Source of the DNA: Candidatus Enterovibrio altilux
GTDB taxonomy: Bacteria > Pseudomonadota > Gammaproteobacteria > Enterobacterales > Vibrionaceae
DNA length: 64,000 nt
Reading direction: 5' to 3'
Assembly (NCBI RefSeq): GCF_002381345.1
Contig: NZ_CP020660.1
Span: 620,001-684,000 of the forward strand
Below the pieces are notes generated by a model, which ran no database searches, was not told the DNA's origin, and worked only from the letters and a program-made list of their open reading frames with translations. Below are positions 1-64,000 of the stretch, piece after piece (the first letter of the stretch is position 1; every line of letters begins with the position of its first letter). A program made the position numbers and the translations under genes.

Positions 1-550
1 GTTAGGTATACTTAACATAAAATAACAGGTTAATAATTCAGCATATAGAGACTTGTACTCTAACTCATAATGAAGAAGTAAAATTTATTTTTGCGTACAG
101 ATCCAAGTATATCACGCATACAGAATGTAAAAAAGTTCAACTATTGGGCTATTAATTTTCATTTTTGTGATTAATATCACTATAAAAATTGCATGATATG
201 CCATTTACAATATAAATTACTTATTTATAGTCATATATGCTGAATATATAATGCAATTATTCTATTTGTGGCTTTAAATTCTGTTTTTAATCTGCAACTC
301 AGTTTGTCTAAATCTGACAATGTGATTTATATGCTGCGACCTCACTTAAGCGTTACTTTCTATCTATATGTATTGGAAAGCATTTTTATTTTTTATTGTT
401 GATCTGTATTAAGTTGACAGAATTTAGATTGTTCTGCACGATATCTTAGATATTTAAGCGTATTTATTGCTTCGTTGTTGTAACGGATGCAACCATAAAG
501 GAATCCTGGAATAGGAATTCCATACTAATAAAAAAAGGCAGTGGATTAAC
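1..550. other. Non-coding leader upstream of the porin gene
   Basis: AT-rich stretch with no convincing ORF or RNA gene. It ends in the porin 5' region. A TTGACA hexamer at 414-419 is a candidate -35 box, but I see no good -10 at the right spacing, so the promoter is not assigned. The AGTGGA just before the ATG at 551 is the likely ribosome binding site. No IS-derived sequence was recognised here. Confidence 0.5.
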
Positions 551-1579
551 ATGAAGAAAACAATTCTAGCTTTGGCAGTCCCAGCTTTAATGACAGCTGG
601 TGCAGCAAACGCAACCTTTAGCTTGTACGATGCTAATGGTGTAGTTGTAAATCTTTCTGGTAAAGCAGGAGCTCAATACATGAATAAGTATGATGGGCGT
701 GCTAAGAATACTGCCGGACAAGACCCGTACTTGAAGATTGACAAGGCCGAATTCCTCCTAGCAACTTCTCATGTCGTTACCGACAGCTTGAATGTTGTAG
801 CGGGTATGGGCTTTAAATTTAAAGGCGATACCCTAGATAAAGGTAACGTTGAAAATAACCAGTTGTATGTTGGTTTTGGTAGCAATTATGGTACATTAAC
901 TTTTGGTCGCCAAGTTATGCTTGCTGACAAGGCTGGTAACTCAAAAGCATACGGACTAGGTAAAAAGCAAGTTGATTTTCTTCACGAATCCGGCGCGCAG
1001 GTCATCAAGTGGGTTTACGATAATGGTAGATTTTATGCTGGTGCAAACGTTGATTTAGATAATAATGTGAATAGAGATAAAAATGGTCGTGAGGTTGTCG
1101 GCGGTCGTGTTGGTATGCGTGTTGATGCTCTAGATGCTCGTGTGTACGTGTTCAATGGTGAAAAAATAAAATCATCTGAGTTTGCACCCACTGGTACAGC
1201 GCTACAAAATGTTTCTGGATTTAACTTAGAAACTGATTATAAATTAGGTAAGTTTGACGCGTCTGCAAGTTATGGTCAAGTTAGGTATGAAAACAGCAAC
1301 GCTAAATCTAATCATAATCACATGAACCTATGGCAACTTTCTAGTACTTATAAAATGGATGAGCGAATTTCAGTCGGTTTAGGTTACGACATAATGGATA
1401 GCCACACAGTAGGCAGCTACGAAAAGTATAACGGCAATAACTTATATACTAACGTAACTTATAAGATACACGATAATACTAAAGTTTTTGCAGAGATAGG
1501 TACAGCTCACCTTAAGAAAGGAGGCGTAACTCAAGATACTGACATTGGTTATGGAGTTGGAATGAGAGTTACATTTTAA
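551..1579 (+). CDS. General outer-membrane porin (OmpU/OmpC-like)
   Basis: A 342-residue protein with a typical Sec signal peptide (Lys-Lys start, hydrophobic core, Ala-Asn-Ala at residues 19-21), so mature protein begins near residue 22. The mature part has the alternating polar/hydrophobic beta-strand pattern of a 16-strand trimeric porin: an early LSGKAGAQY strand, a FGSNYGTLTFGRQ segment near 109-121, and a final strand ending in Phe, as recognised by the BAM complex. Length fits Vibrionaceae OmpU-type porins (about 320-350). It would allow diffusion of small solutes through the outer membrane. It is monocistronic, with a strong terminator right after the stop. Which Vibrio porin it is orthologous to (OmpU or OmpC/OmpT) cannot be settled without alignment. 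Confidence 0.85.
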   Translation: MKKTILALAVPALMTAGAANATFSLYDANGVVVNLSGKAGAQYMNKYDGRAKNTAGQDPYLKIDKAEFLLATSHVVTDSLNVVAGMGFKFKGDTLDKGNVENNQLYVGFGSNYGTLTFGRQVMLADKAGNSKAYGLGKKQVDFLHESGAQVIKWVYDNGRFYAGANVDLDNNVNRDKNGREVVGGRVGMRVDALDARVYVFNGEKIKSSEFAPTGTALQNVSGFNLETDYKLGKFDASASYGQVRYENSNAKSNHNHMNLWQLSSTYKMDERISVGLGYDIMDSHTVGSYEKYNGNNLYTNVTYKIHDNTKVFAEIGTAHLKKGGVTQDTDIGYGVGMRVTF

Positions 1580-1607
1580 TGCATTATTAAATTGTAATGT
1601 CCAAATC

Positions 1608-1630
1608 AGCCGCCATTTTGGCGGCTTTAT
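1608..1630 (+). terminator. Rho-independent terminator of the porin gene
   Basis: Perfect 7-bp stem AGCCGCC / GGCGGCT with an ATTTT loop, followed by a T-rich tract, about 30 nt after the porin stop codon. Confidence 0.85.
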
Positions 1631-1672
1631 GTTTATGTCTAATATAAAGTATATAATATTACTAGTTAAATT

Positions 1673-2667
1673 AGCTTTATTTCCTCAATCAGGAAACTAA
1701 ATTATCAATGTACGCTTTAAGCAGTTAGGTTCACTTAAATATTCAGGCCTATGAATAAGCTTCGCTATAAAGTAACCAACTGAAAGCTATAAAATTAAGC
1801 TTCAATTAATCGTGGCTCACTAATCTTTTGCAGTGATAAAGAAGCTATTCAGCTCTGGAGTCAAACTAAGTCGGGTAATCATGGGAAACCTCATTTATTT
1901 AGCGACTTAGGCATTACGACATCCTCATGGCTAAACGCGCATTTTTAATGCCATCAAGAGGTCGGCAAGGATTAATTAACTCTGTTTTCTAACTTGCTCC
2001 ATTGTCGTTGTCATACTCTCATTATTCATGCACTAGCAAACGCACCCAAACGGTTACCGTCGCGTTCAAGACAAAAACTAAAAGAACCATCCAGCACTTA
2101 GTCATTGATTCTACGAGGCTCAAAATCTACGATAAGGGAAAAAGGAAAGTAAAAAAACATGGCACTCATAGGAAACATTATTGCTGAGTTAAGTGCATCA
2201 AATATGACTAACGGGTGAGAAGTACTACCTAACTTTTTAAACAGATCCACCGAAGAATGAATGGAGCATAAGGCAATGGTACTGATAACACCAGACAATT
2301 TTACGAAACTATTTAAATTAAACGAACTGTTCCTCTCATCCCACCAAAAAGGTATAACTTGTTGAAAACACGGTCATCCGCGTAATTTAGCGGTCAGTTA
2401 CCAGAAGTTATGCAGTTCAAATAGCATAACAAAATGAGGTATAATTACCTTAAACGTTCCCTATTAGAAACATCAATGGTTCGAGTAAATAATTACTCAG
2501 AAGAGCATTAAACCTAAAAAATTACAATGCTCAAATTAACTAAACCTACGCCATAATAAAAGCGTTAAATAAGCTAACCTGGCTAGGTATGCCTAAAACA
2601 AAAGCGATTATCTAATAGTGAATCATATTGGGATTTGCTATCTAAACTCCAATTAGGAAATGAAGCC
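1673..2667 (+). mobile_element. Decayed IS5/IS903-like insertion sequence, near full length
   Basis: Begins at a GCTTTATTTCC-type left end and finishes at an ATTAGGAAATGAAGCC right end, about 995 bp, which is the unit length seen repeatedly in this window. Translated in pieces it matches an IS5-family IS903-group DDE transposase (the motif about a life-long conserved AIDSTGLKVYG, then KKHGTDGKRR, LAVDINTHE, MIKALNKLTGLGMPK as inferred from all copies together). Stops and frameshifts break the reading frame throughout; the longest open piece is about 60 codons (2002-2187). It is not mobile by itself. Confidence 0.85.
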
Positions 2668-2669
2668 AA

Positions 2670-2740
2670 TTAATTGCTAAGTGCTGGATGAGTTCTTTAA
2701 TATGCATCTTGACCACAACATAAATTATTTTGGCTCACTG
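2670..2740 (-). repeat. Short internal fragment of the same IS, opposite orientation
   Basis: The segment GCTAAGTGCTGGATG...CTTGACC...TTTTGGCTCACT matches the region before the transposase DDE core found in minus-facing copies elsewhere (for example near 5130-5200). It lies directly after the right end of the previous copy. Confidence 0.55.
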
Positions 2741-2883
2741 GATCATGATGCATCGATCCTTCTGGACTTTTCAACGACATAGGTAATATTAGTTAGCAAC
2801 CATGAGTCATTAATACATAAGTACATTCAATAATTTCAAGTATAAAACTAACACCTTCGAAATATTTTATTTATTGCAAATAA

Positions 2884-2909
2884 AGAGTGCGGCTATCGCC
2901 GCTCACTCT
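2884..2909 (-). terminator. Probable terminator of fabB
   Basis: Read on the minus strand, AGAGTG(AG)CGGC-GATA-GCCGCACTCT forms a 10-bp stem with a 2-nt bulge, followed by TTTATTT. The stem starts inside the last codons of fabB. Confidence 0.7.
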
Positions 2910-4117
2910 TCGTATCTCTTAATTACTAACGTTGCGTTTGTACCACCAAAACCGAAACTATTTGACATAACTGTCTTTAATTCTTGTTCGCGCATTTCAG
3001 TCACAATATCTAGACCTTCAGCTGCTGGCTCTAAATTGTCAATATTGATGCTTGGTGCTACGAAGTTATTTGTTAGCATCAACGTCGAATAAATTGCTTC
3101 GTGAACGCCAGCAGCACCCAGTGCATGACCTGTCATTGCTTTGGTCGCAGAAATGGCTGGACTGTTGTTGCCAAACACTTCTTGAATTGCACCAAGTTCT
3201 TTCACATCACCTACTGGTGTCGATGTTCCGTGAGTATTAATGTAATCAATGTTATCAGTAAGGTCTTTCATCGCCATCCTCATGCAACGGATTGCACCTT
3301 CACCAGAGGGAGCTACCATGTCATAGCCATCAGATGTGGCACCGTAGCCTACAACTTCACCGTAAATTTTTCCTCCACGCACAAGTGCATGTTCAAGTTC
3401 TTCTATAACCAACATACCCCCACCACCTGAAATAACGAATCCATCGCGGTCTACGTCATAGGTGCGGGATGCTCTTTCTGGATTATTATTTTTTTTGGTT
3501 GATAATGCACCCATGGCATCAAACATCATAGTCAATGACCAATCGAGTTCTTCACCACCACCAGCAAAAACTACGTCTTGCTTACCCAATTGAATAAGCT
3601 CTACTGCGTGGCCAATACAATGTGCTGATGTCGCACATGCGGAGCTCATAGTGTAATTCACGCCACGAATTTTAAAAGGTGTCGCCAAGCACGCAGATAC
3701 TGTCGAAGACATGGTACGAGGCACCATGTAAGGACCAATGCGCTTAACGCCTTTTTCGCGTAACGTGTCCACTGCAACCACTTGGTTGATTGAAGATGCG
3801 CCGCCTGAACCAGCTACCAAGCCTGTACGATCACTAGAAACCTGAACTTCAGTGAAACCTGCATCTGCAATTGCTTGCTCCATAGAAAGATAAGCGAAAC
3901 CTGCTGCATCACCCATAAACCGAAATTTTTTGCGATTAATATGATTCACTGGATTCAGTTTCAAATCGCCCCAAACATGACTCCGTAGTTTCATGTCCGC
4001 GAACTGCTGGGAAAAACTAATCCCTGATTGACCCATTTTCAATGACTCCAGCACTTCTTTAGCGTTGTTACCGATGCTGGAAACAATGCCCATACCTGTA
4101 ATTACGGCTCGTTTCAT
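2903..4117 (-). CDS. fabB: Beta-ketoacyl-ACP synthase I
   Basis: A 404-residue condensing enzyme, against 406 in E. coli FabB. It extends acyl-ACP with malonyl-ACP in type II fatty-acid synthesis and in the FabB branch is needed for unsaturated fatty acids. The Cys-His-His catalytic triad is visible: Cys161 in [10 protein letters not shown], His296 in [11 protein letters not shown] and His331 in [12 protein letters not shown], all offset by two from E. coli 163/298/333. The C-terminal [11 protein letters not shown] loop is intact. The start is the ATG giving [10 protein letters not shown], the usual FabB beginning. It stands alone: IS debris lies on both sides. Sequence shows no sign of decay. 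Confidence 0.95.
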
Positions 4118-4314
4118 TATTTTTCCCTACACTTCAAATTCGCATCGATAATAGCGGTTTTAAAGTGAATAAGTGGTCCGCTTTCATTGCACCTAAGCTA
4201 CGTTAAGGGACTCGTTTATAATAATCACTCATGGCACAGCTTAAATGCATAGCATTCAGCATGTCGTCATTTATGCTTAAAACTGAACAGTGTTCATATT
4301 CCGCTATTAAACCG

Positions 4315-5531
4315 ATTTTGTTTCCTACATTAAAGAACTCAATTATTAATTTACGTTTTAAACAGCTCGGTTTACTTAAATGTTTAGGTATATGCACAAG
4401 CTCCTCTACAAAAGAATCACTGGAAGCAGTGCAATCAAGATTTAATCAATCGTAGCTTACTAATATTTTAAATTGCTAAAAAGTAGTCAATTATGTAATT
4501 AACTAGATAGGACTTTGTTTCCTAATTCAGGGGGGAAGATAGCAAATCCCAACATGATGCACTATTAGACAATTGCTTTTATTGTAGGCACACTTAACCC
4601 GGTCATTTTCTTTAAAATTTTGCCATTGCATAAGTTTCATTGATCTAAACATTGTGATCCCTTAGACTCAATGTTCCTCTGAAAAGTTTTTTAACTCGAA
4701 CCATTACCGTCTATGATAAAAAACCTTTATTGTAACCATATCTCATTTCTCATTGCTTATTTAAATTTTATGACTTTTAGTAACTGATCGCTAAATTACG
4801 CGGATAACCTCATGTCCAAAAAAATTATTCTTTTTCTTGGTGGGATGAGTGAAATTGCTTGTTTAGTGCGAACGAGCTCGTAATATTATCTGGTCTCATA
4901 AGTACTATCACCTGATATTCCATTAATTTTACAGTGAATCTATTTAAGCAAGTTAGATAGCACGCACCCTCAGTCACATTTGATACACGTAACTCAGCAG
5001 TAATAATTTCATGCGTATTTATAGCTACTTCTACATATAACTTATGTCAGACTCGTCGTTTTTCATCAGTGCCATACTTTTTTTACTTACCCTCCGCCTT
5101 CACCGTAGACTGTGAACCCCCGTAAAATCAATGGCTAAGTGCTAGCTGGCTCCTTTAGTCTTCATCTTGAATGCAACATTAACCGTTTTGGTTCGCTTGC
5201 TAATGTGTTAATAATAAAGGCACAATAACGACAGTTAAACAAGTTTGAAAACAGAATTAATGAATCATTGAAGACCTCCCAATGGCATTCAAAATCTGCG
5301 TTTAACCATGAGAGCCGTCGTAATGGCTCTCATTAATTTTGTTCCAAGTCAGAAAGCGACTCAGAGGGACATTGAGCCTAAGGGATCGTCATGCCCACAT
5401 TGGCAAAATCTACGCAATAATAAAAGTATTAAAGAAGCTGACAGAGTTCAGTATGCCTAAAATGAAAGCGAGCATCTAATAGTTCCTCATGTTAGGATTT
5501 GTTATCTGCACTCGAATTAGGAAACAAAGCC
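4315..5531. mobile_element. Nested IS relic: plus-strand ends flanking a minus-strand copy
   Basis: A plus-oriented left end occupies about 4315-4500. A minus-oriented copy begins at 4511 with GACTTTGTTTCCTAATTC and runs to about 5330, where it breaks off without its far end. A plus-oriented right end (5331-5531, ending ATTAGGAAACAAAGCC) follows. This is either an insertion of one copy into another, followed by deletion, or a recombinant between inverted copies. No transposase frame longer than about 70 codons remains. Confidence 0.75.
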
Positions 5532-6190
5532 TGTTCGCGGTGAAATGGACATCATCGAAATAGGTTCGTCAAAGATGTAGCATTTATTCTCAATATTGAT
5601 CTTCACTGCTTTTCTCCTTATAGTTCAAAGATAAACTCAATATAGCGGTTATGATAGGTGATACATGACGAGTCAAAAAATAACATTCACTTCAAAAGTA
5701 AACGTTATTTCAAAGAAGCTATTAAATAATGTTTCACGGTAACTCTCGCAAAGATGCAGATTATTTAAAATACCAAATGCATAATAAATTTTAGGAACTC
5801 AAGCCTAGATATTTAGGTTGATTAAGTATAGTACGGACGAATAATAGTCCCGAACGAAAACGGGCATGCTGCACGAACATTTTGAGCTGCAAGGAAAAAT
5901 GAAACTAACCTGTTACTAGCAGCAGTTACTTTTTTTGTCAACATAGCAACCAAGAACATACTTCAGGAAGGAAATGTACCACCGTTTAAGTAGGGTTTTT
6001 TCTAAAATATAAAAATTTTATTACCAAAAGAATCATCCAAGTATTTTGGAAGGAATCAGGAGTAAACCTGAGCACTCAATTGCTAACTTAAATTAAGAAT
6101 AATAACGTTCCTGACAATAATAAGGTATAATTTTTTCCATATTTAATATTTTGGGGGTTGTCTGAATGGCACTCCACTTAACAAAAAATA
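5532..6190. other. Gene-free region upstream of fldA, with a second dispersed repeat
   Basis: No ORF or RNA gene recognised. Segments here (for example the CAATATTGATCTTCACTGCTTTT area near 5595 and the AGCCTAGATATTTAGGTTGATTAAGTATA area near 5805-5835) resemble 15750-15880 and 37215-37310 in order and spacing, suggesting a second, older repeat family or duplicated spacer. A TATAAT at 6126-6131 could be the fldA -10 box, but no good -35 is seen. Confidence 0.4.
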
Positions 6191-6203
6191 GGTGATCTCT
6201 ATT

Positions 6204-6731
6204 ATGGCAAGCGTAGGTCTCTTCTTTGGTAGCGATACAGGTAACACTGAAGCTATCGCGAAGATGATTCAAAAACAACTAGGTAAACAACTGGTCCACG
6301 TTCAGGATATCGCAATGAGCAGTAAAGAAGACATCGATAACTTTGACCTTCTGCTGTTTGGCATTCCTACATGGTATTATGGTGAAGCACAGTGTGATTG
6401 GGATGATTTTTTTTCTGAACTTGAGCAAATAAATTTTTCTACTAAGCTAGTTGCTATTTTTGGCTGTGGTGATCAAGAAGATTACACAGAGTACTTCTGT
6501 GATGCAATTAGCACTGTACGTGACATCGTTAAAATTAAAGGTGGCATCATTCTTGGCCACTGGCCAACAGAAGGATATAAGTTTGAAGCATCAAAAGCTC
6601 TCGTTGATGACAACAATTTTATCGGTCTGTGCATCGACGAAGACCGCCAACCAGAGCTGACTGCTCAACGTGTTGAAAGCTGGGTCAAACAAATTTACAA
6701 AGAAATGTGTTTGGCTAAGTTTGAAGGTTAA
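6204..6731 (+). CDS. fldA: Flavodoxin I
   Basis: A 175-residue long-chain flavodoxin: a soluble FMN electron carrier that supplies low-potential electrons to enzymes such as IspG/IspH, biotin synthase and other radical-SAM enzymes. The FMN phosphate loop is GSDTGNTEA at residues 9-17; the flanking aromatic loops PTWYYGEAQCDWDDF and FGCGDQEDYTEYF are present. The ATG at 6204 is chosen over the upstream GTG at 6192 because it gives the canonical MASVGLFFGSDTG start and exact family length, and because AGGTGA lies 8 nt before it. In many relatives fur follows directly; here an IS relic does, so fur is absent or elsewhere. Confidence 0.95.
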   Translation: MASVGLFFGSDTGNTEAIAKMIQKQLGKQLVHVQDIAMSSKEDIDNFDLLLFGIPTWYYGEAQCDWDDFFSELEQINFSTKLVAIFGCGDQEDYTEYFCDAISTVRDIVKIKGGIILGHWPTEGYKFEASKALVDDNNFIGLCIDEDRQPELTAQRVESWVKQIYKEMCLAKFEG

Positions 6732-6747
6732 GTGTACATTTCCTTTT

Positions 6748-6775
6748 TAAAAATGCGCCCATAGCGCGTTTTTTA
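6748..6775 (+). terminator. Rho-independent terminator of fldA
   Basis: A GCGC-CCATA-GCGC hairpin flanked by AAAA upstream and TTTTTT downstream, about 17 nt after the fldA stop. Confidence 0.75.
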
Positions 6776-6814
6776 TACGTTACTCTTTATTCTTACCATC
6801 ATTAATTATTCTCC

Positions 6815-7866
6815 AGATTTTATTGATTAATTCGAGTTCAAATAACCAATCCCAACATTGCAGTATGAGTGAAACTCAGCTTTATTTCCTAAATCAAAAA
6901 AGTTAATTATAATTTACGTCTTCAGTAACTAGGTCCACTTAAATACTCAGGCCTATGGACAAGCGATGCAACCAAACAACCAAATGGAAGCAGTATAATA
7001 AAACTTGCATCAATCGAGACTCACTAACGTTTTGGGGCGATACAGAAACCATTCAGCTATGAAATTGAACTAAGCAAGAGAATAGTGAAAAATCTCGTTT
7101 ATCTTGCGTTTGCGCCATTACAACAGCTTTCATAATAAAGCACGTATTTTCAATACTGCTAACAGATCTGCAAGTATTCATTAATTCTGTTTTTAAACCA
7201 GCTCAACTACCGTTGTCATGCCCTCATTATTCATACATTAGCAAGTGAACCAAAACGATTAACGTCCCCTTCAAAGCAAAAAACAAAATAACCATCCCGC
7301 ACTTAATATTTATTTCGCAAAGCTAAAAATTTACAGTGCAGAAAAATGAAGCGCCAAAAATATAGCACTGATGGAAAACAGCAAGTTTGGCGTGAGTTAC
7401 ATTTAGCGGTAAATATAAATACGCATGAAACTATTGCTGCTGAGTTAAGTGCACTCAATGTAACTAACGGGTGCAGTACTACCTAACTTGTTCAAATAAA
7501 TCCACCGCAGAATCAATGCAATATCAGGTGATAGTGCTTATGGACCAGACAATTTTACTAAACCGTTCACATGAAACGAGCAGTTCCACTTATCTCATCA
7601 AAATTATACAATTCAAATTAGCATTGGGGGAACGAAGCATGGTTACCATAAACGTTTCCTAGCAAAGACAGCAAGGTTTCAAAACAAAAATTTTCCGAAG
7701 GAACATTGGGCCTAAGAAATCATAATGTTCAAATTAACGACACCTATACCATGGTAAAAACATTAAATAAACTGATAGGGCTGAGCATGGCTAAAACGAA
7801 AATGCTTGTCTAACAGTTAACCATATTGGGATCCCTTATCTGAATTAACATTAAGAAACAAAACTT
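6815..7866 (+). mobile_element. IS relic with a short inverted right-end piece before its left end
   Basis: A plus-oriented copy runs from about 6877 (AGCTTTATTTCC) to about 7866 (TTAAGAAACAAAACTT). Directly before it, 6815-6866 holds about 50 bp of a right end in the opposite orientation (GATTAATTCGAGTTCAAAT...CCCAACAT). The transposase is destroyed by many stops; recognisable pieces include the region near 7340-7440 (GTKSTALMENSKFG-like and LRAVNINTHETIAAELSAL-like translations). Confidence 0.75.
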
Positions 7867-8080
7867 TGAATAAAGCTTCACTACTTTATTGAATGCATTA
7901 CTTAAATAATGCAATCGCTAAAATATTTTTGCCTTCTTACAGACAGCAATGTATTATCGTATAGTTTTAAAAATGTCGAGGAGTGAATTAAAAAATATCG
8001 AAAGCAAACCTTTCACGTTTTTTAACCAAACCTTCAACTTCATGGGTAATTCCACTTAGCAGAGTTTTTATTTGGAAGAG

Positions 8081-8437
8081 TTAGCGAATTACTTCGAAAA
8101 AGTTGCTTTTTGGTTGATAATCACCCTTCATGCTAATGAGTTGATTGTTATTATCAAAATACAAGATGATTTCTTTTTGCTTAGGCTCTTCATAGCCAGA
8201 TTTTTGCCATTGAATGAAATACCATGTATTAGGATAACCTGATTCCACCAACATTAGAGACCCAAGTAAAAACATTACCTGTTCTCTAGACATGCCAAAT
8301 TTAAGTTTTTCAACTGCTTTTTGGTCGATATAATTTCCCTGATTAACATCTATACGATAAACTAATTTATGAGTCAAGGAACAGCCGAAGAGGCTAATCA
8401 ATGTAAATAACACCACAGTGATGTTTTTCCAACGCAT
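8081..8437 (-). CDS. bamE: Outer-membrane assembly lipoprotein BamE (SmpA/OmlA)
   Basis: A 118-residue SmpA/OmlA-family lipoprotein, against 113 in E. coli. It is a periplasm-facing part of the BAM complex that folds outer-membrane beta-barrels such as the porin at 551. A lipoprotein signal peptide ends in the lipobox LFGC with Cys19 as lipidation site and Ser at +2, which directs it to the outer membrane. The family core IDVNQGNYIDQKAVEKLKFG, MSREQVMFLLGSLMLVESGYPNTW and YYF-type strands are clear. The gene stands alone between IS relics. Downstream (about 7985-8060, minus strand) there may be a remnant of another gene (translation with VEGLVKKRERFAFDIF), which I could not identify. Confidence 0.92.
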   Translation of the reverse strand: MRWKNITVVLFTLISLFGCSLTHKLVYRIDVNQGNYIDQKAVEKLKFGMSREQVMFLLGSLMLVESGYPNTWYFIQWQKSGYEEPKQKEIILYFDNNNQLISMKGDYQPKSNFFEVIR

Positions 8438-8586
8438 AACTTCTTACTTCACTTTCAAAAGAGGTATAAATGATAAACAAGCTGATGCGAGAAGTAAAAA
8501 TATCTTGCTTGAACTTATCAGGCTAACCGTATTTCTAAAAAATTTATTGCCTTAACTTAATAAGCGAGCCAATTTAAGCCGTGACT

Positions 8587-9276
8587 TAGTTTTCTAATTC
8601 AAGTCATATAAAAATTCAACATAATGAACTATTAAACAATTGCTCTTATTTTAGACATACTTAACTCTGTTAACTTATTTAACGCGTTTAGTATTACGTA
8701 GGTTTTTTTCAATTTAGGCATTGTAATTCCTTAGGCTCCATACTTCTTCGAAGTAGTTTGTTGATTCGCAACATTACCTTTTTTAATAGGGAATATTTAT
8801 GATAATCATACCTTGTTTTGTACTGATAATTTAAATTATACCACTTCTGATAACTGACCGTTAAATTACGTGGATGATTTCATAACATTGTTTTAGGTCG
8901 TAAACACCATCGCCTGATATTTCATCAATTTTTTACAAGCCTGTTTAAGCAAGTTAATTAGCACTTCTCCATTAGCGCCATGCTTTTTGACTTGTCATTT
9001 ACTGCATCATTGATTTTTAGCTCCGTAGCATCAGTGGTCAAGTTGTTAAATAAACTAAGTCTCCACGATTACTCAACTTAGTCTGATTGCATAGTTGAAT
9101 GGCTTTTTCATCAACCTCAAATATTTGTGAGCCACGATTAATTAAAATTTGATCATACTACTTCCAGTTGATTATTTTGTAGCAAAGATTGTCCATAGAT
9201 CTGAATATTTAAGCGAGCCTGATTGTTTAGAGCATAAATTGATAATTTCGTTCCCTAATTTGGGGCACAAAGCTCA
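8587..9276 (-). mobile_element. IS relic with internal deletions
   Basis: Minus-oriented copy of the IS903-like element, from AGTTTTCTAATTCAAG at 8587 to a TTGGGGCACAAAGC left end at 9276. Only about 690 bp remain of the roughly 990-bp unit; the middle (the DDE core region) has lost several blocks. No open frame survives. Confidence 0.75.
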
Positions 9277-9490
9277 TCCGCATTAATACTTATATATAAC
9301 ACTAAAATCAAATCGCGCATACTAGCATTATTCATAGTAAGTTCAACAATGTGAGCTTTTATACCAAACCGACATGCTTTATAGGTATATTCAAGTTAGT
9401 TGAGAAGAATCACTTACCCACTTTTAACTATGTAAATTTTTGTTATCTTACTGCCTTCATAACAACTTTGAAGTAAGGAAGATTGTGCCT

Positions 9491-10582
9491 ATGCCAATCA
9501 AAACAGATGAATTAAGAACGCAACCTATTGACATCTTGCCAACACCTGCAGAAGTGGAAAACGCCTATCCATTAACTGACAACATCGCCAAACATATTGC
9601 AGAATCACGTCAACAAGTAAAAGATATACTTGCAGGCAGAAGCAATCGTCTGCTCGTGATTGTCGGTCCATGCTCTATTCATGATCCCGAGGCCGGCTTT
9701 GACTATGCAAATAAGCTAAAGGAAAAAGCAGGGCAACATAAAAACACCCTCCACATAGTAATGCGCACTTATTTTGAGAAACCACGAACTGTTGTAGGCT
9801 GGCAAGGCATGATTAATGATCCGGATCTAGATGGTAGTTGTCATTTACGAAAAGGATTGTTTAAGGCCCGTAAATTTTTATTAGATGTCAATTCTCTAGG
9901 TATGCCAACAGCAACGGAATTTCTTAATATGATTATAGGTCAATATATTGCAAATCTTGTGACTTGGGGTGCAATTGGTGCTCGTACAACTGAATCTCAG
10001 ATTCATCGTGAGATGGCATCTGCGCTGTCCTGCCCCGTCGGGTTTAAAAATGGTACCGATGGCAACATTAAAATTGCCATTGATGCCATTCGCTCAAGCC
10101 AAACCTCCCATCTATTTTGCTCACCAAACAAGCAAGGTGTGATGACAATCTACCGCACCAGTGGTAATCCATATGGGCATGTCATTTTGCGTGGTGGTCA
10201 TCAGCCAAACTATACACGTGAAAACATCAGTCACGTTGCTAACAATTTAATTAGTTTTGATCTAGTGCCTAAACTTATTGTCGATTTTAGTCACGCAAAC
10301 TGTGAAAAACAGTATAAGCAACAAATAAATGTCGCAAAAAATATTTGTCACCAGCTAGTAGATGGTGACACACGTATAGCTGGGATCATGGCGGAAAGCT
10401 TTATTGAAGAAGGTAATCAAACCGTTAATAAAAACAGCGTAGATTCTCTTACGTACGGCAAATCCATAACCGATCCTTGCTTAAGCTGGACTGACACTTC
10501 TAACATGCTCGACATGTTAGCAAATGCAGTGACTCAACGTAATAAATTAAAACTAGTTAAGTTATTTTATTTTTTTAAATAA
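9491..10582 (+). CDS. aroH: 3-deoxy-7-phosphoheptulonate (DAHP) synthase, Trp-sensitive type
   Basis: A 363-residue class I DAHP synthase condensing phosphoenolpyruvate and erythrose-4-phosphate, the first step of the shikimate pathway. It resembles AroH more than AroF/AroG: the N-terminus MPIKTDELRTQ, the block PTATEFLNMIIGQYIANL and VDFSHANCEKQ all follow AroH. Catalytic/metal motifs are present: GPCSIHDPE with the metal-binding Cys, EKPRTVVGWQG, GARTTESQIHREMASAL, FKNGTDGN, ILRGG, and the metal His in VDFSH and Asp in ITDPCLSW. The ATG at 9491 is preferred to the TTG at 9440 because AAGGAAG lies about 9 nt before it and it gives the family start. The C-terminus runs about 12 residues beyond the usual end (LKLVKLFYFFK), possibly by loss of the original stop. 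No TrpR operator was recognised upstream. Confidence 0.93.
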   Translation: MPIKTDELRTQPIDILPTPAEVENAYPLTDNIAKHIAESRQQVKDILAGRSNRLLVIVGPCSIHDPEAGFDYANKLKEKAGQHKNTLHIVMRTYFEKPRTVVGWQGMINDPDLDGSCHLRKGLFKARKFLLDVNSLGMPTATEFLNMIIGQYIANLVTWGAIGARTTESQIHREMASALSCPVGFKNGTDGNIKIAIDAIRSSQTSHLFCSPNKQGVMTIYRTSGNPYGHVILRGGHQPNYTRENISHVANNLISFDLVPKLIVDFSHANCEKQYKQQINVAKNICHQLVDGDTRIAGIMAESFIEEGNQTVNKNSVDSLTYGKSITDPCLSWTDTSNMLDMLANAVTQRNKLKLVKLFYFFK

Positions 10583-10595
10583 ATATCAGGATAGT

Positions 10596-11080
10596 ATGAT
10601 GTCTTCTTTTGATATTATATCTAAGATTGATACCGTCGAACTAAACAATCCCGTTGATAGCACAAAGCATAAATTGACTACACGTTTCCATTTTACCGCG
10701 TTACTGCAAATTTCAAACTCAGTAAACAATAGTAAAATATCTACAAAATCAAACTTTCAGATCAATCAAATACTTGATATATTACGTAGTAATCTTGCAA
10801 AATACAGTATTGATGCCTATTCAATGGAAACAAAAGACTCCTTTCACACGTACAAAATTTATTTCAAAGATGTTCCCTTCAAAAGGGTATCAAATTCAAT
10901 ACTGCTAAAAAACAAATAAAACAGATCAAAAAGATTTACAACCAAGATTCAAGCGTAAATTAAAGACGAACAAGTTTGTATCACTGGTAAACATCTTGAC
11001 AATTTACAAGCATGGACAAAATTTGCACGTGCATTAAGCGGCTTGGGTTAGCCATTCCAGTTTAAAAATTTTGCGGCTAA
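10596..11080 (+). pseudogene. yajQ: yajQ (nucleotide-binding UPF0234 protein), inactivated by nonsense mutations
   Basis: The first 107 codons (10596-10919) encode an N-terminus close to YajQ (SFDII, DFQVNQ-like NFQINQILDILRSNL). The same frame then continues through a TAA (10917), a TAA (10956) and a TAG (11049) to the YajQ C-terminal signature PFQFKNF, with no frameshift. Two of the stops sit where YajQ has Gln (Gln-Ala-Gln-Ile and Gly-Gln-Pro), consistent with CAA to TAA and CAG to TAG changes. Intact YajQ is about 160 residues with two ferredoxin-like halves and binds nucleotides or c-di-GMP. A 107-residue product would contain only the first half and much of it is diverged. Programmed readthrough is unlikely but not excluded. 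Confidence 0.85.
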
Positions 11081-11168
11081 TCTATTGTCAAAAAAACTGA
11101 TAGTAGGTTACTATTTTTCGGTTGATTTATTGTAATCTGCAAGTAATATTCATATTAAATGCATATAA

Positions 11169-12136
11169 TTTTGTTTCCTAGTTCAAGTTCAGATAGCATA
11201 CCCCAAACATGATTCATTATTAGACAAGCGCTTTCATGCTAGACATGCTGAGTTTTGTCAACTTATTTAACACTTTTATCATGGTGTAAGTTTCACTAAT
11301 TTGAGCAGTATGATCGCTTAGGCTCAATGTCCCTCCCAGTAGTTTTTTAACTCTAGGCATTTCTGCCTCTGTCAAAAAACGTTTATTATAGTCAGCTTTA
11401 TTTTCTAGACTAGAAAACTAAATTATCCATCAACATTCTCAACAAGTAGGCTAACTTAAACATTCAGGTATATAAACAACCAACTGAAAGTAATATGATC
11501 AAGCTTTAATCAATCGTGACTCACTAACATTTTGAATTGCTGAAAAAGCCTTTCAGCTATAGAATCAAACCAAACCGAGTAATCATAGGAGACCTCATTT
11601 ATCTAGCTACTTAGCCATTAAGATGGCTCTCATGGTTAAAGGCATATTTTCAATGCCATGGAGAGGTCAGGAAAGATTCATTAATTTTGCCGTTATCATG
11701 CATTAGCAAGCAAACCAAGACGAAGATTATAAGAGCCATCTAGCACTTAGCCATTAACTTTATGGGGGCTCATAGTCTACAGTAAAAGTGAATGGCAAGT
11801 AAAAAAAGCATGGCACTGATGGAAACCGGCAGGTCTGGCGTAAATTACATTTAGCAGTAGATATAAATATGCATTCAACCATGAGAGCCGTCGCAATGAC
11901 TAAATCGCTAAATACATGAGGTCACTTACGATTAGCCTGTTTAGTTTAATTCCATAGCTCAGTGAATTCTCCATAAGTCCAACAGGCTAGGAGTCACTAT
12001 TAATCAAAACTTAATTATATTGCTTCCCATTAGTTGTTTTGTAGCAACATTTGTCCGTAGACCTAAATATTTAAGTAAACCTAGCTGTTTAAAGCGTAGA
12101 TTAATAATTGCATTCTATGATTGAGGAAACAAAGCC
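11169..12136. mobile_element. Composite IS relic: minus copy interrupted by a partial plus copy
   Basis: A minus-oriented right end (about 11169-11391) is followed at GCTTTATTTTC by a plus-oriented left half (about 11393-11877), then by the remaining minus-oriented left part (about 11878-12136, ending GAGGAAACAAAGCC). The junction near 11391 is the same right-end/left-end fusion seen near 27321, 28311 and 30073. The element ends 8 bp after the flagellin stop codon. Confidence 0.75.
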
Positions 12137-12144
12137 AGTATTCA

Positions 12145-13287
12145 CTACTGAAGCAAGTTTAATGCAGCTTGAGGCATCTGTTTGGCCTGTGCCAAAATCG
12201 AAGTACTTGCTTGCTGAAGAATGTGTCCTTTGGTAAGTTTCGTTGTTTCTTTAGCAAAATCAGTATCACGAATACGACTACGAGATGCAGATACATTTTC
12301 TTGAATATTCGATAAGTTACTAATAGTATAACTTAAGCGGTTTTGCTTTGCACCTATAGCAGCTCGTTGGCTATCAATATATTCTATTGCGGAGTCCACA
12401 ATACCGACAGCCATCTGTGCGCTACCAACATTGCTGACATCAATATCTTTTGCGGTAACCGCGTTTCCTGTACTAGTAGCCAAGCCTAGAGACGTTGCAA
12501 GAGAACCACCAAAAGTAACATTACCAGCTAACTTTTTTCCCGCAATAAATATCTGAAGTTGCCCATCATCATCTACTGATGCTGTAATCATTTCATCAGA
12601 TTGACCATTAATAAATGTTGCAACCTCTTCAATGTCATCACCAGTTTTCGTGTCAATTACCAAATTAATTGTATTGCCGGATTTGGTCATAAAGGCCATA
12701 GTTAATGTTGCGGCGGCGGAAGATACCTCCCAACCAGCAGACTTACCTGACGTTGCGATGAACTCTGTTCCGCCCATACGATAGTCGTCAACACGAATAC
12801 TACTAAGCCCCATGATGATAGCTTCACCAGAGCCAGAACCAATTTGAAATGCAGCTTCACCAAACGAACCATTCAACAGTCGACGACCCCCAAATGTCGT
12901 TGTTTCAGCGATGCGATTCAACTCATCTTGTAATGCTGATACTTCTTTTTGAATTGCAATTCGCTCCACACCACCATTAGTACCATTGGCTGATTGCAAA
13001 GATAGATCTCGCATTCGCTGAAGAATATTAGTGGACTCTTGCATCGCACCTTCAGCGGTTTGGGCAATAGAAATGCCATCATGCGCATTACGCATAGCAA
13101 CATCTAAACCACGGGTTTGAGCAAGGAGCCTATTGGATATCTGCAAACCAGCAGCATCATCTTTGGCGCTATTGATTCGACTACCAGATGACAAGCGTTC
13201 CATCGATGTATTGAGATCATTTGTTGACTTATTCAGGTAATGCTGCGCAGTCATCGCAGACATGTTGGTGTTGACTGTGACACCCAT
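12145..13287 (-). CDS. flaA: Flagellin (FlaA-type)
   Basis: A 380-residue flagellin, the filament subunit exported through the flagellar type III apparatus. The conserved D0/D1 ends are complete: N-terminal [13 protein letters not shown]...[23 protein letters not shown] (residues 9-53) and C-terminal [34 protein letters not shown] with the final LLQ. The central part (about 170-290) is the variable surface domain. AAGGAGAG lies just before the ATG. A sigma-54 promoter match is found about 136 nt upstream, as expected for the class III flaA of Vibrio. Only one flagellin gene is present here, while vibrios usually carry clusters of two to three. The usual terminator is missing: an IS end abuts the stop. 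Confidence 0.95.
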
Positions 13288-13422
13288 TTTGCTCTCCTTT
13301 GACTTTCACGTAATTCATGAAACAGCCTATCTGCGACTTAAATCCAATCTCTAAGCTAGACCAACTTTAAATCGTTATTAGGGGAAGTATCAATAAACAT
13401 TAATCCTACATATGTATCACTT

Positions 13423-13437
13423 ACAATTTCCCTGCCA
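13423..13437 (-). promoter_or_regulatory. Sigma-54 (-24/-12) promoter of flaA
   Basis: Minus-strand TGGCAGGGAAATTGT matches the RpoN consensus TGGCACG-N4-TTGC with the essential GG and the 10-nt spacing to G[C/T]. Predicted start is about 12 nt on, giving a leader of roughly 120 nt. In Vibrio flaA is a FlrC/sigma-54 class III gene, which fits. Confidence 0.75.
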
Positions 13438-13780
13438 ATTATAAAAAATTATAATTTAAACGTTGTTAAATATAATTTCATTATATGATATTTCCTAAAT
13501 GGTAGAATTTTCACTGTATACATTTTGAAAACGGCAAGCTGCTTCCCCCTAATACATTTTTTGTAAAACGCTATTCATCCAACAAATTGTTCAATTTCTC
13601 AATTTTAGTTCAGAGAGCAAACTATAAACGGCGTAAAACCGCCGAAAGAATCGCTATCAAAATAAATTTGCACGGTGGCAAGTAAATGGAACTCGCTGTT
13701 TATTTACTCGCAACCATGAAATGAAAGTCAACTCATAAACCTGAACACATAATATAACGAAATTATGGAGAGTATATTCA
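13438..13780. other. Spacer upstream of the flaA promoter
   Basis: AT-rich, no ORF recognised. It holds a small CGGCG/CGCCG hairpin at 13631-13646 that, read on the minus strand, is followed by a short T-run; it could be the terminator of a lost minus-strand gene (for example another flagellin), but this is weak. Confidence 0.35.
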
Positions 13781-14600
13781 ACTAAACTTTGAACATATCG
13801 AGCACGCTAAACAAGCATTAATAATCTCTATTAATCACTTTAGTCAGTTCGAAACGGCACATAAGAACTAAAATTTTTATAGTTTACATATTAGCATGCG
13901 TTAGGCAACAACACGCAAGACGAGGATGAAAAATCGTTAATGAAGCTAAAAAAGGCGATGTAGTTTTTTGACTCCAATTTCACTTCCGTTAACGAGTAAG
14001 GTTCACTATTTTGTCACAATCAAAACGTTAGACGTTGAAATAGGAATTATAAACATTTATCACGGCGGTTTAGGTACTCTCAAATCATTGTGTAAAAACG
14101 TCAGATTTAATTTTATATCGAGCTTATTGAACAATGCGCAAAGGAGCAAGGATTCAGTCATGGTTTCACTAAAGAACAAACAGAAGCATTGACTTTAGCA
14201 CTATCAACACGCAATCAAGTTACATGTGGTAATGGTCTTGCCGGCACTAGTAAAATCTTCATGCAAAAAAATTTAAGCAAATGATTAAGAGAGCTAGATA
14301 TGTCCTAAAAAGTATGGTTTCGACTGGTAAAACTGCAAAAAACTGCAAGCAGAATAGAATCTGGCACCGAATTTCACACTATTAACTCATTTTTACACAA
14401 ACGTGCAATACGAGAGCAAACATAACATAAATGGATAAATAATAAACCAAAGAAAAAATTTTGGATTTTTGATGAAGGCAGCTTTACGCATGCGCAACAG
14501 TTTCATTACGTAACGAAAACAGCCTGTGAAGATAATGCTCATATTTTTTTCGAGATGACATTGAGCAAAATAAGCGTCAGTAGTGTAGGATAACATATTT
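13781..14600 (+). pseudogene. Remnant of a TraI/MobA-type conjugative relaxase-helicase
   Basis: Translations in shifting frames follow the middle and helicase region of TraI-like relaxases in order: EHAKQALIISINHFSQFET (about 13785-13860), SKVHYFVTIKTLDVEIGIIN (about 13990-14055), GFTKEQTEALTLALSTRNQVT (about 14157-14220), a Walker A-like GLAGTSKI (about 14236-14260, normally GLAGTGKT), IESGTEFHTINSFLHKR (about 14352-14405) and a Walker B-like FWIFDEGSFTHAQQFH (about 14460-14510). Several frameshifts and stops separate them, and the N-terminal nicking domain is absent. This is evidence that a conjugative plasmid or integrative element was once present. Identification rests on motif order; an alignment would be decisive. 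Confidence 0.72.
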
Positions 14601-14659
14601 AACATTCTAATTAATCATGGAATAAATAATGTTGAAATGACTAAAATTATGCGTTAAAA

Positions 14660-15752
14660 AAGCTTTTTTTCTTAATTCGAGTTCAGATAACAAATTTCAA
14701 CATGATTCACTATTAAACACTCGCTTTTGTTTTAGATATACCTAACGAGGTTAGCTTATCTAACGCTTTTATTATGGCGCAAGTCTCATTAATACGAACA
14801 TCATGATCTCTTAAATTCAATCTTCCTCCGAGTAATGTTTGACTCGAAATGTTCCCGTCTTTGATAAGCAACGTTTATGGTAACCACACCTTTTTTTTAA
14901 TGCTGATTTGAGCTGTATGATTCCTAGTGATTAGCCACTAAATTATACGAATGATTTCGTCAAATTATCTGCTATCTTGAGCTCCATCGTATGATATTTT
15001 GTTGATTCTGCGGCAGGTCGGTTTGAACAAATTAGATAGTACCTTACCGTCAGTCACATTTGATGCGTTTAGCTCAGCAGCAATGATTTTTATACACATT
15101 TATATCTACCGCTAAATATAACTTGCGTCAGATTCGCTGTTTTCCAGCAGTGCCACGCTTTTTTGTTTTCCATTCGCCTCCACCGTAGATTGTGAGTCCC
15201 GTAGAATCAAGGACTCAGTGTGTTATGGCTCCTTTAATTTCTGCCTTGAACGCAACGTTCACCGTTTTGCCTTGCTTACTAATGCATTGATAATAAGAGC
15301 ATGACAACGACAGTTGAGTAAATTGAAAAATAGAATTAATGAATTTTTATAAATTTTTCAATAGCATTGAAAGTGCATTTTTAACCATGAAAGTTGACGT
15401 AATGGCGGAGTCGCTAAATACACACGGTACCTCATGATTATCCCATTTCATTTGATTTCATAGCTGAATAGCTTTTTTATCAATCATAACGTTAGTAAAC
15501 TACAATTAATTAATACTTAATTACACTATCTTCAGTTAGTCATTTTATAGCAAAGCTTGTTCTTATACTTGAATATTTAAGTAAGTTTAGCTCTTTAGCG
15601 CGTAGAGTAGATTGATAATTTAGTTTCCTAATTTAAGAAATAAAGTCCCTAAGTGATTACACAGCTCAAATTAGCGAAAGTTATTGTCTAATAGTTAATC
15701 ATCTTGAAATTTGCTATCTGAATTCGAACTCGGAAATAAAGCTCTACATTGC
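14660..15752. mobile_element. IS relic (minus) with an inverted right-end fragment attached
   Basis: A minus-oriented copy starts at about 14660 (AGCTTTTTTTCTTAATTCGAG) and reaches its left end near 15648 (ATTTAAGAAATAAAG). It is joined directly to about 100 bp of a plus-oriented right end (15649-15752, ending CTCGGAAATAAAGC) that lacks an inner block. No open transposase frame. The stretch 15753-15908 that follows holds no gene and resembles the spacer at 5590-5835. Confidence 0.75.
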
Positions 15753-15908
15753 TGTTTTCTTTATAGCCTATAATATTAACTGAATAATGCGGTCATGTAA
15801 GCTGATGAGTAAACAGTTTTGAAGTAATCATTATTTTAGACTCTCAAACCTGTACTTTCGAGTTAATCAAGTATATATGCCTCACGCTTACTACTATATG
15901 GAATAAAT

Positions 15909-18023
15909 ATGAGCGATATCTTTCAAACTAATCATGGTACTATCACGCTAAAGAAAGCGTTCGAACATGGTGTTTCTTTATATCAAAATAAAAAAAAGTA
16001 TGAAGCAAGGAAAGTCTTCGAACAGATTTTAAATATTGCACCAGACAACATCCCAGCTTTACAGGTCTTGTCAGTCCTAGATGCAGAGAATGGTTCATGG
16101 CAGGAAGCTATTCGAAAACTAAATAAAGCACTGCTTGTTGAACCAAACAACTCCTCTCTTTTATTCGATAAAGCCAATATATTAGCACAACAAGGCATGA
16201 ATAAGGACGCCCTAAAGATCGTTAATAATTTACTTATTTTCACTCCACATCATACAGAATTACTACTTTTACAACAACAACTTACCGCAGTAATCGGCAA
16301 ATTAAGAGATAGTCGTTGTGCGGCCAAAAAAATTGCAAAAATTCAAAACCAAAAATTTCAGGCAATAAATGCAGAAATCATACAAACTCTCAAACTTATC
16401 GAGCAAATGGTAAGCTCAGGTAACCAAGAACAAGCTAAATCACTTTATCATGCCTTGTTAAGCGTAGCTGGTGACATTCCTCAAGCGCTGATCGGACTCG
16501 CTAAGTTACAACTAGCGGAAAAAAATTATGGCTCAGCCCTGCAGTTTCTGCTGCGAGGCTATAATGAGGTAAATCCTGTAAAGGACATTGTGATCTTGCT
16601 CATCCACTGCTATATTAAATTGGAACAATATCAAGCTGCACGTAAGCATTGCATTGATGGATTAAAATGCTGGCCAGATGAGATCATTCTAAGTCGTCTT
16701 CTTATACAAAATTATGAAAAAGAACAAAACTGGTTAGAAGCATACCGGATCGCTCTAGGCGCTATTAAGCAACAGCCAAATGATATTGACTTGCACTATC
16801 GGCTAGCAACCAATAGTTTTAACTTACTAAAAACTCGATATAATTTTACACGAACAGCCATCATTGAATGTCAAAAACACATTGAATTAGCGGCTGCTAT
16901 TGCCAACGATGAAAACAAGGATATTCTTTCCATCTACCTCGCCGAAGTGCTTTGGTACAAAGGTGATTCCGTTAATGCAAAGAAGTTATTGGAAGATTAT
17001 CTTTCGCGGTTTCCTGATGACATCGAAGTCGGATTTAATATTAGCTTTGTGTATCGCACATTAGGGGAATGGGCACAATTTTATCGTACTAATGAACTTG
17101 GTATCACCTGTGGTCGTCGCTTGCGATACAACGGTACATTACCGCAATGGGATCTCACTAGCCCGAGAGATGACATTGTTTTGGTTATGCCAGAACAAGG
17201 CATCGGTGACGAGATTTTCTATTTTCACAACCTTAAATTAATATTGAATAACTGCCAAAAAGCTTACGTTGCGTGCGACCCTCGCCTATCTAATATCTTA
17301 AAAAATGCTTATCCAGAAGCAATAATAATACCAATTAAACGCATTGACAACACAGACATTATCATTCCAGCTCATGTGCTTCCAAATATCACAAGTTGGA
17401 TATCAGGCGGCAGTCTGGCAGCACTGTGTTTTAAAAATTATGGCCGTCATATATATCAATCTAAATACCTTAAGATCCCTCAGGATTTAAAACAACAATG
17501 GAAAACTCACCTAGATGCTCTACGAGCCAAAAACCAAAACGTAAAACTGATTGGTCTTTGTTGGAGAAGTGGGCTAACAGCTGCCACTAGAAACATGCAC
17601 TATCTTGTTGCTGAGGAAGTAGCGTATTTACTAAAACAATTTCAGAATACCGTGTTTATTAACCTGCAATATGGTGATTGTACAAAAGAGCTGAAAAAAA
17701 TTAATAAACTTTCTGACATTAATGTAGTTCAGCTTGAAGGACTCAATCTTCATGATGATTTTGATAACACTGCAGCAGTAATTAACGCCTTGGATGCGGT
17801 AATTACTGCTGGTACAGCAGTACACCGTTTAACTTCAGCAATTGGAACACCTTGTCACGTTTTCTTTGCTGGAATGGCTGATTCTATATTTGACGAGCCT
17901 CAAGCAAGCTATTGTCCCAACGAATATGGCTATTTTTATCCACCAATGATGGAAAACAAATATCCATTACTCCAATCCATCGCTAAACATGTACAGACCA
18001 ATCTAAGATTGGATATTCAGTAG
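15909..18023 (+). CDS. TPR-repeat protein with a C-terminal glycosyltransferase-like domain
   Basis: A 704-residue, apparently cytoplasmic protein (no signal peptide or membrane segment). Residues about 10-400 are tetratricopeptide-like helices: clear units at 14-120 (for example FEQILNIAPDNIPALQVLS, LNKALLVEPNNSSLLFDKA) and again at 190-390. Residues about 430-690 resemble GT-B glycosyltransferases of the GT9/GT41 kind attached to TPRs: PEQGIGDEIFYF, a strand-helix series, LIGLCWRSG, and a donor-site-like TAGTAVHRLTSAIGTPCHVFFAG. Such fusions often modify proteins or sugars, and in flagellated bacteria some are encoded near flagellins; the flagellin lies 2.6 kb away on the other strand. A role in flagellin glycosylation is therefore possible but only inferred. 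It is intact in a region where most non-essential genes are dead. Confidence 0.75.
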   Translation: MSDIFQTNHGTITLKKAFEHGVSLYQNKKKYEARKVFEQILNIAPDNIPALQVLSVLDAENGSWQEAIRKLNKALLVEPNNSSLLFDKANILAQQGMNKDALKIVNNLLIFTPHHTELLLLQQQLTAVIGKLRDSRCAAKKIAKIQNQKFQAINAEIIQTLKLIEQMVSSGNQEQAKSLYHALLSVAGDIPQALIGLAKLQLAEKNYGSALQFLLRGYNEVNPVKDIVILLIHCYIKLEQYQAARKHCIDGLKCWPDEIILSRLLIQNYEKEQNWLEAYRIALGAIKQQPNDIDLHYRLATNSFNLLKTRYNFTRTAIIECQKHIELAAAIANDENKDILSIYLAEVLWYKGDSVNAKKLLEDYLSRFPDDIEVGFNISFVYRTLGEWAQFYRTNELGITCGRRLRYNGTLPQWDLTSPRDDIVLVMPEQGIGDEIFYFHNLKLILNNCQKAYVACDPRLSNILKNAYPEAIIIPIKRIDNTDIIIPAHVLPNITSWISGGSLAALCFKNYGRHIYQSKYLKIPQDLKQQWKTHLDALRAKNQNVKLIGLCWRSGLTAATRNMHYLVAEEVAYLLKQFQNTVFINLQYGDCTKELKKINKLSDINVVQLEGLNLHDDFDNTAAVINALDAVITAGTAVHRLTSAIGTPCHVFFAGMADSIFDEPQASYCPNEYGYFYPPMMENKYPLLQSIAKHVQTNLRLDIQ

Positions 18024-18111
18024 CTTCTTTTTCATGTATTTTATATAATCTTTTATGATGCTCGTCATAGTATGGTGACGTTAAATATTGTTTATGCCAA
18101 AATACACAACT

Positions 18112-19152
18112 AATTTTGTTTCCCATGTCAGGAGACTACATTATTAATCTACACTCTAAATAACTAGGCTAACTTAAATACTGAAGTCTATACATAAGCT
18201 TCGCTACAAAACAACTGACTAGGAACAGTATCATCAAACTTTAATCAATCGTAGCCCACTAATATCCTCGATTGATGAAGAAGCCATTCAACTATAGAAT
18301 CAAACTAGTAAGGTGATCATAAGAGACCTCATTTATTTAACTACTTAACTCTTGTAACGGCTCTCATGGTTAAACGCATATTTTCAATGTCATTGAGAGG
18401 TCTGCAAAAATTTACTACTCTTATTTTCAAATTTACTCAACTGCCGTTACCATGCTACCACTATTCATACATTAGCAAGTGAGCCAAAATGATTAACATT
18501 GCGTTCAAGAGAAGATTACAAAAACCGTCCGGTACTTAACCATTGATTCTACGGGACTTAGAGTCTATGTAAAGGGAAATAAAAAAATAAAAAAAACCTG
18601 GCACTGATGGGAAACGGCACGTCCAATACAAATTACATTTAGCGATAAATATAAATGCTCATGAAATTATTACTGCTAAGTTAAATACATCAAACATAAT
18701 TAACGGTGAAATACTACCTCATTCATTCAAAAAGACTCGCCGGAAAATCAATTAAATATCAGGCAATAGTGCTTACAACATCAAGCAATTTTACGAAACC
18801 CTTCATATTAAGCGAGTGGTTCCATTAAGCCCCCCCAAAAATAATTTATTGAAAACAAGAGCATCTGCATAATTTAGCGGTCAGTTACCAAAAATTATAC
18901 AGTTTAAATCAATATTGTAACATGAGGTGTAATTGTTATAAGTGTTCCATATAAAAAATAGCCTTACTTCGAGTCAAAGAACTACTGGAAAAAACATTAA
19001 TTTTGAAGGATTACAATGCTCAATTGGTTAAATTTATGCACAATAAAGGCGTTAAATAAGCTACCTGGGTTTAAGATGCCTAAAACAAAAGCACTCGTCT
19101 AATAGTTCATTATGTTAAGATGCCGTCTGAACTAAAATTAGGAAATAAAGCC
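18112..19152 (+). mobile_element. Decayed IS5/IS903-like insertion sequence
   Basis: A plus-oriented copy from AATTTTGTTTCCC at 18112 to ATTAGGAAATAAAGCC at 19152, about 1.04 kb. The transposase can be followed in pieces (for example near 18530-18680, corresponding to the DDE start and the LAVDIN block), but no frame is open beyond a few dozen codons. Confidence 0.8.
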
Positions 19153-19306
19153 TTTTTCACTGTGATTTTTTCAAAAATTATTGCTTCTTTAATATCTCGA
19201 ACAAATACCGTGTTGCAAATGATCAAATCTATATTTTTAAATACATTGAGCATAACATATAACTTTATTATTTCGTTAATAGTTGTCATGGGGTAATCCG
19301 ATAAAC

Positions 19307-20692
19307 ATGTTGAGAATCTACAACTCCCTTACTAAGAAAAAAGAAGAATTCAAGCCAATTTTACCAAACAAGATTGGTATGTATGTTTGTGGGGTGACAG
19401 TTTATGATTTGTGTCACATTGGCCACGGTCGTACCTTTGTATCATTTGATGTTATCTCACGTTACCTACGTTATTCAGGCTATGACCTGACATTTGTGCG
19501 TAATATCACTGATATTGATGATAAGATCATCAAACGTGCAGTTGAAAATGGAGAAACTTGTGGGTCTCTTACAAAGCGTTTAATTAGCGAGATGCACACT
19601 GATTTTGACGCATTGAACATCAAACGGCCAGATATTGAACCGCGTGCAACACAATATATCAATGAAATTATTGCCCTAATAGAGCGTCTAATTGAACGAG
19701 GCTTCGCATATGTTGCATCAAATGGCGATGTGCTGTTTGAAGTCACAAAATTTAACGCCTACAGTAAATTATCCCACCAAAATCTAGATCAGTTACAAGC
19801 TGGTGGAAGCGGTAACGTTACAGAAGTAAAGAAGAGTTCATTGGATTTTGTACTTTGGAAAATGTTTAAGCCTGGAGAACCAACGTGGAAATCACCTTGG
19901 GGCGCGGGCCGTCCTGGTTGGCACATTGAGTGCTCCGCAATGAACTCCGCTATCTTAGGCAATCACTTTGATATTCATGGCGGTGGTTCAGATTTAATTT
20001 TTCCACACCATGAAAATGAAATCGCACAATCATGCTGTGCACACGATACCCCGTATGTGAATACATGGATGCATAGTGGTATGGTAATCATTGACCATGA
20101 GAAGATGTCAAAATCTTTAGATAATTTTTTTACCATCCGTGATGTATTAATACACTACAATGCTGAAACCGTGCGTTACTTCTTAATGTCTGCACATTAT
20201 CGTAGTCAGCTAAATTACAGTGAAGATAACCTGAAACAAGCGCATTCAGCAGTTGAGCGCCTTTATACGGCATTACGCGGTCTTGATGTTTCGGTTGCCC
20301 CTGAAGGCGGAAAGATATTTATTAAACGTTTCAAAGAGGCAATGGATGATGATTTCAATACCCCTAAGGCATATTCAGTTTTGTTCGATATGGTGAAAAA
20401 AATTAATAGCTTAAAATCAAAAAATGCAGTAAAAGCAGCTAAATTGGGTGCCCGTATGCGAGAGTTGACAGATGTACTTGGTTTGTTAAATCAAGCTCCA
20501 GAAGCATTTTTACAAGGCAATACACAAAGTAATGCTGACGAAATTATACAAATCAATGCGTTAATCAAAATACGCAATGACGCACGTGCCAATCAAAATT
20601 GGATAGCAGCAGATGCTGCACGTGATACGTTAACGGCTATGTATATTGAACTGGAAGATAATACCACTGGTACAATTTGGCGTCGTAAATAG
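19307..20692 (+). CDS. cysS: Cysteinyl-tRNA synthetase
   Basis: A 461-residue class I aminoacyl-tRNA synthetase, exactly the E. coli CysRS length. It charges tRNA-Cys in the cytoplasm. The HIGH motif is HIGHGRTF (residues 37-44) and the KMSKS motif is [11 protein letters not shown]. The zinc ligands expected for the family are visible: Cys28 in [10 protein letters not shown], Cys in GWHIECSAM, and His/Glu in FPHHENE. The C-terminal anticodon-binding helical domain ends WRRK as usual. The ATG at 19307 is chosen because it gives MLRIYNSL and family length; the extension to 19283 would use a non-AUG codon. No strong Shine-Dalgarno is visible. IS relics lie on both sides. Confidence 0.96.
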
Positions 20693-20974
20693 CTTTTATT
20701 TTTTTGTAACCAACTAAAGGGAAACAAGTACTTAAGACCAATTATTTTAAGTAATAGGATGCTTCTAAGAAAGCTTGATAGCAAACTTCAGCACTATTCA
20801 AACCAATTTTTAATAATTACAAGTTACTACTAAATTTCTAAACCCACCATATTAATACTTTTTCAACTCCAAACCTCCCTAGAATAAATTGAAGAGGCCA
20901 TAAAACAGACTAAAATATCTTCTGATGCATAAACAACATTGTCCTGCAGAGCTGGATGTGTGACTGGTTTTAAG

Positions 20975-22151
20975 GGCTTTATTTACTAGATCAAGGCATT
21001 AAATTATTAATCTACGCTCTACACAGCTAGGTTCACTTAAATATTCAAGTCTATGGACAAGCTTCGCTACACAACAACTCAATAGAAGTAAGTTCAACTC
21101 AGTTCATTGTATACATGATCCATCATGGAATAGAGTGATTCAAAAGTAATCAATACTCAAAACTGGCTTTGTTCTCTAATGCGAGTTCTAATTGCAAATC
21201 CCAACATGATCCACTATTAGATACTCGCTTGCATTTTAGACATACCTAACCCAATCAGCTTATTTAATACTTTTATCATTGCGTAGATTTAGCTAATCTG
21301 AACATTATGATCTCTTAGGCTCAATGTTTCTCTCAGTAATTTTTTGGTGCGTACATTACCGTCTTTGATAGGGAACGCTTGTGGTAACCGACCACTAAAT
21401 TACGCAGATGACCTCGTTCTCAAAAAGTTGCTCCTTTTCTTGATAGGGTGAGTGGAGCCACTCATTTAATACGAACGATGTCATAAATACCATCCGTTGA
21501 TACTTCATTGATTTTTCGGCGGGTCTTTTGGATAAGTTAGGTAGCACTTCACCGTCAATCACATTTGATATACTTCACTCAACAGCACTGATTTCATGTG
21601 TATTTATACCTACCACTAAATGTAACTTGCATCAAACTTGATATTTTCAGTCCGTACCATGCTTTTTTACTTTCTATTAGCCTTCATCGTAGACTGTGAG
21701 CCCCACAGAATCAATGGTTAAGCGCTAGATGGTTCCTTTAGCCTTCGTCTTGGACGCAACGTTAACTATTTTAGCTCGCTTGCTAATGCATAAATAATAA
21801 TGGCATGACAACGGCTGTTGAAGAAGTTAAAAAAACAGAGCGAATAAATCCTTATAGACTTCTCAATGGCATTGAAAGCACGCATTTGACCATGAAAATC
21901 ATAGTAATGGTTAAGTCGTTAAATAAACGAGGTCTCTTATGCTTATCTTTCTTCGTTTGATTTCATAGCAAAATGATTTTTTTAGCAATCAAAAATATTA
22001 GTGAGTTACGATTAATTAAAGTCTGATTATACTCTTTCCAATTTGTTATTTTGTAGTAAGGCATGTTAATAGACCTAAATATTTGAGTGAACCTAGTTGT
22101 TTAGAGCGAAAATTGATAACTGAGTGCTCTAATTTAGGAAAAAAACTTTAT
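20975..22151. mobile_element. IS relics: plus left-end piece followed by a minus copy
   Basis: About 110 bp of a plus-oriented left end (GGCTTTATTTACTAG, 20975-21085) is followed by a near full-length minus copy from GGCTTTGTTCTCTAATGCGAG at 21164 to about 22151. The transposase is broken everywhere. The short gap 20693-20974 contains no recognised gene or terminator for cysS. Confidence 0.75.
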
Positions 22152-22497
22152 TGATGTGTACTCATTATCTTTTTACCAATTAATCTATCGTAAATTTAAA
22201 TAAATTGTGAAATTTTAAGATGCTTAGACTCAGAAATTGAAGTATCATTTTGTCGTTTTGGTAGCATTTATATCAACTTGTAACCTACGAAAACTGGTTC
22301 TGAAAAGCATTTTCAAACGGAATTGAAGGTAGTGTAGCAAACTATCCAAGCACGAATGCTGACCATAAATCTCTGCAAGGAAGCACCATAAAGGCAATTA
22401 CTGCCCGAGGTACCGAACTAGACAGGAAGTTATAAATTTTTTATTTTCTCCTTTGTTATTCGCTGCCTCTCCTTTTTTCACGACAGTAGAATTTATT

Positions 22498-23910
22498 ATG
22501 ATGGAATTAAAAGATCTATTCATTTCCTTTATCAATACTGGAAATGTGTTATTATGGGAAAATGTACTCATTTACCTTTTGCTTGGCACGGGATTGTATT
22601 TCACCATCCGTACTGGTTTCCTCCAGATTCGTTCATTTGGGCACATGTTCTCCCTCATCAAAGACAGCCGTAAAGGTGCTAAGGGAGGTATCTCTTCTTT
22701 TCAAGCATTTAGTACCAGCCTTGCAGCACGCATAGGCATAGGTAACCTAGCAGGAGTGGCCGTTGCTATTTACATAGGTGGCCCTGGTGCTGTGTTTTGG
22801 ATGTGGGTAACAGCATTTGTTGGTATGGCTACAAGCTTCGCAGAGTCAGCATTAGCTCAAGTTTACAAAATTAACCACAAGGATAACACCTTCCGTGGTG
22901 GTCCTGCGTATTACATTGAAAAAGGCTTAGGTCAACGCTGGATGGGTATACTGTTTGCTATATGCCTAGTTCTAGCATTTGGCTTAGTGTTTAATAGTGT
23001 ACAATCAAATTCAATTGCAGCAGCAATGCACATCGCATTTGGCACCGACAACACATGGGTAGGAATTATTCTTGCCATAGCCGTTGCTCCTATTATTTTC
23101 GGTGGCATGCGTTCCGTTGCTCGTGTTGCGGAGCTAATTGTGCCATTTATGGCAATTGGGTATCTAGTCGTTGCTGTTTACATTATTGCCATTAACATTA
23201 CCATCATACCTGAAATTTTTGCTACAATAATTAACAGTGCGCTTGGTTTTGAACAAGCGGCAGGTGGTGCTCTCGGTGCAGCAATGATGCAAGGTATTAA
23301 ACGCGGATTATTTTCAAACGAAGCAGGTATGGGTGCAGCGCCAAACGCAGCTGCAACTGCAACCACAAATCACCCTGCAGCTCAAGGCTATGTTCAAATG
23401 CTAAGTGTTTTCATTGACACCATGATTATATGCACCGCAACCGCATCTATTATCCTATTTTCTGGTATACTAGATACATCAAACGGCGTGACAGGCATTG
23501 AATTAACGCAAGCAGCTCTTGATCATGAGGTAGGTAATTGGGGTTCTCCGTTTATTGCAATTGCTATCTTACTATTTGCGTTCACATCTCTGATTGCAAA
23601 CTACTCATACGGTGAATCAAACATCGAGTACATCTTCAAGAGTAAGATTGCGATTAATATTTACCGCACTGCTATGTTAGCGATGGTTTTTATTGGTACC
23701 GTTATAGACATACCAACTATTTGGATTATGGCAGACTTATCTATGGGCATGATGGCATTCGTAAACTTGGTAGCTATCTTAGCACTCTCAGAAATTGCTT
23801 TAGCACTATTAAGAGACTATGAGCAACAGCGTAAAGATGGTAAAATACCAATGTTTGACCGTAAAAAATTTCCTCAGTTAGATAAACAAATAGATAAAGA
23901 TGTTTGGTAA
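22498..23910 (+). CDS. Sodium:alanine/glycine symporter, AGCS family
   Basis: A 470-residue integral inner-membrane protein with about 11 predicted membrane helices. AGCS transporters import alanine, glycine or related small amino acids with Na+. The family signature lies at about residues 83-112 (GGPGAVFWMWVTAFVGMATS and FAESALAQVYK). Other conserved parts are GNLAGVAVAI, FRGGPAYYIEKGLG and the loop FSNEAGMGAAPNAAATA. The start is uncertain: ATG at 22498 (or the next codon, 22501) is preferred over a TTG at 22453, but no strong ribosome site is seen. The C-terminal tail is short and charged. The substrate cannot be fixed from sequence alone. Confidence 0.88.
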   Translation: MMELKDLFISFINTGNVLLWENVLIYLLLGTGLYFTIRTGFLQIRSFGHMFSLIKDSRKGAKGGISSFQAFSTSLAARIGIGNLAGVAVAIYIGGPGAVFWMWVTAFVGMATSFAESALAQVYKINHKDNTFRGGPAYYIEKGLGQRWMGILFAICLVLAFGLVFNSVQSNSIAAAMHIAFGTDNTWVGIILAIAVAPIIFGGMRSVARVAELIVPFMAIGYLVVAVYIIAINITIIPEIFATIINSALGFEQAAGGALGAAMMQGIKRGLFSNEAGMGAAPNAAATATTNHPAAQGYVQMLSVFIDTMIICTATASIILFSGILDTSNGVTGIELTQAALDHEVGNWGSPFIAIAILLFAFTSLIANYSYGESNIEYIFKSKIAINIYRTAMLAMVFIGTVIDIPTIWIMADLSMGMMAFVNLVAILALSEIALALLRDYEQQRKDGKIPMFDRKKFPQLDKQIDKDVW

Positions 23911-23935
23911 ATATAATTTTTATTATTATCTATAA

Positions 23936-23967
23936 AAAGAAGGAGTTACATGGCCCCTTCTTTATTA
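23936..23967 (+). terminator. Probable terminator of the AGCS symporter gene
   Basis: AAAGAAGG...CCTTCTTT forms an 8-bp stem with a 12-nt loop, ending in a T-rich stretch about 26 nt after the stop codon. Confidence 0.6.
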
Positions 23968-24062
23968 ATTTAAAAATATTACTTACAAAGGCATAATCAA
24001 TGAATAACCTCGTATTTCACCGTATTTTCAATAATACTGACGTCTCTATTCAAGCTGTGATG

Positions 24063-25058
24063 GGCTTTGTTTACTAAGATGAGTTCATGTAGCAAATTTC
24101 AATATGATTAGTGCTTAGATAAGAGCTGGTATTTGGGGCATATTTAAGGCATACTTAACCCTATCAGCTTATTTAGTGCTTTTATCATAGTACAAGTTCT
24201 GCTAATCTAAGCATTGTGATCCCTTAGGCTAAATGTTTTTATGCTAGTAGCTTTTTGATTCAAGATATAGTCGTATTTAATAGGGAATACTTATGTTATG
24301 GTAATAATACTTCATTTTACAACGCTGGTTTGCACTGTATAATCTCTGGTAATTGATTACTAAATTGTGCGAATAATCTTATTTTCAAAAAATTTTTTTG
24401 ATGGAATAAGTAGAGTCGCTTGCTTACTCCAAACGATTCCATAATATTCTCAGGTGTCGTAAGCTCTATCAACTAATATGTCATTAATTTTTAGGCCACT
24501 CTATTTGTGTCAATTAGGCAGCACTTCACAGTAAGTCATATTTTATGCACTGCATTCAACAATAATGATTTCATACGTATTTATATCTAATCTACCACTA
24601 CATGTAACTTTCGCCAAACTCTCCATTTTTCATCAATACCATATTTTTTACTTCCTATTCTATTCGCCTTCGTTGTAGATTTTGAAGCCTGTAGTATAAA
24701 TGGCTATACGCTGGATGGTTTTTAGCCTTCACCTTGAACTCAACGTTAGCCTTTTGCGCTCGTTTGAAGAGAATATTACAACGTCAATTGAACAAATTTA
24801 ACCATAAAAATTATAGTCATGACTAAATTATTAAATAAATAAGGTCTTCCATGACTATCCTGCATCGTTTAATTCCATAACTGAATAACTGCTTCATCAA
24901 TTCAGAATGTTAATAAGTCATTATTGACTAAAGCTTGATTATACTGTTTTCAGTTAGTGATTTTGTAGCGAAATTTATTCATACCTGAATACTTAAGTGA
25001 ACCTAATTGTTTAAAGCGTAAATTACTAGTCTAATTTTCTGATTCAAAAAACAAAACC
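24063..25058 (-). mobile_element. Decayed IS5/IS903-like insertion sequence
   Basis: Minus-oriented near full-length copy from GGCTTTGTTTACTAAG at 24063 to a left end AAAAAACAAAACC at 25058, only 5 bp beyond the stop codon of the RIO kinase gene. Transposase pieces are recognisable but there is no open frame over 60 codons. Confidence 0.8.
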
Positions 25059-25063
25059 TATCA

Positions 25064-25924
25064 TTACTCTTGATCAGCTTCTGCTTCTAAACGACGCTCT
25101 TTACGCAATTTAGCTTCTTCCATCACCGCGTTAATTTCTGCCATCAAGGCGTCAACATCAGGATCTTCACCATCATCAATGTATATACCTGCCAATTCGG
25201 TATTTGGCTTCAAATTACCGGTTTCATACAATGCCCACATTTCTTTAGCGTATTCAGTACCAATTAATTCTGGAGCAAACTGACCATAATAATTTGTCAT
25301 GTTGTTCACATCACGCTCTAGCATCCATTTGGCATTATTGTTAGCAGACGCATCCACGGCTTGAGGAAGATCAATAATGACGGGACCCAAATGATCAACG
25401 AGTACATTAAATTCCGATAAATCACCATGAATAATACCCGCACACAACATACGAGTTACATTTTTTATGATTATATCGTGGTCACGTAATGCTTGTCCAC
25501 GTGTTAAGTTCACATCGTTCAGACGAGGTGCAACTAACCCTTCATTATCCGTCACCAGTTCCATTAATAAAACGCCATCAAAGCAACCATAAGGTTTCGG
25601 TACACGAACACCCGCAGCAGATAGCGCATACAAAGAATCTATTTCTGTCTCCTGCCATATTTTTTCTTGCTCATCACGACCAAATTTTGATCCTTTTGAC
25701 ATGGCACGAGCTCTCCGACTATCACGCACTTTACGTCCTTCACGATACGCTACAGCCTGTTTAAAACTACGTTGGTCAATCTCTTTATATACTTTAGCAC
25801 AACAAATATTTCCGCCACTAGAAACAACATAAACAGATGCTTCTTTACCACTCATAAGCTGAGAAATTACTTCTTCAACCATGCCATCTTCAACCAATGG
25901 TAATAATCTAGCCGGTATCTTCAT
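25064..25924 (-). CDS. RIO1-like serine protein kinase (PA4780 type)
   Basis: A 286-residue RIO-family atypical protein kinase of the bacterial PA4780-like group. The glycine-poor nucleotide loop GKEASVYVV and the ATP-anchoring Lys in CAKVYK are followed by the catalytic loop HGDLSEFNVLV and the metal-binding IIDLPQAVD, so it should be catalytically active. The C-terminal tail is acidic and predicted helical. Substrates in bacteria are poorly known. The second ATG (MKIPARLLPLVEDG) is taken as start because it is the family start; the longer form (to 25939) would add five residues. No neighbouring gene suggests a pathway. Confidence 0.88.
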   Translation of the reverse strand: MKIPARLLPLVEDGMVEEVISQLMSGKEASVYVVSSGGNICCAKVYKEIDQRSFKQAVAYREGRKVRDSRRARAMSKGSKFGRDEQEKIWQETEIDSLYALSAAGVRVPKPYGCFDGVLLMELVTDNEGLVAPRLNDVNLTRGQALRDHDIIIKNVTRMLCAGIIHGDLSEFNVLVDHLGPVIIDLPQAVDASANNNAKWMLERDVNNMTNYYGQFAPELIGTEYAKEMWALYETGNLKPNTELAGIYIDDGEDPDVDALMAEINAVMEEAKLRKERRLEAEADQE

Positions 25925-26274
25925 TTCACCTTCATACATGGATAATTTGTTTAAACCCCCTTATCACTACTATCTGCATGCATAGAGACAGCACTAGTGA
26001 CTCGCACAATAGTTGGACGCAGGATATAAGTAAAGAAACATACACGCAGTTAAACTTCCAATTCTCACCTTCTTCCAATACAATGAATCATTGTAATATG
26101 CCTCATTTTTTTCAAGGTCCAGAACTCAGCTAACTTTAGATTACTTAAGTATACGTCATAAAAACTACTATACTCTGCTATTTAAATAATAAATATAAGG
26201 TTCCTTTTTTATTATCTTGTCACTCATTATAACCTTTTATACTTCAGAATAACTTGGAAAGTGTTGAATGTATA
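25925..26274. other. Gene-free spacer upstream of the RIO kinase gene
   Basis: AT-rich; no ORF, RNA or terminator recognised. It presumably contains the promoter of the kinase gene. Confidence 0.4.
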
Positions 26275-27540
26275 GGCTTTGTTTCCTAATTCAAATTTAG
26301 ATAATAAATTTCAATATGATTAACTATTAAAGAATCGCTTTCGTGTTAAGCATACTTAGCTCTGTCAGCTTATTTAAAGCTTTTACTATGGCGTAGATTG
26401 CGCTCATCTCAGCATTATGATTCCTTAGGCTCAATGCTCTTCTAGTAATTTTTAACACGAAACATTACCGTCTCTGATAGATAACGTTTATAGTAACTAT
26501 GTCTCATTTTCCAATGCTGATTTGAGGCGTATAACTACTTGTAACTAACCGCTAAGTGACGCGGATGACCTTGTTTCCAAAAAATTGCTCTTCTTCTTGG
26601 TAGGATGAATGAAACCGCTCGTTTAATACGAACGGTTTCATAATATTGTTTGGCATCGTAAGCTTCATGGCCTGGTATTTCATTAATTTTTAGGAGGGTC
26701 TGTTCGAGTAAATAAAGTAATATTTCGCCGTCCATAACGTTCGATAAACTTAACTCAGTAGCAATCATTTGATGCATATTTATATCTATCGCTAAATGTA
26801 ACTTCTGCCAGGTTCGTTGTTTCCCATCAGTGCCATGCTTTTTTACTTCCATTCGCCTTCACCGTAGACTTTGAGCCCCGGAGCATCAATGGCAGGTGCT
26901 AAATTATTCCTTTATTTTTCGTTTTAAACGTAAAGTTAACCATTTTGGTGCACTTGCTAATGCATTAATAGTAAAGATATGATAACGGCAGTTGAACAAG
27001 TTTAAAGATATAATTAATGAGTTACCGCAAATCTCTCAATGGTTTTGAAAACATGCATTTAACCATGAAGATCATTGTAATGGCTAAATCACCAAATAAA
27101 TAAATACTGACCGGATTGTTCTACTTAGTTTGATTTTATAACTGAATAACTTCTTCATCAATTCGGAATATTAGTAAGCCATACTTGATTAAAATTTAAT
27201 TATACTGCTTCCAGTTAGTTATTTTGCAGCAAAGTTTATTCATAAACCTGAATATTGAAATGAGCCTAGTTGCTTAGCAGTGTTAATTGAAATTTAAGTT
27301 CCCTAACTTAGGAAATACAACTGATTACCATAAATTCTGGCCAGTAAAGACAGCAATGGTTCGAGTTAAAAAACTATTGGAAGGGACATTGAGACTAAGA
27401 GATCATAATGCTCAGATTAACGCAGCTTACGCCATTATAAAATTCTTAAGTAAACTGACTAGGCTAGATATGTCTAAAATAAAAGCAAGCGCATGATAGT
27501 TCATCATGCTTGAATTTACTATCTAAACTAAAATAATGAA
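26275..27540 (-). mobile_element. IS derivative with right ends at both extremities
   Basis: A minus-oriented copy starts with GGCTTTGTTTCCTAATTC at 26275, carries the best-preserved transposase piece of the window (105 codons, 26535-26852: KKHGTDGKQRTWQKLHLAID, then EAYDAKQYYETVRIKRAV) and reaches its left end near 27321. There it is fused to about 218 bp of a plus-oriented right end (GATTACCATAAATT..., 27322-27540). The fusion base matches those near 11391, 28311 and 30073. The whole unit is about 1.27 kb with right-end sequence on both sides. Confidence 0.78.
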
Positions 27541-27934
27541 TAATACTTGTATCTATAACTTATATTAAGAGCTAGCCGTTAGTAGTAATATACTTGTTCA
27601 CGTTTTAAAAAACTAAGAGTTTCGCTGTATCACTATGCTTTCACTTGACGTGCAAGAAGCCGTACTTATTTATGAGGTAAACAAATCAGGATTTACATAG
27701 GCCATAAAATATCTTTTTCTAGCTTTAGTCTGTTTGGGAACTACGGTTCAAAAAAATTATTATTTACTAATTCAGTTATTATGAAAAACAAACGTTCAAT
27801 TGCTTATACATATTAAAGATCAACGAAAATACACGATAAAATCGTTAAAATATTAATTGAACATAGTATTCCTTTTAAATTACAGTCAATCTATTAAGTA
27901 TACAATACATTTTTAAGCAAAATGTTAGCAAAGA
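27541..27934. other. Gene-free stretch downstream of tRNA-Phe
   Basis: No gene I can support. A short translation near 27634-27700 (LSLDVQEAVLIYEVNKSGFT) vaguely recalls the start of a LysR-type regulator but is broken and too short to call. Confidence 0.35.
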
Positions 27935-28010
27935 TGGTGCCTCGAGGCGGAATTGAACCACCGACACGGGGATTTTCAGTCCCCTGCTCTACCGACTGAG
28001 CTATCAAGGC
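27935..28010 (-). tRNA. tRNA-Phe (GAA anticodon)
   Basis: A 76-nt cloverleaf on the minus strand: acceptor GCCTTGA/TCGAGGC (one T-G pair), D arm GCTC-AGTCGGTA-GAGC, anticodon stem GGGGA/TCCCC with loop CTGAAAA (anticodon GAA), T arm GGTGG-TTCAATT-CCGCC, encoded CCA end. All stems pair. Confidence 0.97.
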
Positions 28011-28088
28011 AACAGGTCCTATTAGATAGGAGAGGCAGTTTTTTGTCAAAATAAATTATTACATAAATGTCTAATTGCTGCTTTTTTA

Positions 28089-30302
28089 GGCTTTGTTTAC
28101 TAATTCGAGTACAGATGACAAATCCCAACATGATGAACTATTAAGCAATTTCTTTCGCTTTAGGCATACTTAGCTCTGTTGGCTTATTTAGTGCTTTTAC
28201 CATGGCGTTAATCTCACTAATCTAAGTTGTGTGATTCCTTAGGCCCAATGTCCCTCCCAGCAATTTTTTGACTCAAACTATTGCTTCTCTGCTAGGGAAC
28301 GTTTCTGGTAACCGGTTTTATTTTTTAAAGCAGGGAACTAAATTTTCAATCAACACTCTAAACAGTTAGGCTCACTTCAATATTCAGATCTATGAACATC
28401 TGAGCTACAAAACAACTAACTGGAAGCAGTATCATCAAGCTTTAATCAATCAGGCCTCACTAATATTTTGGATTGATAAAAAAGCTACTCCGCTATGAAA
28501 TCAAACGAAGCAGAGTAATAATGAAAAATTTCGTTATTTAGCGACTTAGCCATTACGATGGCCCTCATGGTTAAATGCGTATTTTCAATACCATGAAGAG
28601 GTCTGCAAGGATTCATTAATCCTGTTTTTAAACTTGCTCAACTGTCGTTGTCATACCCTCACTGTTCATGCATTAACAAACAAGCCAAAAGGGTTAACGC
28701 CACGTTCAAGATGAAGAATAAAGGAAGCATCAAGCATTTAGCCAGTGATTCTACGGGGCTCAAAGTCTACGGTGCAAAATGGCACTGATGCGAAGCCGAG
28801 AGCCTGGTGCAAGTTACATTTAACGGTAGATATCAATACGAATGCAATTATCGCTGCTCAATAGAATACATCAAATATGACTGACAGTGAGTGCTATCTA
28901 ACTTACTCAAACAGACCCGTCGAGAAATTAATAAAATATAAGTCGATAGTGCTTACGACACCAGGTAATATTACGTAACCGCTCGTGTTAAATGAGCAGT
29001 TTCATTCATCCTACCAAAAAAAGTGCTTTTTGGACGCGAGGTCATCCGTGTAATTTAGCGGTCAGTTATCAAAAGTTATGCGGTTCCAATCAACATTAAA
29101 AAATAAGGTATGGTTACCATAAACGTTCCACAACAGAGACGACAATGTTTAAAGTAAAACAACTACTAAGAGGGGCATTGAGCTTAAAAGATCATGATGC
29201 TCAGATTAGTTAAATGTGCGCCATGATAAAAACGTTACATAAACTGACCGGACTAGGTATGCCTAAAATAAAATAATTGTTTAATCATTAATGATGTTGG
29301 GATTGGCTATCTGAACTCGAATTAGGAAATAAAGCTCCAAAAAGTTGCTCCTTTTCTTTATTTTATGCGTGGAACCGCTCGCTTAATGCTAACGGCTGCG
29401 TAAAATTGTTTGATGTTGTAAGCACCATCAACTTATATTTCATTAATTTTCGATGGTCTGTTTGAGTAAGTTAGGTAGCACTCACCGTCAGTCACATTTG
29501 ATGTATTCTACTGAGCAGCGATAATTGCATGCGTATTTATATCTGCCACTAAATGTAATTTGCGTCAAATTTTTCGTTTCCCATCAGTACCATGCTTTTT
29601 TACTTTTTATTATCCTTCACCGTAGACTTTGAGCCCCATAGAATTAATGGTTAAGTTCTAAATGCTTCCTTTATTCTTCGTCTTGCACGTGACATCAACC
29701 GTTTTAGTTCGCTTGCTAATGCATGAATAATCATGGCATAATAATAGCAGTTGAATGAATTTAAAAATAAAATTAATGAATCCTTGCAGACTTCTCCATG
29801 GCATTAAAAATACGCATTTAACCGTGAGGGCCCCCGTAATAGTTGCGTTACTAAATAAACGAGCTCTCCCATGATTACTCTGCTTAATTTGATTCCATAG
29901 CGGAATAGCTTCTTCATCAATCCAAAATATTAGTGAGCCCACGATTAATTAAAGCTTGATTATACTGCTCCCAGTTAGTTGTTTTTTAGCAAAAATTATT
30001 TATAGACCTGAATGTTTCAGTCAGCCTAACTGCTTTAAATATTACTTAAAAATTTAGTTCATGATTTAGAAAATAAAGCCGATTACCATAAACGTTCCCT
30101 AACCAAAACGGCAATAGTTCGAGTCAAAAACTACTAGGAGAGACACCAATCCTAAGCCGTCACACAACTCAGATTAGCGAAACTTATACCATGGTAAAAG
30201 CATTACATAAGCTGATAAAACTAAGTATACCTAATAAGACAGCTATTATCTAATAGTTGATCATGAAGGGATTTGCTATCTAAGCCCAAATGAGGAAACA
30301 AA
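28089..30302. mobile_element. Large nested IS cluster (minus copy split by a plus copy, plus an extra right end)
   Basis: Order: minus right end 28089-28311; a complete plus copy 28312-29336; the rest of a minus copy 29337-30072, with about 105 bp missing at the split; then a plus right-end fragment 30073-30302 ending GAGGAAACAAAGCC. The 94-codon frame at 29658-29942 (minus) encodes the transposase N-terminal region (SLIFWIDEEAIPLWNQIK, then NHGRARLFS). Both the 28311 and 30073 junctions fuse a left end to the same internal base of an opposite-facing right end. Confidence 0.78.
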
Positions 30303-30382
30303 GCCTTAATGCGTATCTGGGGATATCCTCCCAAAATGTCGCATTATTAAATTTGATGACTAAAAATTTTTCCATAAATTTT

Positions 30383-30655
30383 GCATTGGGAGAACAATGG
30401 GATATTACGAAAGTAATAAATATTAAAAAATATTTGCACGTTGAGCTAGAATAATCAGACAGTTTGCTTATTAATGGAAGCGCAATATCACGTGTTGATG
30501 CTCCAGAGTTACAACTCATACTCGCCGCTAGGATTATTTATCACAATCAAACTATTCATTGGCAATGGCAAGGCGCGTCTAGTGCATTAATGAATGCGGC
30601 AAAACGTTGGGGGGGATTAGTTAAACAATTAGGCTTAAGCGGTTTTATTGAATAA
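30383..30655 (+). pseudogene. STAS-domain chemotaxis protein remnant
   Basis: The translation LGEQWDITKVINIKKYLHVELE, a TAA, then SDSLLINGSAISRVDAPELQLILA and ending GGLVKQLGLSGFIE follows a single STAS domain. The stop sits in the middle and no start codon is visible at the left edge. STAS proteins of this type head the class of chemosensory operon seen here and sit directly before cheY. It ends 6 bp before the cheY remnant. Confidence 0.75.
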
Positions 30656-30661
30656 ATTTTT

Positions 30662-31013
30662 ATGTAGTGACAGTCTACGAAAAATTTTAGCTGTGGACGA
30701 TTCAGTTTTAATTCGTCAGATGGTAAGTCACACACTCAAAGAAGCAGACTATCAAGTATAAACGGCTAATAATAGTGCAGAGGCCATCTTAAAAGCTAAA
30801 TCCGGAAACTATGACGTGATTATATCTGACATCAATATACCCCATATCGATGGCTTGGAACTAATTCAGCAAGTTCGTGCTATTCCGCAATATAAGTTTA
30901 CACCGATCCTCATACTTACCACAGAAACGTCTGCGGAGAAGAAGAGCATAGATAAGTCCTCTGACGTAACTGGCTGGATCGTTAAACCTTTCAATCCAAA
31001 TACTCTTCTGTAA
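30662..31013 (+). pseudogene. cheY-like response regulator, broken
   Basis: After ATG (30662) an extra T shifts the frame; from 30666 the frame reads SDSLRKILAVDDSVLIRQM, with the acidic DD pair, then YQV-stop (one in-frame TAA), then the phospho-acceptor Asp in DVIISDINIPHIDGLEL, Thr in ILTTET, and Lys in WIVKPFNP. Apart from the frameshift and single nonsense codon, all active-site residues are still readable, so inactivation is fairly recent or selection was long maintained. Confidence 0.85.
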
Positions 31014-31056
31014 ACCTTGCAACTGGTCATCTCAATATTTGGCTAAGAAGAATATT

Positions 31057-33050
31057 ATGGCTTTGGACATGAACTAACTACGCAAAAATTTTTGAACGTG
31101 AACTGCTCACACTTAATTCTAATAGTGAAGTATCTTTTCAAATTTTTCATTCGATTTTTCGAGCTGCACACTCAATCAAGGGCGGAGGTGCAACATTTAC
31201 TTTTCATGGAATTAGTCAGTTTATCCATGTTATAGAAACACTTCTTGATGAAGCGAGAAAAGGACAGCGCATTCTTGATATCGATACGATTGATCTGCTA
31301 CTTAAAGGAGGCAACTGCATCAACAGTATGTTGGTGGTTTATGGAACTGATTCTAGTTTTAATCATATAAAACGTGATGTAATAGCCGTCAAAAGAAAGT
31401 ATTGTTGAATCGGATGATATTAATGGCAAGGGTAATTGGATTATTAATTTTAAACTGAACAGGAATATGTTTTTTGCAGGCAATGATCCTGTTTGGTTTT
31501 TACGAAAATTATTTGAGCTCAGTGTACATTGTATCGTGAAATGTCTTTTTGATGCATTGTCTACTTTCAGCAAATTTGAACCAGACATATACTATTTAAA
31601 GTGGCGGATAATAGTTGATAGTTTGCTTAAAAAACACCTAGTTGAAAAAATTTTTGAATGGATAGAAAAGTAATATACATTGGAAATGACACGTCCTGTG
31701 TTGAAACGTACTATCAAGATAACGAAACCTATCTCCATGATGTATCACTAGCCGTTGCGGCTAGTGATACATCGCCAGACATATTATCAGTTCATAAAGT
31801 CACAAGTAGAGTACATGCAAAATCAAAACCATCAAAGGCAAATGAAGTATCTTCAATTCGTGTTGTAATCAATAAAATTGACAAATTCATTGAATTGGTT
31901 GCTGAATTAATTATCACTCAATGTATGTCAACAGAACTAAGATAAAAATTTTTTAAAAATAAACTAATTTGTTTACAAGCAGGGCTAGATTAACTCCTTC
32001 AAAACACCAAAGCATTGTAAAAAAATATCTTTAATATTCGTATGTGACCCATTAGTTTTGCATTTAATCGTTTTCCTCGTTTTCTTCGTGCTTTGTCAAC
32101 TCAGCTTGAAAAAAATATTGATCTTGAGAGTAAAGGTGAACAAACTGAGCTTGATAAAATCATATTTGAACGTATCAGAGATCCCCCCTCGTACACCTTA
32201 TAAAAAATATTGTAGATCATGGCTTGGAAGAACCTGAATTGCGCTTGCAAAAAGGAAAGCCAGAAACAAGAAAATTTTTTTACTGCGTTTCACCAGGGGG
32301 GCTCTATTCTAATTGAAGTGATGAATCATGGCGCTGGGTTAGATAAAAAGAGAGTATGGAAACAAACTATCGAAAAAGGTTTACTTCACCCTGATATATC
32401 TTGGGATTATTTGTTAGATGATCAGGTCTATAACTTGATTTTTTTACCTAAACTTTCAACGGCAGAGCAAGTGTCTGATGTATCTGGGCGCAGTGTAGGA
32501 ATGGATGTGGTAAAACGAAACATAGAAGACTTGGTGGTCACATTGAGGTAAACTCAGAAACAAATGTTGGAAGTATATTCCGCATTAGTTTACCGCTCAT
32601 ATTAGCCATTTTGGATGGGCAGTTAGTCAAGCTTTTGCATCAAGTTTTAATGGTGCCACTTATTTCGATCATTGAATCAATCCAAATTGAATCTAAACGA
32701 GTAAAAGTTGCGATAGGAGGATTGAATTGTATCGTGTTCGTGATAAAAACATTCCTATTCTTCGTCTCAAAGAAGAGTTTATGTTAGGCAAAGCGAGAGC
32801 ATTAAATAAACCATTACTCTGTCTCGTAGAAGCAGGTGGTAACCGCATTGAGTTACTTTTCGATGAAGTGTTGGGTTAACAACAAGTTGTCATTAAAAGC
32901 CTAGCATCAAATTCTACCTTCATAACTGGCATTTTAGGACCCACTATTTTAGGCGATGGATCAATGCCGCTTATCTTGGATGTTCAAGGGCTAATGGCTC
33001 GTTTCCTAGGTCACTTAGAAGATACAAATAAACATATTGCGCATAGGTGA
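31057..33050 (+). pseudogene. cheA histidine kinase of a second chemosensory system, broken
   Basis: Starts at ATGGCTTTGGAC (31057). Recognisable domains in order: Hpt with AAHSIKGGGATFTFHG (about 31170-31210), kinase pieces including DHGLEEPELRLQKGKP (near 32216) and VSDVSGRSVGMDVVKRN (near 32470-32520), and the CheW-like P5 domain with ILGDGSMPLILDVQG near the end (32950-32990). Many stops and frameshifts divide it; the longest open pieces are under 110 codons. It cannot produce a kinase. Confidence 0.85.
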
Positions 33051-33550
33051 AAACCATAACAAGTCCTGCCACCGTGACTGTAGGATTAATGGTAGGTGAA
33101 AGTAAATTAAAAGGATCTCCTTTCCTGGGTTTTGACTTAGCCCATGAATTTTATGATGTTGATATCAAAGCAGTGAAAAAAATTCGAATGTGGGAGCGAC
33201 CTACAATCATCCCGCTGGCACCCAAATTTATTCTGGGTGTCATTAATCTGCAAGGTATGATCGTGTCTATTATGGATCTTCGAGTGAGGTTTGACATAGG
33301 TCAGGTAGAATATCTGCCAACCACGGTTGTTTTAATTTTGAAAGCAGGCGAAGTGGCTGGTGAGCGTATATTGGGTATCATTATTTACGCCATATCTGAC
33401 GTAATAGATATGGGTGACAATAATCTGAACTCACCGATGAAAAATTTCTAAGTAACGCCATTTGTCAGTGATCTGCTAAATGTAAATTTTCAAGTCAGAA
33501 GCTTCCTCGATGTCGACTCATTACTCAACATTGAAAGCCTTATGCATTAG
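33047..33550 (+). pseudogene. cheW-like adaptor (first copy), nonsense-truncated
   Basis: An open frame of 134 codons gives a CheW fold (FYDVDIKAVKKIRMWERPT, APKFILGVINLQGMIVSIMDLRVRF) and is then stopped by TAA (33449). The same frame continues VTPFVSD...FLDVDSLLNIESLMH to TAG (33548), the normal CheW end. One nonsense codon removes the last beta-strands of the second subdomain. The start GTG/TTG region overlaps the end of the cheA remnant. Confidence 0.8.
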
Positions 33551-33559
33551 GAAAAATAC

Positions 33560-34032
33560 ATGTCGGACGAAGTAAAAAGCGTTTCTTCTTTTTTGATAGA
33601 TGACGAGGAATAGGGTATTGATATCCTACATGTCAGAGAGATACGTAGATCATCATATGCAAAAAAACTACCAAATAGTGAAAACTATCTCCTTGGTTCT
33701 CTTGAGTTGCGTGGTGAGTACACATCTATCGCTGATTTCTGACCACACTTTAGTATGATGCTAGCTATGCTGGACGGTCTAACAGTTGTGGTAATCGTCC
33801 GTCATAAAAAAGGACAATCGTTGGGTATCGTTGTTGATGCTAGAACTGAAGTATATCAATTATCAGCGGAACAAATTAAATCAGTACCATACTATATGGA
33901 AATTAACGAACAGTTTGTTGCAGGTATCGCGTCTGTCAATAGAGAGCATGCGGTACTAATCCAATTAACAAATTGTTTAATTTTAATGCGTTACATAAAA
34001 TTGCGCAGCCGTCGTTGGCTGGCAAGGATTAA
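33560..34032 (+). pseudogene. cheW-like adaptor (second copy), broken
   Basis: From ATG (33560) the frame reads SDEVKSVSSFLIDDEE-stop-GIDILHVREIRRS, then NYLLGSLELRGEYTSIADF-stop, then a CheW C-terminal half (KKGQSLGIVVDARTEVYQL, NEQFVAGIASVNREHAVLIQL). A late frameshift near 33970 hides the normal ending LFNFNALHKIAQPSLAGKD. Two nonsense codons and one frameshift. Tandem cheW genes are typical of this operon class. Confidence 0.8.
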
Positions 34033-34093
34033 GATTATGTTCAGGTGAAATAAAAATAAGATAACTGTCACTGAAAACACACAAGAAGAGTAA

Positions 34094-34962
34094 GAATTGA
34101 AAGCGTATATTGTGTCTGCACTTGACACCACCCAAACTACCTTTATGATCGTGGATAATAATTTTAAGATCTTTTATGCTAACAAAAAATCGGTAGAATT
34201 ACTGAAGAAGCATGAAGTTTTATGTCGCTCCAAATAGCCGAATTTCCGTACTAAAAAAAATGGGTTAAAGAAATTTATATTGATTTATTTTTTGCGAATC
34301 CAGCCCCTCAACGCTAGATGTTGTCTAATGCTACCATTCTTTCGTATGAAACCACTGTTAAAGTAGCTAATGTTTCACTCCGGCCCCTTGTAAGTACTAT
34401 CATAGATATTAAAGGTGACCACGGTGAAAATACGCTTGAATGGGGAGATATCACTGAATCTCTTACAGCTATAATTTTCATTGATCGCGATTTCAAAATT
34501 ACTTATATTAACGAAGAAATGGTAACTCTGTTTGGTAAATATCAAGAGTCATTTCGGAAGGTTTGGTTTGGGTTCCATACAACTCAAGACTGGTTAATAA
34601 AACAATGGATTGATGCATTCCACAAAAATCCAACGCACCAATACCAGCTCTTATTCATCCCTTTAAATCTTCCGTATAAAACGGATATTAATATTGCAGA
34701 GCTCACCATCGAATTGAATGTAACGGCCATCATTGATGTAAAAAGTAATTACATTAGTAGCAACCTTGAATGGCGTGATGTGACAGAGCTTCGTGATAAT
34801 GACAAGAAAGTTGGGCGTTTAGCTTCTACTGTTGAAAGGATGACAACTAACTTTATGATAGTTCATAAAATGATAGTATTTTCTTTCTCAATCCTGCTAT
34901 GAAGATCAGTTACGAAATCACTTTCCCACTTTCTCTGTAGACAAGTTGATTGGAAAAAATAT
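34094..34962 (+). pseudogene. PAS-rich methyl-accepting chemotaxis protein, truncated
   Basis: Three successive PAS-like segments are readable: SALDTTQTTFMIVDNNFKIF (from about 34110), TAIIFIDRDFKITYINEEMV (from about 34465) with EWRDVTELRDNDKKVGRLAS, and TTNFMI...EDQLRNHFPTFSVDKLIGKN (to about 34960). After that the sequence switches directly to the middle of cheR. The HAMP/methylation/signalling hairpin is gone, so the receptor is dead. PAS-PAS receptors without membrane segments occur at this position in the related Vibrio cluster. Confidence 0.75.
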
Positions 34963-35470
34963 TATATTCGAATGTGGTTAGCCAGTTGTTCTACAGGAGA
35001 AGAGCCGTATACTATTGCATTCATGTTGGCGGCTGCCAGTTTACTGTCTCCTCAGTATAACTGAAAGATCCTCGCTACTGATTTGAATAGCCAAGTTTTT
35101 AATGTAGCAAGACATGGCACTTATAATATTGAATCAATAAGGATTATACCTGAATCTCTTTTACATAATGGGTTTATTCGTGGGAAAGGATCGAAGCAAA
35201 AATTATTATAAGTCAAACCATTGCTGCAAGATCATATTCATTTTAAGCAACTAAACCTCATTGTTCCCTGGAAACATCAGAATCAATTTAATGTGATTTT
35301 TGTCGTAATGTACTGATTTATTTTGCAAAAAGTGCAACAATAACTCATTTATCAATTTTGAAAAAATACTCAATAATGAAGGTTTATTTTTTATTGATCA
35401 TTCAGGAAATATCCGTGGAATAAAAGGCAGATTTGACAACCTTGGTCAGACCATGTTTTATAAGTCATAG
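34963..35470 (+). pseudogene. cheR methyltransferase remnant lacking its N-terminus
   Basis: Begins at the SAM-binding motif RMWLASCSTGEEPYTIAFML, then KILATDLNSQVFNVARHGTYN, a frame-shifted FCRNVLIYFAKSAT block and a tail ending GQTMFYKS. The N-terminal helical domain (about 80 residues) is missing because of a deletion that joins it to the MCP. Several stops and frameshifts. Confidence 0.8.
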
Positions 35471-36012
35471 GCGTATGTAAACGATATTTAAAAAATTATA
35501 TAGTCTTTGTATCCATAGAATTCTGGAGCTAAAAAAACTGTCTTATCAGCACGGGAGGGAAAACGTTTCTATCACTCAGATAAACAGAGAATAATGATAA
35601 AAATACAACTGAGTGAAGTGCATATAACCTCAGAGCGAGAGCTGATATCTACAGGTTTAGATTCGTGTATCTCAGCATATGTGTGGCGAGACCGATAGTA
35701 TCGAAAGATGGAATCCTACGCAGTAGTGCTCTAATGCTACACGCTACGGTAACTACGCAATGGAATTCCTGTTTAATACATGAATTCAACAAAGTACACT
35801 TAAAAGTTCACTAACAGCAAAATTGCTTGGTGGTGAAATTATGATAGGCCAACATGCAAGTATTGGTGACAAGAACAGTTTTTTTATTCGTGCATATATC
35901 ATGAGTGAAGAGATAACTTTAGCGAGTGAAGATTGAAGAAATAAGTATTCACGTAAAGTGGTCTTTAATCCGATAGCCGGTAAGGCATAACTGAAAAAGA
36001 TAGGTAATTAAT
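35471..36012 (+). pseudogene. cheD receptor deamidase remnant
   Basis: Pieces of CheD in order: HITSERELISTGLDSCISAYVW (about 35618-35685; the active-site Cys region GSCVSV of CheD is here DSCISA), NATRYGNYAMEFLFN (about 35733-35775), TAKLLGGEIMIGQHASIGDKN (about 35815-35877) and SRKVVFNPIAGKA (about 35951-35990). Stops separate the pieces. A cheB would be expected next; the IS relic at 36114 begins there instead. Confidence 0.8.
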
Positions 36013-36113
36013 GTATCATTATGACAAAAGAAGAAAATAATTATAAACATGATCTGATTAATAAAATTAAACGAAATAATGCAGGAAATACAGAACTATT
36101 TTCATAAAAAAGC

Positions 36114-37090
36114 GGCTTTCTTTCCTAATTTGAGTTCAAGTAGCAAATTCCAACATAATGAATGATTAGACAAAGACCTGCGTGTTAGACATCATTAACC
36201 CTCTAAGCTGATTTAACGCTTTTATCATGGAGTCGGTTTCACTAATTTAAAATTATAATCCCTTAGACTCAATGTTCCTCCCAGTAGTTCTTTGACTCGA
36301 AACATTACCGTTTTGCTGAGGAACATTTATGGCAACTATATCTCGTTTTTCAATACTAATTTAAACTGTATAACTTCTAGTAACTGACCGCTAGATTACG
36401 CAGGTCATTTCTTTTTAAAAAATTGCTTTTTTATCGGTGAGACAAAAGGAACCGCTCGTTTAATACGAACGGTTCGTAACATTATCTGGCGCCGTACGCA
36501 CTACTTTTTAATATTTCATTGATTCTTAGGCGAGTCTGTTTGAGCAAGCTAGGTAGCATTTCGCCGGCAATCGCATTTAATGAATTTAACGCAGCCGCAA
36601 TGATTTCATGCGTATTTATATCCACTGCTAAATATAACTGGCTTCCGACTCGTCGTTTCCCATTAGTGCATGCTTTCTTACTTTTCATTCGCTTTCACCG
36701 TAAAGTCAATAGCTAAATGTTAGATGGTTCTTTCGTCGCCGTCTTGAACGCGGCATTAATAGTTTAGGCTCGGTTACTAATACATAAATAGTGGAAGTAT
36801 AATAACGGCATTGGAGCAAGTTTGAAAGCAAAACTAATGAATCATTATAGACCTTTCAGTGATATTGACAATGCGCGTTTGATCATGAAAGCCGTTGTAA
36901 TGGCTCAGTAACTAAATAAATGTAGTCTCATATTACTACCCTTTTTAGTTTGATTTCTTGGCAAAACCTACACCACAATGACAGTATTAAATAAGTTGAC
37001 TAGGCTTGGCATGCTTAAAATAAAAGCAATTATTTAATCGCTAATCGTATTGGACTTTACTATATAAACTTACATTTAAAAATAAAGCTC
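36114..37090. mobile_element. IS relic with a recombined right-end fragment
   Basis: Minus-oriented copy from GGCTTTCTTTCCTAATTTGAG (36114) to about 36962, joined internally to about 125 bp of a plus-oriented right end (ending AAAAATAAAGC near 37090). A 68-codon transposase piece is open at 36482-36688 (minus). This junction differs from the recurrent one, because the left end itself is absent. Confidence 0.72.
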
Positions 37091-37530
37091 TAGTATGAGG
37101 CAAAAAAAGAAAATATATTATCCGTTTTTTCGGCAAATTCAGAGAGAATCACTAATCAACCCATTATCTTCACATTGTCCTAGAGGAAACTGTATATCAC
37201 CGGAACGACTTCATTAAAAATGTAGAATTCATTCTCAATATTAAGCATCTCTACTTTATCCTCATGGCCAAATTTTAACTAAATAGAGCGGATCTGGGAG
37301 TGATGAATGAATAATTTTAAGGATTGCAAGCTTTTTGACACCCCGCGTAAATGTTGAGTTTGAAGTGGTTAGGTCTGCATCTTAAAGTTAAGGAAGCATA
37401 GGCAGAGAAATTTTTTATATGTCAGGTACTTTTATTAATCAGTCCGTTCAATCGCTATTATATTCTCTTATCGCGTATTATTTTCGATAAATGTAAACGA
37501 AACATACAATACTATACTAAAACTTACGGT
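37091..37530. other. Gene-free spacer downstream of the flagellar/chemotaxis cluster
   Basis: No ORF recognised. The part around 37215-37310 (ATTCTCAATATTAAGCATC, later GAGCGGATC and GGAGTGATGAATGA) resembles 5585-5670. No terminator is visible for the minus-strand chemotaxis operon that ends at 37531. Confidence 0.4.
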
Positions 37531-37956
37531 TCAGCAAACTAATTTCTGCTTCCGTATTCTGAACAGAAGTTCAGCTTCAGCTTTTGGAAGGTCACACTCT
37601 TCCATTAACTCATGAATATCAGCACCTAACTCTACCATTTTGCTTGCTCGACTATAAAGTCGACCATCAAGGTCGCGCATTTCCAATTCATTTTGCTTCT
37701 CAACCATATCGTCAAAATGTTGAGACAGTTCAGCAAGCTTCTGGCTCATACCAATAGATCCTGCCCGTAATTCATTGAACTGTTTTATTAAGCTTTCATG
37801 CTGTTGACGAGTATTTTTATAAATTAATTCCATCGCTTGAAACTTAACTTCCAAATTGACCCTTGCTTTTTTTTCTCTGCGAAGCAGTAAAAGTATTATT
37901 AACCCGATGACGACTGAAATACCGAGTAGCAACCAGTACGACACAATATTAAGCAT
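37531..37956 (-). CDS. DUF2802 membrane-anchored coiled-coil protein of the flagellar che cluster
   Basis: A 141-residue protein with one N-terminal membrane helix (residues about 4-26, LLLGISVVIGLIILLLL) and a long predicted coiled coil after it. A DUF2802 gene directly after cheW is a conserved end of the polar flagellar cluster of vibrios and pseudomonads; the function is unknown. The ATG at 37956 overlaps the cheW stop (TGATG arrangement), so translation is probably coupled; the longer start at 37980 would lie inside cheW. The last six residues (RKQKLVC) look odd: two nucleotides away another frame reads NTEAEISLLNRKF and ends at 37517, so a small C-terminal frameshift is possible. Confidence 0.75.
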   Translation of the reverse strand: MLNIVSYWLLLGISVVIGLIILLLLRREKKARVNLEVKFQAMELIYKNTRQQHESLIKQFNELRAGSIGMSQKLAELSQHFDDMVEKQNELEMRDLDGRLYSRASKMVELGADIHELMEECDLPKAEAELLFRIRKQKLVC

Positions 37957-38444
37957 CAAAGCATAGCCATATCTGACCACTCTTCATCTGAAAGTAATTT
38001 ATTCAAGTCAACCAAAATTAATAAGTTACCATTACGGTTGCTAACACCTTGAATGAATTTGGCACTTTCGTCAGTACCCACACTTGGTGGGGTATCAATT
38101 TCAGAGACGCGCAAATAAATGACTTCTGCAACACTATCAACCATGATACCGATCACTTGCGATTCAGCTTCTATCACAATAACACGCGTGTTATTAGAAA
38201 TATCACCCTGTATCAGACCAAAACGTGACCGCGTGTCGATAACTGTTAAAACGTTACCTCGTAGATTAATAATACCAAGAACATAGTTTGGTGCTCCTGG
38301 AACGGGAGCGATTTCGGTATAACGTAAAACTTCCCGAACTTGCATGACATTAATGCCGTAAGTTTCATCTTCCAGCTGAAAAGTCACCCACTGCAGGATT
38401 GCATCATTCACATTGTTTTTTTGAACTTCAACGACCTGAGACAT
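37956..38444 (-). CDS. cheW: Chemotaxis coupling protein CheW
   Basis: A 162-residue CheW adaptor linking chemoreceptors to CheA in polar arrays. The two SH3-like subdomains are complete: WVTFQLEDETYGINVMQVREVLRYTEIAPVPGAP (split here by me: the first strands at 19-52), YVLGIINLRGNVLTVIDTRSRFG, and VIGIMVDSVAEVIYL followed by FIQGVSNRNGNLLILVDLNKLL. AAGGAAAATAG precedes the ATG. It is the only intact cheW in the window and must serve the intact CheA. Confidence 0.95.
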   Translation of the reverse strand: MSQVVEVQKNNVNDAILQWVTFQLEDETYGINVMQVREVLRYTEIAPVPGAPNYVLGIINLRGNVLTVIDTRSRFGLIQGDISNNTRVIVIEAESQVIGIMVDSVAEVIYLRVSEIDTPPSVGTDESAKFIQGVSNRNGNLLILVDLNKLLSDEEWSDMAML

Positions 38445-38468
38445 CTATTTTCCTTCTAATGTGCTCCG

Positions 38469-39586
38469 CTACATCACCGCATTGGCATCAATATCATAAT
38501 TAAGCATGGTGATTAAAATTTGGACATGGAGCAATGCACACATCTTTTCTTTGGCTAATCCAACCAACCAAGATTATTTACCCGCTTGTTTACACCACTG
38601 CACTTGCTTACTTTTAAGTGACTCAGTCCCAAATAAAGTACTTCAAGCTAAGCACCACTCACTATTACTCAAAACTATAATATAATTATAGTTCCTTCGA
38701 TGACTCTTATTTGTTATTTTTCCCGGCATCACACATATGATGGTGTCAACAATATCCAATCGTTGGTTATGTTCAATCTGAAGCCTCAAATACCAATCGG
38801 AACGACCGATAAAGTTATTGCACTCTTTCAATTGGTGAATGCCACCTAGCTCCGTCAATAACACAGCACAAATCACACCCACCGCCTCAACGCATAACAC
38901 TTAAAACACATCCTCAAATGCGATATTTTTTCATGGTAATTCATTATCAATGTGATGAGTATTGGTATGTAAAGCTACATCACTGTCGCGCTCTGCATTG
39001 TCTTCATTGGAACAGATATTACCACCTCTTCCATTACCGAATCGTCAGAAAAAACAGTTACTCAGTATTTATATAAATGTTAGTACATACATCCCAGACT
39101 AAATAAAAATCGAAGACTACACATTAACAAAAATCATCTCATCTTGTGTTCACACTAATACATTAGTATATGCTTCAACCGCCTCCATTACGTCTGTATC
39201 TTTAACTACATTTAGATTAATCTTAGGTACCAACCCAATATTGATAAGCTTTTCAATATCACTAGGTTCTTCAACATCATCCACCATGCCATCACTTAGC
39301 TTTACTTGGCTTAATAGCTTTCCGACATGAAAGAAATCGTGCGCTTTCTGCATTAACACCATACTTTCACGTTTCTTTGGGTTTTCGACGACTTTCATCT
39401 GTAGTTGTGCCATTGATCTTCCTGCTGTATCAATATCAATGGAACCTGTCAAATACGCCGTTCAGTGTCAACAACTAGAAACAGTGCCGTATCAACGTTA
39501 TCTGACAAGACACTCACATAGTCTAGCAGCACATCAAAATCAGCATCCAGCGTTTGAACGCTAAATAAAATTTTTTTATCTTTCAT
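38469..39586 (-). pseudogene. parP: parP (polar CheA/ParC adaptor), inactivated
   Basis: The start MKDKKILFSVQTLDADFDVLLDYVS overlaps the parC stop as parP does in vibrios. After about 45 codons the frame is lost (near 39452), continues in another frame (39150-39452) and breaks again. The C-terminal CheW-like (AIF) domain is still readable across frames: LTELGGIHQLKECNNFIGRSDWYL and RLDIVDTIICVMPGKI (38643-38900), then VQWCKQAGK and GLAKEKMCALLHV near 38480-38600. ParP binds ParC and CheA and keeps arrays at the pole. Several frameshifts and stops make a functional product very unlikely. Confidence 0.82.
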
Positions 39587-40355
39587 CCTGCTCCAATCTC
39601 TCCAGATAAGAGAGCAACCTTTTATATGCAAAAACTCCACGACAATTTTTTACGTAATACGAAGGTGGCATATGTTTTAAGCTCGCATCACAAAATTTGG
39701 CATCAATTGGTACCGCTGATGCCCATATTTGACCTGAATAACGTATTTTTAGCTCCTGCAGTGTTTCAAGAGAAGCACGAGTACGCTTATCATACATCGT
39801 CGGTACAATACATACTTTAAAAATTGACTTACGTGATTTTTGCATGATTTGGAGCGTACGAATCATTCGTTCAAGTCCTTTCATGGCAAGGAATTCAGTT
39901 TGAACAGGAATAAGAATACGGTTACTTGCTGCAAGTGCATTTACCATCATTACACCTAAAATAGGTGGACAATCGATCAATGAATAATCGTATTCCTTTT
40001 CTAGGCAGCCCAATGTCTTCTTAAGCATCAACCCCATACCACTTCGGTTACTCATTGCACGATCTAGCGTTGCCAATGACATATGAGAAGGTAATAAATC
40101 GAGATTTTTATACTCTGTGTTGAGAATAAGCGGTTTCACCGTATCACTATTGATAGTCTGCAGTTGAAAGAGATCAAATAGAGACCGAGGTAACGTGTCT
40201 GAATCATAGTTCAAATAAGTAGTCAACGACGCATGTGGATCGGTATCAATTAATAAAACTCGCTTATTCTTTTCACTGAGAAGCCCTGCAAGAGTTATCG
40301 CTGCGGTTGTTTTTCCAACGCCTCCTTTCTGGTTTGCAATGCTCCAGACTATCAC
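39576..40355 (-). CDS. parC: ParC, ParA-like ATPase for polar chemotaxis arrays
   Basis: A 259-residue ParA/MinD-type ATPase that in Vibrio cholerae and V. parahaemolyticus recruits chemotaxis arrays to the flagellated pole. The deviant Walker A KGGVGKTT (residues 10-17) and the ALLIDTDPH-like switch (VLLIDTDPHASLT) and YSLIDCPP Walker B are intact. No ATG is available: the GTG at 40355 is chosen because AGGAG lies 6 nt before it and it gives MIVWSIANQKGG; the GTG at 40361 would touch the ribosome site. The ribosome site overlaps the 3' end of cheB. The downstream partner gene parP is dead, so ParC may have lost its function. Confidence 0.92.
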   Translation of the reverse strand: MIVWSIANQKGGVGKTTAAITLAGLLSEKNKRVLLIDTDPHASLTTYLNYDSDTLPRSLFDLFQLQTINSDTVKPLILNTEYKNLDLLPSHMSLATLDRAMSNRSGMGLMLKKTLGCLEKEYDYSLIDCPPILGVMMVNALAASNRILIPVQTEFLAMKGLERMIRTLQIMQKSRKSIFKVCIVPTMYDKRTRASLETLQELKIRYSGQIWASAVPIDAKFCDASLKHMPPSYYVKNCRGVFAYKRLLSYLERLEQDER

Positions 40356-40364
40356 TACCACTCC

Positions 40365-41513
40365 TTATACCAAGTTGAACTCGACGAGTATGCGTTCAGA
40401 AATCCGATCAAGAGGAAGGTCTTCAGAAGAAATTCCGGCCTTTGAGACTGCTCGTGGCATGCCGTAAACAACACAGCTCTTTTCATCTTGGGCCCAGATT
40501 GTTGAGCCTTCTTGCTTTAACAGTCTTGCACCATTACGACCATCCGTTCCCATGCCGGTCAGTATCATTGATAGTACTTTATCACCGTATGCATTAGCTG
40601 CTGACCCAAAGGTTATATCAATACAAGGTTTATAATTCATGCAATCACCACCATCAATAATTTTAATGCTCACTGCCCCAAAATGACTATTTAGCATCAT
40701 CTGCATACCACCAGGAGCAAGGTAGGCAGTACCTGCTTGCAATGCGTCGCCATTTTGCGCTTCTTTTATGGAAAGTTTACATAAGCCATTTAAACGCTGA
40801 GCAAAAGCAGCGGTAAAAGTCGATGGCATATGCTGAATCAGCAAAATAGGAACAGGAAAATGTACTGGCAACACACAAAGTACCTTTTGCAGAGCAACTG
40901 GTCCCCCTGTTGACGTTCCAATAGCAACCAACTGATAACGTTTGCCACTCGCTTTAAATTGCGAAGCTGATGTCACTGGCTTTGCCATAGGTGCTGAAGC
41001 TATGGTAGCTGTGTCAGAAGACCCAGCAAATGCTCGCGTTAATGAATGTCTCGTACTTGCAGCCGCAGTCTTCTGTGAAGGCCGAGCTATTAGTACTTGT
41101 CGGCGCATCCATACTTTTTTGCGTGCAATTTCACTTACGCGTTGTTGAAGAAGGCCAATAGCTTCATCTCGGTTACGCGCAATATCTTCAAATCTCTTAG
41201 GCAGGAAATCAAGCGCACCGGCATCCAACGCATCAAGTGTTGCCTTAGCACCATCATGCGTTAGTGATGAAAACATCAATATTGGTGTTGGATTAAACTT
41301 CATAATTTTACGGACAGCAGTGATTCCATCCATCACTGGCATTTCAATATCCATTATAATAACATCGGGTTTCAATTGCGTAGCTTTCTCCACTGCTTCT
41401 TTGCCATTAGCAGCGCAGCCGATGACTTTGAGACGTGAGTCGCTATTGATTATCTCACTCACTCGCCGGCGAAAAAAATTTGAGTCATCCGCGACCAATA
41501 CTGTCATTATCAT
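40365..41513 (-). CDS. cheB: Chemotaxis response regulator protein-glutamate methylesterase CheB
   Basis: A 382-residue two-domain protein removing methyl groups from chemoreceptors for adaptation. Receiver domain: Asp9/Asp10 in VADDS, phospho-acceptor Asp55 in [13 protein letters not shown], Ser in LMFSSLT, Lys in FLPKRF. After a linker (about 135-185) the methylesterase domain has the Ser-His-Asp triad in [16 protein letters not shown] and GMGTDGRNG. The start may be the first ATG (41513) or the third codon (MTVLVADDS, 41507). It lies between cheA and parC, with a 15-nt gap to cheA. No cheR partner is seen in this window, apart from the dead copy at 34963; the flagellar cheR is normally elsewhere. 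Confidence 0.95.
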
Positions 41514-41528
41514 ATTATTCCTTTGTTA

Positions 41529-43550
41529 TTATTGCCTAGAATAACGCTTAAGCAAATTAGGCACATCCAAAATCAAAGCAATATGACCATCGCTGGTGAT
41601 TGTTGCACCCGCTATCCCAGGTGTACCCTGCAACAACTCATCCAATGGTTTGATAACCACCTCTTCTTGCCCTATCAATGAATCAACCACAAATGCAATG
41701 GGTTGCTGCCCTATCTGAACAATGACTACATGCCCTATTTTCCTGTTTGCTATTCGTGTTTGACATAACCAATCTTGCAAGTAAAATAGAGGAATTACTT
41801 TGTCGCGCACAATTAATGTCAACTGACTATCAACTGTATTCGTTTTTGCCAGATCTAAGCTAATAATTTCATTCACATTTGATAGAGGAAATGCGTAAGG
41901 ACTATTTCCTATCCCCACCATCAATGTTGGCAAGATCGCTAACGTCAGCGGTACTTTTATTGAAATGATAGTACCTTTACCCAACACTGAATCAATAGAG
42001 ATTGTGCCGTTAAGTTGAGAGATAGCTGTTTTGACTACATCCATACCAACACCACGTCCAGATATATCTGAAATTTCAGCTTTAGTAGAGAATCCTGGAG
42101 CAAATATAAGGTTAAATGATTCAATATCAGTCAAACGCGCAGCCGCATCAGCATCCATAACACCACGATCGACTGCAATACCACGGAGTATTTTAGTATC
42201 CATACCACCACCATCATCTTCAATCGTTAATAAAATATGGTTACCCTCTTGCGACGCAGCCAGAGTAACAGTACCTACCCGTGACTTACTCTTTTTTTCC
42301 CGTGCATCCGGCATTTCAATACCGTGGTCAACTGAGTTTCGAACTAAATGGACCATGGGGTCTGCAAGTGCCTCCACTAAGTTTTTATCTAAATCTGTTT
42401 CTTCTCCACGCATTTTTAACACGATATCTTTATTCAAATTACGTGCCAAATCACGTATAACTCGTGGAAAACGACCAAACACTTTTTTGATTGGTTGCAT
42501 GCGTGTTTGCATTACGGCGCCTTGCAAATCAGCAGTTACAACATCAAGATTCGTCACCGCTTTCACCATGTTTTCATTATCACTGCTGGCGCTAAGACTA
42601 ACCAAACGGTTACGCACAAGTACCAATTCACCGACCATATTCATGATCTTATCTAAGGTCGATGTATTAACACGTACAGTTTGTTCCATTTGAGGTACTG
42701 GTATCTTTCGCTCTTCTGCTTTCACTGGTGGCTTCGCTGCTACTGATGGTGGTTGAGCCGATGGTGCTAGTTTCTGTGGTGGTGGCGCAGGTTTAAGTTC
42801 AACTTTTGGTACTGGGGAGGGATCTTCATGGGTATTCTCTTTTGACTTGTCCTCTATAGGACTATTACCATGCAGTATATTAAGGAGATTTTCGAAATCA
42901 TCATCAGTCATGTCATCACCGCTTGAGCTTTTGACCGATGTGTCTGGAGAGGATAATGGTGGTGAAGTTGCATTACTATTTATCAGAGGGCTTTTACCTG
43001 AACCATGCAATTCGTCAAGCAACCGATCAAATTCATCATCAGTAATTTCATCAGTAGAGTCACCCGCAATTGCATTATCACCGTAAAATGGTACTTTCGA
43101 GATAGCTTCTGGTTCTAATTTTAGCCCAGTCGTTTCTTCAATAACTTTATCTTCAACTGCAGGCCTACTGTATGTATGTAGCGCGCGCAGCAATGTTAAA
43201 TCTGCTGCTGTTGCCTGTTGTCTTTGTTGTACACATGCAAACTGCTCATTAACAGTGTCAAGCGCTTGAAGGATGATATCCATTACCTCAGGTGTTAATT
43301 TTCGACCACCATTTCTAAGATTATCAAAAATATTTTCCGCACCGTGACAGGTATCTACCAGCTCTGTAAGCGATAAAAATCCTGCACCCCCTTTAACTGT
43401 GTGGAATCCCCTAAAAATAGCGTTAAGTAGTTCTCGATCTTCAGGAAATTTTTCCAGATCAACTAGCTGTTCAGACAATAGTTCCAAAATTTCACCAGCT
43501 TCGATCAAAAAATCTTGCAGTATTTCTTCATCCATTTCAAAGCTCATCAT
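41529..43550 (-). CDS. cheA: Chemotaxis histidine kinase CheA
   Basis: A 673-residue sensor kinase. Domains: Hpt with phospho-His50 in FHTVKGGAGFL; a linker with two CheY/CheB-binding-like acidic segments (MTDDDFENLLNILHG near 214-228 and ITDDEFDRLLDELHG near 168-182) and a Pro-rich stretch (about 250-280); dimerisation helices (MNMVGELVLVRNRL); ATPase with N-box LVRNSVDHGIE, G1 DDGGGMD and G2 GRGVGMDVVK; C-terminal CheW-like domain ending LILDVPNLL. All catalytic motifs are intact, in contrast to the dead cheA at 31057. It phosphorylates CheY and CheB. Confidence 0.96.
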   Translation of the reverse strand: MMSFEMDEEILQDFLIEAGEILELLSEQLVDLEKFPEDRELLNAIFRGFHTVKGGAGFLSLTELVDTCHGAENIFDNLRNGGRKLTPEVMDIILQALDTVNEQFACVQQRQQATAADLTLLRALHTYSRPAVEDKVIEETTGLKLEPEAISKVPFYGDNAIAGDSTDEITDDEFDRLLDELHGSGKSPLINSNATSPPLSSPDTSVKSSSGDDMTDDDFENLLNILHGNSPIEDKSKENTHEDPSPVPKVELKPAPPPQKLAPSAQPPSVAAKPPVKAEERKIPVPQMEQTVRVNTSTLDKIMNMVGELVLVRNRLVSLSASSDNENMVKAVTNLDVVTADLQGAVMQTRMQPIKKVFGRFPRVIRDLARNLNKDIVLKMRGEETDLDKNLVEALADPMVHLVRNSVDHGIEMPDAREKKSKSRVGTVTLAASQEGNHILLTIEDDGGGMDTKILRGIAVDRGVMDADAAARLTDIESFNLIFAPGFSTKAEISDISGRGVGMDVVKTAISQLNGTISIDSVLGKGTIISIKVPLTLAILPTLMVGIGNSPYAFPLSNVNEIISLDLAKTNTVDSQLTLIVRDKVIPLFYLQDWLCQTRIANRKIGHVVIVQIGQQPIAFVVDSLIGQEEVVIKPLDELLQGTPGIAGATITSDGHIALILDVPNLLKRYSRQ

Positions 43551-43556
43551 ACACCC

Positions 43557-44139
43557 CTAAAGGCCTAGGCTAGAAAGCAAGTAGTTTACATCGTCCTGAT
43601 TCTGCACCGCATGATTATCTTAGCGCTGTTCCTTAGTAGTAATAGCCAGACTTTCAGATTCGACATCAATAGTTTGTACTATATCTTTTCGTTTGTTTTG
43701 CTCGTCCTCCAAACCAAATATGGTTAAAATTTTTAGCCATTACTTTCAATTTTTGGTACTAATTTAAGCACACATCAAGTAATCTGCCTCGTTAAATTTA
43801 ACGCTATAAAATTTCGGTTAATTGACCATGCAGTTTGGTTTTGTCTCCTGCCACCTACGTTAATAAACCATCTAATGGGTGACGCAAATTTTTGAAGTTA
43901 ACAAAGTCAATTCTCCCTTATATAAGGCTGTGCCACTGAGAACTAATCAGAACACGACATTTTTAAAATTTATTTAAAGTGAGGTAAAGCATCATGTAAC
44001 TACCTAGTCAATTTACCTACCTCGTGGAAGAGCAAATTACAATCATGACTAATCTATTAGCCAGTAATTCATTCGTACTTTCTTGATCAATTTCTTCAAA
44101 TAAATTGACCAATGCTTTAGTTTGATCGAGTGTTATCAT
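43557..44139 (-). pseudogene. cheZ: cheZ (CheY-P phosphatase), inactivated
   Basis: Between cheA and cheY, where cheZ sits in vibrios. Start MITLDQTKALVNLFEEIDQE (from 44139) stops after about 40 codons. Further pieces follow in shifting frames: NFKNLRHPLDGLL and VAGDKTKLHGQLTEIL (43800-43900), a degenerate NLTRQ at 43783-43797 where CheZ has the catalytic DLTGQ, and KILTIFGLEDEQNKRKDIVQ (from about 43735) with the C-terminal CheY-binding tail QDDVNYLLSSLGL before TAG (43557). At least five disruptions. The catalytic Asp position reads Asn, so even a restored frame would be suspect. Confidence 0.9.
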
Positions 44140-44174
44140 CGTGTTAATAATTCTTCACTTAACAAAGAAATCAA

Positions 44175-44555
44175 TTACATACGCTTAAAAATTTTGTCCA
44201 GCTTCTCTTTTAACGTGACCGCAGTAAATGGTTTCACAATATAGCCATTTATACCTGCTTGAACAGCTTCAATAATTTGTTCTCGTTTGGCTTCTGCAGT
44301 AATCATCAGCACCGGAAGGTGCTTGAGAGCGCCATCAGTACGAATATTTTTAAGTAAATCAATACCTTGCATGCCTGGCATATTCCAATCAGTAACGACA
44401 AATTCAATACTACCTTTTTTAAGAATTGGCAATGCTGTTAAACCGTCATCGGCTTCAACAGTATTGTTGAAACCCAGATCACGAAGAAGATTTTTAACGA
44501 TACGGCGCATTGTTGAGAAATCATCAACAATGAGAATTTTCATCTCTGTATTCAA
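44175..44555 (-). CDS. cheY: Chemotaxis response regulator CheY
   Basis: A 126-residue single receiver domain that binds the FliM N-terminus when phosphorylated and switches motor rotation. All five active-site residues are visible: Asp11, Asp12, phospho-acceptor Asp56 ([12 protein letters not shown]), Thr86 (MITAEA) and Lys108 (YIVKPF); Tyr105 corresponds to the rotamer-switch Tyr106. It lies 37 nt after fliA. Its dedicated phosphatase cheZ is dead. Confidence 0.96.
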
Positions 44556-44592
44556 AACTGCCTCCAGTGAGATCCCTTATTATTGTCAAAAC

Positions 44593-45315
44593 TTACTTTG
44601 ACCAAGTGGATAGCTTGGTCTGTAACCGCTGCATTGCCTGATTTTGTATCTGACAAACTCGGGATTCACTAACCCCAATAATTACACCTATCTCTTTAAG
44701 GTTCAGTTCCTCATCGTAATAAAGAGAAAGTACCAATGCATCTCTTGCGGGAAGTGTCGTAATAGCTTTGGCTAAATGCACCTTAAAACTCTCATCTACA
44801 ACCTCCTGAAAAGGAAGATTTTCTTCTCGGTGACTATCAATGACAAAAGCATCTTCTGAAACACCCAAATCCTCCATACCAATTAAACGTCCCGCATTTA
44901 TATCGTTTAATGCACTGTGATACTGATCAAGACTCATGCCCAAATGTTCCGCAATTTCTTTGTCGTTCGGCTCACGACTTAGTTCTCCTGCTAGGTATGC
45001 TATCATCTCGCTGATTTGACGGTTATTCCTGTGAACTGAACGAGGTACCCAATCCCCTTTACGAATGTCATCTAGCATTGAACCACGAATTCGAATGCCA
45101 GCGTAGGTTTTAAAACTTGCGCCTTTTGACGGGTCATACTTTTGTTGTGCTTCTAACAAACCAATCATGCCGGCTTGTACCAAATCTTCTACCTGAATGT
45201 TTGGTGGCAAACGCGCAACTAAGTGATGAGCAATGCGTATCACTAACGTAGAATACTTCGCAATCACTTTCTCAGGGGATGCACCTGTTCTGCTATAAGT
45301 GAGCGTTCTATTCAC
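44593..45315 (-). CDS. fliA: Flagellar sigma factor FliA (sigma-28)
   Basis: A 240-residue sigma-70-family factor directing late flagellar genes. Region 2 (LVQAGMIGLLEAQQKYDPSKGASFKTYAGIRIRG-like stretch, residues about 45-80), region 3 (SREPNDKEIAEHLGMSLDQY) and region 4 helix-turn-helix (LNLKEIGVIIGVSESRVCQIQ, about 205-225) are complete. The start overlaps the flhG stop by 8 nt, so the two are translationally linked. No flgM (anti-sigma) is in this window. Confidence 0.96.
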   Translation of the reverse strand: MNRTLTYSRTGASPEKVIAKYSTLVIRIAHHLVARLPPNIQVEDLVQAGMIGLLEAQQKYDPSKGASFKTYAGIRIRGSMLDDIRKGDWVPRSVHRNNRQISEMIAYLAGELSREPNDKEIAEHLGMSLDQYHSALNDINAGRLIGMEDLGVSEDAFVIDSHREENLPFQEVVDESFKVHLAKAITTLPARDALVLSLYYDEELNLKEIGVIIGVSESRVCQIQNQAMQRLQTKLSTWSK

Positions 45316-46195
45316 TAAGATAATCCCCTTTTGTTTCGTTTTTAACGAACAGTTGCTCTACAAAAAATTCCAAATGCCCACCTGGATTTCTTGGTACTGG
45401 CCAGGTCAGCGCTTTATTTGCTAGTGCATTAAGCGCCAATGCAGCAGGTGAGCTTGGGAACGCATCGACAACCACTTCTTGCTTCTTAACCGACTGACGC
45501 ACACGTTCATCTAATGGAACACACGCTACTAATTCTAAATTAGCATTTAAAAATCTTTCTGTTACTCGCGTTAATTTTGTAAAAAGATCTCTTCCTTCAC
45601 GGTAACTACGCACCATATTAGCCACAACTTTAAAGCGAGCTACGCCATGTTCCCTACTTAAAAGTTTTATTAAAGCATAGGCATCTGTTATTGAAGTTGG
45701 TTCATCACACACGACAATCACAACATTTTGCGCTGCACGTGAAAAACTAAGCACCATGTCTGAAATACCTGCGGCGGTATCAACCATAAGTACATCAATT
45801 TCTTCTTCCAAGGTGCCAAAAGCTCGGATTAAACCCGCATGCTGTGCCATAGAAAGCTCTGTCATACCTCGCATACCTGAAGATGCCGGAATAATACGCA
45901 TACCGTGAGGACCTTCAACAATAATATCCTTAAGATCACACACACCTTGCATTACATGGCTAAGGTTTCTCCCTACTCGAAGGCCAAGAAGTACATCAAC
46001 ATTTGCCAGACCTAAATCAGCATCCAAGACCATGATTCTCTTTCCTTGCTTTGCCATCGAAGCGGCTACACCCAATGTAATATTTGTTTTACCAATACCA
46101 CCCTTACCTCCGGTAACAGTAATGACTTTAGTGCGAGTCGAATTTGTTAGGCGGCGGAGGCCGCTTGCTTGATCATGCATGGTTTTCTCAATCAT
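45308..46195 (-). CDS. flhG: Flagellar number regulator FlhG (FleN), MinD-like ATPase
   Basis: A 295-residue MinD/ParA ATPase limiting flagellar number at the pole by acting on FlhF and the FlrA regulator. The N-terminal activation helix DQASGLRRL (residues 8-16), known to stimulate FlhF GTPase, is followed by the deviant Walker A GGKGGIGKT (29-37), switch VLDADLGLANVDVLLG and Walker B VDTAAG. The ATG at 46195 is chosen because it gives the family start and overlaps the flhF stop (ATGATTGA); the frame open to 46276 lies inside flhF. The C-terminal amphipathic membrane helix region (PGGHLEFFVEQLF) is present. Confidence 0.95.
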   Translation of the reverse strand: MIEKTMHDQASGLRRLTNSTRTKVITVTGGKGGIGKTNITLGVAASMAKQGKRIMVLDADLGLANVDVLLGLRVGRNLSHVMQGVCDLKDIIVEGPHGMRIIPASSGMRGMTELSMAQHAGLIRAFGTLEEEIDVLMVDTAAGISDMVLSFSRAAQNVVIVVCDEPTSITDAYALIKLLSREHGVARFKVVANMVRSYREGRDLFTKLTRVTERFLNANLELVACVPLDERVRQSVKKQEVVVDAFPSSPAALALNALANKALTWPVPRNPGGHLEFFVEQLFVKNETKGDYLSE

Positions 46196-47834
46196 AAAAG
46201 TCCGCCGCATTCGACTCTGGTACATCATGACTCCAAAAATTATTTTGCTGTTCTGAACCTTGAGCCATGAGTTCACTGGCTTTATTCACCAAATATCTAC
46301 TACTGACTTGATGAATATCTTCTGGAACTCGTTGCCCATCCGCCAGATAGGCTACTGGAAGGGCATTCTCAATGGTTACGCTAAGTAATTCCCCAAGACT
46401 AAGGGATTCATCCAACTTGGTGAGTACACAGCCCAATAACGGGATACGCCGAAAATGGTCAATCGTTTCTTGTAATACACATCGTTGTGATGTCGCTGGT
46501 AACACAAGTAAGCTTCGTATATGCGAACCACGACTTTGAATCAGCGAATCTAACTGTTCCGATAGCCTGAGATCCCGTTGACTCATTCCTGCAGTATCCA
46601 ATAGGATCAGTCGTCGATGACGTAACTGATACAGCACATCGGCTAATGTTGTAGCATCCTTAGCAACTTTTACGGGACATCTTAATATTTTTCCGTATGT
46701 CGCCAGTTGCTCATGCGCACCAATCCTAAATGTATCTGTCGTTACTAAGGCAATGTCCTCAGGGCCGCAATCCATTGCCGCCCGAGATGCTAATTTTGCG
46801 ATAGTGGTAGTTTTTCCAACACCTGTCGGTCCTAATAACGCAATCACGCCACCAGTTTCCAACAAATTTTCGTCAGAGGTAATCACTTGATCTGCGACTA
46901 AACCCAGTAGTTCAGGCCATGCTTCATTAGGAGGCGTATCTTCAGGAATGTATCCAGCAAGCTGATCTGCCAAAACTGGAGAAATACCCATTTTTCCCAA
47001 ACGTTTAATCAACATGGCGCGCAGGGGCTCCTTACGCTCCACCTCCTGCCACATCAAACCCGATAATTGGTGCTCTAGCAGACTACGAATAGTTGCCATC
47101 TCTTTACGTATCGCTTCCATTTCATCAGGTTGATGATTCACGTCTTTATGGGATTCAATACGGGTGTTATCACAATTATTTTCGCATCTTTCACCACCAC
47201 TACTATTTCGACGATTGGCTTCGTTATGTTTTTGGCGATAAAGGCAATCTAATTTTTGCTTCTTAGCTGGTTGCTTCGCACTAGAACTATTGTTTAACCC
47301 CTGTGCTATACCATATCTTTGCTGAGAATCGTAGTAGCTTGATAATCCATTATTCCCTTTCGACAAACGTGCAAGTTGAGCACCATTCATTGATTCATTT
47401 TGACGATGGCGTGCTTCGTTTTGGCGGACAAGTAATGCAGTAAGAGAGTCCATTTTTGGTACAGGTTCATTTCTATGATAATCCCCAGGCAACTGAGACT
47501 GATAACGATCTAAGAGATTCGAAAACTTACTACTTAACTCACTCTTCAGAGGTTTCCTACTCGTTTTTTTACTGATATCACGACGAGCATGTACTCTGTC
47601 ATCTGCAAAGTGATTAGTTTGTTGAGCACCGCGCCCCATACCCTGTGCTATTTGCGTACGCGTGGCTTCCTTGCGTACATCGCGAACTGGAGTTTCAGTA
47701 TCAACTGCCGCCACAATTTCAACCCCACCTGTTACTTTTTTATTCGACATAATAACCGCATCTACCCCCAAAGCTTCTTTTACTTCGGTTAACGCCGTTC
47801 GCATATCTTTAGTAAAAAATCGTTTTATCTTCAA
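46188..47834 (-). CDS. flhF: FlhF, SRP-type GTPase setting the polar flagellar site
   Basis: A 548-residue GTPase. The N-terminal basic B domain (residues 1-230, low-complexity, rich in Arg/Gln/Asn) is long; the NG domain follows. G1 is GPTGVGKTTT (335-344), G2-like DTFRIGAHEQ, G3 DTAGMSQRD and G4 TKLDES, so GTP binding is intact. In Vibrio FlhF recruits FliF to the pole. The B domain's N-terminus MKIKRFFTKDMRTAL is the canonical start. Length is at the upper end of the family (about 450-520 in many vibrios). It is 33 nt downstream of flhA. Confidence 0.95.
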   Translation of the reverse strand: MKIKRFFTKDMRTALTEVKEALGVDAVIMSNKKVTGGVEIVAAVDTETPVRDVRKEATRTQIAQGMGRGAQQTNHFADDRVHARRDISKKTSRKPLKSELSSKFSNLLDRYQSQLPGDYHRNEPVPKMDSLTALLVRQNEARHRQNESMNGAQLARLSKGNNGLSSYYDSQQRYGIAQGLNNSSSAKQPAKKQKLDCLYRQKHNEANRRNSSGGERCENNCDNTRIESHKDVNHQPDEMEAIRKEMATIRSLLEHQLSGLMWQEVERKEPLRAMLIKRLGKMGISPVLADQLAGYIPEDTPPNEAWPELLGLVADQVITSDENLLETGGVIALLGPTGVGKTTTIAKLASRAAMDCGPEDIALVTTDTFRIGAHEQLATYGKILRCPVKVAKDATTLADVLYQLRHRRLILLDTAGMSQRDLRLSEQLDSLIQSRGSHIRSLLVLPATSQRCVLQETIDHFRRIPLLGCVLTKLDESLSLGELLSVTIENALPVAYLADGQRVPEDIHQVSSRYLVNKASELMAQGSEQQNNFWSHDVPESNAADFYD

Positions 47835-47866
47835 AATCGTTGTCCTGATTTACTGATGTTTATCCA

Positions 47867-49969
47867 TCAGTTACCAACCGCTCTCACAATTCTTATTTGT
47901 TTCTCATCCGGCACTTCTTGATACGAAAGCACGTGTAGTGTCGGAATTGTATTTTTTACAAACCGCACTAAGGTGGAGCGTAAAACACCTGACGTTAACA
48001 ATACAGCAGGTTCGCCTTGTAATTCTTGCTGTTGAGTTGCTTCTGACAAACTTTGCTGCAAACGTTCTGCTAATCCAGGTTCTATACCAGTGGATTCTCC
48101 TCCTGACACTTGCATAGTTTTATGCAATATTTGTTCCAACTCAGGAACTAATGTGATAACAGGAAGTTCATCCGCTATACCGTTGATATCTTGTACAATC
48201 AAACGTTTAAGTGCAATACGTACAGCTGCAGTTAAAATGTCAGGATCTTGACTCTTCGGCGCGTACTCAGAAAGTGTTTGTATAATTGTTCTGACATCGC
48301 GAATAGGAATCATTTCATTAAGTAAATTTTGCATCACTTTTACTACAACACTTAACGATATAAGATCGGGAATAAGCCCTTCTACTAAGCGTGGGGCTTG
48401 CTTAGCCAATAATTCAATAAGGCTTTGTACTTCCTCGTGTCCAAGCAAACGTTCTGCATTATGCATCAACATTTGACTCAGGTGTGTCGCCAATACAGTC
48501 GCTGAATCTACAACTGTATAACCCAATGCCTGAGCATGTTCACGTTGCGATTTACCAATCCAAACCGCATCTAAACCAAACGCCGGGTCAATAGTTGGCT
48601 CACCTGAGATAGGACCCAAAACTTGACCAGGATTAATCGCCAGATCCTTATCAGGATGAATCTCTGCGTCACCCACTGTGACACCCATCAAAGTGATGCA
48701 ATAACTATTTGGTGATAATTCAAGGTTATCTCGAATGTGGACCGGAGGAATCAAGAACCCAAAATCTTGTGACAGTTTTTTACGCACACCTTTAACACGG
48801 TCAAGTAACTCTCCACCTTGGTCGCTGTCAACCATAGGAATCAAGCGATACCCAACTTCTAAACCAATTACATCCACAGGTTGAACATCATCCCATGACA
48901 ACTCTGTAGGTTGAGATGCGATAAGTTCTTGCCTTGGTTTTTTAAGTGCTAACATTTTTGCATTTGTTTGTTGCTTCACTTTCCAATACGCGAAACCACC
49001 ACAAATCAGTGCTAAACCAAGAAAAGGAACATGCGGCATACCAGGCACAATACCCATCACTGCAAGAATACCAGTCGCAATAATCAATGCTTTAGGGTTA
49101 TCTACCAACTGATACACCAGTTGTTGTCCCATGTCTTCATCAATATTCTGGCGCGTTACTATGATTGCGGCACCAATGGATAATAATAAGGATGGAATTT
49201 GAGCAACCAAACCATCACCAATAGTGAGCAAAATATAAATGTTGATTGCTTTAGAGAAGCTAACGTCATGTTCCATAATACCAATGGAGAAACCACCGAT
49301 AATATTAATGGCAAAGATCAGGATACCTGCAATGGCATCCCCTTTTACGAATTTTGATGCACCATCCATAGAGCCGTAAAAATCAGCTTCTTTGGTCACT
49401 TCTTGGCGGCGAGTACGCGCTTGATCTTGGTTAATTAAGCCCGCATTCAAGTCAGCATCAATCGCCATTTGTTTACCCGGTAATGCATCTAAGGTAAAAC
49501 GAGCACTTACTTCTGAAATACGTCCTGCACCTTTGGTTACAACCATAAAGTTGATAATCATCAGAATAAGAAAAATAACCAGACCCACCGCATAGTTACC
49601 ACCGATAACGACAGAACCAAAAGTATCAATGACCTGACCTGCAGCACCAGGGCCTTCATGGCCATGAAGTAAAACGACACGAGTAGATGCTACGTTCAGT
49701 GCCAAACGCAAGAGTGTAGTAATAAGGAGGATAGTTGGAAATGCAGCGAAATCAAGAGGTCTTCGAATATAAATGGTCACCAAAAGTACGACAAGAGACA
49801 AAGCAATATTGAAAGAAAAAAACATGTCAAGCAAAAACGCTGGAACGGGCAAAATGAGCATTGTTAATGTTGACAATACCAAGATTGGTGCGCCGATAGC
49901 TGGTATCGCTTTCACCTTAAACGGGATTGTATTTCGCAGCTTGTTGTAGAATGACAAATATAACTTCAT
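47867..49969 (-). CDS. flhA: Flagellar type III export gate protein FlhA
   Basis: A 700-residue export-gate protein: eight membrane helices in residues about 25-330 and a large cytoplasmic domain (about 360-700) that docks chaperone-substrate complexes. The FHIPEP-type signature region is clear: RRPLDFAAFPTILLITTLLRLALNVASTR (shown in two halves at 68-82 and 83-96) and GDAIAGILIFAINIIGG. It heads a unit with flhF, flhG and fliA, and a sigma-54 promoter match lies about 40 nt upstream of its start. Confidence 0.96.
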   Translation of the reverse strand: MKLYLSFYNKLRNTIPFKVKAIPAIGAPILVLSTLTMLILPVPAFLLDMFFSFNIALSLVVLLVTIYIRRPLDFAAFPTILLITTLLRLALNVASTRVVLLHGHEGPGAAGQVIDTFGSVVIGGNYAVGLVIFLILMIINFMVVTKGAGRISEVSARFTLDALPGKQMAIDADLNAGLINQDQARTRRQEVTKEADFYGSMDGASKFVKGDAIAGILIFAINIIGGFSIGIMEHDVSFSKAINIYILLTIGDGLVAQIPSLLLSIGAAIIVTRQNIDEDMGQQLVYQLVDNPKALIIATGILAVMGIVPGMPHVPFLGLALICGGFAYWKVKQQTNAKMLALKKPRQELIASQPTELSWDDVQPVDVIGLEVGYRLIPMVDSDQGGELLDRVKGVRKKLSQDFGFLIPPVHIRDNLELSPNSYCITLMGVTVGDAEIHPDKDLAINPGQVLGPISGEPTIDPAFGLDAVWIGKSQREHAQALGYTVVDSATVLATHLSQMLMHNAERLLGHEEVQSLIELLAKQAPRLVEGLIPDLISLSVVVKVMQNLLNEMIPIRDVRTIIQTLSEYAPKSQDPDILTAAVRIALKRLIVQDINGIADELPVITLVPELEQILHKTMQVSGGESTGIEPGLAERLQQSLSEATQQQELQGEPAVLLTSGVLRSTLVRFVKNTIPTLHVLSYQEVPDEKQIRIVRAVGN

Positions 49970-50010
49970 GTAGGGTCTGTCGTGTCAGGCTAAATTATTG
50001 TTAGTAATCT

Positions 50011-50027
50011 AGCAATAAACGAACCGC
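50011..50027 (-). promoter_or_regulatory. Sigma-54 (-24/-12) promoter of the flhA unit
   Basis: Minus-strand CGGTTCGTTTATTGC keeps GG, CG and TTGC of the RpoN consensus with 10 nt between GG and GC. It falls in the 110-nt gap between flhB and flhA; the predicted start leaves a leader of about 30 nt. In vibrios flhA starts a sigma-54/FlrC class III operon. Confidence 0.6.
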
Positions 50028-50079
50028 ATTTTTCGTTTTTTACGTCAGTAAGTTGGCGAAGTACATGTATTGCAACTAA

Positions 50080-51213
50080 TCAGCATTGTAATTTTATTGG
50101 AATTGGCATTTGTTCTTCTATAAGCGTCTTAGGTTTACGTCCTCGCCCTTTTTTGTACTGTTTTAACTGAAAAACATATGCAAGCAATTGTGCTATTGCA
50201 GCGAAAAGTCCATCTGGTATGTATTGTTCAAGCTCAGTGCTGTAATACACAGCACGCGCAAGTGGTGGAGCAGGAACAATGATAATATCGTATTCTTCAG
50301 CAATTTCTCGGATTTTAAGTGCAAGAAGATTTGACCCTTTCGCTACCATAATCGGCGCCTTATCAATTTTTTTGTCATAACGTAGTGCGACTGAATAATG
50401 CTCGGGGTTGGTGATTATTACATCGGCAGAAGCAACTTCCCCCATCATTCGACGCTGTGCCATCTCTCGTTGTAACATACGAATTCGACCTTTAACTTCG
50501 GGCTTACCTTCCGTATCTTTATATTCGTCTTTAATCGCCTGCTTGGTCATCTTCAATTGATTATTGTGTTGCCAAATTTGAAAAGGTACATCAGTCGCAA
50601 CAACAACCAACAAAGAGCAACTGATTAATAGAATAAAGTGCAGCAAAAGATCTAGTGCGTGGTAGAGATTAACTGGAAAGGTCTCAATATTGAGTTGAAA
50701 AAATTTTTCAATATTCACCCATATAAGATAAGATGCTACACTTGATACCATCGCAACCTTGAGTATCGATTTAATTAACTCAACTATGCTCTGCTTACTA
50801 AACATGCGCTTGAGACCTTGAAGCGGGTTTATTTTAGACAGTTTCGGTCTTGCTGCTTCCCAAGAAAATGACGCGCCACCCAATGCCAGAGTGCCAATAA
50901 GACCAGCTATGAATATTACTACTAAAATTATGACAAGTGGTGATGCTACGTCAAAAATGACACCATAGATAATAATCCCTAATGAAGTAACATCAAAAAT
51001 ATCTTCTTTCGTTAAAGTAAAAAATTTTCTCATAACTTCGAGCAATGTCTCGCCAAGACCACCACCTAACCACATTAATGCCACCACTCCTAAAATCAGT
51101 ACTGAAACTGACGCAAGTTCTCGTGAACGAGGAAGCTGGCCTTTCTCCCGAGCTTTCTCCCGTCTTCGTGGTGTAGCGTCCTCTGTGCGTTCTTGACCAT
51201 CATTTTCCATCAT
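50080..51213 (-). CDS. flhB: Flagellar export switch protein FlhB
   Basis: A 377-residue protein with four membrane helices (about 30-210) and a cytoplasmic switch domain that changes export specificity from rod/hook to filament after self-cleavage. The N-terminal ENDGQERTEDATPRRR is typical. The cleavage loop reads TNPEHYSVAL instead of the common NPTH: Asn-Pro and His are kept, Thr is Glu. The C-terminal tail (ARALYY-like ARAVYYSTELEQYIPDGLF) is complete. The start overlaps the end of fliR by 14 nt. Confidence 0.95.
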   Translation of the reverse strand: MMENDGQERTEDATPRRREKAREKGQLPRSRELASVSVLILGVVALMWLGGGLGETLLEVMRKFFTLTKEDIFDVTSLGIIIYGVIFDVASPLVIILVVIFIAGLIGTLALGGASFSWEAARPKLSKINPLQGLKRMFSKQSIVELIKSILKVAMVSSVASYLIWVNIEKFFQLNIETFPVNLYHALDLLLHFILLISCSLLVVVATDVPFQIWQHNNQLKMTKQAIKDEYKDTEGKPEVKGRIRMLQREMAQRRMMGEVASADVIITNPEHYSVALRYDKKIDKAPIMVAKGSNLLALKIREIAEEYDIIIVPAPPLARAVYYSTELEQYIPDGLFAAIAQLLAYVFQLKQYKKGRGRKPKTLIEEQMPIPIKLQC

Positions 51214-52009
51214 TAGTACCTCTTCCGTTAGCGCAATCCAGTCTAATCAAATCACAAATAACGTTTAATCCCGTATCCCAGTGTTTCAAGTAGTGAAGCA
51301 CGATACCGCTTAGCATGTACCAGCAGCTCAAAAGACCCACTAGCAAAGCAAAAGAGAAGCCGATGGAGAGAATATTTAGTTGTGGTGCAACACGAGTCAT
51401 AATACCAAAGGACAAGTTTACAGTGAGTAGGGCAATAATACCCGCTAATGCCATACCAATACCCACACTAAACATAATGCCGAAGCAATTCACCAGCGCA
51501 TGAAAATCAGTACTTTCCAAAGATTCACCTATTGGAAGGGTTTGGAAACTCATGACCACCAAATTAAGCATTTGAAGGTGTCCGTCAGTAGAAAGGAAAA
51601 TCATAATTGCAACAAACATAAAAAGCTGACCAAGTAACGGCGTATTCTGACCGTTAACTGGGTCTACCATCGACGCAAAACCTAGGCTTGATTGCATGCC
51701 AATAATCTGTCCTAACAGAATAAATGTTTGAATGATAAATTGCGTGACAGTCCCCATGGCTACACCAATCAATATTTGCTGTGCCAGCACCAGAAAGCCA
51801 CCCAATGAAACGAGTTCTACTTCATCACGCACACTAGAGATGGACGGCATAACTGCAAAAGTAATAGCCAGTGACAGATATAATCGAACACGAACTGGGA
51901 CAAATTTTGCACCAAAAAACGTCACCGTCATCATCATTGATGAAATACGCGTCATTGGCCATAAAAACTGTGTCATCCAATCGAGAATAATGTTTACTGG
52001 GTATTCCAT
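51200..52009 (-). CDS. fliR: Flagellar export gate protein FliR
   Basis: A 269-residue integral membrane protein of the FliPQR export gate with about six helices (for example VRLYLSLAITFAVMPSI, IMIFLSTDGHLQML, VALLTVNLSFGIMTR-like). The family motifs GQIIGMQSSLGFASMVDP and NLSFGIMTRVAPQLNILSIG are intact. Normal length. Lies between fliQ (14 nt) and flhB (overlap). Confidence 0.95.
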   Translation of the reverse strand: MEYPVNIILDWMTQFLWPMTRISSMMMTVTFFGAKFVPVRVRLYLSLAITFAVMPSISSVRDEVELVSLGGFLVLAQQILIGVAMGTVTQFIIQTFILLGQIIGMQSSLGFASMVDPVNGQNTPLLGQLFMFVAIMIFLSTDGHLQMLNLVVMSFQTLPIGESLESTDFHALVNCFGIMFSVGIGMALAGIIALLTVNLSFGIMTRVAPQLNILSIGFSFALLVGLLSCWYMLSGIVLHYLKHWDTGLNVICDLIRLDCANGRGTNDGK

Positions 52010-52022
52010 AGCATTTAGCTCG

Positions 52023-52292
52023 TCAGTAAAGTAGATATGGGATCTCTCCCATCAGTCGTAAAAAATACTCCATTAACATATGTGTTATCCAATGCCCAAA
52101 CAGCATCAAAGTAAGCAATGTCGCGATCAAACGTGGCAAGAAACTTAACGTCTGTTCGTTGATTGAGGTTGCGGCTTGGAAAACTGCAACCACCAAACCT
52201 ATAATAAGCCCTGGAATGATAATGACACAAACCATAATGATGATCAGATACAATGCATCTTGAAACAGCTCAACAAACACTTCTGGGGCCAT
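52023..52292 (-). CDS. fliQ: Flagellar export gate protein FliQ
   Basis: An 89-residue protein with two membrane helices (about 14-38 and 52-75) and the family core LIIGLVVAVFQAATSINEQTLSF followed by FLPRL. It forms the FliPQR gate with fliP and fliR, which flank it at 10 and 14 nt. Confidence 0.95.
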   Translation of the reverse strand: MAPEVFVELFQDALYLIIIMVCVIIIPGLIIGLVVAVFQAATSINEQTLSFLPRLIATLLTLMLFGHWITHMLMEYFLRLMGEIPYLLY

Positions 52293-52301
52293 AATATATT
52301 C

Positions 52302-53159
52302 CTACCCAAAACTACCTACGAGTGTCGATAAAATGAGGTTCCACCCATCTACCAGCACAAAGAGCATGAGTTTGAAAGGCAATGACACAATCATGGGTGA
52401 TAGCATCATCATACCCATCGCCATCAATACAGATGCCACTACCAAATCAATAATTAAGAAAGGTAAAAATAACATGAAGCCAATTTGGAATGCGGTTTTT
52501 AGTTCTGACGTAATAAATGCGGGAATCAACACTGACATAGGCACCAATTCTGGAACGGTGACATCAGAACCAGACATATCCACAAATGTTTCCAAATCTT
52601 GAACGCGTGTTTGCTTTAACATGAATTCACGCACAGGCACTTGCACACGATCAAATGCTTCTTGCGCCGTTATCTTTGCATTGATATATGGTTGTACCGC
52701 TGAGATATTCACTCTATCTATCACTGGTGACATGACAAAAAAGGTTAAAAACAAAGAAACACCAATAATGATCTGATTAGATGGTGTCTGTTGTAATCCC
52801 ATCGCTTGTCGTAAAATTGACATCACCACCACGATACGGGTGAATGACGTCATCAAAATGACGATAGCTGGCAAAAAACCCAGTGCAGTCATTAATGCTA
52901 GGATTTGCAGCGTCACCGAATAATCTTTAGTGCCATCGGGATTAACTGTCATTGTTAGTGCTGGGATACCACTACCATTTATGCCTTGCATCATTGACTC
53001 TGCACCATCGTTATTGGTGAAATTTTCAGTGGCTGTTTCAGAAGATAGTGTAGGTATAAGTGTGAGCTCGGCTCTTGCATAAGCAAGTGGCATCATTAAA
53101 AAACAGCAAAGCAACAAAAAAATAGTAGTAATGAATTTAACATACATCATTTTTTTCAA
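52302..53159 (-). CDS. fliP: Flagellar export gate protein FliP
   Basis: A 285-residue protein with a cleavable signal peptide (about 30 residues, ending near AYA-RAE) and four membrane helices. Signatures: [24 protein letters not shown] (residues about 105-128, an essential FliP motif) and [20 protein letters not shown] plus [15 protein letters not shown] near the C-terminus. It lies 21 nt after fliO. Confidence 0.96.
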
Positions 53160-53180
53160 AATATTCTTAAGTTGAGACGA

Positions 53181-53546
53181 TCATGCGCTGTCGAGGTTAG
53201 GTGCTTTCGATGCAGATTCATCATTTTTCGTCCGCGTATCTAAAGTTTTAAGTAACGTTATTTGGTGTACCGTCACACCTATCAAGACCTGCTCTCCATT
53301 AACATCAAGAACAATCACGCGTCCTTTTTGGCCTAGTGGAAGCTGACTGATCACTTTCAATCCCGGTTTTGCGCCCATTAATATGGGTATTTTCATACGT
53401 TTAAATAACCAAGCCACAGTAAAAATAAGGCTAATAACCGCCAATAATGCAGCTAACATTGTTGTAAAGTTCACATGAGATGTTGACGCTGCAAATGCAG
53501 CGGAAGCAAACAGTGATCCAAATACTGCCAGTAGCATCAATATCAT
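53181..53546 (-). CDS. fliO: Flagellar export assembly protein FliO
   Basis: A 121-residue protein with a signal-like first helix (ending ASAAFAAS), one membrane helix (about 31-47) and the short cytoplasmic FliO domain (LKVISQLPLGQKGRVIVLDVNGEQVLIGVT, here noted as residues 62-92). It helps assemble FliP. The usual upstream neighbour fliN is separated from it by about 800 bp of IS debris. Confidence 0.9.
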   Translation of the reverse strand: MILMLLAVFGSLFASAAFAASTSHVNFTTMLAALLAVISLIFTVAWLFKRMKIPILMGAKPGLKVISQLPLGQKGRVIVLDVNGEQVLIGVTVHQITLLKTLDTRTKNDESASKAPNLDSA

Positions 53547-53644
53547 GAATCCTCTAATTCCACTTAAATTTTAAAAATATTTAAGCAAGATTAAGGCCGA
53601 AACAAGCACACGTATAAAAAGATAATTTTTGCATTTTAGTACAA

Positions 53645-54282
53645 GGTTCCTCTGGACAGTTTTTTGACTCGAAACATTACCATTTTTGATAGGGAACGTT
53701 TATGGTAACCATACTTAGTTTTTCAATGCTGATTTAAACCGTATAACTGCTAGTAACTCACCGCTAAATTACACGGGTGATCTCGTTCCAAAAAAATTAT
53801 TCCTCTTCTTGGTGAGATTAATGACTAAGTGCTAGATGGTTCCCTTATTTTTCGTTTTGAACGTAACATTAACCGTTTTAGCTCGCTTGCTAATGCATAA
53901 ATAGTAAGAGCATGATAACGGCAGTTAAACACGTTTAAAAACAGCATCAATGCATTCTTCCATACCTCTCAATGGCATTAAAATATGCATTTGATCATAA
54001 GAACCGCCGTAATGGCTAAGTCGCTCAATAGGCGAAGTCTTCCAGGATTACCTTGCTTAATTTGATCCCATAGCTGAACGGCCTTTTCATCCATCAAGAA
54101 TGTTAGCGAGCCATGATTGATTAAAGCTTAATTATATTACTTACAGTTAGCTGCTTTGTAGTGAAACTTGTTCATAGACTTGAACATTTAACTGAACCAG
54201 TGGTTTAGAGCGTAGCTTTATAATTTAGTTTCCTAATTTAAAAGACAAAGCCCTAAAAAATCATAATGTTCAAATTAGGCAA
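53645..54282 (-). mobile_element. Decayed IS between fliN and fliO
   Basis: A minus-oriented IS copy lacking its outer right end: it starts inside the element at GTTCCTCTGGACAG (53645), has lost the transposase core, and reaches the left end near 54252 (TTTAAAAGACAAAGC). About 30 bp of plus-oriented right-end sequence (AAAATCATAATGTTCAAATTAG) is attached. It splits the otherwise continuous fliKLMNOPQRflhB operon. The remaining gap (53547-53644 and 54283-54350) holds no gene and no obvious terminator. Confidence 0.75.
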
Positions 54283-54350
54283 TAAAGACAGTTTGAAAGG
54301 GGGCAAAGTATTAAATTTATAAGCACGTTTTTATTTGCATAAATATTAAA

Positions 54351-54740
54351 TTATCTGAGTTTTTTAATGCGTTCAGTCTGGCTAATCACATCCGTTAAAC
54401 GAATGCCAAACTTATCATTCACCACAACAACTTCACCGTGTGCTATCAGTGTACCATTAACCAACAGGTCAAGTGATTCGCCAGCAAGACGATCCAATTC
54501 AACCACTGATCCTTGATTTAACTGGAGCAGATTACGAATATTAATATTCGTACGCCCCACTTCCATAGATATGGTGACAGGAATATCAAGAATGGCATCT
54601 AGTTTACGCTGTTCATCTGAATTTATGGAAGATACGTCATTCACCAGTTCATCTAATGCCGCTGTTTGAATATCATCACCATTTTCAACTACAGTTTGCT
54701 CAGCAAGTGCTTCAGCCCAATCATCTTCTACATCACTCAT
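54351..54740 (-). CDS. fliN: Flagellar motor switch protein FliN
   Basis: A 129-residue C-ring protein. The C-terminal SpoA domain is complete (LDAILDIPVTISMEVGRTNI, NLLQLNQGSVVELDRLAGES, VVVNDKFGIRLTDVISQTERI). The N-terminal acidic segment (MSDVEDDWAEALAEQ) is the normal beginning, so the ATG at 54740 is preferred over a GTG at 54752. It lies 20 nt after fliM. Confidence 0.95.
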   Translation of the reverse strand: MSDVEDDWAEALAEQTVVENGDDIQTAALDELVNDVSSINSDEQRKLDAILDIPVTISMEVGRTNINIRNLLQLNQGSVVELDRLAGESLDLLVNGTLIAHGEVVVVNDKFGIRLTDVISQTERIKKLR

Positions 54741-54760
54741 GATTATTACCACATATATCG

Positions 54761-55813
54761 TTATTCATTTTTGTCTTCAAAGCCATGGTTCTTTAGCTTA
54801 AAAAAATTATTTTCTATCTGTGCAATATCACTTCTTTGTACCTCTGGACGTTTTAATTTTTTTGATATTTTAATAGCAAAATTATTATTTGCTTGCCCCA
54901 TTTTACCGCGGAATGTTGGTAGATCTTCAATGTAAACAGTACATGCATCAGGCATTTCCACCGGAATTACATCACCGACTCCCAACTCCATTAGATCTCG
55001 CAAAGACAGTGATATTTCCAAGAGTTTTGCCGTAAGCTCGACTTCCACATCCATCACTTCGTCTTGCAGAGCTTTTGACCAACGAAGATCAGTATCCATC
55101 TTATCACTTTGGATACCAGCATCCAGTAACTCTCGAATTGGTTCGACCATTGAATAGGGCATAACGATATGAAAATCACCACCACCACCATCAAGTTCAA
55201 TGTGGAATGAACTCACCACAATCACTTCAGTTGGACTCACGATATTAGCCATGGCTGGGTTCACTTCAGAATCAAGGTACTCAAATTCAACCTTCATCAC
55301 CGGCGCCCACGCATCTTTATAGTCTTCAAATATTAGCTTAAGCAACATTTGAATAATGCGTCGTTCTGTCGGAGTAAACTCACGGCCTTCGATTCGAGCA
55401 TGAAAACGCCCATCACCACCAAAAAAATTTTCCACTAAAATAAAAACTAGTCTCGCTTCCATAGTGATTAAACCCGTCCCTTTAAGGGGACGGAAACGCA
55501 TCATGTTCAAACTAGTAGGTACAAATAAAGTATTTTGGTATTCACCAAACTTCACCATTTGTACGCCATTAATTGACACTTCTGCAGTTTTACGTAGCAT
55601 GTTAAATAAGCTAATGCGCATATGGCGTACAAATCGCTCATTAATTAGTTCCAGAGTGGGCATACGCCCACGAACAATATGATCTTGTAAGGAAAAATCA
55701 AAATTAGATGCTGAGGCTATATCCCCACTACCAGCCTCTAGTTCATCATCTACGATATCATCTACGCCATGAAGGAGCGCATCAATTTCGTCTTGGCTCA
55801 GTAGATCGGTCAC
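54761..55813 (-). CDS. fliM: Flagellar motor switch protein FliM
   Basis: A 350-residue C-ring protein. The CheY-P binding peptide LSQDEIDALL is at residues 5-14, the middle domain has the GGXG-type motif region (VENFFGGDGRFHARIEGREFT, residues about 129-149), and the C-terminal SpoA domain (LRDLMELGVGDVIPVEMPD) binds FliN. Since the CheY-binding peptide is intact, motor response to CheY-P should be retained. It lies 7 nt after fliL. Confidence 0.96.
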   Translation of the reverse strand: MTDLLSQDEIDALLHGVDDIVDDELEAGSGDIASASNFDFSLQDHIVRGRMPTLELINERFVRHMRISLFNMLRKTAEVSINGVQMVKFGEYQNTLFVPTSLNMMRFRPLKGTGLITMEARLVFILVENFFGGDGRFHARIEGREFTPTERRIIQMLLKLIFEDYKDAWAPVMKVEFEYLDSEVNPAMANIVSPTEVIVVSSFHIELDGGGGDFHIVMPYSMVEPIRELLDAGIQSDKMDTDLRWSKALQDEVMDVEVELTAKLLEISLSLRDLMELGVGDVIPVEMPDACTVYIEDLPTFRGKMGQANNNFAIKISKKLKRPEVQRSDIAQIENNFFKLKNHGFEDKNE

Positions 55814-55820
55814 ATTGCAC

Positions 55821-56312
55821 CTATTGCATTACAAAGCCAGTAAACAATACCTGTTCAACCACAGTTTTGCCGGTGACTTTTTCCAGCGCTGACTTTACTG
55901 TATCAACGGCTTGTTTGCGTACTTCCAATCGACCATGTGGCGTACGCAATTGTTCAACGGTTGCAGCCCAAAATGTAGTAAGAAGGCTATGCTTCACTAA
56001 GGGTAAATTATGTTTCGCCAACACCTCGTTCCTTTCACCACGCACCACCAACTGTACTTGCACCTGAACCAATCGTTGTTGCATGTCACCCGTTACATTA
56101 AAGACGAACGGCTGCGGCAAAGTGACATAAATTGCTTGAAGGCTAGCTGGATCTAGCTCTTTAATAAAAATATCATTTTGTGAAACTGACTCTCCATCAT
56201 CAGGAAAGAGAAAAAAAACAGCACCACCACCCAATAAAAATAATGTGACAACAATAATGATGAGTTTCTTGTTACCATTGCCGGCATCTTCGTTGATATC
56301 TTCTTTATCCAT
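55821..56312 (-). CDS. fliL: Flagellar basal-body protein FliL
   Basis: A 163-residue membrane protein with one N-terminal helix (about 17-37) and a periplasmic FliL domain associated with the stator. Conserved parts: YVTLPQPFVFNV, RLVQVQVQLVVRG and a C-terminal VEQVLFTGFVMQ. The ATG at 56312 is chosen because GGGGTG lies just before it and MDKEDINEDAGN is a normal start; the ATG at 56327 would precede the ribosome site. Confidence 0.93.
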   Translation of the reverse strand: MDKEDINEDAGNGNKKLIIIVVTLFLLGGGAVFFLFPDDGESVSQNDIFIKELDPASLQAIYVTLPQPFVFNVTGDMQQRLVQVQVQLVVRGERNEVLAKHNLPLVKHSLLTTFWAATVEQLRTPHGRLEVRKQAVDTVKSALEKVTGKTVVEQVLFTGFVMQ

Positions 56313-56383
56313 AAAGCACCCCAGCATTGAGTCAATTAATTATCAAGTTTCAGTCTATACACATAAAGCGCAAAAGCGCTGCA

Positions 56384-58333
56384 TTACACATAATAGTCAA
56401 CACGTTCTTTTGATACGTTCACATACCCGTTATGTTTAATAACATTGAGTTCTGTATCTTGTTCCGCATCACCACGATAAAGTAATAATTCTTTTTTCGG
56501 CTCGCCTTGACCATCACCTTGTGATGTTTGATTCCCCCTAAATGTCTGGCGACCACCACCAGCGTCTTGTTGCTGAACCGATGACTGAGTTAGCTGTAAT
56601 CCCTGCTGTTGCAACATGTCTCGCAAACGCGGCATAGATTGCTCAATTAAATCATGTGCTTGCTGATTTGCCACGATAAATTGAACAGATGTTTGGTCAC
56701 GGTTCATTGATAATTTGATTTGCATACTACCCAGCTCTGGCGGGTCCAAACGAATATCAATATGCTTGCAATTTTTCAATAACATAGCATTGATCCGCTC
56801 AGAAAGTGCATTCGCTGCTTCAATTTGATTTTGGTTCATTTGTAACGCTGTTTGTGCTGTAACAATATCTAATTTGGAGGCTATTATTGGCCTTTGATTA
56901 CCAAAACTAAACGCTAGTTGCTGTATAAAACTAACAGGCTCTGTCTCTAAACTAGACTTTCCAGCCTTACTCAATGCTTGTATTGCTGCCGCTTCTAGTA
57001 CCGCTACACTAGCTCTTGACTGAGGCAACTGAAAGTCAGCTTCCGTTCCAACAGGTACCACTGAAATTGCATTAGCAGAAGTTAGCAGTATGGGTTGTTG
57101 CTGTACTTGCGGGATCATCGCCACATTAGCAACTGATGCTGATTGGGTCATGTAAGCTTGAGATTGCTCCATTAAGCCATGTGATATTAATGCATTAGAC
57201 GAGGGCAATACATTGCCTTCAACCGTTGAGTTAATCACATTTTGTTTTGTATTTTGCATTAGCATTAATATTTCATTGCCTATCTTACTTTGCCCACCAG
57301 AATTGGCCGCTGTTTCTGTTTGTGCATCTGTGTTCATTGCAGCATCAACAGCACCAGATAACATTTGGTATAATTGCAATGCTTCAAGTGTTGTTGACGA
57401 TAAATTACTTGACGTCAAAGCATGTTGTTTTGACGATGCCTTAATGAAATTTGGAGCAATTTGTTTTATCAAAAAAATAGGCGTTACCAGCATTTTATCG
57501 TTATTTTCACTGTTGGTTTGCACTAAGAAAAACGAAGCATTTGTTTCTTCTCTCACCTGATATTCTGCAATCGCCATGTTAGATACTTGAGCAAGTAAGG
57601 CAAGTTCAGTCTCAGACATCACTTCTACTTTAGGACCGTCAAAAGACAATATGTTTATTACACCGGCCTGTTCTGGAACTAGGAATACCCACTCTAATGC
57701 TGATGTTAACTCGATATTTTTATACGGCGTCATTATGAAGGGACCACTTTCAATAGGAGTGAACGGTAACCCTTTATCTTCTTTGGCACTGGCGTTAGTA
57801 TCTAATTTTAATGTTAGCTCTGAGCTAATATCGACATTGCGTGTATCGATTTGCAGCACAGCATTAGCCTCATCGAGGCGTAATAACAAAGCTTCACCAT
57901 CCTGCTTGGCTTGAACTTGCCTCATTGATAATTCATTAATATCGGATATTTGACCTATCTTCATGGATAACAAAACTGCATCATTTGCTGACCTCAACTG
58001 TGTTACGTTAGAAACGTCTTCGACGTCCATACTCTCTGGAATAAGGTTATCCATCCCTTTCCTGGCAATATCTTCGCCATCGGCGGATAAAGAGCTATTT
58101 TTCAAAAATACATCACTGCTAACATCGACGTCTGCCATCTTATTGCTACGCTCAATGCTTTTGATTGAACCATATACATGCGCTTCTCTATAACCAGACG
58201 CCAATTGGGCTAGCTGAGTAAAAAAAGTTTTCCCTTCAGTACTTAATACATCAGGCAACAAGGTGCTTTTTATCTCAGCGAAAGAAGCTTGTTTTGAGGT
58301 TATATTGGAAAATAAGAAGTTAGTTTGATTCAT
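56384..58333 (-). CDS. fliK: Flagellar hook-length control protein FliK
   Basis: A 649-residue secreted ruler protein. The long N-terminal part is Ser/Asn/Gln-rich and poorly conserved, as usual; the C-terminal flg_hook switch domain (about 510-600) has IDIRLDPPELGSMQIKLSM and FIVANQQAHDLIEQSMPRLRD. FliK stops hook growth by triggering the FlhB specificity switch. A sigma-54 promoter match lies in the 90-nt gap to fliJ, so fliK probably begins the fliKLMN(IS)OPQRflhB unit. Confidence 0.93.
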   Translation of the reverse strand: MNQTNFLFSNITSKQASFAEIKSTLLPDVLSTEGKTFFTQLAQLASGYREAHVYGSIKSIERSNKMADVDVSSDVFLKNSSLSADGEDIARKGMDNLIPESMDVEDVSNVTQLRSANDAVLLSMKIGQISDINELSMRQVQAKQDGEALLLRLDEANAVLQIDTRNVDISSELTLKLDTNASAKEDKGLPFTPIESGPFIMTPYKNIELTSALEWVFLVPEQAGVINILSFDGPKVEVMSETELALLAQVSNMAIAEYQVREETNASFFLVQTNSENNDKMLVTPIFLIKQIAPNFIKASSKQHALTSSNLSSTTLEALQLYQMLSGAVDAAMNTDAQTETAANSGGQSKIGNEILMLMQNTKQNVINSTVEGNVLPSSNALISHGLMEQSQAYMTQSASVANVAMIPQVQQQPILLTSANAISVVPVGTEADFQLPQSRASVAVLEAAAIQALSKAGKSSLETEPVSFIQQLAFSFGNQRPIIASKLDIVTAQTALQMNQNQIEAANALSERINAMLLKNCKHIDIRLDPPELGSMQIKLSMNRDQTSVQFIVANQQAHDLIEQSMPRLRDMLQQQGLQLTQSSVQQQDAGGGRQTFRGNQTSQGDGQGEPKKELLLYRGDAEQDTELNVIKHNGYVNVSKERVDYYV

Positions 58334-58405
58334 AATTATCCCGCTGCAAGTATTTCATTGTGATCGGTCAACATTACTGCATGCCAACAGATCATTTCCA
58401 AATGT

Positions 58406-58421
58406 AGCAATCATCGGGCCA
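58406..58421 (-). promoter_or_regulatory. Sigma-54 (-24/-12) promoter of the fliK operon
   Basis: Minus-strand TGGCCCGATGATTGC matches the RpoN consensus at all key bases (GG, CG, TTGC; spacing 10). It sits just after fliJ, and the predicted leader to fliK is about 60 nt. Confidence 0.8.
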
Positions 58422-58423
58422 GT

Positions 58424-58873
58424 TTAATAAAGACTACGTTGCTGTCGAATAAAACTTAAGGCAGCAAATTCATCCATTTGTTTTTGTTCAAGTTTTTCAG
58501 CGTGAATTTTTGCATATTTTTGCCGTTTTTTAATTAACCAATCTAGCGATCTCGTTTCTTGTCTACACTGTTGCCAATACTCTTGGCAACGTTCAATATT
58601 ATCTTCAAAATTAATAGCAGCTTGGCGTTGCTTTGCCAGCGTTTCATCTAATTGAAAAATAAAACGGTTTAAATAACTAAAACTGTTCGCACTTAGTCCT
58701 TGCGTACCCCGTTCAGTCATTTGACGAGAATAATCCAAACGGTATTGTTCAATTTGTTCTAGCTGCGCGCAATACCCTCGCGACTCTTGTTGCGCTAACA
58801 CTAACGCCAAATGTGCTTTGTGTTCTAAAAATTTTGCCTGTTTTAATAACAAAGCCATTGCATTATAAGACAT
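58424..58873 (-). CDS. fliJ: Flagellar export protein FliJ
   Basis: A 149-residue, almost entirely helical protein that forms an antiparallel coiled coil and acts as the stalk of the FliI ATPase. Gln/Glu/Arg-rich heptads (residues 15-60 and 70-140), including LDETLAKQRQAAINFEDNIE. Normal length and position directly after fliI (7 nt). Confidence 0.9.
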   Translation of the reverse strand: MSYNAMALLLKQAKFLEHKAHLALVLAQQESRGYCAQLEQIEQYRLDYSRQMTERGTQGLSANSFSYLNRFIFQLDETLAKQRQAAINFEDNIERCQEYWQQCRQETRSLDWLIKKRQKYAKIHAEKLEQKQMDEFAALSFIRQQRSLY

Positions 58874-58880
58874 GGTCTAA

Positions 58881-60203
58881 TTACTCCTGCAACATTGCAC
58901 GCAGCATATTGATGCACATGTCATAAGGCACCACATCTTTCATGCCCTGCTGAAGATACTCATCAAGGCGGGGCTGCAAAGTAAATGCTTGGTCAATACC
59001 CTGATCAGTCCCTGCTTTATACGCACCAATCGATACCAATTCCTGATTTTTCCTACATACGGATAATATTTGCCGTACAGTACGTGACATCAACATGTGC
59101 TCATCATTTACAATGTTTGGCATAACACGACTGACTGAACGCTCAACATCTATTGCGGGAAAATGTCCCGCATCAGCCATCTCACGTGATAATACAATAT
59201 GACCATCAAGAATCGCACGAGCTGCATCCGCAATAGGGTCTTGAAGATCATCGCCTTCGGTTAAAACAGTAAAAAAAGCAGTAATAGAACCTTGCACATT
59301 GCTACCATTGCCCGCACGTTCAACCAATGCCGGTAACTTTGCAAACACTGATGGCGGATATCCCTTCGTAGCTGGTGGTTCGCCTACAGACAAAGCGATC
59401 TCACGTTGCGCTTGCGCAAAACGCGTCAATGAATCCATCAGTAACAGAACATCCAATCCCTGATCGCGAAAGTACTCGGCAAGTGTCATCATCGTTTGGC
59501 ACCCTTTTAAGCGCATCAATGGCGAGGAATCTGCAGGCGCAGCAACCACTACCGAACGTGCACGATCTTCCGCACTTAAAATGTCATCAATGAATTCTTT
59601 CACTTCTCGTCCACGCTCACCAATCAAACCCACCACCACCACCTGCGCTGTGGTACCTCGTGTCATCATGCCCAGTGTAACCGATTTACCAACACCAGAA
59701 CCCGCGAACAGACCGATACGTTGGCCCTTACCCACGGTCAACAAACCATTAATGGCTTTAATGCCCACATCAAGTGGAGAATTAATTGGTTTTCTTGTAA
59801 GTAGATTGTTTGTTGAAGGTATTAAAGGGGCCGTTTGGCCAGTAAAAATGTCGCCCAAGCCATCAAGAGGACGACCAACACCATTCATAACTCGGCCAAG
59901 TAACTCCCTACCCACTGGAATACCTTGTTCTTCAGAAATAGGTATAACGCTAGCACCCGATACTACGCCTGAGATTTGCTCGTTTGGCATTAAATACAAA
60001 GTATCATCCGAGAACCCAATAACTTCTGCTTCAATACTTCCATGGAGGGTTTCAACACTACATAAGCTGCCAATAGATGCCCGGCAGCCTACGGCTTCTA
60101 AGGTCAACCCAACAACACGAACCAGTTTTCCAGAGGCAATAGGATGCGCAACTAAGCTATCAAATTTTAAATTATTTAAACGTTCAAACAGGCTAACCAC
60201 CAT
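58881..60203 (-). CDS. fliI: Flagellar export ATPase FliI
   Basis: A 440-residue F1-beta-like hexameric ATPase powering substrate unloading. Walker A GSGVGKS at residues 168-174, catalytic Glu in [12 protein letters not shown], Walker [17 protein letters not shown], and [20 protein letters not shown] lies just before the ATG. Forms the export ATPase complex with FliH and FliJ. Confidence 0.96.
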
Positions 60204-60307
60204 CTTCTCCTACTTCGCCCATGGAGAATGTTTTTTGATCACGGTTCGCTAATCCCGTACTTTCTTCCATTATGTTAGAAACATTATTTTTTTAAATTCA
60301 TCAAATT

Positions 60308-61264
60308 TTAAATCTCAATTTTTGGGTTATTTTTTGATTTTGATTGCTCTTGGGAACTGTCTTCAGCATGCATATTTACTTCATGATCATCACAGTTACT
60401 TGACAGCGAGTCAATATCAATCGTACGAAGTATATCAACACCATCTCCACCTTCAGAACAATCAAGTTCACGTGTTATGTTCTGACTAGCAAAACGACTA
60501 AGCAACTGCTGAATTCGATCTTTCATGCGGTAATCCACAATAGAATCACCACAAAAAATTTGAATATCACCACGGTTTATTGATGGTTTTGGAATGAATT
60601 TCCATTGATAATCTTTTATTGATTCAGCACTGTGCACATTAGTCACCACTTCGATATCTTCAGGATGAAGGTATATAATAGCTTGACGTCCAGACATTGG
60701 TAGTGCTGTAATAGATTTTTGTAATGTGGCTAAAATAACGTTGGGATTAGTCACCACTTCTGTTTGAATTGCCGTTTTTGTTAACTGTATTACTATTTCC
60801 AACACCTGTTGATAAACTTGATGATCAACCTGCACCAGTGGAAAGGTAATTTTTTCAAGAATAGCGTCAAGATGCTGACAACGGTTCTCAACGAGCAGCT
60901 GACCTTCTAACAGACCTTGCTCCAAACCTTCTTTTTGTCCAGTATCCAAACCCGCTATTTTGCCTTCTTTAAACCCAGCTTCACGGCCTTCAGTAAAACC
61001 TTTATCATACCCTTCTTTCTTGCCTTCTTCATAAGCAGAATGACGAATATGCTCGAGAGCATCAGGCCTAAGCATTTTGAAGTCAATTTCAGACTCCACC
61101 GGCTCTTCCGCTACTTTTGGTGCCTCCCAGCTTGGGTCATAGTTTAAGGCTGTTTCCTTGGGTGACGCATTATTGAGTTCATAGGCAGGGAGCGACCAAC
61201 GTTCAAAAATACTATCAGGTTGCTCAGTGACACGAATATAACCTCTACGACGATCAATGCTCAT
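60308..61264 (-). CDS. fliH: Flagellar assembly protein FliH
   Basis: A 318-residue FliI regulator/stator. A run of 11 glycines spaced every four residues (Gly81 to Gly121, for example KKEGYDKGFTEGREAG) is the GxxxG-repeat helix typical of FliH. The C-terminal half resembles the F-type ATPase delta/b subunits and binds FliI. The start MSIDRRRGYIRVTE (61264) with GAAGGG before it is the family start; the longer frame to 61339 is unlikely. A 104-nt gap to fliI, larger than elsewhere in the operon, holds no gene. Confidence 0.92.
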   Translation of the reverse strand: MSIDRRRGYIRVTEQPDSIFERWSLPAYELNNASPKETALNYDPSWEAPKVAEEPVESEIDFKMLRPDALEHIRHSAYEEGKKEGYDKGFTEGREAGFKEGKIAGLDTGQKEGLEQGLLEGQLLVENRCQHLDAILEKITFPLVQVDHQVYQQVLEIVIQLTKTAIQTEVVTNPNVILATLQKSITALPMSGRQAIIYLHPEDIEVVTNVHSAESIKDYQWKFIPKPSINRGDIQIFCGDSIVDYRMKDRIQQLLSRFASQNITRELDCSEGGDGVDILRTIDIDSLSSNCDDHEVNMHAEDSSQEQSKSKNNPKIEI

Positions 61265-61398
61265 ACCAAACCCTTCATTTATAACGTTAAAATATGCTTC
61301 AATACCAAGATGTGCATAGAAGGATAGTCCTATCCACACACATGGTACGTAACTATTTCAGAATAAGCCTTAGCGTAGACATAAACAGCCGACTAAGA

Positions 61399-62439
61399 TT
61401 ACAAAAATTCGTCTGCACCACCATTACTGAGCATTATGTCACCAGCATCAGACAAACGACGTGCAATAGATAAAATTTCTTTTTGTGCGGCTTCTACATC
61501 AGTCACACGGATTGGCCCCATGGCTTCTAAGTCTTCTTGTAACATTTCTGATGCACGTTTCGACATATTGCGAAAAATTTTGTTCCGCAATCCTTCTTCT
61601 GCACCCTTAAGAGCTTTCTGCAGTACCTCTTGGGGAATATCCTTAAGAATTGCTTGAATTCCTCGGTCATCTACTTCAGAAAGATTATCAAATACAAACA
61701 TGAGATCCTGAATTTGCAATGCCATTTCTTCATCGTTCTTTTCAATTTGTTCCATTAATGCAGATTCAAGCGTATTATCCATATAATTCATGATATTTGC
61801 AGCTGCCTTCAAGCCACCAATTTTTGCCGCTTGTGCACCTGCTTGACCCGCAAACTGTTTCTCCATAATTTCATTCAATTCGTGAAGTGCAGCAGGTTGA
61901 ACTTCTTCAAGGTTTGCAATTCGCATAACTAAATCAAGTGCATTTCGTTCTGCAAACTGCGTGAGGATGTCTGCGGATTGTTCTGGTTCCAAGTAGGAAA
62001 GAACAATAGTTTGAATTTGAGGATGTTCATTAATAATAATTGATGCAACCTGACGTGGATCCATCCATTTAAGCGAGTCTAATCCTTTTGATCCGCTCCC
62101 CAAAAGCATTTGATCAACAAGATGTGTAGCTTTATCTTCACCCAATGCTGCTACAAGTGCATTCCGTACGAAATCTTCACTGCCCATACCTATAGCGGTA
62201 AACTGCTGAATATCTTCAATAAATTTACGATGAACAGCCCCCACCATATCTTGATTAAGATCCTGCATTTGCGTCATCACTCCACCGACTTTCTGAACCT
62301 GTTTGGGTTCTAAATGCCGAATGATACTTGCAGCGTCTTGCTCTGTTAAACTAAGGAGTAAAATGGCAGCTTTATCAAACCCAGACAATTGCGACACATC
62401 ATAGCTTGTTCTTGATTCGTTTTTATCTTCATTAGCCAT
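61399..62439 (-). CDS. fliG: Flagellar motor switch protein FliG
   Basis: A 346-residue C-ring protein that binds FliF (N-terminal domain) and generates torque with the stator (C-terminal domain). Family signatures: GFDKAAILLLSLTEQDAASIIRHLEP, EHPQIQTIVLSYLEPEQSADI, EHPQ motif near residue 132 and the charged torque helix ending in RRLSDAGDIML. Its start codon overlaps the fliF stop. Confidence 0.96.
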   Translation of the reverse strand: MANEDKNESRTSYDVSQLSGFDKAAILLLSLTEQDAASIIRHLEPKQVQKVGGVMTQMQDLNQDMVGAVHRKFIEDIQQFTAIGMGSEDFVRNALVAALGEDKATHLVDQMLLGSGSKGLDSLKWMDPRQVASIIINEHPQIQTIVLSYLEPEQSADILTQFAERNALDLVMRIANLEEVQPAALHELNEIMEKQFAGQAGAQAAKIGGLKAAANIMNYMDNTLESALMEQIEKNDEEMALQIQDLMFVFDNLSEVDDRGIQAILKDIPQEVLQKALKGAEEGLRNKIFRNMSKRASEMLQEDLEAMGPIRVTDVEAAQKEILSIARRLSDAGDIMLSNGGADEFL

Positions 62440-64000
62440 TAACCTTTATTCACCCAACTTTTCACAACCTGAGCAGCAAGATCAGGTTCATTCGTAACTA
62501 AAGCTCGGATGGCCTTAAGCAAGTCTTCATCCTTATGAAGGTCTGGGAGATTAAGGTTAGATGATCTCATTGAGAGGCTGCTTGACCCATCCAGATCTGA
62601 GCCAATCAAACCAATATCATCATCAGGATTCAGTGGCAATCCATCAGGTCCCAACATTTCACCATTTGGTCCCAGCATACTGTCATTATCTTTGTTCAAA
62701 TAAAGTAATTTTGACAACGCTGGACGAATTAAAACTAAAATTACCACGATAAAGACCAGAGATGCTGCCAACCAGCGTATCCAATCATTGAAATTTGGAT
62801 GTTCGTAAATAGGCACATTGCCCAAGGCCTCAACCTCTGGGATAATAAATGGCATTGAAATCACTTCAAGTACATCCCCACGTATGTCTGAATAACCCAC
62901 ACCACCGATAAGAAGACGCCTAATTTTATCAAGCTCGTCCTCACCAATAGGTATTCGTACCATTTTTCCAGACTCTGCATTAAAGGATTCTAAGTAATTG
63001 ATAGCAACGGATACCGTCTGACGAGACACAACACCTGTCTGCGCCCGGCGGTGACTAATGGTAGTATCAAGTTCAAAATTTCTCGTAACTTCACGGTTGA
63101 GTGATCCCTTATCGCCGACACTATCATTCTTCAGGTCTTTAATATTCTCAGGAATCGCAGAATCTACAGGTGGTTGATTACTCAATGCACCAGGAATTCC
63201 TGCAACAAAATTACTATTATTATAATTTTCATATGTATGTTCACTGCGTGTTGCTGGGGTCATAGGGTCAAAATGCTTGCGTGTTTCTTCTACTGCACTA
63301 AAGTCCATTGTCACATCAACCTGCGACGTGAAATTACCTAAGCCTAGAACCGGTATTAAGATAGAGTCAATCTTCTCTCGTAGTATTTGCTCTTGCTTGC
63401 GTTCAAGCTCATATTCTTTGCGATGCCGAGAAGTTATTGCACTTTCACTGCCTGAACTTAAAAGACGACCATGCTGATCAGTAACAGTGATACGCAATGG
63501 TTTTAAGCTCGATACGGCAGAAGCGACCATATCGACAATTGAATCAACTTCTTCCTGACCAAGGATAGTTGTTCCACGCACGGTTAAGAATACCGTTGCT
63601 GTCGCTTCTTGATTATGCCGAATAAAGACACTTTGTTTTGGCATAGCCAGTAAAACACGAGCTTTGCTAACGCTACGAATTTTTTCAATTGCAGCAGCAA
63701 GCTGACGTTCACGGCTGAGTTTAAGACGTTCGCGTTCAAGCTGCTGAGATACGCCAAACCCCATGTCTTGAAGCAAGATATTATCACCGGCCTCTCGAGC
63801 TGAATTCAAACCTACACGACTCAAATTTAATTTAATCATGGAGTATTCCTTGGCGGACACATGAATTGTGTTGCCTTCTAATCTGTAGTCAATGTTTTGT
63901 TGGTCAAGATAATCCAGTACAAGAATCAGTTCATCAGTTTCATACATGCCTAGCGGTCTCATTTCTGGTTCTTGAACCCAAACGAAAAGCAAAGCAATTA
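62439..64000 (-). CDS. fliF: Flagellar MS-ring protein FliF (5' part beyond the window)
   Basis: Partial: 520 codons of an expected 560-590. The visible protein starts in the first membrane helix (ALLFVWVQEPEMRPLGMY) and contains the ring-building motifs (AAAIEKIRSVSKARVLLAMP, VTDQHGRLL), the second membrane helix (about 410-430 of the visible part, WLAASLVFIVVILVLIRPAL) and the C-terminal FliG-binding tail (AIRALVTNEPDLAAQVVKSW). No disruptions are seen. It begins the fliEFGHIJ unit, whose promoter is outside the window. Confidence 0.96.
   Translation of the reverse strand, partial: IALLFVWVQEPEMRPLGMYETDELILVLDYLDQQNIDYRLEGNTIHVSAKEYSMIKLNLSRVGLNSAREAGDNILLQDMGFGVSQQLERERLKLSRERQLAAAIEKIRSVSKARVLLAMPKQSVFIRHNQEATATVFLTVRGTTILGQEEVDSIVDMVASAVSSLKPLRITVTDQHGRLLSSGSESAITSRHRKEYELERKQEQILREKIDSILIPVLGLGNFTSQVDVTMDFSAVEETRKHFDPMTPATRSEHTYENYNNSNFVAGIPGALSNQPPVDSAIPENIKDLKNDSVGDKGSLNREVTRNFELDTTISHRRAQTGVVSRQTVSVAINYLESFNAESGKMVRIPIGEDELDKIRRLLIGGVGYSDIRGDVLEVISMPFIIPEVEALGNVPIYEHPNFNDWIRWLAASLVFIVVILVLIRPALSKLLYLNKDNDSMLGPNGEMLGPDGLPLNPDDDIGLIGSDLDGSSSLSMRSSNLNLPDLHKDEDLLKAIRALVTNEPDLAAQVVKSWVNKG

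Follow-up and report, generated by a model that had tools for sequence, protein, structure and literature searches.

A broken cheZ and a retained cheX in the reduced genome of an anglerfish symbiont: a candidate case of chemotaxis with CheX as the only CheY-P phosphatase

How is CheY-P kept in check in a bacterium that retains its flagellar and chemotaxis genes when cheZ, the gene of its CheY-P phosphatase, is broken? The question is raised by positions 43557 to 44139 of the window, by which we mean the whole stretch of 64,000 nucleotides that was analysed (C1:620001-684000). The genome under study (G000) has 2,143,356 bases in 4 contigs, of which C1 makes up 1,604,691 bases, and it matches Candidatus Enterovibrio luxaltus CC26, a glowing symbiont of a deep-sea anglerfish. 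The host of CC26 is Cryptopsaras couesii (PMC6020299, PMC6773444), and its library consisted of Illumina paired-end 250-bp reads, with a coverage of 14x according to Table 2 of the genome paper (PMC6020299). For comparison we used a same-genus genome of 2.6 Mb (G012), taken as the sister anglerfish symbiont Ca. E. escacola, a further genome of the same genus (G006), and two Vibrionaceae genomes of 1.1 and 1.0 Mb (G208 and G209), the size of flashlight-fish symbionts in the same Table 2 (PMC6020299). An initial annotation had described cheZ as a pseudogene inside an otherwise intact operon and proposed that taxis may be lost while swimming is kept. The chemotaxis genes concerned are the following.

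54761 to 55813, minus strand: fliM, open, with the N-terminal peptide LLSQDEIDALL
44175 to 44555, minus strand: cheY, open, product 90% identical to CheY of G006
43557 to 44139, minus strand: cheZ pseudogene, from frameshift-aware alignment, with 6 in-frame stops, 4 frameshifts and an internal deletion of about 137 bp
41529 to 43550, minus strand: cheA, open, with Hpt, dimerisation, ATPase and CheW domains all found
40365 to 41513, minus strand: cheB, open
39576 to 40361, minus strand: parC (ParA-like ATPase), open
38472 to 39592, minus strand: parP pseudogene, traced through tblastn fragments and an alignment of the DNA; G012 and G006 have an open copy
37956 to 38444, minus strand: cheW, open, product 90% identical to CheW of G006
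C1:1502879-1503343, outside the window: cheX, 154 aa, open, matching the Pfam CheX profile

The cheZ relic was aligned with the intact CheZ of two same-genus genomes, G012 and G006. Against G012, 103 of 181 aligned residues were identical and 50 residues remained unmatched; against G006 the identity was 107 of 184. The relic runs from an ATG at 44139 to a terminal TAG at 43559-43557, and the internal deletion appeared as a gap of 137 bp in the DNA alignment with G012. Of the 6 stops, one falls in a poorly aligned stretch beside this deletion, which leaves 5 secure, and at least five disruptions, as the initial annotation had counted them, are present. The catalytic DLTGQ does read NLTRQ in the alignment: the Asp has become Asn and the Gln is kept, two residues that we take to be the catalytic pair of the DxxxQ pattern. 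CheZ of seven relatives shares 85 invariant positions that align with the relic, counted without residues 53-112 (the deleted stretch); 30 of them are now changed or stops, and the gene has lost about a fifth of its length. The decay can thus be called recent in a relative sense only.

A profile search of the whole genome with PF04344 (CheZ) at E<=0.001 gave no match, so neither the relic nor a second cheZ was found, and a second copy elsewhere in the genome was rejected. The same profile matched 35 of the 41 genomes in our search of relatives (G000 counted among the 41), and all 80 named cheA loci carry a cheZ match without a stop. The relic still resembles the CheZ family in its place between cheY and cheA, its order of segments, its start and stop sites and its C-terminal peptide, but it cannot be translated through its stops, frameshifts and deletion, and with neither a profile match nor a single open frame it does not qualify as a member. 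Sequencing or assembly error is a very unlikely origin of the lesions, which are many and independent in an Illumina paired-end library (though at 14x), and the neighbours cheY, cheA, cheB, fliA, flhF and flhA are open frames.

The rest of the pathway was largely open. The expected domains were present in cheY, cheA, cheB, parC and cheW, and flhG, flhF, flhA, flhB, fliR, fliQ, fliP, fliO, fliN, fliM, fliL, fliK and fliG were open with Pfam matches as expected, the ATPase flhG and the GTPase flhF being matched to general Pfam models. The FliM peptide is presumably of the CheY-binding type. The earlier statement that cheY, cheA, cheB, cheW, fliM with this peptide and the motor genes (here fliG and fliN) are open was therefore correct; the description of the operon as otherwise intact was not, since the parP gene that separates parC from cheW is a pseudogene as well. 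A CheW-domain search at the parP site gave no match, whereas the G012 copy of parP does have the domain. Of the 80 named cheA loci, 2 were without parC, 4 without parP and 6 without cheW, and stops lay within 3 parC matches and 1 parP match. CheA has 673 aa compared with 716, and lacks one acidic DITDDEFxxLLDxLHG linker repeat that G012 and G006 have. With parP broken, parC open and one linker repeat lost, the anchoring of the polar array may have changed.

Outside the window cheR, cheV and two MCP genes were open. Signalling-domain matches to MCPs numbered two, whereas the search of five larger genomes from the genus gave 13-37. The two open MCP genes (L091:2320-4635 and L092:956-2521) are of the dCache/HAMP type and the PAS type; one functional MCP gene was counted for CC26 in the genome paper (PMC6020299). 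Additionally, the window contains a fragmented second chemotaxis cluster at about 31043-36101 (plus strand), with cheA, two cheW, an MCP, cheR and a 215-aa gene. In the sister symbiont G012 (C22) most of it is open, with stops in a cheB-like gene. As the kinase, regulator, motor-switch and adaptation genes are conserved, some way to lower CheY-P is to be expected.

A candidate for this role was found outside the window. The cheX gene matched PF13690 with 79.3 bits (cut-off 27) over profile positions 1-94 of 94, and the Pfam CheC cut-off was exceeded too. It was the sole match in the genome to the CheZ, CheC and CheX models; a separate CheC was rejected, as PF04509 matched only this gene in G000. 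Compared with solved CheX chains, the protein matched 6vpw at E 2.8e-72, 3hzh_B at E 1.1e-9 and 1squ/1xko at E about 4e-8; 3hzh, 1squ and 1xko are, as we assume, CheX of Borrelia and Thermotoga. The catalytic motif of the CheC/CheX/FliY enzymes is ExxN, and it is present here as E91-I-T-N94, with E91 and N94 invariant in 30 of 30 homologues. The gene scored 70.2 of the 280 bits required by the equivalog NF041094, a model named for Thermotogales, and is filed as CheX family. The earlier statement that no CheC- or CheX-type replacement was seen thus holds within the window, and genome-wide it gives way to an open cheX, a candidate phosphatase gene. The initial annotation had named a second functional cheZ or cheX elsewhere in the genome as a result that would speak against its reading, and this open cheX, with its predicted function, comes near to that.

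The gene is flanked by a FUR-family (zur-like) gene and by pgi. The same neighbourhood is common among relatives: within 1.5 kb on each side of 30 CheX loci we found the zur-like gene in 25 and pgi in 22, the same-genus loci L033 and L034 being without the zur-like gene. A second and longer protein with a CheX domain (frames of about 235-284 aa, E about 1e-8) was present in the same-genus genomes apart from G000 and G012, at L036, L037 and other sites of the 41-genome CheX search; it had no match in G000.

We compared the constraint on the retained genes with G006, quoting pN and pS because many dS values were saturated. For cheX the identity was 89%, with pN 0.069 and pS 0.854; the corresponding pN and pS were 0.059 and 0.683 for cheW, 0.051 and 0.604 for cheY, 0.128 and 0.809 for cheA, and 0.126 and 0.752 for the zur-like gene. 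The ratio pN/pS was 0.08-0.17 across cheA, cheY, cheW, cheB, cheR, cheV and cheX. In the underlying table parP of G000 is represented by an 85-codon fragment, and fliR of G016 by a partial sequence. CheX differs at 4 of the 109 positions that are invariant among seven relatives, versus 30 of 85 in the cheZ relic; in such counts of private changes flhF of G000 was incomplete (73 codons), and the zur-like gene was compared with 5 relatives, the others with 7. We concluded that the constraint on cheX is similar to that on cheW or cheY.

The distribution of the two phosphatase genes was then taken into account. CheX matches occurred in 32 of the 41 genomes, two of them weak and in longer frames (G026, E 9e-12; G037, E 1e-6). 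CheX without CheZ was found in G000 only, CheZ without CheX in G012, G034, G038 and G039, and neither in five genomes. Of the four with CheZ only, G034, G038 and G039 lie outside the Vibrionaceae and, with 3.4-4.3 Mb, are not very small; CheX is thus dispensable elsewhere as well. Within the family CheZ was present at E<=1e-10 in 185 of 197 Vibrionaceae and absent from 12, and when these 12 were profile-searched for CheA and CheX, both were found only in G000 and neither in the other 11. The search for CheX covered 37 of the 197 and found it in 22 of 25 CheZ-positive members versus 0 of 11 CheA-less ones (Fisher p 6e-7, a value that ignores relatedness); these presence and absence counts are phylogenetically non-independent, with 9 of the 11 CheA-less genomes in one genus and all 11 in three genera. 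G018 (2.6 Mb), also small, is without CheA, CheZ and CheX. The three CheX-less exceptions among the CheZ-positive members, G012, G208 and G209, are all small genomes and have CheZ and CheA. They resemble G000 in being reduced, in keeping CheA and in keeping one of the two phosphatase genes, and differ in the choice: they kept CheZ without CheX, and G000 kept CheX without CheZ. This reciprocal pattern, in which one phosphatase gene is kept but its identity varies, is drawn from four small genomes, two of which (G208 and G209) are assigned by size only.

A decayed cheX in the sister symbiont was looked for and rejected. In G012 pgi is present, and next to it (L090:9706-10166) there is neither a zur-like gene nor cheX; tblastn over L090 detected no remnant of either, the best cheX match (29% over 75 residues, E 3e-4) falling inside pgi. 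One larger deletion may have taken the zur-like gene and cheX together in G012, the loss of cheX then being a by-product.

In the genome of E. luxaltus cheZ is broken and cheX is open and constrained, whereas the sister symbiont and two genomes of about 1 Mb made the opposite choice. From these sequence comparisons it appears on balance probable that Vibrionaceae commonly carry two unrelated CheY-P phosphatases, and that each of the four reduced genomes kept one of them, in this case CheX. In the family, cheZ belongs to the flagellar and chemotaxis operon, and cheX usually adjoins the zur-like gene and pgi. As the genome of the anglerfish symbiont was reduced, only one CheY-P phosphatase may have been needed; cheZ would then have been inactivated and have decayed, leaving CheX, which is intact and has the ExxN motif, to remove phosphate from CheY. 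The CheA-CheY-FliM pathway could thereby still work with a retuned motor bias, and the cell would continue to be chemotactic. Redundancy followed by the loss of one phosphatase, CheZ, is the simplest account of the observations. Counting against a replacement by CheX are the place of cheX outside any chemotaxis operon, the loss of the zur-like gene along with it in G012, and the score far below the cut-off of NF041094.

The strongest rival places the compensation at the kinase: CheA, with its linker shortened, ParP missing and the receptors reduced in number, would be less active, and self-hydrolysis of CheY together with phosphate sinks such as CheV would suffice. The broken parP, the missing linker repeat, the two matched MCP genes and the open cheV are consistent with this, and in the laboratory E. 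coli cheZ deletions evolved to spread better, with cheA mutations in all lines (PMC12270135). The changes in CheA itself point the other way. Private changes at its conserved positions were 23 of 409 here and 20 of 424 in the CheZ-keeping G012, about equal and thus no clear excess. In the alignment with G012 and G006, CheA is unchanged in its histidine and ATP-binding motifs. Damped kinase activity would also leave the retention of cheX unexplained. We therefore keep it as a rival, though a rather unlikely one.

The reading of the initial annotation was that no working CheY-P phosphatase exists, so that CheY-P persists, the motor is biased or switches too often, and directed taxis is lost while swimming is kept. 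Both cheZ and parP are broken, the second chemotaxis cluster of the window is in ruins, MCP matches are few, and E. coli cells deficient in cheZ tumble mostly (PMC12270135). We nevertheless consider this reading unlikely. The open and constrained cheX argues against it, as does the absence of CheX from the 11 CheA-less relatives tested, and the low pN/pS of the open cheA, cheY, cheB, cheW, cheR and cheV would be unexpected were taxis useless. With these genes, cheX and two MCP genes open, the proposal that taxis may be lost was not supported. That CheX is instead kept for another job, on a different response regulator or at the pole or motor, and survives beside a broken cheZ by coincidence, is highly improbable: cheX does adjoin the zur-like gene and pgi, away from the che genes, and the role of its V. 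cholerae relative VC0377 is given as undetermined (PMC8789113), but CheX is missing in all 11 CheA-less Vibrionaceae tested, from three genera, and also in the three small CheZ-keeping genomes.

Returning to CheX as the retained phosphatase, the navigation of the symbiont may well survive, probably on this spare part. The genome paper reported that all of nearly 60 flagella and chemotaxis signalling genes were kept and the pathways intact (PMC6020299). This published statement needs amending, as that genome has both cheZ and parP broken; the word cheZ is absent from the main text of both anglerfish genome papers. Four small CheA-bearing genomes of one family, with one phosphatase gene each and not always the same one, offer a natural test of the role of CheX in gammaproteobacteria.

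It is already known that CheZ and CheX are alternative phosphatases. Our literature search, with most subscription papers outside its scope, found no CheX-only chemotaxis system of Vibrionaceae beside a visible cheZ relic. The closest published hint that we found to a role of CheX in this family is a motW suppressor of V. cholerae that had its second mutation in vc0377; this gene belongs to the CheX family, and its role is left there to be determined (PMC8789113). The gene studied here agrees with the CheX family (PF13690) in its full-length profile match, its ExxN motif and its matches to solved CheX chains, and differs in lying beside a zur-like gene and pgi outside the che operon and, with predicted activity, in the coexistence of Vibrionaceae cheX with CheZ noted above. 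E. coli without CheZ has excess CheY-P and tumbles most of the time (PMC12270135). The cheZ-deleted E. coli lines that evolved in soft agar share with E. luxaltus a chemotaxis network without CheZ, but there the compensation came through cheA and other mutations, and the main text is without the word CheX (PMC12270135). In the Campylobacterota with F3-class chemotaxis CheZ and CheX occur jointly and cheX was lost in some Helicobacter, so the loss concerns cheX, not cheZ, and another phylum (PMC9321776). For E. luxaltus we give an even chance to the full proposal, that genome reduction split two redundant and unrelated CheY-P phosphatases that normally serve Vibrionaceae chemotaxis and left a natural CheX-only chemotaxis system within a family that otherwise relies on CheZ, a non-orthologous replacement with the old gene still visible.
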